Shown here: positions 1 to 64,000 of the stretch, piece after piece | Layout of the letters: each line of letters opens with the position of its first letter | Numbering within the stretch: the stretch's first letter is position 1 | DNA from: Pocillopora verrucosa | Lineage: Eukaryota; Cnidaria; Anthozoa; Scleractinia; Pocilloporidae | Assembly: GCF_036669915.1 (NCBI RefSeq) | Contig: NC_089312.1 | Location: 19,374,317-19,438,316, forward strand | Direction of reading: 5' to 3' | Length of the DNA: 64,000 nucleotides | The notes under the pieces: generated by a model | Database searches by the model: none | What the model saw: only the letters and a program-made list of their open reading frames with translations | Told to the model about the DNA's origin: nothing | Made by a program: the position numbers and the translations under genes

Positions 1-1200
1 AGACAGATAGTCAGCCACTGAATCTCACAGTTAAGAGATCAGTAAGTCAGTGAGACAGTCAGCAAGTTGGTCATAATTGAAACCACAAGTTCATTAGCAG
101 GTTGACAAGTCAATCAGTTAGCTAATTGTTTAGTCAATCCTTTTTTACATCAATGTAAATGTATCAGTCAACAAGTTGATTATTTCAGCCAGCAGTTGAT
201 AAGTGAGTGAAAACACCCCAATGAACAATCAGTCAGTAATTTGACAATGGATAGGTTAGTAGAGTGTCAGCCAATCAAGTCAGTCCATCAAGTAGGTCCA
301 TAAAGTCAGCCTATCAAGTCGGTCAATAAAGTCAGTAAATCAATTCAGTCAGTCAGCCAGTTGATCAATCAACAAACTGGGCAATGAGACAGGGTAAAAT
401 GTATCATCATCAAGTTGCTTATTCTAGCCAGCAGTTAATACGTAAGTTAATACACCTAAATATACCAGTCAGTTAATTGGTCTATTGGTAGGTTAGTGAG
501 TCAGACAACAAGCGTGAAGGTAAATCTGAAAGTCAAGAGGTGAGGTTTTGTCAGGTTAGCTCAGTAAGAAAGCTGGACATTCAAGGCAGCATTTGATACA
601 CAAGTTAAAAATTCAGTGTTTTGCAGACAGTAAGTCACTCAATCAACGAGTCTGTCTATCAGCAAGTCAGTCATTCTGTCAGTAAATAAGTCTGTCATTT
701 AGCCAGTCACACAGTCAATAAATCACCATATCAGTAAGGAACTTTGTCATTCAAGCTGGCACCGAATGGATAAGTGGTAACTTGGGCAGCCAGTTTGGAA
801 ATCAATGAGTCCGTCAACCAGTCAGTGAGTAAGTACATCTTAAGTCCAAGTCAGATGGTTAGTAAATCAGTATATCATTAAAAAAGTTGATCATTCAATC
901 TAGCAATTAACAGAAAATTATGATGGATGAGTCATAGAATAATAAGACCAGCAGATAGGCAGTCAATAAGTGAGTCTGTTAGAGTCAATTGATATGTCAC
1001 TAAATATGACACTCACATGGTCAGTTACAGCAGTAGTCAGCATGTCTGTGAGCATGTCTCAGTCAGCTTGGTTGTTCCAACTAATAATTTATGGCTGTTA
1101 TTCAATTGGTCAGACATACAGTTAGATAAACTGTTAGTGACTGAGACAAGCAGCCAGTAAGAGACTGGCAGTCAGATTAATCAGGGTACCACCCAGCAAG
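1..1200. repeat. Degenerate tetranucleotide (GTCA/AGTC-type) tract
   Basis: The words cagtcagt, aagtcagt, tcagtaag and gtcagcca recur at short irregular spacing throughout, as expected for an old and much mutated (AGTC)n-type microsatellite. No open frame of useful length and no splice-bounded exon is visible. The tract begins before the window, so its full length is unknown. Confidence 0.7.
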
Positions 1201-2006
1201 ATAGTCATTCATGCCAGAAATATTTCACTGAAAAATTCAGACTACAAGTTTTGAAGAAAAGGCATTATGTCATGTCTTTCACAATGAAAAAATAATTCAT
1301 AATCTAAAAATCTTTCAGATTCAAAAAAGAAAGAAACAGTAGCAAGACAGACTGCAAATAAGAAGTGAGTTAAGTAGACCAGAACTTGGCCTACATCAAT
1401 TTTTTTTACCTGGTTCACTCACTGGTAATAAGTTGTGAAGCAGAACAGGCACTGTGAAATAGAACCATTTCAACAATTTTGGTCCACTCATCCAGTGTTT
1501 GACGTCTCTGCTGACTCATTATCTTAAAGAAAAGATTATTATACAATAATCACTTCAAAATAGCATAAAAATTTTGAGGTAGAAATTTTCAGTCATGAAC
1601 CTGTTGGTTCGTTAATTAAATAAAGCATCACTTATCATTACTTTGTTACTGTACCTAAAAAACTGATTAAAATGCTGGCATGCATCTGTTATAGAGCAGA
1701 CATGACAGCTTTTAATGTGATGTTAAAAAAATTTATTCAAAGAAATTGTTTTGATCTTTCTTTGTGCTCTCATCAAATATCACACAGTCATTAACTACAG
1801 TGAAGGGGAATAGTGGAGGATATTTACAGAGACAATTAAGGTGGCAAGTTAAACATGTCTCTTTCACCAACACTTGGGTGAATAATTATTTCAATAAAAA
1901 CTTTATACTGCAGTCTAAGATGAATTTAGGTCAAATTAATTTTCTTCTACAAAATAATGTAGTTTGACTGTTTTCTTTTTTTCTTCATAGCAGTAAATTT
2001 CTTAAA

Positions 2007-2205
2007 CCTTTAGCTCCCATGATCTGATGGTTAATTCTCCCCTCTAGCTGCTATGCATTTCCTTGTGAAGTAGCTGGGAGAATTCGGTATTAAATCAAGG
2101 TAACTTTTACCTAATAAGTTTGAGTATTCTCATTACCTACTTGTTCAGTACTGTATGGATGTTACAGGGAGAAATAACATGTTAATCACTTCTGGGAGGT
2201 AAAGG
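2007..2205. repeat. MITE-like element with short inverted ends
   Basis: The left end cctttagctccca (2007-2019) is matched in inverted orientation by tgggaggtaaagg (2193-2205), with 12 of 13 positions agreeing. The interior is non-coding. The form suggests a short non-autonomous DNA element; I cannot name the family. Confidence 0.45.
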
Positions 2206-2858
2206 GTCAACTACAGAAAAACAGAAGCAAGCCTTGTTTCAGATATCATCTGAATCAAAGTCCTGTAACAATTAAGAAACCCCCCAAAAAAGCAGTGATA
2301 CAGCGATAGACTGATAATCCAACCAGTCAACATTTTCATTTAAATGTAGAAAACAGCTGTTGTTATCACTCAGTACCTAAAAGTCTGGCACAAATCATGC
2401 CAGTGTTTCTGTTCACATTTCAAATGACCTATTGTTTTCCATTCAATTTTCATTGGTTGGGTTCATAACCCACAAGAAATCCAAAAGTGGTTTGTAAAAA
2501 TGAAATTTAGCACACAAAGCAATGCTATCATAGACACATACTGTTAACGCATGTGAGCAAATCGTTATTAATGTTTGCTTCTTTTTTGGTTATTACTTGA
2601 AAAGTTTTTGAGGATTCAAAGTTGTATTCAAATATGATGCACACTGACACAAGGTCAGCAATTTTGGTGGCATGTGAAATTTTAGTCAGGAAGTTGCAAG
2701 TTGAAGATACTGAAGACTACTAGCAGATAATAAAAATGAACTACAAGGCGTTATACGAAATTTTGATCGCCACTACAGTCATTTTACCATTAGCCATTTT
2801 GACTTGAGTCTGTTTTTAGCGAAACTGCTGATTGTAAAACTATCGTTTACTATCATCT

Positions 2859-3007
2859 CCCCGTTCAAACGGCAAAAACTATTCGTATATTGTCAAGTCG
2901 AATTTGAACATGCCGAAACTACATGACAGTTGAGATAATCGCTGATAGTGCATGATAGTTTGTGGTAGTTGAAACCATTATCGACTATCAAGACCGTTTG
3001 AACGGGG
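2859..3007. repeat. Short TIR element, about 149 bp
   Basis: A perfect 14-bp inverted pair, ccccgttcaaacgg at 2859-2872 and ccgtttgaacgggg at 2994-3007, bounds a non-coding core in which variants of atagt/actat recur. The structure fits a MITE. Confidence 0.6.
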
Positions 3008-5195
3008 CTTCTGTTCGCCAGACATCGTACGTGGAATAATCGCAAGTAGAATACTCACAAGTAAGATACAGACTTCATTACTGATCAACAGTATACTCAA
3101 ATTCAAACAAAAATAATTCTGCAATCCAGCTCAGTACCTTATTTCATACTGTACTCGATACTATCTCATTAGATTTCCGTACAAAGCATTGGTCCCAAAG
3201 GTTATCTCATGTTTTCACCATTGTTTCCTTAAATCGAAAAGCTGTCTACACAGTGAGTTCATACGGAAATGCTACCCTGCATTGCAATTTTACAATATGC
3301 TAACTGAAGACCATGCACAGATAGCTCTGAAGACCTTTTTTACAGAGGTAATAAGATTTGGACGATAATGAACCTCACCTGCAGTATGAAAACAAACATA
3401 GCGGATAACTTCTTCCTAATTTAATCCGCATAGCCTGTAACCAACGAGAACAAAGCTGGCCAAATTACGAAAACGAAAACACGGCTATCATTCTCCTGAT
3501 GTGATATTTTAGGGTAAAGTTATTTCCAAAGTCGGTACAAACCTGTGGACTACTGGATAACAGGCATGGCTGCCGAGTAAAATATGTTCACCCGCAAAGA
3601 CTAGTGGGAAGTATTGAAACTGACATAGGGGGACTCATAGGGAGGGCGAACACATGGATATCCCCCAATCGAATTGCACGACTGTTCGGGACCTTTTCTG
3701 CTACTCTTCGTAAGTTTTGCAAGTCCTTCATTGGGTTACTAAGTTTTCACTTCCAGAACCCCTTCGTAAAACCTTCGGGATCCTTCAGGCTCTTAAATTT
3801 TACCTCTTTCATAACTTCATCAAACCCCTCCCAGCTTGCGCGATGACGATGACACATACACATTCATTGAAGTCCGTGATATCCTCAGCCCAAGAATTTT
3901 ACCCTAACGAACGGACCTGGGATGAGGTGATCAATAATAGCTGGCAAAGGTCCATAACAGCTTCCAATGATAACCAAGGTCAGTATATACTACACAACTG
4001 AGGAGTGTTGTTCGCGCGCGCTGATTTCTAGTTCGGAAGTGAATAGCAACTTCTATTTACTGACGGGAAGGGGAATAATTGCTAACTTTTGGCACGACTT
4101 GGTGACGACGGACTCCAAGAGTATTGAGTTGTGATTGCCACATTCAGCCAAATCATAGTAAGGTGATCACCGAGAAGGTTCCTCACAGTTTTTTGGGGGG
4201 CCGGTGTGTTGGGAGTCTTTGGAATGGGGTAGGGCTGACTACGGGAAGGACGATGGCTGTTCTTACATTCAGGACAGGAATTTGTCCCCTTAAAAGTTAT
4301 CTAAATGCAAAAAAAAAGTCAACACTTCAATGTTCAACAAGTAGAATACTTCTTTGCTTTGCTTTGGTATATCTACATCAGGTGTCTTCTTAAATAATTT
4401 TTTTGACTATCTTTAGACAGTTGGCAAATGTGCACAGTGAAAACTTGTTTATCCTTTATTTCTCTAAAGACTTAGTTCAGAGGGAAATCTCAAAATGAGA
4501 AATTCTTCAAATAAATAATTATAAATTATACCTCAACGCATTTACACCCAACGAAATCTCGCAATTTCCATTGACATACGAAAATTGAGTAACTTCACAG
4601 GGCATATATTCATTCGCCTGTTCGATTCAAAGTGGACCTTTTCGTGCGAAAAAAGTATTTACCAGAGCTAAGCGGTAAACGTTTTCAAACATAGCTGGGA
4701 AAGTAAGTCCCAAAACATTGCTAAAATAAACTAACTAATGTTCCCGAAATGAACTAGCAAACTAATACCCACAATAACATATCCCTCAGGAACAACGAGG
4801 TATCCCTGCTACATTGAGCAATAGGTTCTTTTCTATCGAGGAAGTCATGCATCGAATCTATCTGCGAGAATTAAATAACCACCAGATGACGGTTGGAGAC
4901 GTTCAAGGCTTGATCGTCCCCTGTCGTGTTCATAACGAATGCAGTCAACGCGGGTGACAAAGGTGCGCAAGGAATGATGGGTACTCTCCTACTGCGCTCG
5001 TTGAGAAGATATCAGAGCACGAGCCAGAGCAGAAAGACTGTGTTACCGATAATAAGTCAAAAAACGTGCGATGCAGTTTAGAATGATTTGTGGCAATAGC
5101 ATCGTCTAAGTGTTGTGTGGCGTTTCCTGATTGGTTGAGGACAACCAAGAAAGTCACCTCTAGACGGTATTTAGGACGAGCACCACATGCGATCT

Positions 5196-8100
5196 CTAAA
5201 CTGTCAACATACTTTGGTAGACAACGGTTCCCAGTGGATCTTGTAGAATATGATCATGAATGTGTATAAATAACGGAATGTATGTTAAAAAGTCCAAGAA
5301 GTCCAAAGAGGCCGTCCTGCCGAGGATTTTCATTGTCTGTTCTTTTTGATCATCTGACAGACCACCAGCCGTTAGTCCTAACATAAGCTCCTCAAGCGAG
5401 ATGGTCTTAGTCGCTTCGTCAACATAGCACAGAAACAACCGCTAAATAGAAAAGTAAAAAATGTCAATAGTGCGGATGTCTGAGGTAGCACACCTTTCAT
5501 TCCACTACTCTCAATTGACTCAGGAAACACCATTCTCATCTAACTACGACACAAGGCAGCATTTCCCAGCTTGCCAACGGGTTATGCGCGTTCGTTTCTA
5601 ATACTGGCCTACGTTTAGCCGTACCCGTACTGTCACGGAACACGATTAGTGTCAGGTTTGCGTAGGCGTTCCCTCGCCTCCGTTTCACCTTGGGGGTAGG
5701 GTGCGGCTACATGTAAACTATTCTAAAACTAAACAAAATCAAAACAACATCCACCAGAAATGCATTCTTGACTTTCAGGTACCTTAACTTTTACGAACTT
5801 CCATGAATCATTTGTGTCATACCTTTGATTTTTGCAATTTGAAATCCAATTCTCTGAAATCCAGCTTCGAAATCAATATTTTTGCAAATTCGCTAAGGGA
5901 CAGAATAAATGCAAACCATGTGAGTACATTCAATTTACTATACAGTAAAGATATGAAAATGAACAAGATTTAGAAAAACAGAATTTGAAAATAATCTCAA
6001 GCTACGTACTCCAACACTGCGACGCGCTGAGAAAATGCAGCAATCACGGAAAACAACTTCATATCCACTCCAGAGTCCAAGCTGCAATCACACAATTCCA
6101 GTACCTAGACAAACGAAAAAACAATGGCCACACCAGTTTCGAATGGAAGAGGAAAGGAAAATCAGCATCAGCTCTAGTTTAAACTGAAAAAATAACTTAC
6201 TCCATCTTTGACAATTCCAATGAATGATTCTCAGTTACGCTAGAAGCGCATTTGAATCAGGAAACTAGCAAGACCATTACAGTGCAAATACCCACAGGAC
6301 TGTAGCTATCGTCCGCTCAACACAGGGTACCCACCCAGTTTGGGGTCCCCTCTATTTAACAAATAGATTCCAAGTTGCCGTGCGTCTGTTCAGTAATAGA
6401 TCACAGATGACGTCAAAATGTGGTAAGAACAAAAAAGTGGCACACGAGACGCAGCCGAGTGTGTCACTGATGATTTAATGATGACGTCATCTACGCGTCT
6501 GTCCTCCAATAGATCATAAGTGAGAACCCATCAGATTGCGTGCATAACTGAGCTTATTATATAAAAATATTTCGTTGGATACAAGATAACTTACTCGGTA
6601 AATATAATTTATATGAGAGTCCGACAGCAGGTTTGAATTGACGCTTTCAAGGGCTTCAAGGAGATCTTCGGGAAATAGAAATCCATCCTTGTCTTCATCA
6701 AACTATAGAAATAAAAGGAAAACATTTCGTGTTAAAATCAACAAGGCTACAAGAGCTTGAAGTTTCAGGAACTACAGCCTTTTGTGAATGTAACAATCCA
6801 AGACATGTCTCCGCAGGTGTGAGACAAATCATCATACTTACGGTTTTAAAAATACGACGGTAGTAATTAGCTTGTCCTTCACTTATGATGCAGTACTTTG
6901 AAAGAAAGTCGTCTGCAAGCAAAATTAGACATAAGGTTAGATGGTCTTCAAAAAGTAAGGCTGCTTCCCTACGTATCTGGACATAAAGTAGAGCTTTGAC
7001 TCATCTCAGTAGAAGGGAAAGTGCCTCTAAATCATTCATTTCACATAACATGAACAACACTTCTTCAAGGCAAGTCCCTTGAGGAAGGCTTGGGGATTGT
7101 TTCTTATCCATTTCAAGTAACTTACCCCTTAACCCACTAGCTCCTGAACCTGATGTTCTATACGGTTTCCCATACGTTAGCTAAGGCTGGAGGGGGGGGG
7201 GGTCCTGGGGTGCCCGTGACCCCCTCTTTGTCAGCCTTTTGTTGTCACATTAAGTATAACACAGCGTGGAGGTTAAGATGACAATCCAGTGAGTACCCTC
7301 TGTTTGACACATTGTGACCCCCCCCCCTCCCCCTTTTGAAAAATCCTGGCTGCGCCCCTAGTTTAGGTGAAGAGAGGCTCTTCATCGCGGCACTGAGAGG
7401 CACTGCATCGTGTCCAAGAATCTAAGACTGTCCTCAATCTGGTCAAGGGTCAGGGATCAAAGAGGGAATCTTTCGATCCGGAATCTAGGCGCTAATCATT
7501 ATAGCCTCTATAAATCCCCCAGAGAACGAAAGAATATTCACTTTCAGAACCAAAAGCACGAGCACTTCTAGAAAACTACCCCGAGACATGTGCAAATTTC
7601 TTTGGCTTTAGATGACTGAAATTTCTGCTCGGAACTGATTTCTGCGATTTTCTGTTTGAGCAACAGAAGAGTAACAAAGAGATAAAATCTAGTGTTTCCA
7701 GATTCTCCACTAACTTTTCGAGCCAAACAGAGGGCAGTTATTGGGTAGACGATATGTAGATTGATATTTCAAGTGAGGAGAGACACATCTACGAAGAAGA
7801 ATAATAAACGTTTCATTCGCATGCAGTGGTTTTCTTTTGACTGAGTATGTTAAATTCTTGCGTTTATTCTGCGGATTTTTTTTTCTTCGAAAACTTTAGC
7901 ATCAAATCCGCACAATTTAGAACCATGCTAGCAGGTATTTCTCACTGTTTTGCGGGGCAAGAGATAGTTTATCACTTGAATGAGAATTTTGTTTTTTTAA
8001 TTTACAATCTGCCAGAATAAAGTAATCTACCCACCTAAATGAGCAGAATCACCGTGACTATCAACGACAGGGCTCTGCACTTGAATCCCTCTCTTAGATT

Positions 8101-11100
8101 TTCCCGTGGCTGCCAGTAATTTCTTTCTCCTGTCCTCCGCCAGCTGTTGACGCATCAGCTCGTTGCGAATACTGTCATCTGTCTGCGCACGTCGCCTGAC
8201 TGGTTTAGCCGGCTCCTGAGAGCTCTCTTTCCTCACTGGAAACATGCTGAGGCTACGTTTAGGAGGTGGCGGCATCTGGGTAACACTCTCTAGGGGTAAA
8301 AGATGGAGAAAAATTGAATTCATAAAAATTACGGAACACATCATTTAAGGCCTAATGAGAAAAACAAACCGAAGGGTACAAATGACATGCGACTACGTAA
8401 ATACCACTCAAAATGATAACTTAAACAGCTTAACTTTCATCTTGAATTTAATTTAATTTTCATCTTGAGCCTTGAAATACCCCTTGGAGTAAGATTTTTC
8501 CGTTACACCCAGTTTCATAACCCCACGAAATTCTAGCTTTTTTGAAACTTCAAGGTCTCATGAATAGCATATTAAAATCAAGATTAACTTAATCGATCAA
8601 TTATTAAAGGTTTATAGAATACATCAAATTAAGTCTGGATGCTTTCTTAAATTGCTCAAATAATACATCCGTTGTAAAATCATACGTGTGTTAAAAATGG
8701 CTGGCAACGCAGACGGTTAAAGATCGACTTGTACCTGGTCTCTTGGGTATTTCAGGGATGATGGGTGAGTTTCTCTTAGGTTCTTCTTCCTCTTCTTCCT
8801 CTTCTTGGGACGAGGCTCCCTCTTCCTCCTCCTCGGTTTCTTCCAACAAAGTAAGACTAGATTCACTACGCCCTTTCACTTCCCTTTCTTTCGCCATCTT
8901 CTTCGTCTTTTTCTTCTTTTTCTTTTTCCTCTTTTCTTCGTTTTCTTCCTGTTTCTCCTGTTTTGGCTTCTTGGATTTTTGTTTGGTTTTAGGCGATTGC
9001 TGAAACAATGAAGTAGTAAAATTGTTGACAAAATCGTGTTGTGGTCCAACAATCGCGGAAACTGCCTAATTGTCAGATTACCTTAACTGGCTGAAGACTG
9101 AAGAAAAAGTTACAATGCGCGGATTCTGAGGTTCAGACCAATAAGCTACACCTCCTTTTCCCTATTGCCTTTTACACGGTAACTGGTACCCTGCACCACA
9201 ACACCCCCTTAATACAACCTCCTTCCTGCACTAACACCGATAACTATTAATTTTTAATTTACCTCATACCTAGACCTAAACTGTAAAAAAGTAAACCAAT
9301 CACAAACGCGTACTCTACATGTTGTGAACAAATCTTGCATTTAGTTAAGGACGCACCTTTTCACCTTGCACAGCAAGGTCCAACGATGAACTCCGGGATA
9401 TTACAGCCACTAGACCAATAGAAAACAGGAAAAAGATATGTTAATTGTACAACATCCAAAAATATGCTCTTCGTTGGCCAAATATGTCGTGAAAGCTGCC
9501 ATTTTTTCTACAGTTTTAGGTCTTTTTAGAGCCAAGAGGAAAACACATATGCGTTCGTGGGAGTCAAGCGAGGGGAAGATAAATTCAAGTATTTATGAGT
9601 CGATAAACCAGTCTTGCCCGTTCGGATAGCCAATCACAACACAAGATTCGTTCATCTTGCCTACTCGCTGAACCAGAGAAGAAAGAGCATACTTTAAAAC
9701 CAAAGTTATATTTGCGATGTTAACCGCAAATTTAACCAAATCTTTTAAGATGTTTTCAAGCGTCACAACTCAACATCGACAGGAGCTTCCTTCAAAAACT
9801 CTTTCTCCATCATATCGGCTGCTTCAATCATTGTTACCGACCCTTAATCGAAATGTTGTTGGTACTTCGTCGGACTAAAGTTTCAAAAAGATACAGACCA
9901 AACGGAACTTACGATAGGGTTCAATAACGCCACTATTGGGTGACTGCGAACGAAAGAGTAGCTTACGATTGATTCCGCCACCTTTCCAGTCTAAGGCAAG
10001 GGAAACTGAGAAGTTTGTGTGTTTCGCAGTATACCTCTGCCGATAATTCCACTGGAAAGCTGAAGTCAGTTTGCATTTGAATCCACAATCATCAAAAGGT
10101 TTTTTTACACAACAATTTCTGTCGCATTGTGAAATGTTACATTAGGCGTGTGGGAAACCATAAGAGCCGGATTACTGAGATTGATGAGTTAAAAATAACA
10201 TCGAAATGAATAGAAAACTAATGAGCGACTGGGATGACCAAGGATGTAGAGCACCGGCATATATTGTGAATTAGAAAGTCAAATAATCCAGACTTCATTT
10301 TCAAGACGCACTTGTCGTGAATTGGCTCATTTCAGATTAGGATAAAGAACGAAAAAAAAAATTACCAAACCAATCAGAGTGACAATAAAACTACTATAAA
10401 CATTTAGTGACTTAATTGCAGTTCCTTTCGATTTCAACTTATTGAAGGTATCAGCATAATTATCCCGGAAGCAATAATATTTAAGGTTTTTCTAAGCAAG
10501 GCAATGCACAAATGAAACGCAAATAGAAAAGCCTTCACTTACACAATCAAGATTCTAAATCTCGTGTCAACCCATGTTGTCAATAAAAACTTGAAACTTA
10601 CCTCTACCTTGAATCTGTGAAGCTGTTTCGACAACAGTATGCGCAGTTTCCTCTTCCCAGGCTTCCTCTTCCACCACCACTTCCTTGTTTTCAGTGTCAC
10701 AAACAAATTCCTCAAGTTCTGGTTGTTCTTCTTCCTCTAAAATAACGTTATGGACGAAGTCTCTCTCTTTTTCTTGCTCTTCTTCAAGTAGCGGAGATGG
10801 TGAGTTTCTCTCCAAGTCAGGCTCTAAAATGAAAACGAAGGTGCCAACGATTGTAAAGCATGTAATGACTTCATAACGATCTTCTAATCTGTTCGTTCAA
10901 TTGTTGTGCTCGCCTTTCTTTTAGACTGGCAAAACAATAATCACTTATCTTTTAGCCAATCACTGTAAAGACGCAATCCTCTCGACTAATCAGCGACACA
11001 GCAATTTGACAAGCAAATTCCTTTCTGCATTAATTTTAATTAATAGTCCATTAGCGAAAATAATTTAAATTTAGATTTCTATTTTATGAAATGTTGGTAT

Positions 11101-14100
11101 ATTTCCTATCAAAAGCACAGTCAAGAAATTGCTGAGCTTGGTTGTTTAATATTCAAAAATAATGCAACGTCTTTGTTCTGGGAATTTATCCTTCCACAGC
11201 AAACAATCTTTTTGTTTTCAAACCACCTTCGCCAGAGCCAAACTACTCGTTTCCTTTGCTATCCGCTCCTGGCACACCAAGAGTGACAACAAATCATGCA
11301 TGACCAGCATAAGCGCTCTTTTTGCATCTCTATGTAACACAATTCTTGCTTCGTTTGCGACACTTCTTCTCTTCTTGGTGCTATCATTACAACTATCTAT
11401 CCTGCTCAGCGCGTGGCGCTTACGAGTAGTCCGAACTCATTTATTAGATAGTTTAATATAAGATTTAAAAAAAAGCCCTTCTCGAGCGCTTTTCCTTGAA
11501 TTCATTTGAAAACCATCCTTCAAACAAGTGATTGCAAGTTACCAATTAGATGATTGAGCCAGGGTTAGCGTGGGACAGTTCTTATTACTAACTGAACATA
11601 TCCTCTTTGTGAATAAACCCATCTGACCAACCGATTCTGACAAATAATACGCGCAACCTCATTGAAAAAAATATATATATAAAAATAAAATTATCATATC
11701 AATGTACCTGTAACTTCTCCGTATACTTCAACTCTCATGGCAATGCTGTTTTTCCAGGACTGTGGTATAAACCGAACAAATCTTGCCTCCACTGGATTTT
11801 TAATGCTGTTAATAACAACTGTGTTGTTGTCTCTGTTTCCTCTGAAAACCTGCAATGAAAAGTTGTCTTTTCTTATTCATACCAGAGGGTATGAAAGTAA
11901 ACCCTACACAACTGATTAAAACTCCGCAATGTAAGTAAATAAAAGATGTAACTAAAATCTCTATAGATAAATAAGTTCGGTCTGACTGAACCCCAAATAA
12001 CTGAGCAAAATCCTATAGTGTAAGTAACTTAAAAATGAATAAAAAAGATAGAGAACCCAGATTTTTGATGACCGTGTCATGTATTAACTCAACCAAGGAT
12101 GATCTGTTACAAGTTTTCTTATTTTGAGGGCCGAATATTTAAGCAAAGTTTAGCCGTTTTTTTTACAAAACCGCGTCCTAAACAATGCTCAATTTAGCTC
12201 AACCTTTTGTCTGAACATCTTTTTATGTAAACGATGTTAAGAGTGCCGAAAGCTAAAAATGTAAGAACATTTATTTAATTAAATCGACCCTCTTTGAGAG
12301 AGAGCGTGAGGCCCACTGATTGCGTAAAACCATGGTCTGGGTTAAAACCCTGTATAAATAACCGGACCTAAAAGTCTGTATATTAACTTCAGCTTCGAAT
12401 ACAAGGCAGCCACTCTTTTGGCCTGTGCCACAAATTCTAAATTTCGTAATAAATGGAGAATTGATGAAACAATATTTCGCATTCTTATCAAAGTCGTTGG
12501 GAGCGGTACATTTAGAATACTGTACACATTCTTGTTTAAATTGTTGGTTTAAATATTTTATACACTGAGCAAAGTAAAACACAAATACGCGATATCAGTA
12601 ACTTCAATGCTTAAACTATGTTACTGTATGTTAGAAGGGTAACGTGATAATACCTGCCATTGTTTAGCAATTTTCTGTTACCATGCTGTTTAATTTTAAT
12701 TAAATCATGACTGTAGGCTGCAATACAAGTGGAAAATGAAACAATGAAACATTTTAAAACCTCATTTTTAATTTTTAAAAATTTTACGCTGCCTCTTCTG
12801 ATTCTCTTTCTTCACTTTAAAGAATTACCGTAATATGCACACTAGTATAAAGTAATCAAAATATAACTAAAAGTTTAATCATCTCTTGTTTAAAAAATAT
12901 AAGTCGTGAAAAACTAAATTTGTTCTACCATTTACTATGAAAAAATATTTAAGATAGTACGCGCGCTCTCATTGATTGATGGCGCGTAGATGTAAGAAAG
13001 CAAACACGGTTGTGATGTCACGCTGTCTGTGTTTATAATTATCTATGCGATATAATTTATAAAACCAATAGAGGATTTTTTCCCCGTGTTTACATAGCCT
13101 GATCTAAACACGACCGGGTTTAGGAGACGCAATATCGGGTTTGCATAAACTTCTCGAATCATCTCAGCTTTCCTCGTGTTTAGATGAGGCTCTATAACCA
13201 AGACCCCTATAGCTTAGTTGTTCTCTCAAATCATGTTCTACACAGAGTGCATTATAACTTAAATCTAATTGAAAAAAACTTCAGGTGAATCTGAGTATTG
13301 CTAATAGAAGACTTCTGAGTATGTCAACTGCACACATAATCGTCAAAAAATAGAAGTTCACGTAATTGTAACAGGGAACTCTCAGGCACAGCCCAGCAGT
13401 TCAATGTAGGTAGGTGGCTCCCACATGGAGAGGACTATAATCAATTATTACCTTCACCACGCCATCCTCTGTGTAGTGTTGCCAAGTTGAGCCATCTGTG
13501 CTGAAGGCGAGAACGTATGACTCCACCCAACATTTATCTTTCTTCTGTGTCTTAACACCGTTAGCTGAGGGACAACCTTGAGTGGCGACCTAAATTACGT
13601 AGAAGAACGTATCCTATTTAAAGGTTCACTGAACTGATATTTTTCTACGAGGTCCTGTATAAATTGTTACCAGAACTGTGTAAAACACGCACAAACCTGA
13701 GAAACGAGCGTCAAAGCTCCAAGGTCCACCTCTAGGTATTGCTTTTTGTCATTGATTTTTGGTTTCCAGGCTCCACTGTTTTTCCCCTGTTTGGTATTAT
13801 TTAGTCGTGCCTGGCTAGGTACATGGTAACGATCCAGTACGGAAGAGGCTCGCATTGCATCATTGGTTATTAAGCCATTGCCAACGCCCAGTGCCACGGG
13901 AATAAACGCCCCCATCAAAGAAGCTAAAAATAAACGTATTAATTAAGAGTGTGGAGAGACAATTAACAAAGCAATGACAAAAACAGTTTCATAAATCAGT
14001 AAAAACAGCATTGCCTAGAGATTTGCAGACCACAACAAAAACGGATGAGTGTGCGCAAGTCAAGTCGAGAGTTGTATAAGGTAGAGAAAATACAGTCAAG

Positions 14101-17100
14101 GAGGGGTCTCAACTGAACCTTCCAGGATATTCCCAAAATGAAAAGAGACAAGAACTGATAAAAGAAATACATGGCCATTTGCGCATCTTGAGAACTTTTA
14201 TATAAGATTTTAAAGAGTTACATCCTTGTTTCCCTTTGGTTTCCTCTCCCCTGTTTAGCGTGTTTCTCCTTCTCTGCGAACTATCACTAAGAAGGCTTCC
14301 TCCTGATCATAGACAACTTTTGATTAGCCAAAAAACAACCCAAGATCCTTCAAGAGTTAATTCAACTACATGATTACCTGTATCATCTGCATCACCTATA
14401 GCACCATTATCAGAGCCATTCTCACCAGCCAGCAGTGGAACACTTGGAGGTGCAAGATAATTCATTACTATTTTCTTTATTTGTTCTTTGTCTTCACCAT
14501 GTTCACTTAGTTCCTTCTTGTCCACTCTACTTTGAATTCCCTCCTCTTGAGGTTGTTCCTTGGTCTCAGCACTTGCTATACTATCCAGCTCTACTGTATC
14601 CTTAACTTGTACTGTCTCTATCGTTTCGTTTACTTGTTCTGTCTCTAATGTTTCGTAAACTTGTTCTGTCCCTACTGTGTTGTTAACTTGTTCAATCTCT
14701 AAAAGCGCCTCTGTGCTACTTACGTCTACTGAATTAATATTCTCCTTTTGCTGTTCGTGAGACCTTTCCGTGTCTACTGTTTCTTTTTTTCTATTTAACA
14801 CAATCTGTTCATCAACTTTTGCATCTACACTTTCCGAAACTACATCACTTTCAAGTTCTATTTGTAAATCCAACCGCACAACATTGTTATTATCTAATAG
14901 GGCTTTCACATTCTTTCCTTCCACCGTTTCAACACTGCATTCTATGCCTTGAGATATAGAGTCTGTAACATCAGTGTCAGCCTTTGTAGGAACTTTCTGC
15001 TCAAGTTCGGGCAATATCCTACCGACTTGCTCTTCACCCTGTTGTGTATTCTCAAAATAATTCCGTTCTTGGCAACTGCTCTCTAACTCAGGCAGCGCAA
15101 GAGAATCTCCTTTGCTACCCTGGGACTCCACCTCGCTTTCATCATTTCCTTTATCGATTTGATTTTGAAGACCACTCGGAATGTTCACCAAACTTGGTAA
15201 CACACTCTGTCTCTCGTTTGTAAGGCTTTGTGGTCGGGAGTATTGAAGTGTCTCTAGCTCCTCGTACTGAGAAACAACTATTTTAGGAAGTTTAAAACGT
15301 TGCTTGGATAATATTTCTTCCCTCTTTTTAGCTTGCTCGAGGCGTATAATTTTCTCGCGTTCTCTTCTTTCTTCTCTTTTCTTTTTGATAACTTCATCTG
15401 GGTCGACGTAACCATCTGTTGTTAAATACAAGAAAGAGAGGGTAATCATTATAAAAGTGCACGAAACACTCAAGAATACACTGAAGGCGGTTGTTAAAAT
15501 TGAAAGATAGAATAGCAGCATAATCTTTTGTACAACAGCAAAGGGACTGCTAGTGCACAAAGTAAGGGCCTTACTGACGCTACTTCATGTGCATCTCACA
15601 GAGTCTCGCAGAGCCGCGCGGAAGATTTGCAAGCTGTCTTGGTCAACTCCTCTTAGACCAAGGAACACGAACCAGTTCGAGATCCTCAGGCAGCGGTGCC
15701 AATGAGAGCGTTACCGCAGGCTAGGGTCTTGGTACCAATAAACCCGCGTCTCTGTCTGCTGGAGCGATTTTCAGTTGTGTGTTGAAAGCAATCAGATCAC
15801 CTCACTCTGCGATTAGACGGGAAAATTCGCGCCACTTCCTCGACCAATCACAAGGAGATGTAAAGCTGAACCTAGTCGTGTCAAAATGACTTGCCTCTAT
15901 GTATTCATTGGCTCTCGTGATCTTATCTTTAGTGTTGGTTTACTGACTAAACCAATGTTACCTCTGTTCTTCCTGAAGTTGTTCAGTCTATTATCGTGTT
16001 CTGTTCCTGAGGACTTGCTTTGGTTTGACCACTGATCCCACATGTCACGAATCTTTTGAATTCTCTCGACAATCCGCCTATGACGCTGACATGAAAGAAA
16101 TAAAATCTCCATTGGTTTAAAAAACTAAAGTTCCACGGAGTTTCGAACTTTAAATTTTCAAGTTCACCATTTGCAATTCATAGAAATATTTTCCAATCTT
16201 ATTCCTCTTTGTTCTTTCTTAGTTCAGCATTACCCTTTTTTTTTTTTTTTTTTGCTTTGTTTTTTTTTTCTTTTCATTTTTTCTGACTTACCCGGATTTT
16301 ATATTTTGTAAATTCTTAGGAGATGAGTAACTTCCCCTAAAGTCTCACTTAATTTAAACGTATCTTAATTTTACTTAGTTGAAATGTAGAGCACAAACCT
16401 CTTGTTTCCTCAAATCATCATCTGTTTTCATCCTACGTTGTTGTCGTTTAAGAGCAGAGAGCGTCCTTTCGTGGGAACATCTTGGAACATGTGGACAGGG
16501 ATCCTGTATTAACAACGAAAAAAAAAACCACACAAATCAGCGTTAATAAATACTTACACAAAGAGACAAGGGCCCCAATTCCATTAAACACGTTTACTTA
16601 ACTACTCTTTAATACGCACGTAAAGCAGAAGTACATTCCTACTTCCTAAGGAACCGAAAAACGACTTTTACGAAAATATACTAGCATACACTGCAAAGAG
16701 GGAAAAATAAACGGGAATATACCATGAGACAAAAAGAAAACTTACCAAATGCTGAGGTAATAGGCGAGACAAGAAAAACTCGTGGGAAAAAGGTTTACAT
16801 CAACGCGAAAATAAAACACACTGCTACAAGGGGCGTGAGACATGGTATAGGAAGGGCGGCATAATTTACATAAAGTGCGAAAATGATGGCGGATAAACGA
16901 AAGGTGTAAAAACGAAAAGAATAAGCGTAAAGAAATGGGTGCAGAAATAGACGACCGGCTAAACTGCAGAATACCCTGCCACTCATTTACATGTCATTGA
17001 ATAAGAATAGCATCTATTCTGTTAAGCCTCGTTCTTGAAAGCCTCACGACACATATAAATGAGGTGGACCAAAGTGGCAGGGTATTCTGAAGTTACTCCA

Positions 17101-20100
17101 TACGACCTATACGTAAGAAAACAAAAAAATATACATTCGCCACAACACTTACATCTTGTTACATTAACTGCGACATTCAACAAGGAAAAACGTCGACATT
17201 AACATTGTTCGTGAATGATCGATTCAGTTCTAACAATATTAAAAGCACCCTATGCTTACCAAAAACATGTCACTGGTGCGTCTTAACAGCTCAGCATTTC
17301 TTATGAATGTCTCATAGCAATTAGTCTTCTGCAATGAAAGAATCAACATCACTGACACTACAGTTTTTACAGTTACTTCAGGTATGATCCTTTTATGATC
17401 ATGATAGGAAAAAATTATTATATTCTGCAATTGTCTAGCTCCATTCTCTGTTTGTTTTATTGTATAAAAATCACTTGGTAACAGCAACAAAGATCCAAAA
17501 GGAATGGAAAAAGACAGGGTGAGAAAACCTGCAAGAGGATATGTAAGGAGGTAAGAGAATTCCCATATAAATTTTGTTGGATTTTAAACAATTTAAACAT
17601 CAATTCAATGACACACTTTTCTTTAATGGAAATTTTTTCAATCCAACTAACTTCTCATCTTCTTATGTTTCAAACTATGGCAATTTTCTTGAAACAAAGC
17701 AAAACCAACAGTGCATTGCTTACCATATTAAGATATTATTTGTGCAATGTACAACCCAACATTGTTTATGCATTCTGCAGCATAAATACTCCATAACTAG
17801 AAAGTATTACATGAATTATTATAGAAATCAAAAGCCACACTATCTAACACAATCAATGTAACATCTTTAATGAAATGCTGCTCATAGTTTGAATGGATAT
17901 TTTTTAAATGTTTCTGAAAAAATGCAAACAGAAACACTTTCATATTACTTCTATCTTCAGCCCTTTACAGATCTTCAAAACATTCTAAGACCGACAATCT
18001 TGCAGAATATTTCAAAGACAGATCTTTTATACTGTAATATAAATTTTGCCAAAGTTTGCCTGAAATTGTGTATGGTGGTGAGAAGTTCTTACCTTATTAC
18101 TGGGTAGCCAGACTCCTAGAGGATCCAGCCACGTTGGAAGAGATGATTGATTCTGACTCCTTGTTGGTCTTCTGCAACTTTTGCTTGGAGACGGTGATTG
18201 TGCAGGAGTGCGATATGGTGCAATATCACCAAAGTAAATGCTACTTGTTCCTTCAAGAAGTCCATTGCTCTCCCTTGAACATTCCTAGAACAATTTAAAA
18301 GTAAAGAACAGTCATTTGTAAATCAGGACTCAAGAGAAAGCTACATTTAAATAGTGATTAGAGTAATCATATGAGATTATCCAAAGGAACCTCAATTGTA
18401 TGAATTTCTTTGCAATTTAAGGGAATCTTAAAATTTTAAATTCAATCTTAAGACTTTTGGCTTTCATCAAGATTCATAAGAAAGCAAACGTATCCCTGAG
18501 GACTAGCCCATGATGTACCAGTAACAACTGAAGAACTGAGAGTTCTGCAAGCTCCCTCTCTGTCTTCTTCTTAATCTTTTCAATTACAATCAGATTTCCC
18601 TTAATTGTCATATTTTAGTAGAATCTTAACAAGGACAATGTCCTATCCCCCTTCAATCATTAGTCTACTAATGAAAGTCATGTGTTACAAGTGCATGTAC
18701 TGACTGCTGACTGATAGAAGGCAAACCTAAATTTAAGTTTTGCCGCTGCAACTCTGAAATGGTGGTAACAAGAGAGAGTTAAATTATCAAAAATTACATT
18801 TATAATTTTGGAAATAAATTTTGTCATTGCCCCAAAGTTAATACACACCATTCTTAGAATTCTTATGTAAATCATCTAGATTTTTTTACATATTTTTACT
18901 ATTGTTGACCTCTTTATTACTTTTTTAAGTTTTAGTTTGTAAACTGAGAGATTTCATAAAAAAGGTTGTGGTTATTCATCATGGTGAATAACAATAAAAG
19001 CTAAGTTTTCCGTTTGTCTCATGATGTAGTCATGTGTGGTGTAAATTGCAACATTTCAACTGCATACTTCTAGTCTTCTTCAAGCAAATGACAATGTGAA
19101 GAAGACTAGCATTATGCAGTCGAAACATCACGATCTACATCACATGTGACTACATCGTGAGACAAATGGAAAACTTAGCTTTTATTGTTAATCTAAGAGA
19201 TATAATTTTTTATCTAGAGAAGAATTATGGAGACTACCAATACTACATCTAAGCTTAATTATCCATGCATTTTTAATTGCTTCGTAGTAATCCTCTACTG
19301 GAGGACAGACACATTGATGACACCACCATGAACAACTCTTTGCTTTTTTATTTCACATAGTATGTGTTGAGCTACTAACTGTGTTTTGATGAACAAGAAA
19401 GCAGTTTAATCAACTCTGTTTCATTATGGTGGCTGAGAAAGGAGAGTTACATGCTGAGTTTCTTCTTAAAATATAAGAAGGTCAATATGGAATGAATTCA
19501 GTTTATTGACCTTCATCTGTTCAACAATGGATCATAACAGATATCAAACAGCAGTGATACACTTGACTGCACCTTGTATGCCATTTTCCTATTTTTACCA
19601 CATTTTGATGTCATCAGTAATCTCTAGAATAGCAACAGCCCAACATGGGACCTCCTTAGACTCTAAAAACTTAATTTAATCTGTTATGATCCATTGTTGA
19701 ACAGATGAAGGTCAATATGGAATGAATTTAGTTTATTGACCTTCATCTGTTCAACAATGGATCATAACAGATATCAAACAGCAGTGATACACTTGACTGC
19801 ACCTTGTATGCCATTTTCCTATTCTTACCACATTTTGACGTCATCAGTAATCTCTAGAATAGCGACAGCCCAACATGGGACCTCCTTAGACACTAAAAAC
19901 TTAATTTGCAAAATACTAACCCACTGGGATGACGATATTTTAAGAAGAAACTCAGCATGTAACTCTCCTTTCTCAGCCACCATAATGAAACAGAGTTGAT
20001 TAAACTATATGCCAAAATTTTCTGCTTTCTTGTTCATCAAAACACAGTTAGTAGATCAACACATACTATGTGATTTTCTCAGCCACAAATTTAGAAATAA

Positions 20101-20928
20101 AACAAGATGCATAAAAGTGAAAGATGGAAATATCTGAAGGCTATTTAATTGCTTTGTTTTGTATACACCTCATAGGGTAAAAGAAAAATTTGAATAACAA
20201 GAACACCCAACAGACAGAATGTTCAAGATTTAAATAATAACCCTGAGGGCGCTACATACTTATCTCTTCCAAGTAAATTAAGAGAGCTCCAAATATGACA
20301 AAAATGCATTTTACCGACACCTTTAAACCAAAAGAAATTTGCCTATAATTTTTCTAAAAGTTTGTGTCTCAGTAGTTTACCTTTGGTAAGAAAGTTGAAT
20401 ATTAATTTGTTAACTGGTTTGATTTCACAAAGTTACTGCGCTACAGCGTTGCAAATTTCTAAGAAAAAAATTACCTAACAGCTGTACAGAAAAATGCACA
20501 ATATTTACCTTCTTATCAACCGTACTCGACGAGACTTAACAGCGAGTAATCAAGGCTCACATTGGCTAAATTTCAGTAAAATTTCTAATGTGATCAGTCG
20601 ACGTTAAACTTAGCAGATAAACTGTTGTATCAACAATGGTGTCTAAAGTTCGAGAATAATGTGGTGTAAATTTTTCAAAAGATTATTTTTGTTCCATGTA
20701 AAATCCAAAATTATTAAGTATAGCCAATTTTGTATCCTTTTTAACACGTATTTGCTATGTTTGCAGACCACTCACCGGTCTGTTGACATTTCTTCCACTC
20801 TTCGATTGTCCGTCCTTGAACTGAGCTGTCTTGGACGAAACTTCGTGTAAACTCAATCTGTAACTTTTCTTCTCTGGAGAGACAGCACTCTTGGGCTCTT
20901 TGATTTGTAAATACGGTAAGGCCTGCAT
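5196..20928 (-). CDS. Discoidin (F5/8 type C) plus EF-hand protein, 16 exons
   Basis: Exons in transcript order: 20928-20776, 18284-18093, 17328-17260, 16503-16399, 16085-15962, 15415-14378, 13923-13697, 13589-13452, 11849-11708, 10823-10602, 9409-9357, 8999-8735, 8289-8035, 6912-6842, 6702-6595, 5441-5196. Every junction keeps phase, giving about 1135 residues. The ATG at 20928 is the first after an in-frame stop. Residues 1-560 are charged, with a basic helix and a 10-residue repeat around TEQVxET. Residues 563-729 form a full F5/8C domain (VGNGLITNDAMRASS, QYLEVDLGA, FVRFIPQSW, MRVEVYG). Residues 730-994 are Glu- and Lys-rich linkers. From about 995 comes an EF-hand region with one canonical loop (DEDKDGFLFPED) and degenerate ones after it. 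No signal peptide or membrane segment is seen, so the protein looks intracellular, which is unusual for a discoidin domain. I do not recognise a named orthologue; function unknown. Confidence 0.85.
6384..6540. repeat. Two-copy direct repeat in the last intron of the discoidin/EF-hand gene
   Basis: The words gcgtctgt...aatagatca recur about 115 bp apart (near 6384 and 6498), and two tgacgtca-containing stretches lie between them. It is probably part of an interspersed repeat. No coding content. Confidence 0.35.
16967..17089. repeat. Short perfect inverted repeat (foldback)
   Basis: A 17-bp arm at 16967-16983 (cagaataccctgccact) is perfectly inverted at 17073-17089, and weaker pairing continues inward. 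The core is non-coding. It lies in the intron between exons 3 and 4 of the minus-strand discoidin/EF-hand gene. Probably a small MITE. Confidence 0.6.
18987..19191. repeat. Foldback MITE-like element, about 205 bp
   Basis: The outer arm aataacaataaaagctaag at the left is matched by cttagcttttattgttaat at the right, and pairing continues through gtctcatgatgtagtcatgtg-like sequence and a central agtcttctt/aagaagact pair, so nearly the whole unit could fold on itself. It lies in intron 1 of the minus-strand discoidin/EF-hand gene. Confidence 0.7.
19354..20072. mobile_element. Long-TIR non-autonomous element with an internal duplication
   Basis: The left arm starts cacatagtatgtgttga at 19354 and is inverted at 20056-20072 (tcaacacatactatgtg). 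Pairing extends roughly 120 bp inward, through heart words such as gaacaagaaagcag and gaaaggagagttacatgctg. Between the arms a block beginning gtcaatatggaatgaatt occurs at 19481 and again at 19711, a 230-bp direct duplication. Inside it, a caacaatggatcataacag-type word occurs in both orientations. No transposase frame is present. Confidence 0.65.
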
Positions 20929-21344
20929 TTTGACTGAGCCTTGACCACCAATTAATATCAAATTAAGCCATCACGAATTTGCTTACATTCGTACAACTTG
21001 GTTGCTAATGAAGCTAGGCCAGGTTACCTAGCATAATTAAATTCCTCCACATGCCGTCGTTTGGTTAATATTTACAATTCAATTAGATTAACCTCAAAGT
21101 CATTATCCGATCGTGAAAAGTCAGCTGACATGCTCTGGGTCTGAGACTTCACTGATATTAGAATGTCTGCCCTTTCTTCTGAAGAGCCGGTGAATGAGGT
21201 AAAAACGGAGGGAAACCGCGCGATCCGCCTCTCAAACGTAAGTGTTGTCATTTTTTGGTTGCCGCCAAGCCGATATTGCACCAATATTTGTTGATCGATA
21301 CAAGCTCTCAAGCGGGAAGTACAAAAGGTAAGTTTCCCTGAGCG
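20929..21344. promoter_or_regulatory. Divergent intergenic region, likely shared promoter
   Basis: Only 416 bp separate the start codons of the minus-strand discoidin/EF-hand gene (20928) and the plus-strand JIP1-like gene (21345), so their promoters must overlap or lie in an upstream exon. Two strong plus-strand donor sequences (caaac|gtaagt near 21236 and aaaag|gtaagt near 21329) hint at alternative non-coding first exons for the JIP1-like gene. No TATA box could be assigned. Confidence 0.45.
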
Positions 21345-24300
21345 ATGCTAAATTCGGCAGCCTCTACATTAGTGGACTCTGATCTTGCAAGAACAGGTGA
21401 AAGAGAAACAATTGGTCGAAACATAACTTCACTGTACGGGAATGCGAAGAACAATACAGAAACCCTGAAGGAACAATTGGAAACTTTCACCATTAAAAAC
21501 AAAGATGTGTTGAGGGATCACAGAGATAAAATGACAAGCCGAACTTCGACCGTAGAAGAAAACGGACATGTCAAGCAGTCTCGAGATGTCGGAAATGTCT
21601 CCGAACAAAAGATAATGAGTCCAAAAACAGAAAGAGGAAGAAGACTCTTACCAGCAACTCCAAAGTCACTTTATTTATCCCAGAGTCCAGTGACTCCGTC
21701 GATTAATTATTCAGCTGAAATTGTGACATTAAAATCCAAACGACTGAGTACGTCCTCATCACGAAGCAGTAATACTTCTTTATCTTCGGAAGATGACCTC
21801 GGTAGATCGAAAATCAAACAAACCCACATTGCGCTTTATAAGTTCGTGGCCCGACACGACGACGAAGTTAGCTTGGAAACTGGAGATGCGGTTCATGTGA
21901 ACAAGAAGGATGAAGATCTGTGGTTCGTAGGGATTAATTTGCGGACCGGCGAATCAGGAATTTTCCCATCTCGCTACGTCTCTGATATTTTGCGAGAAAG
22001 CGACGTTCAAGGTTAGAGTGATATTCTTGTCAGAAAAATAGCTCGGGTCTAACATTCAACTCTATTTTCTTTGTTTAACTTTGAAAAGAATGAAACAATT
22101 TCCTTTCAGCTTTTATGGATTAGGAAACAATGGAAATAACAACAAATAGCAAATAAGTGATAACCAGCTTCCTAAAATGAATGAAACATATAATTATGTA
22201 GGTGGTAACTTCTTTATTATTCAAATTACTGCCATCAACATCGGTGTTGTCGTCATTACAAACAAATAAATGGATTGCATGCTAGAGAGCCTTTCTAAAA
22301 ACAGACGTTGATTACGTAATAAAGGCAAAGCATGTTTGTTCAAAAATTACACTTTTGTTGCTGGCCCAAAGCAAGCAAATTTATCATAACTCGATTTTTC
22401 TAATAAATCAAACTCTCAAAGTGATCTCAATTGAAATTTTTTTTGGTTAAGAGTCTTCATTGACTAATATTAGTTAACAATTATTCATTTTCACCGACAT
22501 TAAGGTGAATAATTGTTTTAACAATACACCAGACTAGAGCCAGAAAAATGGTCGGAAATGAAGTTCTTGAGGGGCTATTTTCCTCTGGCAGCTTGGAGAT
22601 TCATAGCACTAACTAATCACTTGCGAGGCTAAATTTTGCCACTACTATGATCAAGACTAGAAATATAAGTCAGCAAATTTTGAAAAAAAATAAGTTTACA
22701 AAAATAATTATTTAATTCTACTAAGAGCATATATGATCTAAACATATATATTATAAATAAAGCAGTCAGCAAGACATATTTTCTACTCTTTCAGACAATT
22801 CCAAAAGAGGTACACAAGTGAATCAGTTCAGTGTCAGGTATGTACAATGTAACATTTGGGTGTAAAATGGAAAGAGAAAGCATCTTTAATTTCAAATATA
22901 GCAAGTGTACTATCTCTATATTTACAATATAGGTTATAAAATGATTCCAAGTTTTATTTATAATTAGAGAGTATTGTCAGGTAAACTCTTCTAGGATTGA
23001 AAAAAAATCAGCAAGAGCTCATTGTGGTCTTTATAAGTGGATTTTTGGAGTGTAATATTAAAAAGATATTGCTTAAGAAATTATTACACATCAGTAATGT
23101 ACATATTACTTTGTACTGTTTGGGATTAGTTGACCAGATTGATATGCTCTCAGTTAAAGAGCGTGTTAACACTTTAGCAGATGAAAAATGAAAAATTTGT
23201 CAAGGAGTTGTTTCATTTAGAATGAATTAGAAACCTAAGAACTGAAAAATGATTTGTTCTCAGTAATCATTTTCTTCTGGGCCACTTATCATAAGTTCTT
23301 TTTTAATTGAATTTGGAATTGACATTCCATTGAATTGAACTTGAATATTTAATAAACTAAAATTGAATTATCTTTGATGTGCGATCAAATTTCATGGCTC
23401 TGAAATTTAATATAATTAAATAATAATTTAATTAAGCATTGAATGTTACCTAATGGTCTATCACATACCACCTATGGTTAGCCATTTGATAATAATTACT
23501 AAATAAGCAGTACAGAAAATACTAATACAGTTATCAAGTCTGTTAAATGTAAAAAACCTCAGTGGTAATCATTGTATAAAGAACCTCTCAAGAGCTTTGA
23601 CCCAAGATTTTAATTTTTTATGGGGTTTTGTTACATTATTAAGGTAGACAATGCTCTTACTCAATTTAATTTCAATTTTCACTTTCCATGTGCATGAGCT
23701 CATAGAGATGTAAAAGAAACAGTGCTGGACATGAAGAAAAGCCATTGAAATCATTTTGTTACAATTTTTTTCTTAACTGCAAAATATATTGAGTGATTAA
23801 GTTTATGAAATCAATGTAAACATCTATTGAACACTTTTCTGGAAGGAACTTTATGTTTCTTGTTTTCATACTCTTAAGATTTCTCGGATCAGTTGAAGTG
23901 AGTGGCTTCAAGGGAAATGATATCATATGTGATGCTATGAGAGAGGTATGCTTGAGTTTTTTGCCAGTGTTATTACAGTTTGTTTTCTTTCTTTTTTCCA
24001 TTTGAAAGGATTCATCTCTGTATCTCAAAATCTTTAAAAACATCAGATCCTTCTGATACCTTGTAAAAGCAAGTGATAGATGAACACCAGTCCTTTGCTT
24101 GTATGATCCATCCTTACTGAACCTCTCACTTGTTTTTTCTTTTATTCCCCCCCCCCCCCTGAAAAGAACTGCCAGGCTGTTTTGAAGACTATCAGCTACT
24201 TTCAAGAATCCTGCTTGCACCCATTGCATTCATAAATGCATAAATTTTACAATTCAACAGGCCTTTGTATAGGTTGTGTAACATGGTGTACCTTTGATGT

Positions 24301-26680
24301 TGGGATCCAATATTAGGGGTCTGCAGAGTCCTATACATCAAAACCTTTTTTTATTATAATAATAATTATAATTTTTTAACACCTTTCAGATTGTAAAACA
24401 GCATCAACTGACATCAGTTACCAAACCCCCAGCATGTTTACTGGATGTCAGTGAGAGAGGAATCAGAATTACTGAACATCCTCAAGGTCCATTAGGAGGG
24501 AAGGTAAAGTGTATTTATTGTTTATCTACAGTGCAGATGTCACATTACATACAGTGTTCTCCTAATATTAAGTACAGCAAAATTTTCTTGAATTCCAACC
24601 AATCTTAGCCGTTTATAAAAGGTACTACAAGTGGTAAATTTGACCAGTTACTACCCAAAAAGGATAACACTATGCATTTGAACTTTATAGTCCATTGAAT
24701 GTTGGTTATGACTTGTTGTTTGGTGCACTATTCATCACCATAAGCATGGGTACATAACTGCTATCTCTCTAAGGGGAATACAGCATGGTGTACATATGAA
24801 TGTTGAATGTGTTGAAATCTGTTTAAAAGTCTTGATATAATTCTCAGCTTATCTTGGCCTAAGAGGAAATGATTTCTGTGTTTCCAAATTGATGTTTGGA
24901 CCCTCCCTACCAGGAATTCCTGGATCTGCCCCTGTGACTGAATTTTAACCTGTAATATATATTTCTTGCAATTTACACAATGCTATATGTTGTGCTGGTG
25001 ACAAGGTAGGGATTCAGTGGTGATCTCTTTTTTTGCTATCATTTCAGGACTCTGCATCTAATAAGAAATCAAGCAGACGTAAACTAGGAAAACTTTTTGA
25101 CAGGGATGGAAAGGTTTACAGTTATTTTCTTACAACAAATCAGGTTTTTGTTATAGTTCAGTTGCTGGGAGATACAATGGCCTAATAATCAGTGCACTGG
25201 ACTCTAGGTTGAGTGTCCAAGGTGTAAGACATGGCCAGGTCAATGTGTAGTGTTGTTGTACAAGATACAATACTCCAGCAGTGCCCTTCTCCACCCAGGA
25301 GTATAAATGGGTACTAGCAAATTGTCAGGGAAGCCTGATGAAATGCTGGAGGGTACCCTTAGGATGAGTGGCATCCCATCCAAGGGGGAGTAGTAACACT
25401 CCTAGTCAATTCATGCTACATGGAAACTGGGATAGGCTCTGGCTGGAAAAAAAAGGAAAAAATAAACAAGGAGGCTGGTGATAACATCCCTGTTGCATTC
25501 TGTTATGCCAAAATGGTGAAAATAAAATCTTTGAAGTTGTTGAAGCATTCACCGGTTGGATTCAATCTCTATTACCCAAGGGTGGGTGTTTGTTACTGTT
25601 ACTGTAATGCTTATATACTGTAGAATGTTCTGGAGTAGCTTATGCCGCTTTATTTCACCTTTACCACCCTCTCCCAAATGAAGAAAAGAAATATTAAACC
25701 CAACAGTGTTTGTTTGTTTTTTCGTAGGAAACTTTAACGCAATCTCACTATTTTGCATTAAAGAATGTAACGTTTTGTGGTTGTCATCCACAAAATGCCA
25801 GGTACGCTAGAAAAGTCTTTTTTTTCTTCGTAATTTTAACTACAGATTTTTTTAATTGAAAGTCAATGCGCACATTCTAACGACTAGTTTTTCTGTTTTC
25901 CAGATTCTTCGCCTTTATCACGAAACATCCTGAAGATCACCGATTTGCGTGTCACGTGTTTATGTCGGAATACTCGACCGAGCCAGTAGCAAATGCTGTA
26001 GGGTAGGGAGTTTCTCAATGTTTTCTAGATCTTTTTATTTTATTTATTTCTGTATGTTATATTTTTCTGTTAATCTTCTTTAAGAGTGGATCAAGCTACA
26101 ATACACACCAAAGAAACTAAACCCTCTTTGGAGGTTCTATTTCAGAGTCAACCTCCTTAAATTATTTTATAGTTAATCTCTCGTGTTAATTGAAGAATAA
26201 ACGAAGAAGACTGGATGGGTAACGTTTTTGTCCACATAAGCTGCATTTGCCCTTTTGGGTTGGCTATCTGTTAGGTGTTCCTCAAATATACGAAATCCTA
26301 AGATGGATTACCCCTAAAGTAGATCTTAATGTGGATAATTCAGTCCCACGGCTTGATCGTCGTCACTTGTGATAACTTTGGCCCCCCTTAGCTTGACTCA
26401 ACGATCACTGGTAACATTTCAGTTTCATGATGGCCAAGACAATGTTGCCGAATGACAGTGGGCTTTTTGATGTACTGCGTTTGCTGAAATGCTTTCTCCT
26501 GTTTGGCTGAGTTCAGTCCGGCATCATTTGGCTTGAAATAACGGACATAGACACTCTTTCTTCCGTTAAAAGTACTAATCGAGTTTTATCTGCTCTTGTG
26601 ATTACAGGCTTGCCTTCAAGAAGTTTTATGCTGAATTTCTCGACTATCAAGCTCCTATAGAAGATTTCTATATCGAGTGA
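21345..26680 (+). CDS. JNK-interacting protein 1-like scaffold (SH3 + PTB)
   Basis: Exons: 21345-22011, 22795-22837, 23095-about 23188, 24390-24503, 25048-25113, 25728-25801, 25904-26002, 26608-26680; about 409 residues. The ATG at 21345 has an in-frame TGA six bases upstream. The SH3 domain spans about residues 160-216 ([31 protein letters not shown]). The PTB domain follows over exons 3-8 ([52 protein letters not shown]). The tail [11 protein letters not shown] matches the kinesin-light-chain-binding tail known in JIP1. Known role of the family: scaffold for MKK7-JNK signalling and kinesin-1 cargo adaptor. A possible JNK docking site is at residues 97-111 ([15 protein letters not shown]). 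The N-terminal region is much shorter than in vertebrate JIP1. Exon 3 aligns with the first PTB strand but lacks a GT donor at its expected 3' end, so that junction is unresolved. An AATAAA lies at 27514. Confidence 0.85.
25165..25445 (+). repeat. SINE-like interspersed repeat, copy 1
   Basis: This copy lies in an intron of the JIP1-like gene. It shares long near-identical stretches, including agcctgatgaaatgctgga and gggtaccctt, with the inverted copy at 52212-52420. The 5' part has a tggcctaata A-box-like and a ggttgagtgtcc B-box-like word, suggesting a tRNA-derived SINE. The exact ends are uncertain. Confidence 0.55.
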
Positions 26681-28417
26681 CGTCGAAATTTGTCCCTGTT
26701 TTTGGTTTGTTGTACCCCAAAACTATTGTAATTCATTGCAATTTAAAATATACTTCCAGATAATTTGATTTTGAAACATCAACAAGGAATTATTTAATAG
26801 ATAGGTTAAACCTAAATTTGGTGATATGAAAGGTATTCTCCCTTTCGTGTTGCAAGCGGGAACAATCCGCGTAAATATTCATTCAATTTTTAAATGGTGA
26901 TATTAATAATATTGTAATTTTGAAGAAAAACAGTATATACTACAGATTGGTAGCCATAAGAATCCTTGAAATGTGGTGCAGTGCAGTCCTGATACAATAC
27001 TCACCTTCCAAGTGAGCATCCTGAACGTGTTTCGTTCCCAGTTCTATCGCAAGAATTTCTCTCTTTCAGTTTGGAGCTGAAATCGTTGGCCAAACTCTTT
27101 CCTACTAAGAATTAGATACTGAAGGAAACAATATACGCGGAGCTTATTTGGAAACTAAGTTACAAAATGTAACATTAGAGAATGTTGTGTTCAAAGAATA
27201 AGTAGATAATATCAGGTCTGCACTGCGCGCAAATATTTTTAAAGAGTAACTATAATGCTCTACACCTGTTCATTTATTATGCATATTAGATGAATTTTGT
27301 AACCTACTGAACAAAAAGCTCGATACCATTAAGCTTTAGAAGCAACCCTTAATTTTAGTACTTAGATGATATAGAGTTAAGTATATAGTTTTAATATATA
27401 GATTAAGTTGAGTAAAAAATTTGTGTTGAAACACATCCGAAACCGTGCCATTACGGTCAGTAACGTGGTCATTACTTTTGACTTAAAAAACCTTATAATT
27501 CATATGCAGACGCAATAAACTTTGACTGAAATCTTTACGAGATTGGAAAAAGATAAACTTAATTAAAAGACTGGACCGCCTCTTCAACAAAGGAGTCGGA
27601 GAATAGATCTGTTATATAGTACCTTGCTTGAAAGGAGACCCTTTAAATTGGCGCCGAGTCAGACCCCTCAAGCCCTCACTATATAAGTCAGAAAAATTTA
27701 ACCAACACAGAAGAAATGACCCTTAATTTGGCCGTTATTCGAAGTCTCCACTAGCTAGGTATTGTTAAAAGTAACCATTTAAAATGAATTTCAAACATAG
27801 TCTTTGGCTTGGGTTGACAGTCATTGAACCCACATTCTTTTGAGCGTCTGTAAATGAGCACATTTTCAAACCATCGTTTCTATATAATTGGAGTTGTATT
27901 GCCTTAAATTTCCAATACTCTCCACTTGAACTATGAAAGTCGTCGTAGTAGGAATTATCTTCCCTTGTGATAAATGTTAACTTTTGATTTCCAAATTAAA
28001 CAAAGCATCATTTATTGCATGGGGTTTACGTGGCTTCATTTTATTTAAGACAGGTGAGTGTTGTGGATGACGAATAAGGGGATCTACAAGACTCCATGTG
28101 ACCAAAACTCAGAGATGTGCTGTATCAAAAGTACCGCAGATATGAGTGTTCAACGCTGTTCAAATTGATTTGAAACAGTAGAGAAATCAGTAGATTAAAG
28201 AAAAGAGAAAAACTACTGTATTCCTTTCATAACGAACCTTTTTTGGCCGGCGCCCGTTTCTGTCACAATTTACTTGTGAAACCATGTGAGGAATGCCAAG
28301 TTATCGACTGTTTTGCCGATTCAAAGAGATGTAATATTTAAAAAAAACGAAATCACATTTACACGGTTGAGGTTGAAGACCAATAAATAGAACGTCATTT
28401 TTTTTTTATTTCGTTTA

Positions 28418-28552
28418 ACCCTTAAATTATCTCTTAATGAGTTGAACATCAACCTTTGTTTCCCGCACTTTGTTTTGCACACTGGTTTGTATTTATTTCT
28501 TTTTACCCTTATTATCTCTTAATGAGTTAAACATCAAACTTTGTTTCCTGCA
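28418..28552. repeat. Two-copy tandem repeat
   Basis: Two copies of a roughly 50-bp sequence containing atctcttaatgagtt and aaca-tcaa-ctttgtttcc lie about 86 bp apart (starts near 28418 and 28505), separated by a T-rich spacer. Non-coding. Confidence 0.5.
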
Positions 28553-30613
28553 GACTTCCATCTTTGAAACATCGATATCAACGTTTGCTGGTGAAGCACA
28601 ATGACTTAACAACTCTTACTTTCAGATTATTTTTAGTTTGATAAACTTTCTAATATCAGGTCGCTTATACTTCAGCTCTGATAAACGCCATATCTACAAT
28701 GCAATGTTTCATGTCTAAACTTAATAAATGAATTTGGAGAAGAAGGCGGTTCTCAGAAAATCGGCCTGTCCTTATCAGATCACCGACAGAAGTTATTAAA
28801 ATTATTGAGTTCAAGTGCAATAGGTGCAATAGTCTTCATGTCTCTTCTGAGTGAACAAAGGAATATCACTTTACACACGTCTTTTTTTCTAGCTTTCTGT
28901 TAAAATTCTATCAGTGTCAAGAAATTTTACCTTCTTTAGTTCCTTTAAGTTTTAACCTCGCTATGGGGCACTTCTCCCACTTGGCTGTGTTAGTCACAAG
29001 AGTTGAGAAGGAAATATTGGATTTTAAGACAGTAAGTATTTACTGTAGTTTGATACCTCAGATCAAATCCCTGAAATAACATGAAATATAAAACAGTCTT
29101 GATATATATGGTTACGTCCCGAATAAATTCACTGCGGTACGAAATCTATCCATAGAATTCTACTCTTTTAGTTTACCACTGAAATTGTCGAACTCTTTCT
29201 TGTGGTGACTCGTGACATGGTAGTATAGGTGTTATGATGCAAACTTACAAAGAATATTGGGCTGTGTGGGTGAGAGTCATTATTTAACAATCAGATTATG
29301 GGCTAAAGATTTCCCTCGCTTGATACTCAGTAGTTGGTGAGAGCAAAGCCCGAATCAACCATCACGCAAAGAAATCGAGTGCGAATAGGCTGATTGCTCT
29401 AGTGTAAATTTTACTGCTCGTTCAAAACCGAACAAGACTGGCCTGTGTAGTTCAGTATTTTTATTCTGTTTACAATTGCACCGACACTATTCGACCATTT
29501 ACTTTACTCAGCGTCTATCACGGAATAGATAGCGAGTGGCGAAGCGAATAAGATAACAGCATTTGTGATAGAACTCAAGTGGACTGGTACTAAAATCGGA
29601 TGTGCATCTCGCACAAATATTTTTAAAAAATTGACGATGATGCCTACTACAGAGTTTAGAGGCATTTCGTAGCCTATCAGATATTTCATTTGGGAGGCTA
29701 GCACTTGAGAAACAATACTAAATCATGGCGCTTGGCTAAAAATAGCTTTACTCAAGTTAGGATAGGTTAAAATTATGTGCATGCAAAACTATCCAGAATG
29801 CACCATCACAGTTAAGTTAAGATAGTGTGCAAAAAATGCTTAATAATTCATATAGTAACAGAGTGCGCGTTGATAAATTTTCAGGTAGACCAGTATGAAG
29901 ACTAGCAAAAATCGATCAACGAGACAGAATTCAAAGCCTCCAGAAAGAGAAACCCTGTAAGAGAATGGTGCGAAATGGTCACAGATAATCAAAACACTAT
30001 ACTTTGAACTGTGCTCACTGTAGGAAACATGTTACAGAACCAAACTATATAAGTATTAAATTTATCAATCCCACAAAACTGCAGTCAGCTAGTGCAGGTG
30101 TTGTATCTGCCGAGAAAATGTAATCTGACAAATCAAAGAACAAATAAAAAAGTCACAAACTCAGTCAGACGTCATTAAAGAAGAATTATGTTAGTCTGTT
30201 CAGTTTCATGATAATTTGGGTTGTGGTTACTTCTCGAACAATAACCTTCCTTGCTAGCACAATTTACTCAAAAATGAGCGTCGAGAACAATCCAGGATTG
30301 CTTGGGTTTTGTTTACTTCGCTTCGCGGTTGCTACTTTGGTGAGGGATTTTGGTAAATATTGCTAAGATCAAATAAGTCTGATTGGCTCGGGTGTAAAAT
30401 ATCTATCAAGAATAGGGCCGTCACAAATGCATATGAATGCATGAATTTGAAATCCGTAAGTAAAGGAATCATGAATCCCCAATCGCTCCTTCAGGATAGC
30501 GCTCGTTACGCTTGTTGGACCGTTTCCAAAGAAAGAGTACCTTCTTATGCATTGAATAAAAGGGGTAAGTTTCTACAGAAACTCTGGTGCCGCGTCAATG
30601 GGAGTTTTTAACA

Positions 30614-30773
30614 GGGTAATTTAGCATTATCAACTGAGTTGATAACGTAAATTTGCCACCGTAAAGAGTTAAAAAGCTGACGTTTCAAAGAGCTACCGCT
30701 CGAAACGTCAGCTTTGAAACTCTTTACGGTGGCCAATTTACGTCGTCAACGCAGTTGATAATGCTAAATTACC
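30614..30773. repeat. Foldback MITE-like element, about 160 bp
   Basis: The left arm begins ggtaatttagcattatcaac and the right arm ends gttgataatgctaaattacc. Pairing continues through ccaccgtaaagagtt / aactctttacggtgg and gctgacgtttc / gaaacgtcagc, leaving a loop of only a few bases. It is almost a perfect palindrome and would form a long hairpin. Confidence 0.75.
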
Positions 30774-32659
30774 TTTTTGTGCATTGTTTCAAATCGTTTA
30801 CGGACATCACGACACTGTTAAGATTGCAGAGGGGTTTTTTGTGTTACACCAAGGACTTTGAAAAATTTTAGGCGGGATACTCAGCTTTGTGTGCAGTGAT
30901 CCTCTTGCCCGATGTTAGAAAAGAAGGCTTTGGTATTCTAGAGATTCTATTTTGTTTTCTTTGGTTTAGTTTTGGTTTATTTGTTTTCGCTTTGTTAGGA
31001 TTAACCATGAATAAAAAAAACATCATCTTTTCATGGAATTTTTATCATAATTCTTTGCTTTTAATCTGTCTTTTAAATAATTTACAATGTAAAACTATAA
31101 TTAATAGAACGTGATTTAAAAAACCATCTTGCCCTGGGGGCATTTCCCACGATAACTTGTAGCTTGCGTTTGATTAACAGTTCAAGCCCAGATCGCGTGC
31201 TCCAGCCAGCGTAAATACCATATCTATAATTCCAGCACTCAATGGTCTACAATAATAGTAAATAAGTTGATTAATCCACATAGAATGAGGGATGATTTTG
31301 AGGAAATCGTATTATCCTAATCATACATGAGACACCGTCGTTAAAAAAAAATTGAGTTGATTCGGAATAGTTCTGTAATGTTTCGTCTGGTTTGGCAATA
31401 TTTTTAGTCTACATTCACCGACGGCCGTGTTTCTGGTAGGCAGTGAAAAATTAGTTAGCACTAACACGTCTCAGCAGCTGAAGTATTACTACGTGAATTA
31501 GGCTTAATTGGGTACAACACCTGTAAAAGCAATGTTAAGAATGTGTTGACCTGCAGGAAGAGCCTTTTGCTTTAGGAGTCCAGAAGGACGGATTTGATTA
31601 TTACAAGGACGAAGTATGTCACAAGTACTTGTGCGCACGCACCCTACCAGCACCCTTCGCACGCTTTCCTCCTGCACCCACCCAAATAATACCCTTGTAC
31701 TACAGACTGTAGTCTGGAGCTCTTTTCTGAAAGAGGACAACGATCGATCAAATTGTCGGTTATTGACACAATTGATTTTAAATACTCGTCTTTTTGCTCA
31801 AACATTATTTAAGTAATTCTAAAAACTGGAAATTTGTGTTCACTTTTTTACGAACTATGAAAATAATAAGATTTTTGAAATGTGAAATGATGTATTCCTG
31901 ATTATCAGCCACCGGTGTGACTGAGATGCACAAAAAGAGCACGAAATCTCAACTCGTAAAAATTAATAATAATAATTGGAATAAAAAAACAAATCAGACG
32001 AGATAGAGATTAAAGAGAATGCTCCCTATTTACGTCAGGCAAGTTGAACGGTTTGTGTTCTTCAGGAAACAGGATGGTGTGGTTCATCTTACCCGGAAAG
32101 CTTTTAATTATTTTGACAATTAAAGTTTCCTTTGGTTACAAAAGTGTCATCAGGATCCAAGAAATCTTCCAGAACAGACGCCAAATTTTATGAAACCTCC
32201 ATTTCAAAACGGTTGGTGTTACAAAATAGGGGGTATACCTTAGGTCGTTAACTGTTAAATGTTATCGTTCCAAAATATGGCCTTAGATAACTTACAGCTA
32301 CATGCACCCGATCAGTGCAGAAGGTATCATTGTGCTTATCAAACAGCAGCAATTCCTTTCTTTATTAGGATTATCGCGTAGTATCAAAGATAAAACGTAA
32401 GCCTCTGAATCGATTACTCGGCGAGGTCCAAAATAATTGGCAATCGAAGGCCTAGTTTAATCTTTCAGAGGTTAATAAGTTCAGCTTTTTAAACTTAACA
32501 TCGAAGTTTCGCAACAATTGTGCCCTCAGAGAAAATAACATTGATACCTTACGCTCCGAAAAGTTTAACAAACCGATATATTTTACTCGCTTGGCGACTC
32601 AAGCGATCTCTAGCGCTAAATAACTAACATAACTTGACAGCCAGATTAATGATCCGTGT

Positions 32660-33754
32660 TCATACGGACGAAGTATAAATAATGGGGGCGTTTGGAAGCT
32701 TAAAGTACGGCTTTTTTGTTGAATTATCGCAGTTTTGTTGTTTTAGGGATACGTTGTTGTTTGTCTTTCGCCGTTCGTTAACCATTTGAATATTCAAGCA
32801 CCTTTGAAGCATGGCCGCACATGTTTTACTCCAATTGTGTCGTATCACAGTGCCTCCAAAAATAAATGGGTCCACTAAACTGTTGAAATACACCAAAGCG
32901 TTCGCAAACACCAGTACATCTCCAAAATAACTCCAGTGAGCACCATTTCCGAAGTCAGCCCATAACCACATAATGTGATAGGGTAACAAGCACAGGGAGA
33001 ACGCTACAGCACCGAACAAAAACGTTTTCACAATAATGACATTCGTCCTTGTTCGCTGCCTCACCAGCCTTCGGAACGACTGATTTCCAGCACCTTGTTT
33101 AATGCTGAATCGTTTCATCTTTTTTCCGTCAGAGTACAATCTGAATCCAATGCAAATGTATGCCGGGGCAATAATACACAGAGGCAGAGAGTAAAAGAGT
33201 AGAAAAACACACATAGTGAACATTTTTGGATAGTTCTCACTTGGCCACGCTTCGGTGCACTGTAGCTGTTCGCGTTTATGTTCAAGAACAACGATGTAAG
33301 GTGACACAAGAGCACCAGATATGCACCAAACAGCGGATATCACAACCTTAACCATTCTTTTTGTTATCATTGGCTTGAAAGGTGTCACAATGGCCCGATA
33401 TCGCTCGATGGCCATGCATGTCAATGTTGCAACTGAAACTCCTATTAAAGCCGTCTGAAATGGGTACACAACTTTACACATGAGGGCTCCAAATGGCCAA
33501 CGCTGGATTAAAATTTCGGCCATATCTAACGGAATCCCAACTGCACACGTCATGAGATCGGTAAAAGCCAGATTCAGCACGAAATATTCGCTGGGGCTTC
33601 GTTGTTTTTTTCCCAGCAGTGCACCATACAACAGTAAATTTGCAACAGTCCCGAGGATTGTTATGAGCGCATACGATGTCACTTGCACAATTGTTACTGT
33701 CCCTATATCTGAAGCTCCTGTCGAATTTGGCTGCGTCTGGTTTGAGTTCATCAT
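32660..33754 (-). CDS. Class A (rhodopsin-like) GPCR, peptide-receptor type, intronless
   Basis: A single exon of 364 residues, starting at the ATG at 33754 (tandem Met-Met); the open frame runs further upstream but without an ATG. Seven hydrophobic segments are visible. The N-terminus has two N-glycosylation sequons (NQT, NST). TM1 has Asn in VANLLL and TM2 has LAFTD. The expected Cys follows an RWPFG loop, TM3 ends in ERY (variant of DRY), TM4 carries VWCISG, and loop 2 has the partner Cys (QLQCTEAW). TM5 has Pro, TM6 is LCLLPYHIMW, and TM7 is NSLVDPFIF, a variant of NPxxY. The C-tail is Asn/Lys-rich. The FxxCxxPYH-type TM6 is typical of neuropeptide receptors (NPFF/QRFP/galanin-like groups), so a peptide ligand is inferred. 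The subfamily cannot be settled by eye. The protein acts at the plasma membrane through G proteins. Confidence 0.9.
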   Translation of the reverse strand: MMNSNQTQPNSTGASDIGTVTIVQVTSYALITILGTVANLLLYGALLGKKQRSPSEYFVLNLAFTDLMTCAVGIPLDMAEILIQRWPFGALMCKVVYPFQTALIGVSVATLTCMAIERYRAIVTPFKPMITKRMVKVVISAVWCISGALVSPYIVVLEHKREQLQCTEAWPSENYPKMFTMCVFLLFYSLPLCIIAPAYICIGFRLYSDGKKMKRFSIKQGAGNQSFRRLVRQRTRTNVIIVKTFLFGAVAFSLCLLPYHIMWLWADFGNGAHWSYFGDVLVFANALVYFNSLVDPFIFGGTVIRHNWSKTCAAMLQRCLNIQMVNERRKTNNNVSLKQQNCDNSTKKPYFKLPNAPIIYTSSV

Positions 33755-35814
33755 ATTTTCTGTTTTATCAAAGTTAGTTTTTGCAAAGAGAATCAAGCTC
33801 CTAGTTCCTCTACAGTCTGTGCAACAGCAATTAGTCTTTTAAGGGCTACGAAATTTAAGCTAGCGTGAATAATTACCGTATAGCTCGACTCTCGTGTAAT
33901 CTTGAACCAAAGTTCAGTTGTGTGGAATTGCATAAGACCTCTGTTAAAATGCTTCTCTATTCTGCGATAATATTCCCTGAAGGCATATCACATTAAAATT
34001 GTTCGATGTAGGTGCTGATGTTCTCAATCACCTCACCAATGGGCTCAAAAATGGACTATTAATGCACTCCCCATTAAGAGTTTTTTAAGCATTTTCCCTT
34101 GCCACATATGCCCTGACGTGACGTAAATTGGACTCCATTCACTGTTTTGAAAACTGTAGCCTAATTAGGCGCTTTGACGAAGGAAAAGATTAGAAACGAG
34201 TGGGTGTGGTTTCGTATGACAGTGACGGCGATGTCCATAAGCAAATGCTCATTACTTTTCACAAGGTTCTGTTAAGAGCAGAGCAAGACACCAGAAAAGA
34301 TTACTTTCTATTTTTGATATTGAAATGGTGACTTAATCTTCATTTTAAAGCGCACTTAATGATAAATATTGGTCCGTGCACCTAGTGACACGCGTGAGAA
34401 ATTGTTTATCGTGAGTGGTTAACCGCAAGATTGAGCGAAGACTAACGTTGGAGTAGTGAGGGGGAAGATAAACTCTCTTATTTCCCTTTTCACCCACTCG
34501 TCTTCGAATTATATTTTATATTTTCCTTTACATGATCAAGGAAACTGAGCTCCACCGGCTTAGTGATATCGCTTCAACAACATAACATCGAATAAGAGTT
34601 CTTTTTAAAGGTGTTTACCTCAACTTAGTAACCCTTTATCACGTAATTATCGCCGCATGGTGCAGAAAATTGCCGAAGGTAAAAATGTCACACAGTCGTC
34701 TCTAGCAATAAATTAGTCTTTTGCAGTAGTAACTGAATTAATGCCGGAAAAGAAAAGTATTATTCCCCAACGAAGTATTTTGAAGAGTGCAATGTTTCGA
34801 TACAATATTGACCTTTTGACTTGACGGCAAAAACAAGTGTAGCAGCCGATAAATTGTTAATCTATCCGATTTAAAACACGGTGTAGTTTGATTACGACAA
34901 ACGAGCGCCCCTGACTTTATATTTTGGATTACTTGCACTATGCATGATACATATGGTTACCTGCCATTTCCTTAGTTGTTGTGTTTTGTTACTAACCTTT
35001 CATAATGCAAAAATATGATATAATATTCTTGGAAAGTAATCGAATTAAAAACACCAATGCGTCGTCTATCTGGTGTTTCGTACTTCGTTTGGATTAGACA
35101 TATTAGGAGCTTGTGTACGTATATAACTGTCAGAACCACTTCGCTCTCCCTGGGCAACAATTAGCACAACTCAAACCAAAACATCTGTAGAAAAGTCCAC
35201 GAATTGAGGGAGCAACTATTCTCTTGTGACGCACGGAAGAGAAGGATTGAGAACGAGGGAGAAATAACTAAAAAAAACTTAAAAACACGGAAAAATTGAC
35301 AAAAATGCATGGGGTATGCAATAGACAAGAATAATCATTTTGCTTTCGGCGTGGTCATGAATGGTATTCCTAATAAAGTGAGAACCGTTAATAACATGAA
35401 ATTTGTGCAATACAATATGTTTGATGCTGAGCCTAAAGCCGACTGAACCATAGCCTAAGTCAGGCGCTTGATCAGTGAATACGCAGTGAGCGAAAACGAC
35501 AAAAAATTGATCGCAAAGCATGATCGGCCATCATCCATGAACTGGTTGAGAATTATCACACTTTAGAGAAATTGTGTTGTCAACCTGTCAAAGAGTTTTA
35601 TTGTTATGAATACCAGAACTGAAGAAGGAGTTGTACTTTAAGAAAAAGAAACCAAAATTTCCACTCATTCATTGGCCACATATTTCCTTCACTGTAAAAT
35701 CTTGATCAAAGACCCCCCTCCCGCAAATATAGATTCCACGAAAGCAAGTTGACAGTTATCAAATTAACATCATTATCATGAAAAAAAAGAAAAGTCCTCA
35801 TTCCACTTTAAGTT
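33755..35814. other. Intergenic stretch between GPCR and acidic-repeat gene
   Basis: No coding exon or strong repeat is recognised. The part beside 33755 is expected to contain the GPCR promoter, and the part beside 35814 the 3' UTR of the acidic gene; neither can be delimited from sequence. Confidence 0.35.
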
Positions 35815-38800
35815 TCAGATTTCCTCCAAATTATTTTCAAACTCATCGAAAGTGTTTTCATTGTTGTCATTCCACCATGCAGTTTCTATGCCTTCATTAT
35901 TATTATGAACTCCAAAGCCTCCAGAACCCTCCTTGTCATCATCATCACTCCACTCTGTATCCTCAAATTGCGCGTGATGCTCCACAAATTTAGGGACGTT
36001 TCGAATATCTTCGGTATCTGGATCTGAAGCTTCGGTTTCTGGAAAGTCGTCTCTAGCATCGAGAGCACCTACGATATCTACAATCGTTTCGAATTAATTG
36101 TCAATATCATCTACGTGATGATTTGAATCTAAAATCTCATTTGATTCACCTTCAGAAGAGGAGTCATCAGCATTTCTTTCATTCTGTTTGGAATGTTCAC
36201 TTTCATAAGGGTCGTCCTCAGTGCCGAAAGAGTAGTCATCTTCATTCTGGTCCCAATCTCTATCATCAGAACCACCTTAGATACATAAAGAGTCATTAGC
36301 AAAATCTTCTTTATGATTCGAATCACCCGTACCTTGGAGCTCATCTTCTTTAACAAAGCTTAACATCAAAATCGAAAGAGTCCTGAGTATCATCCTCTTT
36401 CTGGTTCGAATCTTCATTTTCAACGAGCTCCTCTTCGATACCAGAGTAGTCAATTCTATCATCATCATGGTGATCAAGGTCTTCCGTTCCATCAAATTCA
36501 CCTTTAATGCCAAGAGCTCATTACTTTTGGCGTTATTGAGAGAGAAATCCTAACTTTCATGGAACTTACCCTCACTATCAATAGAGTCATCACCACCGTC
36601 ACTCCACTCGATATCCTCATAGCCATTTGGCTCACCTTTAGCACAAACAGAGCCGTTAGTATCACCTTAATTTTGACGTCAATCACCATAACAAAGTTTT
36701 CTGAGGCTTACCTTCACTATCAATGAGGTCATCATCCTCACTGTCCCTCCACTCGATATCTTCATCACCTTCTAGCTCACCTTAAGCACAAGGAGAGTTG
36801 TTAATATAATTTTGATTGCAATGTTAATCTCCATGAAAAAGTTTTCTGAGGCTTACCTTCATTATCGATGAGGTCATCATCCTCACTGTCTCTCCACTCG
36901 GTATCTTTATCTTCATCCGGCTCACCTTTAGCACAACAAAAGCCATTTGTATCATCTTAATTCCGATGTCAAACTCTATGTTACTTTCATAGAGCTTACC
37001 TTCACTATCCATGAAGTCATCATCTTCACTGTCCCTCCACTCGGCCTCTTCATCGCTATCTCGCTCACCTGTAGCACAAAGAGAGTTGTTAATATCATCT
37101 TAGTTCCGATGTCAATCTTCATGATAAGTTTTGGAGAGTTTACCATCGTTATCAACTTGGCCATCATTGTCACTCTCTTTCCATTCGACATCTTCATCGA
37201 CATCCTGCCCACCTTAAGCACAAAGATAGTCATTTGTATCATTTTAATTCCGATGTCAATATTCATGTTCCTTTTATAAGGCTTACCTTCAATGAAGTCT
37301 TTATCTTTATTGCCACTCCACTCGACATCTTCATTGTCATTTAGCTCACCTTTAGTACAATGACAGCCTTCAGTTCATCTTAATTTCAATGTAAATCTCC
37401 ATGAAAAAGTTTTCTGAGGCTTACCTTCATTATCGATGAGGTCATCATCCTCACTGTCTCTCCAATCGGTGTCTTTATCACCATCCGGCTCACCTTTAGC
37501 ACAAAGAGAGCTGTAAGTATTATCGTAATTCTGATGTGAACTTCGTGATTAGTTTCATTGGGGTTACCTTTACTATCAATAGAAATGTCATCATCGTCAC
37601 TCCACTCGAGATCCTCACCGCCATGTGCCTCACCTATAGCACAAAAAGAGTTGTTAATATCATCCTAATTCCGATGTCAATTCTCATGAAAAGTTTTATG
37701 GGACTTACCATCACTATCGACTAGGTCATCATAGTCACTGTCTCTCCATTCGACATCTTCATCGCCAGCCGGCTTGCCTTTGGCACAAAGAAAGCCATTT
37801 GTATCATCTTAATTCCGATGTCAAACTCCATGTTACTTTCATAAAGCTTACCTTCACTATCCATGAAGTCATCATCTTCACCGTCTCTCCAATCGGCATC
37901 TTCATCGCTATCTCGCTCACCTGTAGCACAAAGGGAGTCGTTAGTATCATCTTAAATCCGATGTTAATCTTTAGGATAAGTTTCGGGGAACTTACCATCA
38001 TCATCAACGAGGTCATCATCGTCACTGTCTCTCCATTCGACATCTTCATCGCCATCCGGCTCACCTTTAGCACAAAGATAGTCAATTGTACTATCTTAAC
38101 TCCGATATCAAACTTCATGTTACTTTCATAAGGCTTACCTTCACTATCGATGAGGTCGTCATCTTCACTGTCTCTCCAATCGGCATCTTCATCGCTATCT
38201 CGCTCACCTGTAGCACAAAGGGAGTCGTTAGTATCATCTTAATTCCGATGTCAATCTTCATGATAAGTTTCAGTGAGCTTACCATCGTTATCAACGAGGT
38301 CATCATCGTCACTGTCTCTCCATTCGAGATCTTCATTGCCATCCTGCTCACCTTTAGCACAAAGATAGTCATTTGCATCATCTTAATTCCGATGTCAATC
38401 TTCACGTTACTTTCGTAAGACTTACCTTCACTATCAATGAGGTCATCATCTTCAATGTCTCTCCACTCAACATCTTCATCGCCATCTGGCTCACCTTTAT
38501 AACAGGGAGAGTCGTTTACATCATCTTGATTACGATGTGAATCTTCATGGTAACTTTCATTAGGTTTACCTTCACTATCGATGAGGTCATTATCTTCACG
38601 GTCTCTCCCATCGGTATCTGCATTGTCATCCGGCTCACCTTTGGCAAAAAGAGAGTCGTTAGTGTAATCCTAGTTCTGATGTGGTATTTATGATTTGTTT
38701 CATAAGGGTTACCTTCACTATCAATAGAATTATCATCACTGTTGTTCCACTCGATATCTTCATCACCATCAGTCTCACCTGTAGCACAAATAGAGTTGTT

Positions 38801-41800
38801 AATATCATCCTTATTCCGAAGCCAATTTTTATGATAAGTTTCATGAGGCTTACCATCACTATCGTCGGGGCCATCATCTTGACTGTCTCTCCACTCGACA
38901 TCTTCATCGTCATCCTGCTCACCTTTAGTATAAAGAAAGCCGTTTGTATCATTTCAATTCCGATGTCAAACTCCATGTTACCTTCATAAAGCTTACCTTC
39001 ACTATCGATGAAATCACCATCTTCACTATCTATCCAATTGGCATCTTCATCGCTATCTGGCTCACCTGTAGCACAAAGAGAGTCGTTAGTATCATCTTGA
39101 TTCCGTTTTGAATCTTCATGATAAGTTTCATTAGGCTAACCGTTACTAGCGACGAGATCATTACCGTCACTGTCTCTCCATTCGACATCTTCGTCGTCAT
39201 CCGGCTCACCTTTAGCACAAAGATAGTCAATTGTACTATCTTAACTCCGATATCAAACTTCATGTTACTTTCATAAAGCTTACCTTCACTATCCATGAAG
39301 TCATCATCTTCACCGTCTCTCCAATCGGCATCTTCATCGCTATCTCGCTCACCTGTAGCACAAAGGGAGTCGTTAGTATCATCTTAAATCCGATGTTAAT
39401 CTTTAGGATAAGTTTCGGGGAACTTACCATCATCATCAACGAGGTCATCATCGTCACTGTCGCTCCATTCGACATCTTCATCGCCATCCGGCTCACCTTT
39501 AGCACAAAGATAGTCAATTGTACTATCTTAACTCCGATATCAAACTTCATGTTACTTTCATAAAGCTTACCTTCACTATCCATGAAGTCATCATCTTCAC
39601 CGTCTCTCCAATCGGCATCTTCATCGCTATCTCGCTCACCTGTAGCACAAAGGGAGTCGTTAGTATCATCTTAAATCCGATGTTAATCTTTAGGATAAGT
39701 TTCGGGGAACTTACCATCATCATCAACGAGGTCATCATCGTCACTGTCTCTCCATTCGACATCTTCATCGCCATCCGGCTCACCTTTAGCACAAAGATAG
39801 TCAATTGTACTATCTTAACTCCGATATCAAACTTCATGTTACTTTCATAAAGCTTACCTTCACTATCCATGAAGTCATCATCTTCACCGTCTCTCCAATC
39901 GGCATCTTCATCGCTATCTCGCTCACCTGTAGCACAAAGGGAGTCGTTAGTATCATCTTAAATCCGATGTTAATCTTTAGGATAAGTTTCGGGGAACTTA
40001 CCATCATCATCAACGAGGTCATCATCGTCACTGTCTCTCCATTCGACATCTTCATCGCCATCCGGCTCACCTTTAGCACAAAGATAGTCAATTGTACTAT
40101 CTTAACTCCGATATCAAACTTCATGTTACTTTCATAAAGCTTACCTTCACTATCCATGAAGTCATCATCTTCACTGTCTCTCCAATCGGCATCTTCATCG
40201 CTATCTCGCTCACCTGTAGCACAAAGAGAGTCGTTAGTATCATCTTAAATCCGATGTTAATCTTTAGGATAAGTTTCGGGGAACTTACCATCATCATCAA
40301 CGAGGTCATCATCGTCACTGTCTCTCCATTCGACATCTTCGTCGTCATCCGGCTCACCTTTAGCACAAAGATAGTCAATTGTACTATCTTAACTCCGATA
40401 TCAAACTTCATGTTACTTTCATAAAGCTTACCTTCACTATCCATGAAGTCATCATCTTCACCGTCTCTCCAATCGGCATCTTCATCGCTATCTCGCTCAC
40501 CTGTAGCACAAAGGGAGTCGTTAGTATCTTCTTAAATCTGATGTTAATCTTTAGGATAAGTTTCGGGGAACTTACCATCATCATCAACGAGGTCATCATC
40601 GTCACTGTCTCTCCATTCGACATCTTCATCGCCATCCGGCTCACCTTTAGCACAAAGATAGTCAATTGTACTATCTTAACTCCGATATCGAACTTCATGT
40701 TACTTTCATAAAGCTTACCTTCACTATCCATGAAGTCATCATCTTCACTGTCTCTCCAATCGGCATCTTCATCGCTATCTCGCTCACCTGTAGCACAAAG
40801 GGAGTCCTTAGTATCATCTTAAATCCGATGTTAATCTTTAGGAGAAGTTTCGGGGAACTTACCATCATCATCGACGAGGTCATCATCGTCACTGTCTCTC
40901 CATTCGACATCTTCATCGCCATCCGGCTCACCTTTAGCACAAAGATAGTCAATTGTACTATCTTAACTCCGATATCAAACTTCATGTTACTTTCATAAAG
41001 CTTACCTTCACTATCCATGAAGTCATCATCTTCACTGTCTCTCCAATCGGCATCTTCATCGCTATCTCGCTCACCTGTAGCACAAAGGGAGTCGTTAGTA
41101 TCATCTTAAATCCGATGTTAATCTTTAGGATAAGTTTCGGGGAACTTACCATCATCATCAACGAGGTCATCATCGTCACTGTCTCTCCATTCGACATCTT
41201 CATCGCCATCCGGCTCACCTTTAGCACAAAGATAGTCAATTGTACTATCTTAACTCCGATATCAAACTTCATGTTACTTTTATAAAGCTTACCTTCACTA
41301 TCCATGAAGTCATCATCTTCACCGTCTCTCCAATCGGCATCTTCATCGCTATCTCGCTCACCTGTAGCACAAAGGGAGTCCTTAGTATCATCTTAAATCC
41401 AATGTTAATCTTTAGGATAAGTTTCGGGGAACTTACCATCATCATCAACGAGGTCATCATCGTCACTGTCTCTCCATTCGACATCTTCATCGCCATCCGG
41501 CTCACCTTTAGCACAAAGATAGTCAATTGTACTATCTTAACTCCGATATCAAACTTCATGTTACTTTCATAAAGCTTACCTTCACTATCCATGAAGTCAT
41601 CATCTTCACTGTCTCTCCAATCGGCATCTTCATCGCTATCTCGCTCACCTGTAGCACAAAGGGAGTCGTTAGTATCATCTTAAATCCGATGTTAATCTTT
41701 AGGACAAATCTCGGGGAACTTACCATCATCATTAACGAGGTCATCATCGTCACTGTCTCTCCATTCGACATCTTCATCGCCATCCGGCTCACCTTTAGCA

Positions 41801-44800
41801 CAAAGATAGTCAATTCTACTATCTTAACTCCGATATCAAAATTCATGTTACTTTCATAAAGCTTACCTTCACTATCCATGAAGTCATCATCTTCACTGTC
41901 TCTCCAATCGGCATCTTCATCGCTATCTCGCTCACCTGTAGCACAAAGGGAGTCCTTAGTATCATCTTAAATCCGATGTTAATCTTTAGGATAGGTTTCG
42001 GGGAACTTACCATCATCATCAACGAGGTCATCATCGTCACTGTCTCTCCATTGGACATCGTCATCCCCATCCGGCTCACCTTTAGCACAAAGATAGTCAA
42101 TTGTACTATCTTAACTCCGATATCAAACTTCATGTTACTTTCATAAAGCTTACCTTCACTATCCATGAAGTCATCATCTTCACTGTCTCTCCAATCGGCA
42201 TCTTCATCGCTATCTCGCTCACCTGTAGCACAAAGGGAGTCGTTAGTATCATCTTAAATCCGATGTTAATCTTTAGGATAAGTTTCGGGGAACTTACCAT
42301 CATCATCAACGAGGTCATCATCGTCACTGTCTCTCCATTCGACATCTTCATCGCCATCCGGCTCACCTTTAGCACAAAGATAGTCAATTGTACTATCTTA
42401 ACTCCGATATCAAACTTCATGTTACTTTCATAAAGCTTACCTTCACTATCCATGAAGTCATCATCTTCACTGTCTCTCCAATCGGGATCTTCATCGCTAT
42501 CTCGCTCACCTGTAACACAAAGGGAATCGTTAGTATCATCTTTAATCCGATGTTAATCTTTAGGATAAGTTTCGGGGAACTTACCATCATCATCAACGAG
42601 GTCATCATCGTCACTGTCTCTCCATTCGACATCTTCATCGCCATCCGGCTCACCTTTAGCACAAAGATAGTCAATTGTACTATCTTAACTCCGATATCGA
42701 ACTTCATGTTACTTTCATAAAGCTTACCTTCACTATCCATGAAGTCATCATCTTCACTGTCTCTCCAATCGGCATCTTCATCGCTATCTCGCTCACCTGT
42801 AGCACAAAGGGAGTCGTTAGTATCATCTTAAATCCGATGTTAATCTTTAGGATAAGTTTCGGGGAACTTACTATCATCATCAACGAGGTCATCATCGTCA
42901 CTGTCGCTCCATTCGACATCTTCATCGCCATCCGGCTCACCTTTAGCACAAAGATAGTCAATTGTACTATCTTAACTCCGATATCAAACTTCATGTTTCT
43001 TTCATAAAGCTTACCTTCACTATCCATGAAGTCATCATCTTCACCGTCTCTCCAATCGGCATCTTCATCGCTATCTCGCTCACCTGTAGCACAAAGGGAG
43101 TCGTTAGTATCATCTTAAATCCGATGTTAATCTTTAGGATAAGTTTCGGGGAACTTACCATCATCATCAACGAGGTCATCATCGTCACTGTCTCTCCATT
43201 CGACATCTTCATCGCCATCCGGCTCACCTTTAGCACAAAGATAGTCAATTGTACTATCTTAACTCCGATATCGAACTTCATGTTACTTTCATAAAGCTTA
43301 CCTTCACTATCCATGAAGTCATCATCTTCACTGTCTCTCCAATCGGCATCTTCATCGCTATCTCGCTCACCTGTAGCACAAAGGGAGTCGTTAGTATCAT
43401 CTTAAATCCGATGTTAATCTTTAGGATAAGTTTCGGGGAACTTACTATCATCATCAACGAGGTCATCATCGTCACTGTCGCTCCATTCGACATCTTCATC
43501 GCCATCCGGCTCACCTTTAGCACAAAGATAGTCAATTGTACTATCTTAACTCCGATATCAAACTTCATGTTACTTTCATAAAGCTTACCTTCACTATCCA
43601 TGAAGTCATCATCTTCACTGTCTCTCCAATCGGCATCTTCATCGCTATCTCGCTCACCTGTAGCACAAAGGGAGTCGTTAGTATCATCTTAAATGCGATG
43701 TTAATCTTTAGGATAAGTTTCGGGGAACTTACCATCATCATCAACGAGGTCATCATCGTCACTGTCTCTCCATTCGACATCTTCATCGCCATCCGGCTCA
43801 CCTTTAGCACAAAGATAGTCAATTGTACTATCTTAACTCCGATATCAAACTTCATGTTACTTTCATAAAGCTTACCTTCACTATCCATGAAGTCATCATC
43901 TTCACCGTCTCTCCAATCGGCATCTTCATCGCTATCTCGCTCACCTGTAGCACAAAGGGAGTCGTTAGTATCATCTTAAATCCGATGTTAATCTTTAGGA
44001 TAAGTTTCGGGGAACTTACCATCATCATCAACGAGGTCATCATCGTCACTGTCTCTCCATTCGACATCTTCATCGCCATCTGGCTCACCTTTAGCACAAA
44101 GATAGTCATTTGTATCATCTTAATTCCGATGTTAATCTTCACGTTACTTTCATAATGCTTACCTTTACTATCGATAAGGTCATCATCTTTAGTGTCCCTC
44201 CACTCGACATCTTTATCGCCATCTGGCTCACCTTTAGAACAGGGAGAGCCGTTTACATCATCTTGATTATGATGTGAATCTCTAGGGTAATTTTTATGAG
44301 GCCTACCTTCACTATTGATGAGGTCATTATCGTCACTGTCTGTCCCATCGGTATCATCATCGCCATCCGGCTCACCTTTGGCAAAAAGAGAGTCGTTAGT
44401 GTAATCCTAGTTCTGATTTGGAATTTATGATTTGTTTCATAAGGGTTACCTTCACTATCAATAGAATTATCATCACTGTCACTCCACTCGATATCTTCAT
44501 CACCATCAGTCTCACCTGTAGCACAAAGAGAGTTGTTAATGTCATCGTTATTCCGATGTCAATTCTCAGGATAAGTTTCATGGGGCTTACCATCACTATC
44601 GACGGGGCCATCATCGTGACTGTCTCTCCACTCGACATCTTTATCGTCATCCGGCTCACCTTTAGCACAAAAATAGTCATTTGTATCATTTTAACTCCAA
44701 TGCCAAACTCCATGTTACTTTCATTAAGCTTACCTTCATTGTCGATGAAGTCATCATCTTTACTGTCTATCCAATCGGCATCTTCATCGCTATTTTGCTC

Positions 44801-46875
44801 ACCTTAAGTACAAAGAGAGTCCATAGTATCATCTTAATTCCCATGTCAATCTTCATGATAAGTTTAGTGGGTCTTACCGTCGCTATCCACGAGGTCAATA
44901 TCGTCATTATCTCTCCATTTGACATCTTCGTCGCCGCCCAGCTCACCTTTAGCATAAAGAGAGTTATTGCATCATCCTAATTGCGATGTCAATCTTTGTG
45001 TTACTTTCATAAGACTTACCTTCATTATCAATGAAGTCATCTTCTTCACTGCCACTCCACTCGGCATCTTCATCGCCATCTGGCTCACCTTTAGCACAAT
45101 GAGAGCCGTTAGTATCATCTTTATTTCGATGTCAATCTCCACGAAAAAGTTTTCTGAGACTTACCTTCACTATGGATGAGGTCATCATCCTCACTTTCAC
45201 TCCTTTCGATATCTTCATCGCCATCTAGTTCACCTAGAGCATCAAGAGAAACGTTAGTGTCCTCCCTCTCTTTGGTTATTCAACATTATAAGTTTCGTGG
45301 AACTATCTGGGGCTCCCCTTTAGTACTAAAGGTAACATAAGTATTATTCTTATTCTGATAAAAAAATTTTGAGTTTCAGGAAGCTTACCATCAGAATAAT
45401 CACTGTGCTTGTCCTCAATACCGAAGTAATCATCAGGATCATCATTGTTTTCAGTTGAGTCTTCAGTTCTATCGAGTTCACCTTAAATACCAAGAAGGTC
45501 ATTAGTATCGACGTTATTGACATATAAATTCTCATTTTCTAGCTCACCATCAGCATCGCTAGACTCATCACGATCACCGCCACTTAACTCAGCATCTTCA
45601 TCGACATCCGGCTCACCTTTAACAAAAAGTTAGCTGTGAGTGCTTTAAGCAGGGATATCATTAGCATCAGTGTCATTCTCATATAAACCCGTACTTTCAT
45701 GGGGCTTACCTTCACTGTTGATTAAGTCATCACCGTCGCTCCACTTGGCATCTTCATCGTCATTGGGCTCACCTTAAGCACAAAGAGGGTTATTAGTATC
45801 ATCTTTACTCCGATGTGGATTCTGCGTGATAAGTTTCATGGGGATTGCTTTAAGTACTTAGGGATTCATTTGTATCAACGTCATTGTCAATGTCTGTTGT
45901 ACGGAACTTACGCTCACTATCGATAGAGTGATCATAATCACCGTCTCTCCACTCTGCGTCTTCATCGTCATCCAGATCACCTATAGCACCAAGATAGTCA
46001 TTAGTATCATCTCAATTCTGATGCTAATCTCCAAGGTCGTGGGGGCCTACCTTCACCATCGATAGAGTCACCTCCTTCTTTGTCTCTCCACTCGGCATTT
46101 TCGTTGTAATCATCACCGTTAGTCCAGTTGGCTTCTTCATCGTCATCGGCTCCACCTTTATCATGCAAAGAGTCGTTAATATCATCTTCATTCGGGGGTG
46201 GATCATTTTCGGGGTACCTACCTTTAATGCTAGGGAAGTCATTACAACTGTAGTATAATCCTCACTCTGGTATATATATTCAGTGTCATGAAGTTTACCG
46301 TCAGAATCAAGAGCTACATCATTGTAAGGTTATTTATAAGGTGATGTTAATGACTCTTAGTTCCGAGAGTACGTTAAGAATTCAATGACTTATGCATAGC
46401 GTCTTCATTTCAACCTGAATCCTCAGAGTCACCGGGTCACTTTCATTGTCGAGACATGAATCTTCAGGCTCATGGGGCTTACCTTCATAATCGAAAATGG
46501 CATCAATATCATTTTCTTTCCACTCGGAATTCTCAGAGTGATCGGGAACACCTTCAAAATATTCTGAGTCATCATGATTATTATCATCGTTTTGACTCAT
46601 ACCTTTGTTATCAATGTCATCTTCTATTTGACGATAGTAAAAAGCATCATCTTTATTCCGATCTGAAATATCAATGTCTTCACCGTAAAGGGAAGACTGG
46701 TCTTCGGATGATTCATCGATCTTTTCTTCGTCTGTGCTTTTCTCTTCATCAATAGATCTAAAATAATCATCTGGTTCTTCGCTTTCTTTGAACGCTCCTT
46801 CTGTGCCACGGGCAATTTTATCAGGAGGGTGTTTCATGTCCTGTAGAATTCCTGTATCGAGGAACAGAAGTCTTC
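35815..46875 (-). CDS. Giant acidic (Asp/Glu-rich) repeat protein built from tandem mini-exons
   Basis: Transcript order: exon 46875-46483 (unique, acidic), a tiny exon near 46.3 kb, exon 46221-46051, then about 65 mini-exons from 45980 to 36570, then 36501-36442, 36275-36150 and a terminal exon 36066-35815 ending in TGA. All mapped exons are phase 1-1 (codon split G|GN), so each can be added or lost without a frameshift. A typical mini-exon is 69 bp and codes for 23 residues of one of two types, EPDGDEDVEWRD... or ERDSDEDADWRD...; together 27 of 46 residues are Asp/Glu and only 3 are Arg. The last exon is unique (DTEWSDDDDKEG, ending NNLEEI). The protein has about 1800 residues. The 5' end is unresolved: no clear first exon or signal peptide was found upstream of 46875, and one small junction near 36.35 kb is uncertain. 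Composition recalls coral acidic skeletal-matrix proteins and other Ca-binding polyanions; this is inference only. Confidence 0.75.
36570..46221 (-). repeat. Tandem array of about 65 exon-intron modules (about 143 bp each)
   Basis: Each module is an acceptor ending in tgtgcta(c/a)ag or a variant, a 69-bp exon, a gtaag donor and an intron of about 75 bp. Exon starts on the plus strand recur at about 143-144 bp, for example 36712, 36857, 37000, 37144, and again 45020, 45165. Most exons are 69 bp. Exceptions are 63 bp (37287-37349, 45710-45772), 66 bp (36570-36635, 37568-37633, 38713-38778, 44450-44515), 93 bp (45389-45481) and 171 bp (46051-46221), all multiples of three. The plus-strand open frames across the array are antisense by-products. 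Confidence 0.9.
39284..44088 (-). repeat. Homogenised 287-bp dimeric unit, about 17 copies
   Basis: Here two module types alternate strictly: plus-strand exon starts at 39284 + 287n (type A) and 39428 + 287n (type B), up to 43876 and 44020. Copies differ by only a few substitutions each, in introns as well as exons, so they were amplified or converted recently as two-exon units. The same 287-bp register continues, with more divergence, back to 37852. Confidence 0.92.
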
Positions 46876-47937
46876 CTGAGAACGGGGATGTTTATGAAAG
46901 TTTTCCATCGAGACTAAAACTGACGTCATCAGACTGTGGAAGACTGTTGGCTGATAGCTTTTCATCTTAACTACTCTTTAGGAAATTTAGTGTCAGTGTC
47001 CAGCCATACGTAAATTATTATTCTGAACCCTACCGTTACTCTTTGAAACCTTTGATACCATTTCGCCGAGCCAGAACTGACTTATCGTGAGCTTAAGAGT
47101 ACTTTACTTTAACTACCTTGAAATGAAAATCTACGCGCACGACGTAAGAGTATCAGAAACTAAACAACCTAGAATAACAGAGTTAAAAAAACGTATGTAC
47201 ACATCACGGACTTTCGCGGGCTAACGCCATGGAGCCATAGCAATGGTCGCAACACTACAGACTTGCCAAAGAATCAGGGAAGGTTTTGAAAAATTGAAAG
47301 TTGTCGGGAATTTACATCAAGGGTTATGCCTATTGACAGTTGTCTAACATGGATATACAGCCTATCTTTTGAACACCTCAGTTCGACTGTTTCATTCCTG
47401 GACAAACGCTGAAAGCTGGCTGCAAAGTACTTAAAACTCAGTAGTTTTAACACAAGCGCTTTTCAGCAGTCGTTGCTTTATTAGTCACTTTGCTTCAGAT
47501 AAACTACTCAATAAAATTTTAGCATCACTTGGGTCGCGCGATCCATTAAAGAAGTGCGTGCAGCTCTTTTTATTATTGATTATGTCGAACAAATTCACCC
47601 CTAGTGTTCGATGTACCCTCCCCAACCGCATAAAAAATGAGGAAATTAGAATTTAAAAATGCTTTATCAACATGACCTTCGGCGATTAGAGCTGTTTTTT
47701 ATTACTAACTTTGGTTTTGCCCTACCAAGTTCTATGTCTGGCATAGTAATTCGCGCTATGATCTTGTCGATTACATTTTCCTGCGCCTGAAGCAGGATAC
47801 GTCTGCCAACTTTGTGCTATCACTTTCTATAATTAATAATGTTACAATGATTGGCCTTCGTTCATAAGCTCCAGTCATTGGTTGGTGACCCCACAAGACG
47901 ATATACCCGGTTGACCTATTAATTATTATTATATAGG
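46876..47937. other. Upstream flank of the acidic-repeat gene
   Basis: This stretch should hold the promoter and first exon(s) of the acidic-repeat gene, but no convincing start exon could be chosen. Candidate ATGs on the minus strand near 46.96 and 47.06 kb lead to frames that do not join in phase 1 with the acceptor at 46875. No domain-bearing ORF is present. Confidence 0.3.
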
Positions 47938-48103
47938 TAATCACATGATTTCGAGTGCAATAAATAAGCACGAGTAATTTTTTCTCAAAGACTAATAAAA
48001 TTGCACGAGCCCTTTGGGCGAGTGCAATTTGTGGTCTTTGAAAAAATTAACGAGTGCTTATTTATTCCAAATTGCACGAGGAAAATCATGTGATTTCGTA
48101 TTA
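47938..48103. repeat. Foldback element, about 166 bp
   Basis: The left arm (taatcacatgatttcgagtg, then caataaataagcacgag) is inverted at the right (ctcgtgc-type words, gtgcttatttattcc, then catgtgatttcgtatta). The centre contains a second small palindrome, attgcacgagc / gcgagtgcaat. It directly abuts the TIR element that starts at 48103. Confidence 0.65.
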
Positions 48104-48985
48104 ATAATATACATGAAAAAATACGAGATAGCTTGTCATAATAGTCCATTTTACAGTTGTGTGCTTGGATGCCAAGCCTTTGAACAGGAATGAGGCTAAG
48201 GGTGACCTTGTTATGATACAAACCTTGCTGCTTTTCAAATGCAAATTACTTTGTTATCATGCTAATTGGATACTGGTCTCTATCACAACAAGGTCACCTT
48301 CAGCCTCACTCCAAATCAAAGGCTTAGCAACTAAGTACACTACTGGAAAATGGCCTATTATGCAGAAGCAAAGCGCGCGCATCAAGTGCAAAAATAATTT
48401 ATTCAAACCTGCAAGTGACAGTGCGCGTTCGGTCAAAACAACCGCGTACAATCAAAACAATAATATACAATATTTTCACATCTCTAAGACGCAAAGAAGT
48501 TCAAAGTCCGGCGAAACAGTTCAAGGAATTGTTCAGTCTGTGTCCGATCACTTTCGATGAAATGGAATCGTCGTTTGCGAGGTTTAACCATGTTTGTTTT
48601 TAATTTTGGCGTAGAATGGCTCGAGTAAAGTGTTAGGCTGGGTCGGCTCGTAATTTTCGATTTCCTTAGCAATTCCTTTCTCTAAACACCACTTTTTCCA
48701 AACCGACAACCAAAAGGTAGTGTTTTCGTTATTAGAGCTGTTTCTCAGCTGCTCTATTACGGTGGCGAAAGAAAACCTACTCAAAACGCCGGCCATTGTT
48801 CGCTCGCAAATTTCCAGCGTATCCAAATGTTGCGACATCCAAGGCTCGCATTTAATTATTGACCAATCAGAATGTCTGGTTTGTAACTTCTTTGCACTGA
48901 ATTAACCCTCTTCTATATTGAATTACCTGAAAACTACACTTATCTTAACCAATCAGAACTGAGTAATTTTTTCATGTATATTATT
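48103..48985. mobile_element. TIR-bounded element carrying a DUF3504-type ORF fragment
   Basis: A 20-bp perfect inverted pair bounds the region: aataatatacatgaaaaaat at 48103-48122 and its reverse complement at 48966-48985. Inside is a second hairpin: 48174-48218 pairs with 48280-48327 through ggtgaccttgtt / aacaaggtcacc and aagcctttga / tcaaaggctt. A short minus-strand ORF at 48584-48838 resembles the N-terminal part of cnidarian DUF3504/KIAA1958-like proteins. No full transposase is present, so the element is non-autonomous or decayed. Confidence 0.6.
48584..48838 (-). pseudogene. DUF3504/KIAA1958-like N-terminal fragment
   Basis: An ATG-initiated frame of 84 residues. The segment FWLSVWKKWCLEKGIAKEIE followed by LLEPFYAKIKNKHG resembles the region just before the DUF3504 (Crypton-type tyrosine-recombinase-derived) domain of ZMYM/QRICH1/KIAA1958-like proteins, which are abundant in coral genomes. 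The frame stops right after NKHG, where such proteins normally continue, and no downstream continuation was found. The family call is from memory of the motif style and is tentative. Confidence 0.5.
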
Positions 48986-50027
48986 CAGTAGGAAACCCAA
49001 GGAATGTTTACCTACCATCATTTAGTAGTGGTTTTGATCTTGGAATGGGCCGAGCATTGATTCCCAGTTGTGTCGACACAACCAAGAACACAATCCCGAC
49101 CCACAATTTCATTTCTCCTTGTAGGAAATCTCTCTTATAAGAAAATTTTGTCTCCGCACTGCAACTCAACTCCTAATGTGAAGAAAAGTTTCGCAATACT
49201 AATTCTACGTCACAATAACGAATTAGTACATTTGACGTCGTGCCTCGTGAATTAAATAATTACAAATAATGGAGATCACCTCATCTCCCTGTAAATCAGT
49301 AATTGCCGTAAAGTCAAGGTCGCTTTTTGTAAATTTTGAACAGTAATGATAGTACCGCTAAGGCTATGTAAACAAAACGTTAGCTTTGGAGTCTTTCTTT
49401 AAAAAAGGCCTTACCGCCTTGTTTCAAAAGTAGAACGCTGCGCGCGCAAAATGCTGCGTGCATTATACCGCCGAAAGAACGGAGAGGTACTTTTCCCTAA
49501 TTTCCAACACTTAGGCAAGACAAGAGAAGTAGCAAGGTTTTTTTTTTGGCATTACTGCTACCATATTATCGCACCTACATGTCGTGTCAATCAGTCTGCC
49601 AACTTGAACAGATGATCTTGTTCGATTCACTGCAGATGAAGATGAAACAGTCTGGAAATGAGTTGTCACAGTGGTGTAGCTTTTTAGAATGAAATTCTGA
49701 GATGCATACAAAAAGCCAAATAAGCGAGTAGATAACCAAACTGCGGGTTTTTTGTTACACCAAAAATAGAATACGGGGCGTATTGCCTTGATGACGATCA
49801 CTGGTAGTTCTTCTCTTTCACCACGATCTTTCAATGATGTAGCAAATAGATAACCCGAATATCTACAGCGCAATTTAACTCTAAGCAACGCGGAAATCAC
49901 CCCATTCGCTTATCGCACCGTTGAAATGGACAATCATAACAGTTGACTAACGAGACTTTACCAGTTCATCTGTGTCTAGGCAGTTAAAAGATTGTGGATA
50001 ACAGCGCATTTCTAAATTCAAAAATTT
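48986..50027. other. Non-coding 3' flank of the polytopic membrane protein gene
   Basis: This follows the stop of the minus-strand membrane-protein gene. A 129-residue open frame on the minus strand (49511-49900) has no domain, no membrane pattern and no splice support, and is probably within the 3' UTR. Nothing else is recognised. Confidence 0.4.
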
Positions 50028-53000
50028 CTATTTACTTTCAGTAATCTTTACATAATAAAACAGCCAATAGACTGCAGCAACTCCTACAAAGCCTAAGATT
50101 TTTGCCGACAGAGTGCTGCAGTAAATCAAAAGCACCACGTTGCTAGGAGCCGTGAACATAACCAGTTGTTGTTCAACCAATGACATCTCGCCGGCGCGCC
50201 ATATCGTGCACACTAAGACTACATAAGTCGGTAAGGAACTGACCAAGATAAGCATCTCCAAAACGTAACCTGTAGAATAAAGTTAAAATACTTTAAAGAA
50301 ACTATAAAAATGTTCAGGACTAAGAAAAGTAAGGATATGTATGTCTTGTATTCTCGTAACAGAAAAAGGAAGAACGAAGAAGTTCACCAACTGCTATTCC
50401 TTGCTATCGGAGAATGAAACAATTTATTGCTTCCTCAAGCTTTTTGGCGTTTCCCTCGGCTTTTTTTGTTATTTGTTGCCAGTTAGCGCGCTGGAATCTG
50501 AATGGAAAGGTCTAGGTTCGGTTCGATAGGAAACGAAATTAGGTTTGGCATAACTCTATTTACTTAAATTTACAGTCTACAGTATGAGAAGATAAGGAAA
50601 TGGGAAATAAAATCATTTGCTATTTGCTTCCGCACATAACCATTAGGGCACAGCCGCCGCAAGCCCGAGGTTGTGAATTCCAGTATGACGCTTCTATAGT
50701 TCTCAGACCCCTTCACACGATTATACTTTACCAGGTGGTTTTCAAATATTAACAATGATGTGTGCTAACCTGTAACTGAGAAGAAAGATAGTTGCGTTGG
50801 TAATGCTTCAGTTACTGTCCGAGAGTACATACACAGAGCTAACGCTACTGTCGCAGGTAAGGTTGGCGTGAACCGAACACGAATGCCTCTTAAATAAGGC
50901 AATCCTTCCGGTCTCAGAAATAACAATAGGAGAACGGCAAAAGAAATCTGGGAAAAGACAGAAAATCTTCATGAAAAAAACAAAACAATTTGCTGTTGCG
51001 GTTGTTTATAGTTTTTAAAACACCACTTACCCACAGCTCCCAATAGTCCGAGGAAGAACACACTAGAAGCAGTAGAAATGAGATGCATATGGAAATGTTG
51101 GAGAAAAACGAAAAGCTCTGAAGAACGAGTCCAGATGGAAGCTTTCCTTTCTTCTCTTCCTGCATATAAAGTCAAGGAAAATAGTTGTTAAACTAATTAA
51201 ACTAAAGAGAAAAAATCTTATCGCGACATGTTCATACTAAAATTACCAGGCTATCTTCTTGTGCCACAGCATCTCTTCTGAGGCCCAAACCCAAAATAGT
51301 GTAAAGACACAAATGATAAAACGAACTGGAGAGGACTGGAGGCGGTTTGTGCGATCCTTAAAGAAAGCGAAGAAAATTGTAAAGATCATTTTGAGAAAGA
51401 ATAGAAACACGAAAAAAAAAACATTAAAAAAAATGTGAAGGGCCCTTTCGTTAACTGACCTTTCAATACATCCAGGGGTTTAGAAGTTACAGTCTCTGAC
51501 AAGACGCAGGCCAAAAAAGAACCATTTAGAAGCATATATGGCAAGCTGAAATTAATGGAGACAGCACAAACAGAAGACAAAACCAATAAGTTAACTATCA
51601 AAAGAGCGCTTCGGTTTCTTTGTCGAAGAGCCCTTAGCGGGATAACGTCATTTGAAAATTCAGCCACAAGCCCCTTGTGCACTAACATTTTCATGAATCT
51701 TTTCCACCTCCGTGATGTTTCCACGTGAGCTTTCCTTTGATTTGAATGTTTTTGGAATATTTTTTTGCAAAAATGCACAAGCTCACACCTTGAAAGTGAG
51801 GCTTGGGGTGATATTGGGTTTTCCGACGTAAGCATGCACAAGACCTATTTCGAAAGTGTTTCCGCTCACGCAGATAGGAAAATGTCAGCATGGTTATTGG
51901 CCGAGAACACGTCAAAAATTGAAATTAAATCAATTGACAGAAAAGACTTTGAAAAAATCACTGGTACTGATTTATCTCACATCGCACTCGAAATCAAGGG
52001 ATTACCTAGAAAACCTGAGCATGAAACGCGAACTTACATGACTGTTTGTGTAATCTTAAATGTTGTCGTTTGATTAACTTAAGATTCACCTAACCGCAAT
52101 AGCGTGGTAATGAATAGCCAAATCAAACACGAAGGGAAAAAAAGGCTCATTAGGAGTATCCAGTCAAATCTAAATTATCGTTGTTCATGCCAGATATTGT
52201 AGAGGTAAAGGTAAAGTTTGTACTCGAGCCTACTAGCCCACCCAATCGGACCTTCTTCCCATGTAACATGAAGCGCCTAGGAGTATTACTACTCCCCCCC
52301 AGGATGGGATGCTAATCCATCGCAAGGGTACCCTCCAGCATTTCATCAGGCTTCTCTGACAATTCGCCAGTACCCATATTTACTCCTGGGTGGAGAGAGG
52401 CATTGTGACAGTAGTGTGTCTAGATATTTTACGTGTATGAAAATCACCCAAACAATAGGAAAAGAGACGTGTATTAACCAATTGAAATAAACCTAAATCA
52501 GTTCCTTTTCATGTTTTATAACTGCTATGATCCTGGGAAGGAAACTTTTAAGCATATTAATTCTCATTTGCCTTTTTTCATTTTTCCCTATTTTCCATGA
52601 CTACGTTGTTGCAATTAGATGTTTTTTTTAAGGATCTGGTCTGTTTCCGTGATCGCCTAAGAAAAAAACATAGGTCAATTTCTCATCAAGGGGAAAAAAT
52701 CGATAGCAAAAGTGGCCTGGATAAAATATCCGCTGTAGATTTTCTGGTTGGAACTTAATTTTGTAGCTAGATACCTTAAATTTGGGGGTGCTTCTCCAAA
52801 AATCGGCTTCCAGGAAATTATCAGTAAATAAAATGTAAAGCTGGAAGAGATTCCAAACAGGAGAATGATCAGAAGTGGACGAGTTGTTGGAGGCATCATC
52901 TACAGAAAAAACGAAGCTATACAGTGAGTTGAGATGGTATGACTCAGGTGTCCATCTAATTAAGGTCGCATCTACTTGGAGCAGATGAGGTTAGCTCTAA

Positions 53001-56000
53001 CTTAAGCTACTGACATTTCGATAACGCGTGGTTAAGTCGTCTTTGTGTTCGGACATTAGAGTAAACGCCTTCATGTTTGACATGGAACTCAAATGCCAGG
53101 GATACATACTTAATCACTTAAGTATGTATCTCAGTTCGATTATTCAGAAATGACGGCATTGGAAATTATAGACGACCCTCTTTACACTTACCGCGGAGGA
53201 AACCTTGAAACCCAAAGCCAAGCCGATTAAAACGGCAACAGCAAGCCTCTGTGACCAAGACGCTTGCTCAAACGTTATAAGTTTAGTCAATACCGCTAGT
53301 AGCACTGATAAAGCAACAAGAATTAGCCAAGGCAGTACAGTGGCTCTGGAAAAAGTAAAAGAAAAAAATTCTACCACTAACCACAGAGGTAAAACTCTTC
53401 GCCTATAAGTAAGTAAACGATTATCTCATAATTTGTAAAAAGTAAGTTCCATCGATGCCGAGGAAGTAAATTATGAAAGACCCCATTATCACGTAAAATA
53501 AAACCCATACCACTAAAAACAACGTTTCTGACTGGTACTTGACGAATTTCATTCCAAAAACCGAGAGGTATATATATGAATTCTTACTGCTACTGAAATA
53601 ACAAGAACAAGAAATATCCCCTTTACCCATTTTCCGTAGCAGTAACCACAAACCTCCAAGTCTCTGATTGAAATCACTTCATTATTTCAAAGGGCACCAA
53701 TCAGTCAATTTTCTGAGGGCAGCGTTAATTTTAAGATTCTGACTGACAAACAGACTAAACTCACTCTGATGATAGAACGCTTTCATTGCTGAAGAATGGA
53801 TAAAACAGTGAGATCACAAACACCAAGGCGCCTTGCAGTACCTGGTTAAGAAATAATTACATTACATATCAAATAAATTGAGCACCGCCCTTAGTGGTAC
53901 TTAAATGACTAGCATGTGTACTGACGTTAACTAACAACAGTTATGCACATACTACGAATTAACCTTCTATAAGAAGGAGAGGATTCTATGAAGCCTTGAT
54001 TCGATGTCAAGTCCTAACATGTAAAAGGCACATGTACTAACTGTTAGCCATTCATAGCAATCATATCTCTTTAAAACACCTTGAGGGTACAGAGCACTCA
54101 CCCTGTAAACATTTAAGTCTGGTTGGATAATTTCCACTAAAACACTCACACACAGAACAAGGATGTTAAGTCTCTTAAGGAAGAGATTGTGTGAAAAGTG
54201 CATGTGGGACAACTTGAGGCATATGGCTCCCCAGATGAATAGCACTCCAGCTGAAATAATCACAAAAAACGTGCTTCAGACAGGTTACCTGGTTGTGGTC
54301 TGATAACACTAGGAACTAACGAACAAACTCAGAGGTGGAAAAAAATAATATCAACACAAAAGTTTTTTTTCCCTACATTGAAAAGACTGCAAACAGAGTA
54401 AAGGCGGGATAAAGGCAAGGATCTGCGGGAAAGGGAGGCTAGCGTCAAGCCATTTTTCTGCATGTCTGCGGTTAACACGAATAACTGTTCCCTGATATTT
54501 TCAATAACACCACATCTAGTGATCCACTTACCCAGAACATCCGCTGGCAAAGGTATTCTGTGAGTCATTAGGAGCCATAAAGGGAGCACAAGAACATCGT
54601 ATACGGCAACTGTTACAATGCCTGATGCCATACAAAGCTTTAATCCCTACGACCAAGGAACAAATTAAAGAAGTCAGATTTGCTTCTCCATGCCCTAACA
54701 TGGACTTGACTGCAGCAGCAACAGCATAGAAACAAATTATAACAACAGTAACAAAACAGACTCCTCAATTCTTACGAAATTTAGGTCTGATCGCTCTTTC
54801 GTGCTGCTTATTTTTTCTGTGATCGTTGCAAACGATTTAATTCAAAACCGACTGCTTGTTGGCAGCCGGCTCAAATTAGAAATAAATTTTGTTTTCCGGC
54901 GAAAAGAATGACTGTTTTTTTCCTTTTAAGAGAAAACTTACCTCATTTATTGAGAGGTCCTCGGGCGACTCAATTATCTTGCTTACAACGTACGTAAAAA
55001 TGAACATGAGTACTGCAGGTGATATAACTACTATGCTGGGAAGCAATACAGAGGATGTCTGTCTGAAGGGGAGGACCAGCGATAAACACAGGGGCACCTT
55101 TGAACCATGGACTGCAATACACAGTAACATAGACTGGGAATGGAGCTTGCCTACACTGCGCAACCTAAAAGCATACTTGCAATTACTAGTCATTACCTAT
55201 ATGATCTACAAAGGCATAGATTATCTTAAGCGTGCTTATGTTTTGGATAAAATTGTATGAGGAAACTGAGTTCCGTCTATGAGGAAATTTTGCTGTTGGC
55301 GAATGTCTGCAGAAGTTGCTTGTAAGGTAAGGGCTCTTGTATGCCAAAACGTCCTCGCTATAATTGGACAATGTTCTAAATACCTTTCAAAAATGTAACT
55401 AGCACAGAGCATGGTCCCCACAAGAAAATAGACTGGATAGAGGCTTTCTTTAGCAAGGATATTTTCACAAAGCACAAATACTGTAAAAATAAAAAAAGCA
55501 AGTCATATTTGATCCCACCATGGAAACCTAATTTTTTTTAAAAAAAGAAGAAAAAACTGCATCAACCAGCATGAGTACGTTTTCTCGCCACTATACTTTC
55601 AAAATCTGAGAATAATACAGACATGCAATGAAGTTTCACTTCTTTGCGCGTTTTCTGTGCCTCAGAGAATTTGCCTACTTCTATGTTAAGCTCCACTTAG
55701 CTCCTTGTGTTCTTTTCTTTTGTTCTGATTGGATTTTGTAATTACCGGTAGTTGGGTTAGAAACCTAAATGGAATGCGATCCAAAATAACCAAATTTGCG
55801 TTTCAGGAGCCTTACCTACGGACTGAAAAACTAGAAGAGGATTTATCCATTCTCTGTTAGTACTGTGAGAAACAAGATATACACAGAGTACTGAGAGACA
55901 AGAAACTAGTCCAAGAAGAAAGTTAACTCCCCAGAGAGGGAGTGAAAGAAAATGGAAATAGTATCTTCCATTTGTTAAGGATTTCTAAATAAGAATGACC

Positions 56001-59000
56001 TTGTTTATTTGGTCTTTGAAAATATACACTATTAGGATCTATCTGAAGAAATAACTAACATGTATAGTAAACTTGATCTACCCAAGAATTATTGTAAGAA
56101 ATACGAGGAAACGTTTTGAAACAATCCCAACTTTAAACAATGCTAGAATTGAAATAAGTCAAAAATGGTAAAGTGAGAAGCCACTCGATGTCTTGTTAAT
56201 CTGTCCAATAGTCATGCGTCACCGTCCTCTAAACTCATAGCGGGTGGTCTAAAATGTATTTTTAACTTTTTAAAACACACACAAAACTCCATAACAAGGC
56301 ATCTTAAGCTGTGGTTACCCAGATCAGATAGTACATTTATAGGCTAAATATGAGTAAAATTCCTCAAGGATACATTAGTGTCCAGGGCAGCATACATACA
56401 CCAAGAAGAGACAAAATACCAAGTACTGCATATAAAGAATTCTGATAAACCTGCAAATAATTAGATTTAAAAAGAGTTACTTTAAAAAAGGTTTTCTAAT
56501 AAATTGCTGAGAAGAAATTGAGAATTGGCACTCATACATTTTTATATTATCACAACACACAATCAAAAGAGAAATGCTGGTCAGTAAACCACAGGTAAGT
56601 GATAAGAACTTTACTTTCTGAGGGAAAAAATGTAGGTGTGGCCTGGGCTTTTTGGTCCTTAGGGAACAACAAAGTTTAGAAAAAGACAACATAGACAAAA
56701 ACTGCTGATAGAAAATTATTGAAAAGAAGGTGAAAAAGCACTTGTATTCCTGACTGTTTTAATATCATTGACAACAAGATACAAGAATTAATGAATATAT
56801 GGGGAAAAATCTAAGCTTATATTTTTATGTGCTTTAGTTTCTGACAACATGAAGTATGCTGCACTTTTTAGCAGTGTAATATGGTCATAATTTGAGTAAA
56901 ACATATACTCTAGTGCAGATTATTACAGTCCATTATTATTAGTTGTTCCAAGAGGAAAATTTCAACTTGGTGATATGTTTGATCTAGTGTTAATAGAATA
57001 ACTATTAAGTTATAGCATTAATCTTGTCTATGATGATAGAAATGGCTTGCTGGGATGTGTAGGCATCTGTACACTCAGTAGGTAACAGCCAGAGATGATA
57101 CATAATTACTAAAGAGGACTTTTTATAGTCATTGCTGAGATTTATTTGACGTACCCTCCACTTTTCTCGTCCACTAGTGATCACAATTAAAACACCACAG
57201 ATGACATTTCCTAAAATTATTGGTAGACTATGGAAACCCACAGTACCAGATGAAATCAATATTACAACCAACAGTAGCTGATGAGAAAAACAAACAAAAC
57301 AAACAAACCAAATAATTATGTTTAGTAGTTGTACAAATAGATTAGTACATTATAAGTGACAATAAGAGTAACAAACCTTTTTAAGGAAAATAGAATAAAT
57401 GCTATAATCATACACATTATACCTTGTAACTTTTAATTTCATTATTTAAGTAACACATAACATTCATACTGTTACAAAAACAGTAAAAACAATGAAATTC
57501 ATAGACTGCAAGTGTCATGCTGCTTGTAAGTAACAAAAAAACCCAGCAAAGAAAAAATTCTTCATGATATTAAATTCTGAATTGATGTCATAAAGTTCCC
57601 AGTATTCATATAATTCCTCTTATGATAAGAACACAGCTGCAGTTACACACATGCACACACACTTTACTCATGTCATGTCATTTGTTCATGTATTTTAATA
57701 GGTCAAAAATTTGAGCACCCTCTCATGATTCAAAAACAACAAGAGCCAGTCAATACTAATGTTTTAAGAACGTATAACTTGTCTGGTGAAGCTTAAAAGA
57801 ATGAATTACTAACAAAATACCCACATTGAAATCACCTTTGTTTTCAAAAAGTATCCACTTTTCTTTTGTACTACTTTTGGCACTTTTGATTCCATTCAAA
57901 GGTTCTGTGAATGCTCTAAATTTACCTCTTTTTTTTCATGAAGTATTGCTTATGAACAGTTGTTTGGTGTGTGCTCTTTGACACTGTCCAGGGAAAATTG
58001 GCATGTGGCTGGCCAACATTAATTTATACACTGATATCCTATGTTTGACACTTTGTTTGTGACAAAGCTTGGACTTACCAAACTCCCCAATCCAGATCCT
58101 AGTTTTGTTTTGGCCACAGCATCTTTTGACAATTCTGATTTTAATTAAAATGATCTAATGTTAGTGGTATGGAAGAAATTACGCAGCAAGACAAAAGTAT
58201 ATTAGTTGCCTTGCCATTAAAAATAGTAGCATTCCCTGTAACATCAAATCATTTACTGCACTTTGTGTACGTCATAGTTTATAATTTAAGGTAAAGAAAG
58301 AACAACTTGTATCTATATAATCTGTGGATGCAAACTGTCCAATTCAAGTCTTATTTTATTACACAAGAATAAAGGCCATAATTCTCTAGGCACTAAGTGG
58401 TGGTAACTGGCCTCTGTAAAGAGTCACTGCTTCAACAAGTTGTGGGGTAAGTTACACCCACAATTTATCTTGTAGGACATGTTGAATTCAGAGTTCATTC
58501 TTCATCTTCCAAATGTTTACTGTTACATGTGATTAGCTTAATAGACTCTGTGTTTGTGAACCTTACCCAAAAATTCTATCTCATCGTCAATATCCAAACA
58601 AGTACAGAGAAAGATAGGAAGAACACCACATAACATCAATTTAATCTGTAGAGGAAATACAGTAAAAAAAAAAAATCATATTCCCCTACTGAGTTATGAG
58701 TCAGGGAAGTACATTCTATAAAGTCTGTTTGAGACTAATACATTCTTAGTAAGATCCTCTGCATAAATATAGCTATACACAAACAAAGAAGACAATACTG
58801 GTTTGACAAAATGGCTCATCTTTCTCACTAAAGTAGACAACAAGAAAGCAATATTTGCTTCACCTTGCCCACTTGCAGTGCCAGTTGTACAAAAATATGC
58901 ATTTGTAACCAGTTAACTAATGAGAACTAACAAAAATGGGATATAGAGCATTGGGGTTGAAAATTTGCAACACAAAAGAACTGAAAAGGTATGCTTAATT

Positions 59001-62000
59001 ATCAAATTGAGAAAGGAAAGAAACTGCGGCAAGCTGAGTTTGATCAGTGGATAATGATGTAAAGGTGTATCTTCATGTACAAGAACCAAAAAACTGCAGT
59101 TATCACTGATTACAAGAAACTAATCAAAGAAATTCTCATGATGTTTCTTTAGAATAAATACTCACCCAAGTAATTATGTGCAAGAAGTCCATAAAATTAA
59201 TCACAATAAACATGCTGCCTGGGACAGTAACTAGGTTTACCAACAGCAGTGTCTTTTCAAGACTACTTAAAAGGAAACCTGAAAGGAAGTTTATCATCAC
59301 ATTATGATTTTAGAAAAGCATGCTTATATTTTTGCCAAAACTTACTCAGTTGTTGTTACATCTCTAAGGACCCTAAAAGAAAATCTTCCAATGGAAAAAT
59401 ATACTCATTAATTTGTATCATCATTTTCTTTCCCAAAGACAGCTGACACACAGCTAACAGCTCACACCCTAGATGTGACATCCATTTCAAGAGTTAGAAA
59501 TTAATCTGACTGCCTCTAAATGAAACTTAAGACAAAAGTCAAGGTACTTTCTTTATTCAAATATAAATATTTGTTAATTTTGATGAAATGGAAGTTCTCT
59601 GCAGAAGAAAATCAGACATATCAAGTTGATGAAGAAGGTTTTCATGTAAAGAACAAAACTATTTCTTTGAAGTACAACAAGTGTAACAAAGGTTGCTATT
59701 AATCACTTACGTTCAGGAGGTCTTTCCTCCCCAGCCTTATGTACTACATCATGATAAATGAAAGAAGAGCGACTTGGAGGATAGAAAATTTGAAGAAAAA
59801 GGAACCTAAAAAATAAATTAAAGTGTTGATAATATGTCGTACTGAATCAACTTAGCATTCATTAAATATCACATAATTTTCTCCAAATGAACAATTAATT
59901 AACTGATATTTTTCAGTGGATATTCAGTGTAAGATGAAATACCTGGTCAGACATGACTTAATGAGCAAAGTAACTCATTATGTTTATTTCCACGTCAGCA
60001 CAAAAGAACTCAGTTCATTGTCAAGGTATTAATGTATTATGTCTCAATACTGGAGAAAATAGAGGACTTAATTTACTCACCCAAATATAATACAAAAGAA
60101 TGGTGCAACAGACCAGCTGAACACATTTCCTGATACTGCTGTCAGTGTCAACTGGCCAACTATTGGATAGCTAATGTATATTACATACTCCATGTTCTAC
60201 AGAGAGAAAATAAAACATTTTACAACAATTAAAGTTCTTGAAATCAAGTAAACAGGATATCTCAGTAAGAGAAAGAACAAGGAACATTGAAGAAGATTAA
60301 AAGGATTGCATTTTGGTGAGCTTTCACCAAGTTTGCTTCACTTTGTTATGTGTTATTGGCTTGATTTTTGTGAAATTTTATGTTAGAAGTTTTTTGTTTC
60401 TGTTACAGGCATGGAGCAAAGAAATTATCTCTATCCCTGTCCAGGAATCATATTTTTTGACATTGCATTCCGTTGCCCTACTACTAAACAGCAGGAAATT
60501 CTAAGGTAAGCCAGGCTCAAATGAGACACATGTCCTGCACATAGATAGGATCAGCAATGAAGAAAGCATCTTATAAGTGACTAAATTAAGAAAGATGGTT
60601 ACTTGTATCACCATTCTTTTATGGATAACTTAGAGTTCAAAATTTACAATCTCTCTTATTCTAATCAAAGAGGTATTCATTTTTATCTAATATGAAACAC
60701 ATCCTTGTTTTGTATGTTTCAGTAATTTGGCAAATGCACATAGAGGGCTGTTGCTCTAACTGATTGAACTCAGGGAAAATGCTGTGACCCTTTTATTAAA
60801 ACAAGGTACAATAGATTTGCACCAATAAATTGAAAAGTTTAGTCACCTTTATAAACTCAGGCTCTTCATACTGTAGTTGCTTAAACTGGAAGAGACCAAC
60901 ACCACCTTCAAAAATAAATTTCACAAAAGAGATTAAAACAGTCATGTTAATTTACATAAAAAAAATCCTGGGTTTTGAATATTGCCACATACAACTGCTA
61001 ATCATCCAGCTTCTTTACCTGACAGCACAATAAATACATTGTAAATAAATATAAGTCCAAGGTTAAATACTGATTTCCTACAGAAGGGAAAAAGAAAAAT
61101 AGATTTCATTATCAGCACACTATAAATATTTATAGTACTGGGTATCAACAAATATCCTGGATCCCAGAGTGGTGCTCTTGTGAGCTAGGAATATAGAAAT
61201 GATTTAAAAAAAAAACTTTTTTATTAATAAAGGAGACTGTATCACCCCTTACTATTCACCTTAAAAAAAGACTACCTGGTACATTGTACTTAACTGCATT
61301 TAGCTTGTTCAAAAGTTACTTTTATTTAAGACTACACAATAACTACTCTTCATTTACTCATTATTACAACTACCTTTTGAAAATAATCTCTCTGTTTAAA
61401 CTTACCATAGAAAGGGAACAAGGCAAAATATTGAAGATAATTGGAAAAGCAGGACTGAAACGACATATGCCACCAAAGACCTATAGGAAATGAGATATGG
61501 CGTTAAGTTAATACATACTATTGCGGACATGAGCTATCCAGATACTCTATGTCAAATAGATTTAATTTCTAGTTGGTCATCAAATGCAGTAAATACTCAT
61601 AAAATACATAAGCTTAACAATATCTTAACCAGAACTAATCAACCAGCCAGCATGCACACTTCAACAGGAATAAATTCTCACAAAAATTATCAAACTTGAA
61701 CCACCTTTTTCTACATCTTGAAGTGTTTTCCACAAGATACATCATCAAAATACAGAACACAGCAAAACCAAACAATCTGTTAATATTGAAAAAAATGATG
61801 AATACAATCAATTTTGAGATGATAAAATTATTGGTCATGCTACAAGAGATTCTGGACAAATTTGTGTTCACACAGTGATTTGTGTATGTTCAATTTGATT
61901 TCATTGCTTTTACATAACTTTTTCACATTTTTGCTGCCAAGTTGACTGTTGGCCAACAGTTGGCCAAAACTTTGGCCTAACACATAATGAAAACTGTCGG

Positions 62001-63158
62001 CAGACAATTGGCCAACAGTCAGCCAACTGTCAGCCGACTGTTGGCTGACAGTATCTTTCAGGGACTGTTCTTCACTTTTACCCAATCAAGAGCTTCTTTG
62101 GTTGGTGGTCATTTCATTTATTCTTGTGACTCTGATTCAATGGTGATATTGTAAGGAGAAATTAAATGTTGCCCACTCTTAGAGTGTAAAGAAGTAAATT
62201 TCTGCACCAGGCTGTTGCATTTTTTGCATGCATTACATAGCATTTTTGTATTAGTTTCAATGTTAACATATTGAAAAATAAGAATAACTCCAACATCGTT
62301 TAAGATAAGATTAAAATGGGAGGTAGTTTGTCTGTTATATGTTGGCTAATCCAACCCAAATTAAGTGACAATAACAGTAGCTAACTTCTTTCTTGCAAGC
62401 AGAAAAATCATTTAGCCATAACTGAAAGCAGTAGCTGAAAACCATAGTTATACATACAGTTCTCCTCCAATGTAAAACAAAGGTACAACACAAGGGATGA
62501 AAACACAGGCAAACTTCTTGTTGTGGTGACAAGGTCCTGGGATAAAGGTGGAATCCCCTTGAACATGTTTGTCGTGCAAATGCAACTGAAAACCGTAAAA
62601 TGCACTACATTTCAATATGTTAGTGGAGACAAAAAATTATTTGCCAAGTCATAAATACGTAAATGTTTGAATTTGCTCTTCAGTTTAAGTGATCTTCACT
62701 TTATTACTGTTTAAATGAGCTGAGACACTGTCCATACTCTCCTTGGCCAGCAAGTGTGCTATGATAAGAGTAAGCTAATCCTGTAAATATATGCGACTTT
62801 TATTTATTGGTTCACTAAGGCATTTATTCATCTTTTGCACTAATTTTATAATAATGGAGGCATACCCTAGTAAAAACGGTGAACGTGCACATAGGGATGC
62901 TTAATCCTTCCAAAAATATGACTTATTTTTTATTATCTTCCTTAGCTGCAAAACTATTGAGGAGAGATATAACAAACGAAGAACTTGGAACAAGAAACGA
63001 CTCTTTTTCTTCGTAACCTAGATGGGAATATGTAGGTTTTAACTATGTACTATTTGTATTTGCAGAATTCACCTCACCGTGTCATCTTTTTGTTGTTGTT
63101 TATACGCTTCTGTATTTTGAGGCACAACATGAATATTTCTAAGTTCTGTCCCGTCCAT
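50028..63158 (-). CDS. Polytopic membrane protein, about 25 TM segments, 26 exons, family unknown
   Basis: Exons in order: 63158-63078, 62585-62458, 61480-61406, 61077-61019, 60905-60847, 60196-60081, 59805-59711, 59278-59166, 58645-58567, 58134-58079, 57277-57155, 56450-56400, 55984-55816, 55480-55384, 55164-54942, 54646-54532, 54250-54102, 53841-53765, 53592-53482, 53345-53192, 52899-52775, 51545-51460, 51356-51247, 51159-51031, 50947-50770, 50269-50028. All phases close, giving 999 residues. The donor of the 53592-53482 exon (gtcttt) is weak and is the only doubtful junction. The N-terminus (MDGTELRNIHVVPQ) is hydrophilic, without a signal peptide. From about residue 50 hydrophobic stretches of 15-25 residues follow each other almost to the C-terminus (ending YYVKITESK), with short loops. 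No catalytic motif, ATP site or known transporter signature was recognised. It probably sits in an internal or plasma membrane; function unknown. Confidence 0.8.
52212..52420 (-). repeat. SINE-like interspersed repeat, copy 2 (inverted)
   Basis: The reverse complement matches the repeat at 25165-25445: shared words include tccacccaggagta, agcctgatgaaatgctgga, gggtaccctt and catcccatcc. It lies in an intron of the polytopic membrane-protein gene. Two copies in opposite orientation in unrelated introns identify this as a dispersed family. Confidence 0.6.
61941..62051. repeat. Palindromic gttggccaacagt cluster
   Basis: The words gttggccaacagttggcc, ttggccaacagtcagccaac and ctgtcagccgactgttggc follow each other in head-to-head arrangement, so the segment can pair with itself in several registers. 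It lies in an intron of the polytopic membrane-protein gene and looks like a short palindromic satellite or a MITE end. Confidence 0.6.
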
Positions 63159-63493
63159 TCTACTTCATATGTCGCAGATAAATTAACTGTCGTTCCATAA
63201 CGTAAAGTCCACCCCTAGTTTCACATTTGGTTCCAAAATGACGAAGAAGTGAAGTATATGTTCATCTCGTTATCTGCCATATTGAAAATGCATGGGTACT
63301 GGATCTAGTTTGTTCCAGTCTTTCTCGCTATTGTGGAAGAAAACGAACGTGACGTAGGTGGTGGTAGGGGAAGCGATAATCGCCTGGTACTTCCGCTGCG
63401 AATCAAGGATCACGATCACGTTCTACGAGTAGTTTCAAAACTGGAACAACTTCCTCCCATCGTTGATTTTGTTTTCCTTTATATTTACGAGCA
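63159..63493. promoter_or_regulatory. Divergent intergenic region between membrane protein and GPCR genes
   Basis: The start codons of the minus-strand polytopic protein (63158) and the plus-strand GPCR (63494) are 335 bp apart, head to head. Promoter elements and both 5' UTRs must lie here unless upstream non-coding exons exist. A 106-residue plus-strand frame (63333-63653) overlaps the GPCR start in another frame and has no recognisable domain. Confidence 0.4.
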
Positions 63494-64000
63494 ATGTCTC
63501 TGTTCGGTGAATATCCATGTATCAATCAAACAATTGCTCCAAGTTACATTTCGTTTACTTCAGCGGCAATATCAGTTCCGATGTGCTTGTTTACCATCGC
63601 TGGCAACCTTCTCGTGGTATTGGCAATTTTCATGGACCCCAACAAAGATCTAAAATCGCCGTTTAATTACTTTGTGGCGAACCTAGCCATCAGCGACCTT
63701 GTGGTGGGATTTGTCGTCGACCCGTTATCCTTTGCATATCATCTGAGCGAAGGAGTTTCAAGGAAATATCCAGCCCCATTGGCTTACATCCACATGCCAT
63801 ACTTCATCTCGTGTACGGCGTCTGTTCTCAGTTTAGCGGCTTTGACTGTGGATCGACTCTTGGCGATAACGTCTCCGTTGACTTACCGAACAAAGCTGAA
63901 CCCTAAGCGAGCAGGCTTTGTGGCGGCTGGTATATGGGCCTTTTCACTAAGCTTCCCGTTTATTTACTTTGTGACGGGCTACCTGACTTACGCATTTGTC
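63494..64000 (+). CDS. Class A GPCR, N-terminal part, cut by window end
   Basis: An open frame of 169 codons runs from the ATG at 63494 to the end of the window. The short N-terminus has an NQT glycosylation sequon. TM1 contains GNLLVVLAIF, and TM2 contains NLAISDLVVGF with the conserved Asp. TM3 ends in VDRLLAITSPLTYR, a DRL variant of DRY, and TM4 contains the conserved Trp (AAGIWAF). The Cys normally found at the top of TM3 is not at the expected position, where a Leu stands. The pattern fits the amine/melatonin/adenosine-like orphan receptors that are expanded in Cnidaria; ligand unknown. It appears intronless as far as can be seen. Confidence 0.85.
   Translation, partial: MSLFGEYPCINQTIAPSYISFTSAAISVPMCLFTIAGNLLVVLAIFMDPNKDLKSPFNYFVANLAISDLVVGFVVDPLSFAYHLSEGVSRKYPAPLAYIHMPYFISCTASVLSLAALTVDRLLAITSPLTYRTKLNPKRAGFVAAGIWAFSLSFPFIYFVTGYLTYAFV

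Follow-up and report, generated by a model that had tools for sequence, protein, structure and literature searches.

The window analysed here is a 64,000-nt stretch of the Pocillopora verrucosa genome, taken at its full length; the mitochondrial contig likewise points to a stony coral of the genus Pocillopora. Its minus strand carries a gene modelled with 71 exons and 1839 codons:

49016..49112, minus strand: coding part of exon 1, leader MKLWVGIVFLVVSTQLGINA, then RPIPRSKPLLND, with gtaggt as phase-1 donor
46483..46875, minus strand: exon 2, unique and acidic, with one match in the genome
46051..46155, minus strand: acidic exon of two merged module-like segments; an alternative acceptor would place its start at 46221
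36570..45980, minus strand: chain of 65 mini-exons in phase 1-1, modelled from genomic DNA
39284..44088, minus strand: homogenised core of the chain, 34 modules, subtype A alternating with B (287-bp dimer)
39141..39209, minus strand: module with a weakened donor, gttagc, and a cryptic in-frame gtaatg donor 24 nt upstream
36442..36501, minus strand: first 3' cap exon, with the weak donor gtatcg
36150..36275, minus strand: second 3' cap exon, acidic
35815..36068, minus strand: terminal exon (...DTEWSDDDDKEG...NNLEEI), closed by the stop codon TGA
35597..35602, minus strand: AATAAA, candidate poly(A) signal, with a matching place in the 3' flank of a paralog on contig C10

These features support a single gene, as a preliminary description of the locus had proposed. 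That description had the gene span 35815..46875; the position of the array and the clean terminal exon with its TGA at 35815..36068 agree with the model, while the start of the gene lies upstream, in the leader exon at 49112-49016. This exon provides a signal-peptide-like 5' end and is conserved in the C10 paralog. Its predicted junction with exon 2 follows from phase. The acceptor of exon 2 is ambiguous, a further in-phase AG placing the start at 46851. Exon bounds are uncertain from 46875 to 45389, as is the donor of the exon at 36501. We set aside, as a matter of judgement, a longer form of the exon preceding the array that starts at 46221 in place of 46155, its 5' part being intron-like (gtaggtacccc...gataaag). 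A gttaagc donor for the exon at 36501 breaks the downstream frame, so gtatcg was adopted; should the exon 36442..36501 stay unspliced, the frame would continue to a TAA right after ...DFDVKLC, and a short C terminus is possible.

The mini-exon chain runs from 45980 to 36570, where about 65 acidic mini-exons had been reported and 65 are now modelled. The modelled units measure 69 nt in 58 cases, 66 nt in four, 63 nt in two and 93 nt in one, and every length is a multiple of three. All 65 possess an AG acceptor, lie in phase 1-1 and are free of stops, the presence of the splice dinucleotides being partly by construction, as the modelling required AG and GT. The donors read GTAAG in 57 units, GTAAC in three, GTAAA in two, and GTGAG, GTAGG and GTTAG in one each. 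Introns measure 66-155 nt upstream of 45088 and 73-76 nt throughout 45088-36570, from which it follows that no unit is skipped in the latter interval. Read on the plus strand, the modules show AG..GT flanks in 0 of 65 cases. Each unit encodes about 23 residues, of which 57% on average are acidic, and most units have a single Trp and then Arg; Trp is found in 60 of the 65 units and W-R-D in 47, making the latter, described as conserved, a feature of most units and not a universal one. Some 65 copies of one 69-nt exon type are contained within 9.4 kb, and their introns are mostly 74 or 75 nt long.

Tandem Repeats Finder resolves the array into a 144-bp unit (60.8 copies) and a 287-bp dimer (29.7 copies), both consisting of exon plus intron, which bears out the proposed growth by exon-intron tandem duplication. 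The tandem of mini-exons stands as first described, with the correction that in the core two subtypes, EPDGDEDVEWRDSDDDDLVDDD and ERDSDEDADWRDSEDDDFMDSE, together make up a dimeric repeat unit. Core modules are 0.94-1.00 identical at lag 2 and about 0.75 at lag 1, and the 34 modules fall into two types with just 11 different exon sequences between them. Identities of 94-100% imply that the core has probably undergone recent unequal exchange. The gene would have grown as an exon was copied in tandem together with its intron, in units of 144 bp first and of 287 bp later. With every exon in phase 1-1, the gain, loss or skipping of a unit leaves the frame intact.

The idea that the intron arose by duplication of the exon (each starts with GTRAGC) is unsupported at the DNA level. 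In four global comparisons of consensus exon and intron, 1071, 1572, 1408 and 1627 of 2000 shuffles score as well; as for the local scores, 155 and 194 of 2000 shuffles reach them with the 75-nt intron, and 1554 and 1622 of 2000 do so with the 74-nt intron. The exon-intron score summed over 27 diverged modules is 215, and 200 shuffles average 186 and peak at 231. Introns were also considered as hidden coding sequence: 30 of the 64 chain introns are divisible by three and just 3 of the 30 read through in frame without a stop, and therefore intron retention is no general coding option.

Protein searches of the genome recover one paralog, on contig C10 (within 17503400-17514740), which has the leader, the terminal exon and the 3' flank in common with the present gene. 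Exon 1 shares 82% amino acid identity with its C10 counterpart, and the region 49002-49234 that includes it is 88% identical to C10. The terminal exons share 59% amino acid identity (E 6e-15), with one early internal TGA in the C10 copy. The paralog has its own mini-exon array, partly decayed: 25 of 73 projected units are broken or irregular by simple criteria, the count excluding 3 of 76 profile matches that start past model position 60. The partly dead array and the early TGA suggest that the gene family may be dispensable. The pair illustrates an exon-intron array gaining, homogenising and losing units with a frame able to survive, presumably because dead modules can come to lie within longer introns.

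A satellite-like tandem repeat, open by chance and comprising no gene, would be expected to homogenise much as the core does, and to leave broken or irregular units such as those of the C10 array. The open frame and splice pairs of the array are, however, not the outcome of chance. In 5000 neutral simulations of 24 diverged 69-nt modules (star tree, single intron-derived rate, no indels), all 24 remain stop-free in 0.06% of runs (mean 17.2), and all 24 splice pairs are kept in none (mean 12.6, maximum 21); the mean acidity of the modules is 53%, against a simulated maximum of 48.5%. The same modules display pN of 0.21 versus pS of 0.35, with dN/dS of 0.51 (bootstrap 0.37-0.72), and exon indels are in-frame only. 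The second codon position is the least variable in four of five identity classes, and module pairs with introns 50-70% identical (462 of 1540) average 81% identity in exons versus 66% in introns. The coding frame is under selection. At the top of the similarity range (introns 97-100%) the order is slightly reversed, with exons at 98.5% and introns at 99.3%, and core subtype B has pS of 0 and pN of 0.011. Constraint on exon 1 is not clear (pS 0.106, pN 0.090), and the bootstrap interval of terminal-exon dN/dS, 0.20-1.09, has its upper end above 1. Given these tests, and a paralog homologous in its leader, its terminal exon and its 3' flank, a chance satellite is highly improbable.

The array had also been put forward as a candidate source of very large splice-isoform diversity, with cells using differing subsets of the 65 symmetric exons. 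Phase 1-1 in 65 of 65 units would make any skip frame-preserving, and the module at 39141 has a weak donor. Skipping among 34 core modules with so few distinct sequences would nevertheless alter length more than content, donors are mostly consensus (GTAAG in 57 of 65, consensus match being the sole measure of strength), and several C10 units have lost their splice sites in the genome itself. We regard an isoform generator as improbable, and very large diversity is unsupported. Large isoform diversity is possible; the variation to be expected is in length, not kind, since the core modules are near-identical within two types and most donors are consensus.

The mature chain computed from the gene model has 1819 residues, a mass of about 208 kDa, 50.5% Asp+Glu and 0 Cys. 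With 35.3% D and 15.2% E, its computed net charge at pH 7 is about -802, as anticipated for a polyanion, and the charge-hydropathy plot places it far into the disordered side of the boundary. The leader MKLWVGIVFLVVSTQLGINA contains the most hydrophobic 19-mer of the protein and resembles a signal peptide by eye and by hydropathy, and no transmembrane-like segment is found beyond residue 21, where every 19-mer has a mean Kyte-Doolittle value of at most 0.37. Beyond residue 60 the least acidic windows contain 25% (40-mer), 27% (60-mer) and 31% (100-mer) Asp+Glu, all within the 3' cap exons; the mature N terminus is the sole 40-mer of lower acidity (12.5%). The predicted C terminus is ...NTFDEFENNLEEI. 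Predicted tryptic peptides include DSDEDADWR (18 occurrences), DSDDDDLVDDDGER (14) and DSEDDDFMDSEGEPDGDEDVEWR (8). No Rfam match was found within the window at gathering score. No description of the gene was found in open-licence papers, and five peptide words from both genes gave no match in literature text that excludes proteome tables.

We consider it probable that this Pocillopora protein-coding gene specifies a polyanion of the calcifying matrix that is secreted and disordered and binds Ca2+. Once transcribed and spliced as modelled, it would yield an intrinsically disordered product of about 1800 residues, with one unit of about 23 residues per mini-exon. Jointly, the units would act as a very high-capacity, low-affinity binder of Ca2+ (and Mg2+), and the regularly spaced W-R pairs could serve as weak 'stickers' separating acidic spacers. 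The extracellular calcifying space is the most likely site of the present polyanion; there, as a putative member of the skeletal matrix, it would gather Ca2+, keep an amorphous precursor stable and guide the growth of crystals, roles that are ascribed to coral acid-rich proteins. A secreted protein of non-skeletal function, such as holding Ca2+ or counter-ions in reserve within secretory granules, mucus or nematocyst capsules, or serving as a storage polyanion in eggs or larvae, is an unlikely but serious alternative. The sequence has nothing specific to mineral surfaces, any secreted polyacid would look much alike, and no Pfam match at E 0.01 is obtained with exon 2, with the last two cap exons or with a composite of four modules. 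Against this, the gene belongs to a calcifying coral, and coral skeletons are reported to contain abundant secreted proteins of the acid-rich kind; in Acropora digitifera, acidic secreted proteins are the top skeletal proteins by spectral count (PMC4890752).

Acid-rich proteins are described as able to precipitate carbonate, and those of corals are defined for working purposes by a length above 100 aa and an Asp+Glu content of at least about 30% (PMC8086859); at 50.5% over 1819 mature residues, the predicted protein falls within this broad compositional class. It resembles SAARP1-3, CARP4/5 and P27/acidic SOMP in being Asp-rich, secreted (as predicted here) and from a stony coral. The SAARP1, SAARP2 (fragment) and acidic SOMP listed for Acropora millepora measure 386, 390 and 359 aa, with 9.9-21.1% Asp and pI 3.9-4.2 (PMC4043741), whereas the present product has 1839 aa and 35% Asp and consists mainly of repeats. 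SAARPs and CARPs are reported to have in common a conserved non-acidic region between acidic domains (PMC4890752); a block of the SAARP/CARP4-5 kind is absent here by composition, as every 100-mer beyond residue 60 is at least 31% acidic. SAARP2/3 have a transmembrane segment and SAARP1 a predicted GPI anchor, in contrast to the hydropathy of the present protein. SAP1 and SAP2 of Acropora, compared by description, are likewise Asp-rich and secreted (here a prediction) and are skeletal; their orthologs are reported in Acropora, and not in Stylophora, in the cited account (PMC4890752). SAP1 is described with an RGD motif (PMC4043741), which is absent from the predicted protein. CARP3 is reported to direct crystallisation toward Mg-calcite (PMC13003918), and CARP2 and CARP6 are described as Glu-rich (PMC8086859), against the Asp-rich present protein. 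CARP2, CARP3 and CARP6 of Stylophora, compared by description, are similarly acid-rich coral proteins.

Long chains of small symmetric exons also occur in tropoelastin, the titin PEVK region, nebulin, fibrillar collagens and spider flagelliform silk, whose repeat units were duplicated together with their introns; in the silk the units are homogenised, introns included. The array displays the same architecture as the tropoelastin, PEVK and silk type, with 65 of 65 exons in phase 1-1 and exon-plus-intron repeats of 144 and 287 bp, a likeness and not kinship. None of these proteins is known to be a polyaspartate-like polyanion.

Gene predictors may easily lose genes of this mini-exon type. The predicted tryptic peptides permit a renewed search of existing coral skeletal proteomes. 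If expressed in calcifying cells, the protein would be far longer and more acidic than the acidic proteins listed for Acropora millepora (PMC4043741), and would represent a natural modular polymer; its length could then be set against skeletal properties, from one individual or species to another. We tentatively suggest, while holding it rather doubtful, that corals possess a family of giant skeletal polyanions in which the count of acidic units depends on how many copies a coding exon-intron tandem array contains. If so, splicing of about 65 similar exons would yield the final polymer, and its length, charge and W-R sticker valence would constitute a heritable, fast-mutating dial on calcium condensation and skeleton nucleation, advancing in steps of one 287-bp dimer, or 46 residues.

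The window gene, as modelled from genomic DNA after reading the minus strand at 38500-35500 and 50000-44800, is a chain of 71 exons, and by all sequence tests it qualifies as a real and unusual coral gene.

Features of the window gene in the exon-chain model
49112-49016, minus strand, leader exon
46875-46483, minus strand, exon 2
46155-46051, minus strand, exon following exon 2
45980 to 36570, minus strand, 65 mini-exons
36501-36442, minus strand, first 3' cap exon
36275-36150, minus strand, second 3' cap exon
36068-35815, minus strand, third 3' cap exon, with stop

The modelled coding sequence of 5520 nt encodes 1839 residues, and its only stop is the one closing the terminal exon, where the preliminary description had placed it. 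That description had also proposed about 65 tandem acidic mini-exons on the minus strand in phase 1-1; in the model all 65 are in phase 1-1, stop-free, a multiple of three in length and preceded by AG, although AG and GT were imposed as conditions of the modelling and their presence is partly by construction. The proposed uniform 69-bp segments with a gtaag donor hold for the majority, the remainder deviating: 58 mini-exons measure 69 nt, four 66 nt, two 63 nt and one 93 nt, and GTAAG follows 57 of the 65. The W-R-D motif, thought to be conserved, is carried by 47 and absent from 18, with Trp in 60. GT forms the first two exon bases in 64 of 65, and a plus-strand reading places splice-site flanks at none. 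A less likely rival reading makes such an array a generator of splice isoforms. Three of the 64 chain introns (44306-44232, 38853-38779 and 38569-38495) are both divisible by three and stop-free in frame, and retention of any of them would add 25 residues with translation not ended.

The modelled anatomy is firm except at the ends of the array. Introns downstream of 45088 are all 73-76 nt long, and therefore no unit was skipped there by the model; the 66-155 nt introns between 46155 and 45233 may hide decayed units. An acceptor-like sequence abuts a donor-like one at 46221 (attaaag followed by gtaggt), resembling a zero-length exon or a recursive splice site, and may be a decayed module.

The core of the array (44088-39284) holds 34 modules with 11 distinct exon sequences. 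Two subtypes, A and B, alternate here to form a 287-bp dimer; identity is 94-100% between modules two positions apart but only about 75% between neighbours, and the flanks of the array are more diverged than the core. The pattern is that of an old array whose middle has recently undergone unequal exchange. With so uniform a core, the assembled copy number is perhaps inexact and probably polymorphic. The possibility that an intron is a converted exon copy was tested and found no support.

The gene belongs to a family. In the assembly searched (353.4 Mb, 52 contigs, with the window at C1:19374317-19438316), a single further match exists for the leader exon, at C10:17514640-17514738 (82% identical), and for the terminal exon, at C10:17503435-17503689 (59% identical); between them on the same strand lies another array of 144-bp units. 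The exon 1 region is 88% identical to this paralog over 234 bp, the terminal exon with its 3' flank 70% over 758 bp, and AATAAA occupies a matching place in both 3' flanks. Module searches returned only these two loci among the best candidates scored, and exon 2 has no second genome match at E 0.001. After three of 76 matches were dropped, 48 of 73 projected C10 units pass simple criteria and 25, caps and truncated matches included, are broken or irregular; among ten failing units inspected, some are open-framed but lack acceptor and donor, and others contain stops. The C10 terminal exon has TGA at the position of the window gene's TGG. Given the broken units and this TGA, the window gene is the better preserved of the two. 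Its array looks younger than the one on C10. Dead units of the paralog (C10:17503400-17514740, loci L019 and L022) recur at 749- and 869-bp periods.

The reading frame of the window gene is under selection. Twenty-four diverged 69-nt modules give pS 0.35, pN 0.21 and dN/dS 0.51 (bootstrap 0.37-0.72 by module, 0.35-0.76 by codon column). Of 1540 module pairs, 462 have introns that are 50-70% identical (mean 66%); the exons of these pairs average 81% identity. When module pairs are sorted into five identity classes, four of the classes vary least at codon position 2. The terminal exon compared with C10 yields dN/dS 0.47 over 81 codons, or 0.49 (0.20-1.09) over 66 ungapped codons; exon 1 gives pS 0.106 and pN 0.090. 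Against exon constraint, 194 pairs with introns 97-100% identical show exons at 98.5% versus introns at 99.3%. Core values are mixed and based on small numbers (subtype A, pS 0.044 and pN 0.014; subtype B, pS 0 and pN 0.011). In a neutral simulation of the diverged modules (5000 runs, star tree, substitutions only), all 24 stayed stop-free in 0.06% of runs, a mean of 12.6 of the 24 (maximum 21) retained both splice sites, and acidity averaged 43% (maximum 48.5%) versus 53% observed. That the array is a satellite is close to excluded.

Elsewhere in the window, an apparently intronless rhodopsin-family GPCR gene lies past the array's 3' end (32660-33838, minus strand; Pfam 7tm_1, E 1.7e-47), an open frame with an SH3 domain at 21342-22016 (plus strand, E 2.8e-12), and a tandem repeat of 1.9 copies of a 230-bp unit (97% match) at 19477-19907.

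Contig C30 of the same assembly is of mitochondrial origin, with three cox1 matches spaced 17.4 kb apart and TGA read inside the gene. Given the three cox1 copies, this 66-kb contig is probably an assembly-made concatemer of the mitochondrial genome. Between the nad5 halves lie nad1, cob, nad2, nad6, atp6, a 247-codon extra ORF, nad4, cox3, cox2, nad4L and nad3, the names being assigned by reading ORFs, not by search. An additional ORF in this position, with atp6 on one side and nad4 on the other, is a hallmark of Pocillopora, and the two barcode primers for it have 0 mismatches on C30, convergent and about 0.98 kb apart. A further ORF, of 178 codons and likewise unassigned, is Glu/Asp-rich by eye and lies beyond the 3' half of nad5 (C30 locus L004:1592-2128). 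What appears to be cob occupies two overlapping frames (C30 locus L005:2686-3859), perhaps through a homopolymer error of the assembly.

Assuming leader cleavage after NA, the predicted mature chain of the window gene has 1819 residues and 208 kDa, with 35.3% Asp, 15.2% Glu, 8.5% Ser, 3.7% Trp and no Cys. Its computed charge is about -802 at pH 7, and a charge-hydropathy plot places it well within the disordered half. The predicted protein has no second hydrophobic segment beyond the leader. Past residue 60, every 100-residue stretch is at least 31% acidic. At 1839 residues and 35.3% Asp, the product differs from three Acropora millepora acidic proteins for which PMC4043741 lists lengths of 359-390 aa, one of them being a fragment, and Asp contents of 9.9-21.1%. 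By composition only, it has no block comparable to the non-acidic region between acidic domains that SAARPs and CARPs have in common, as described in part of PMC4890752. The gene may correspond to an acidic coral transcript already known in incompletely assembled form, with CARP3, SAP1, SAP2 and SAARP considered by description only; word and motif searches of open-licence papers turned up no published account of it.

The leader suggests that the product would be secreted, and the charge that it could bind Ca2+. Regular Trp-Arg pairs might mediate weak self-association between acidic spacers. A rival reading makes the product a polyanion of granules, mucus or capsules. Coral acid-rich proteins are abundant in coral skeletons and able to precipitate carbonate, according to passages of PMC4890752 and PMC8086859. 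By analogy with them, and given the organism, a calcification-related role for the window gene product is plausible, and the calcifying space of the coral would be its most likely site of action.
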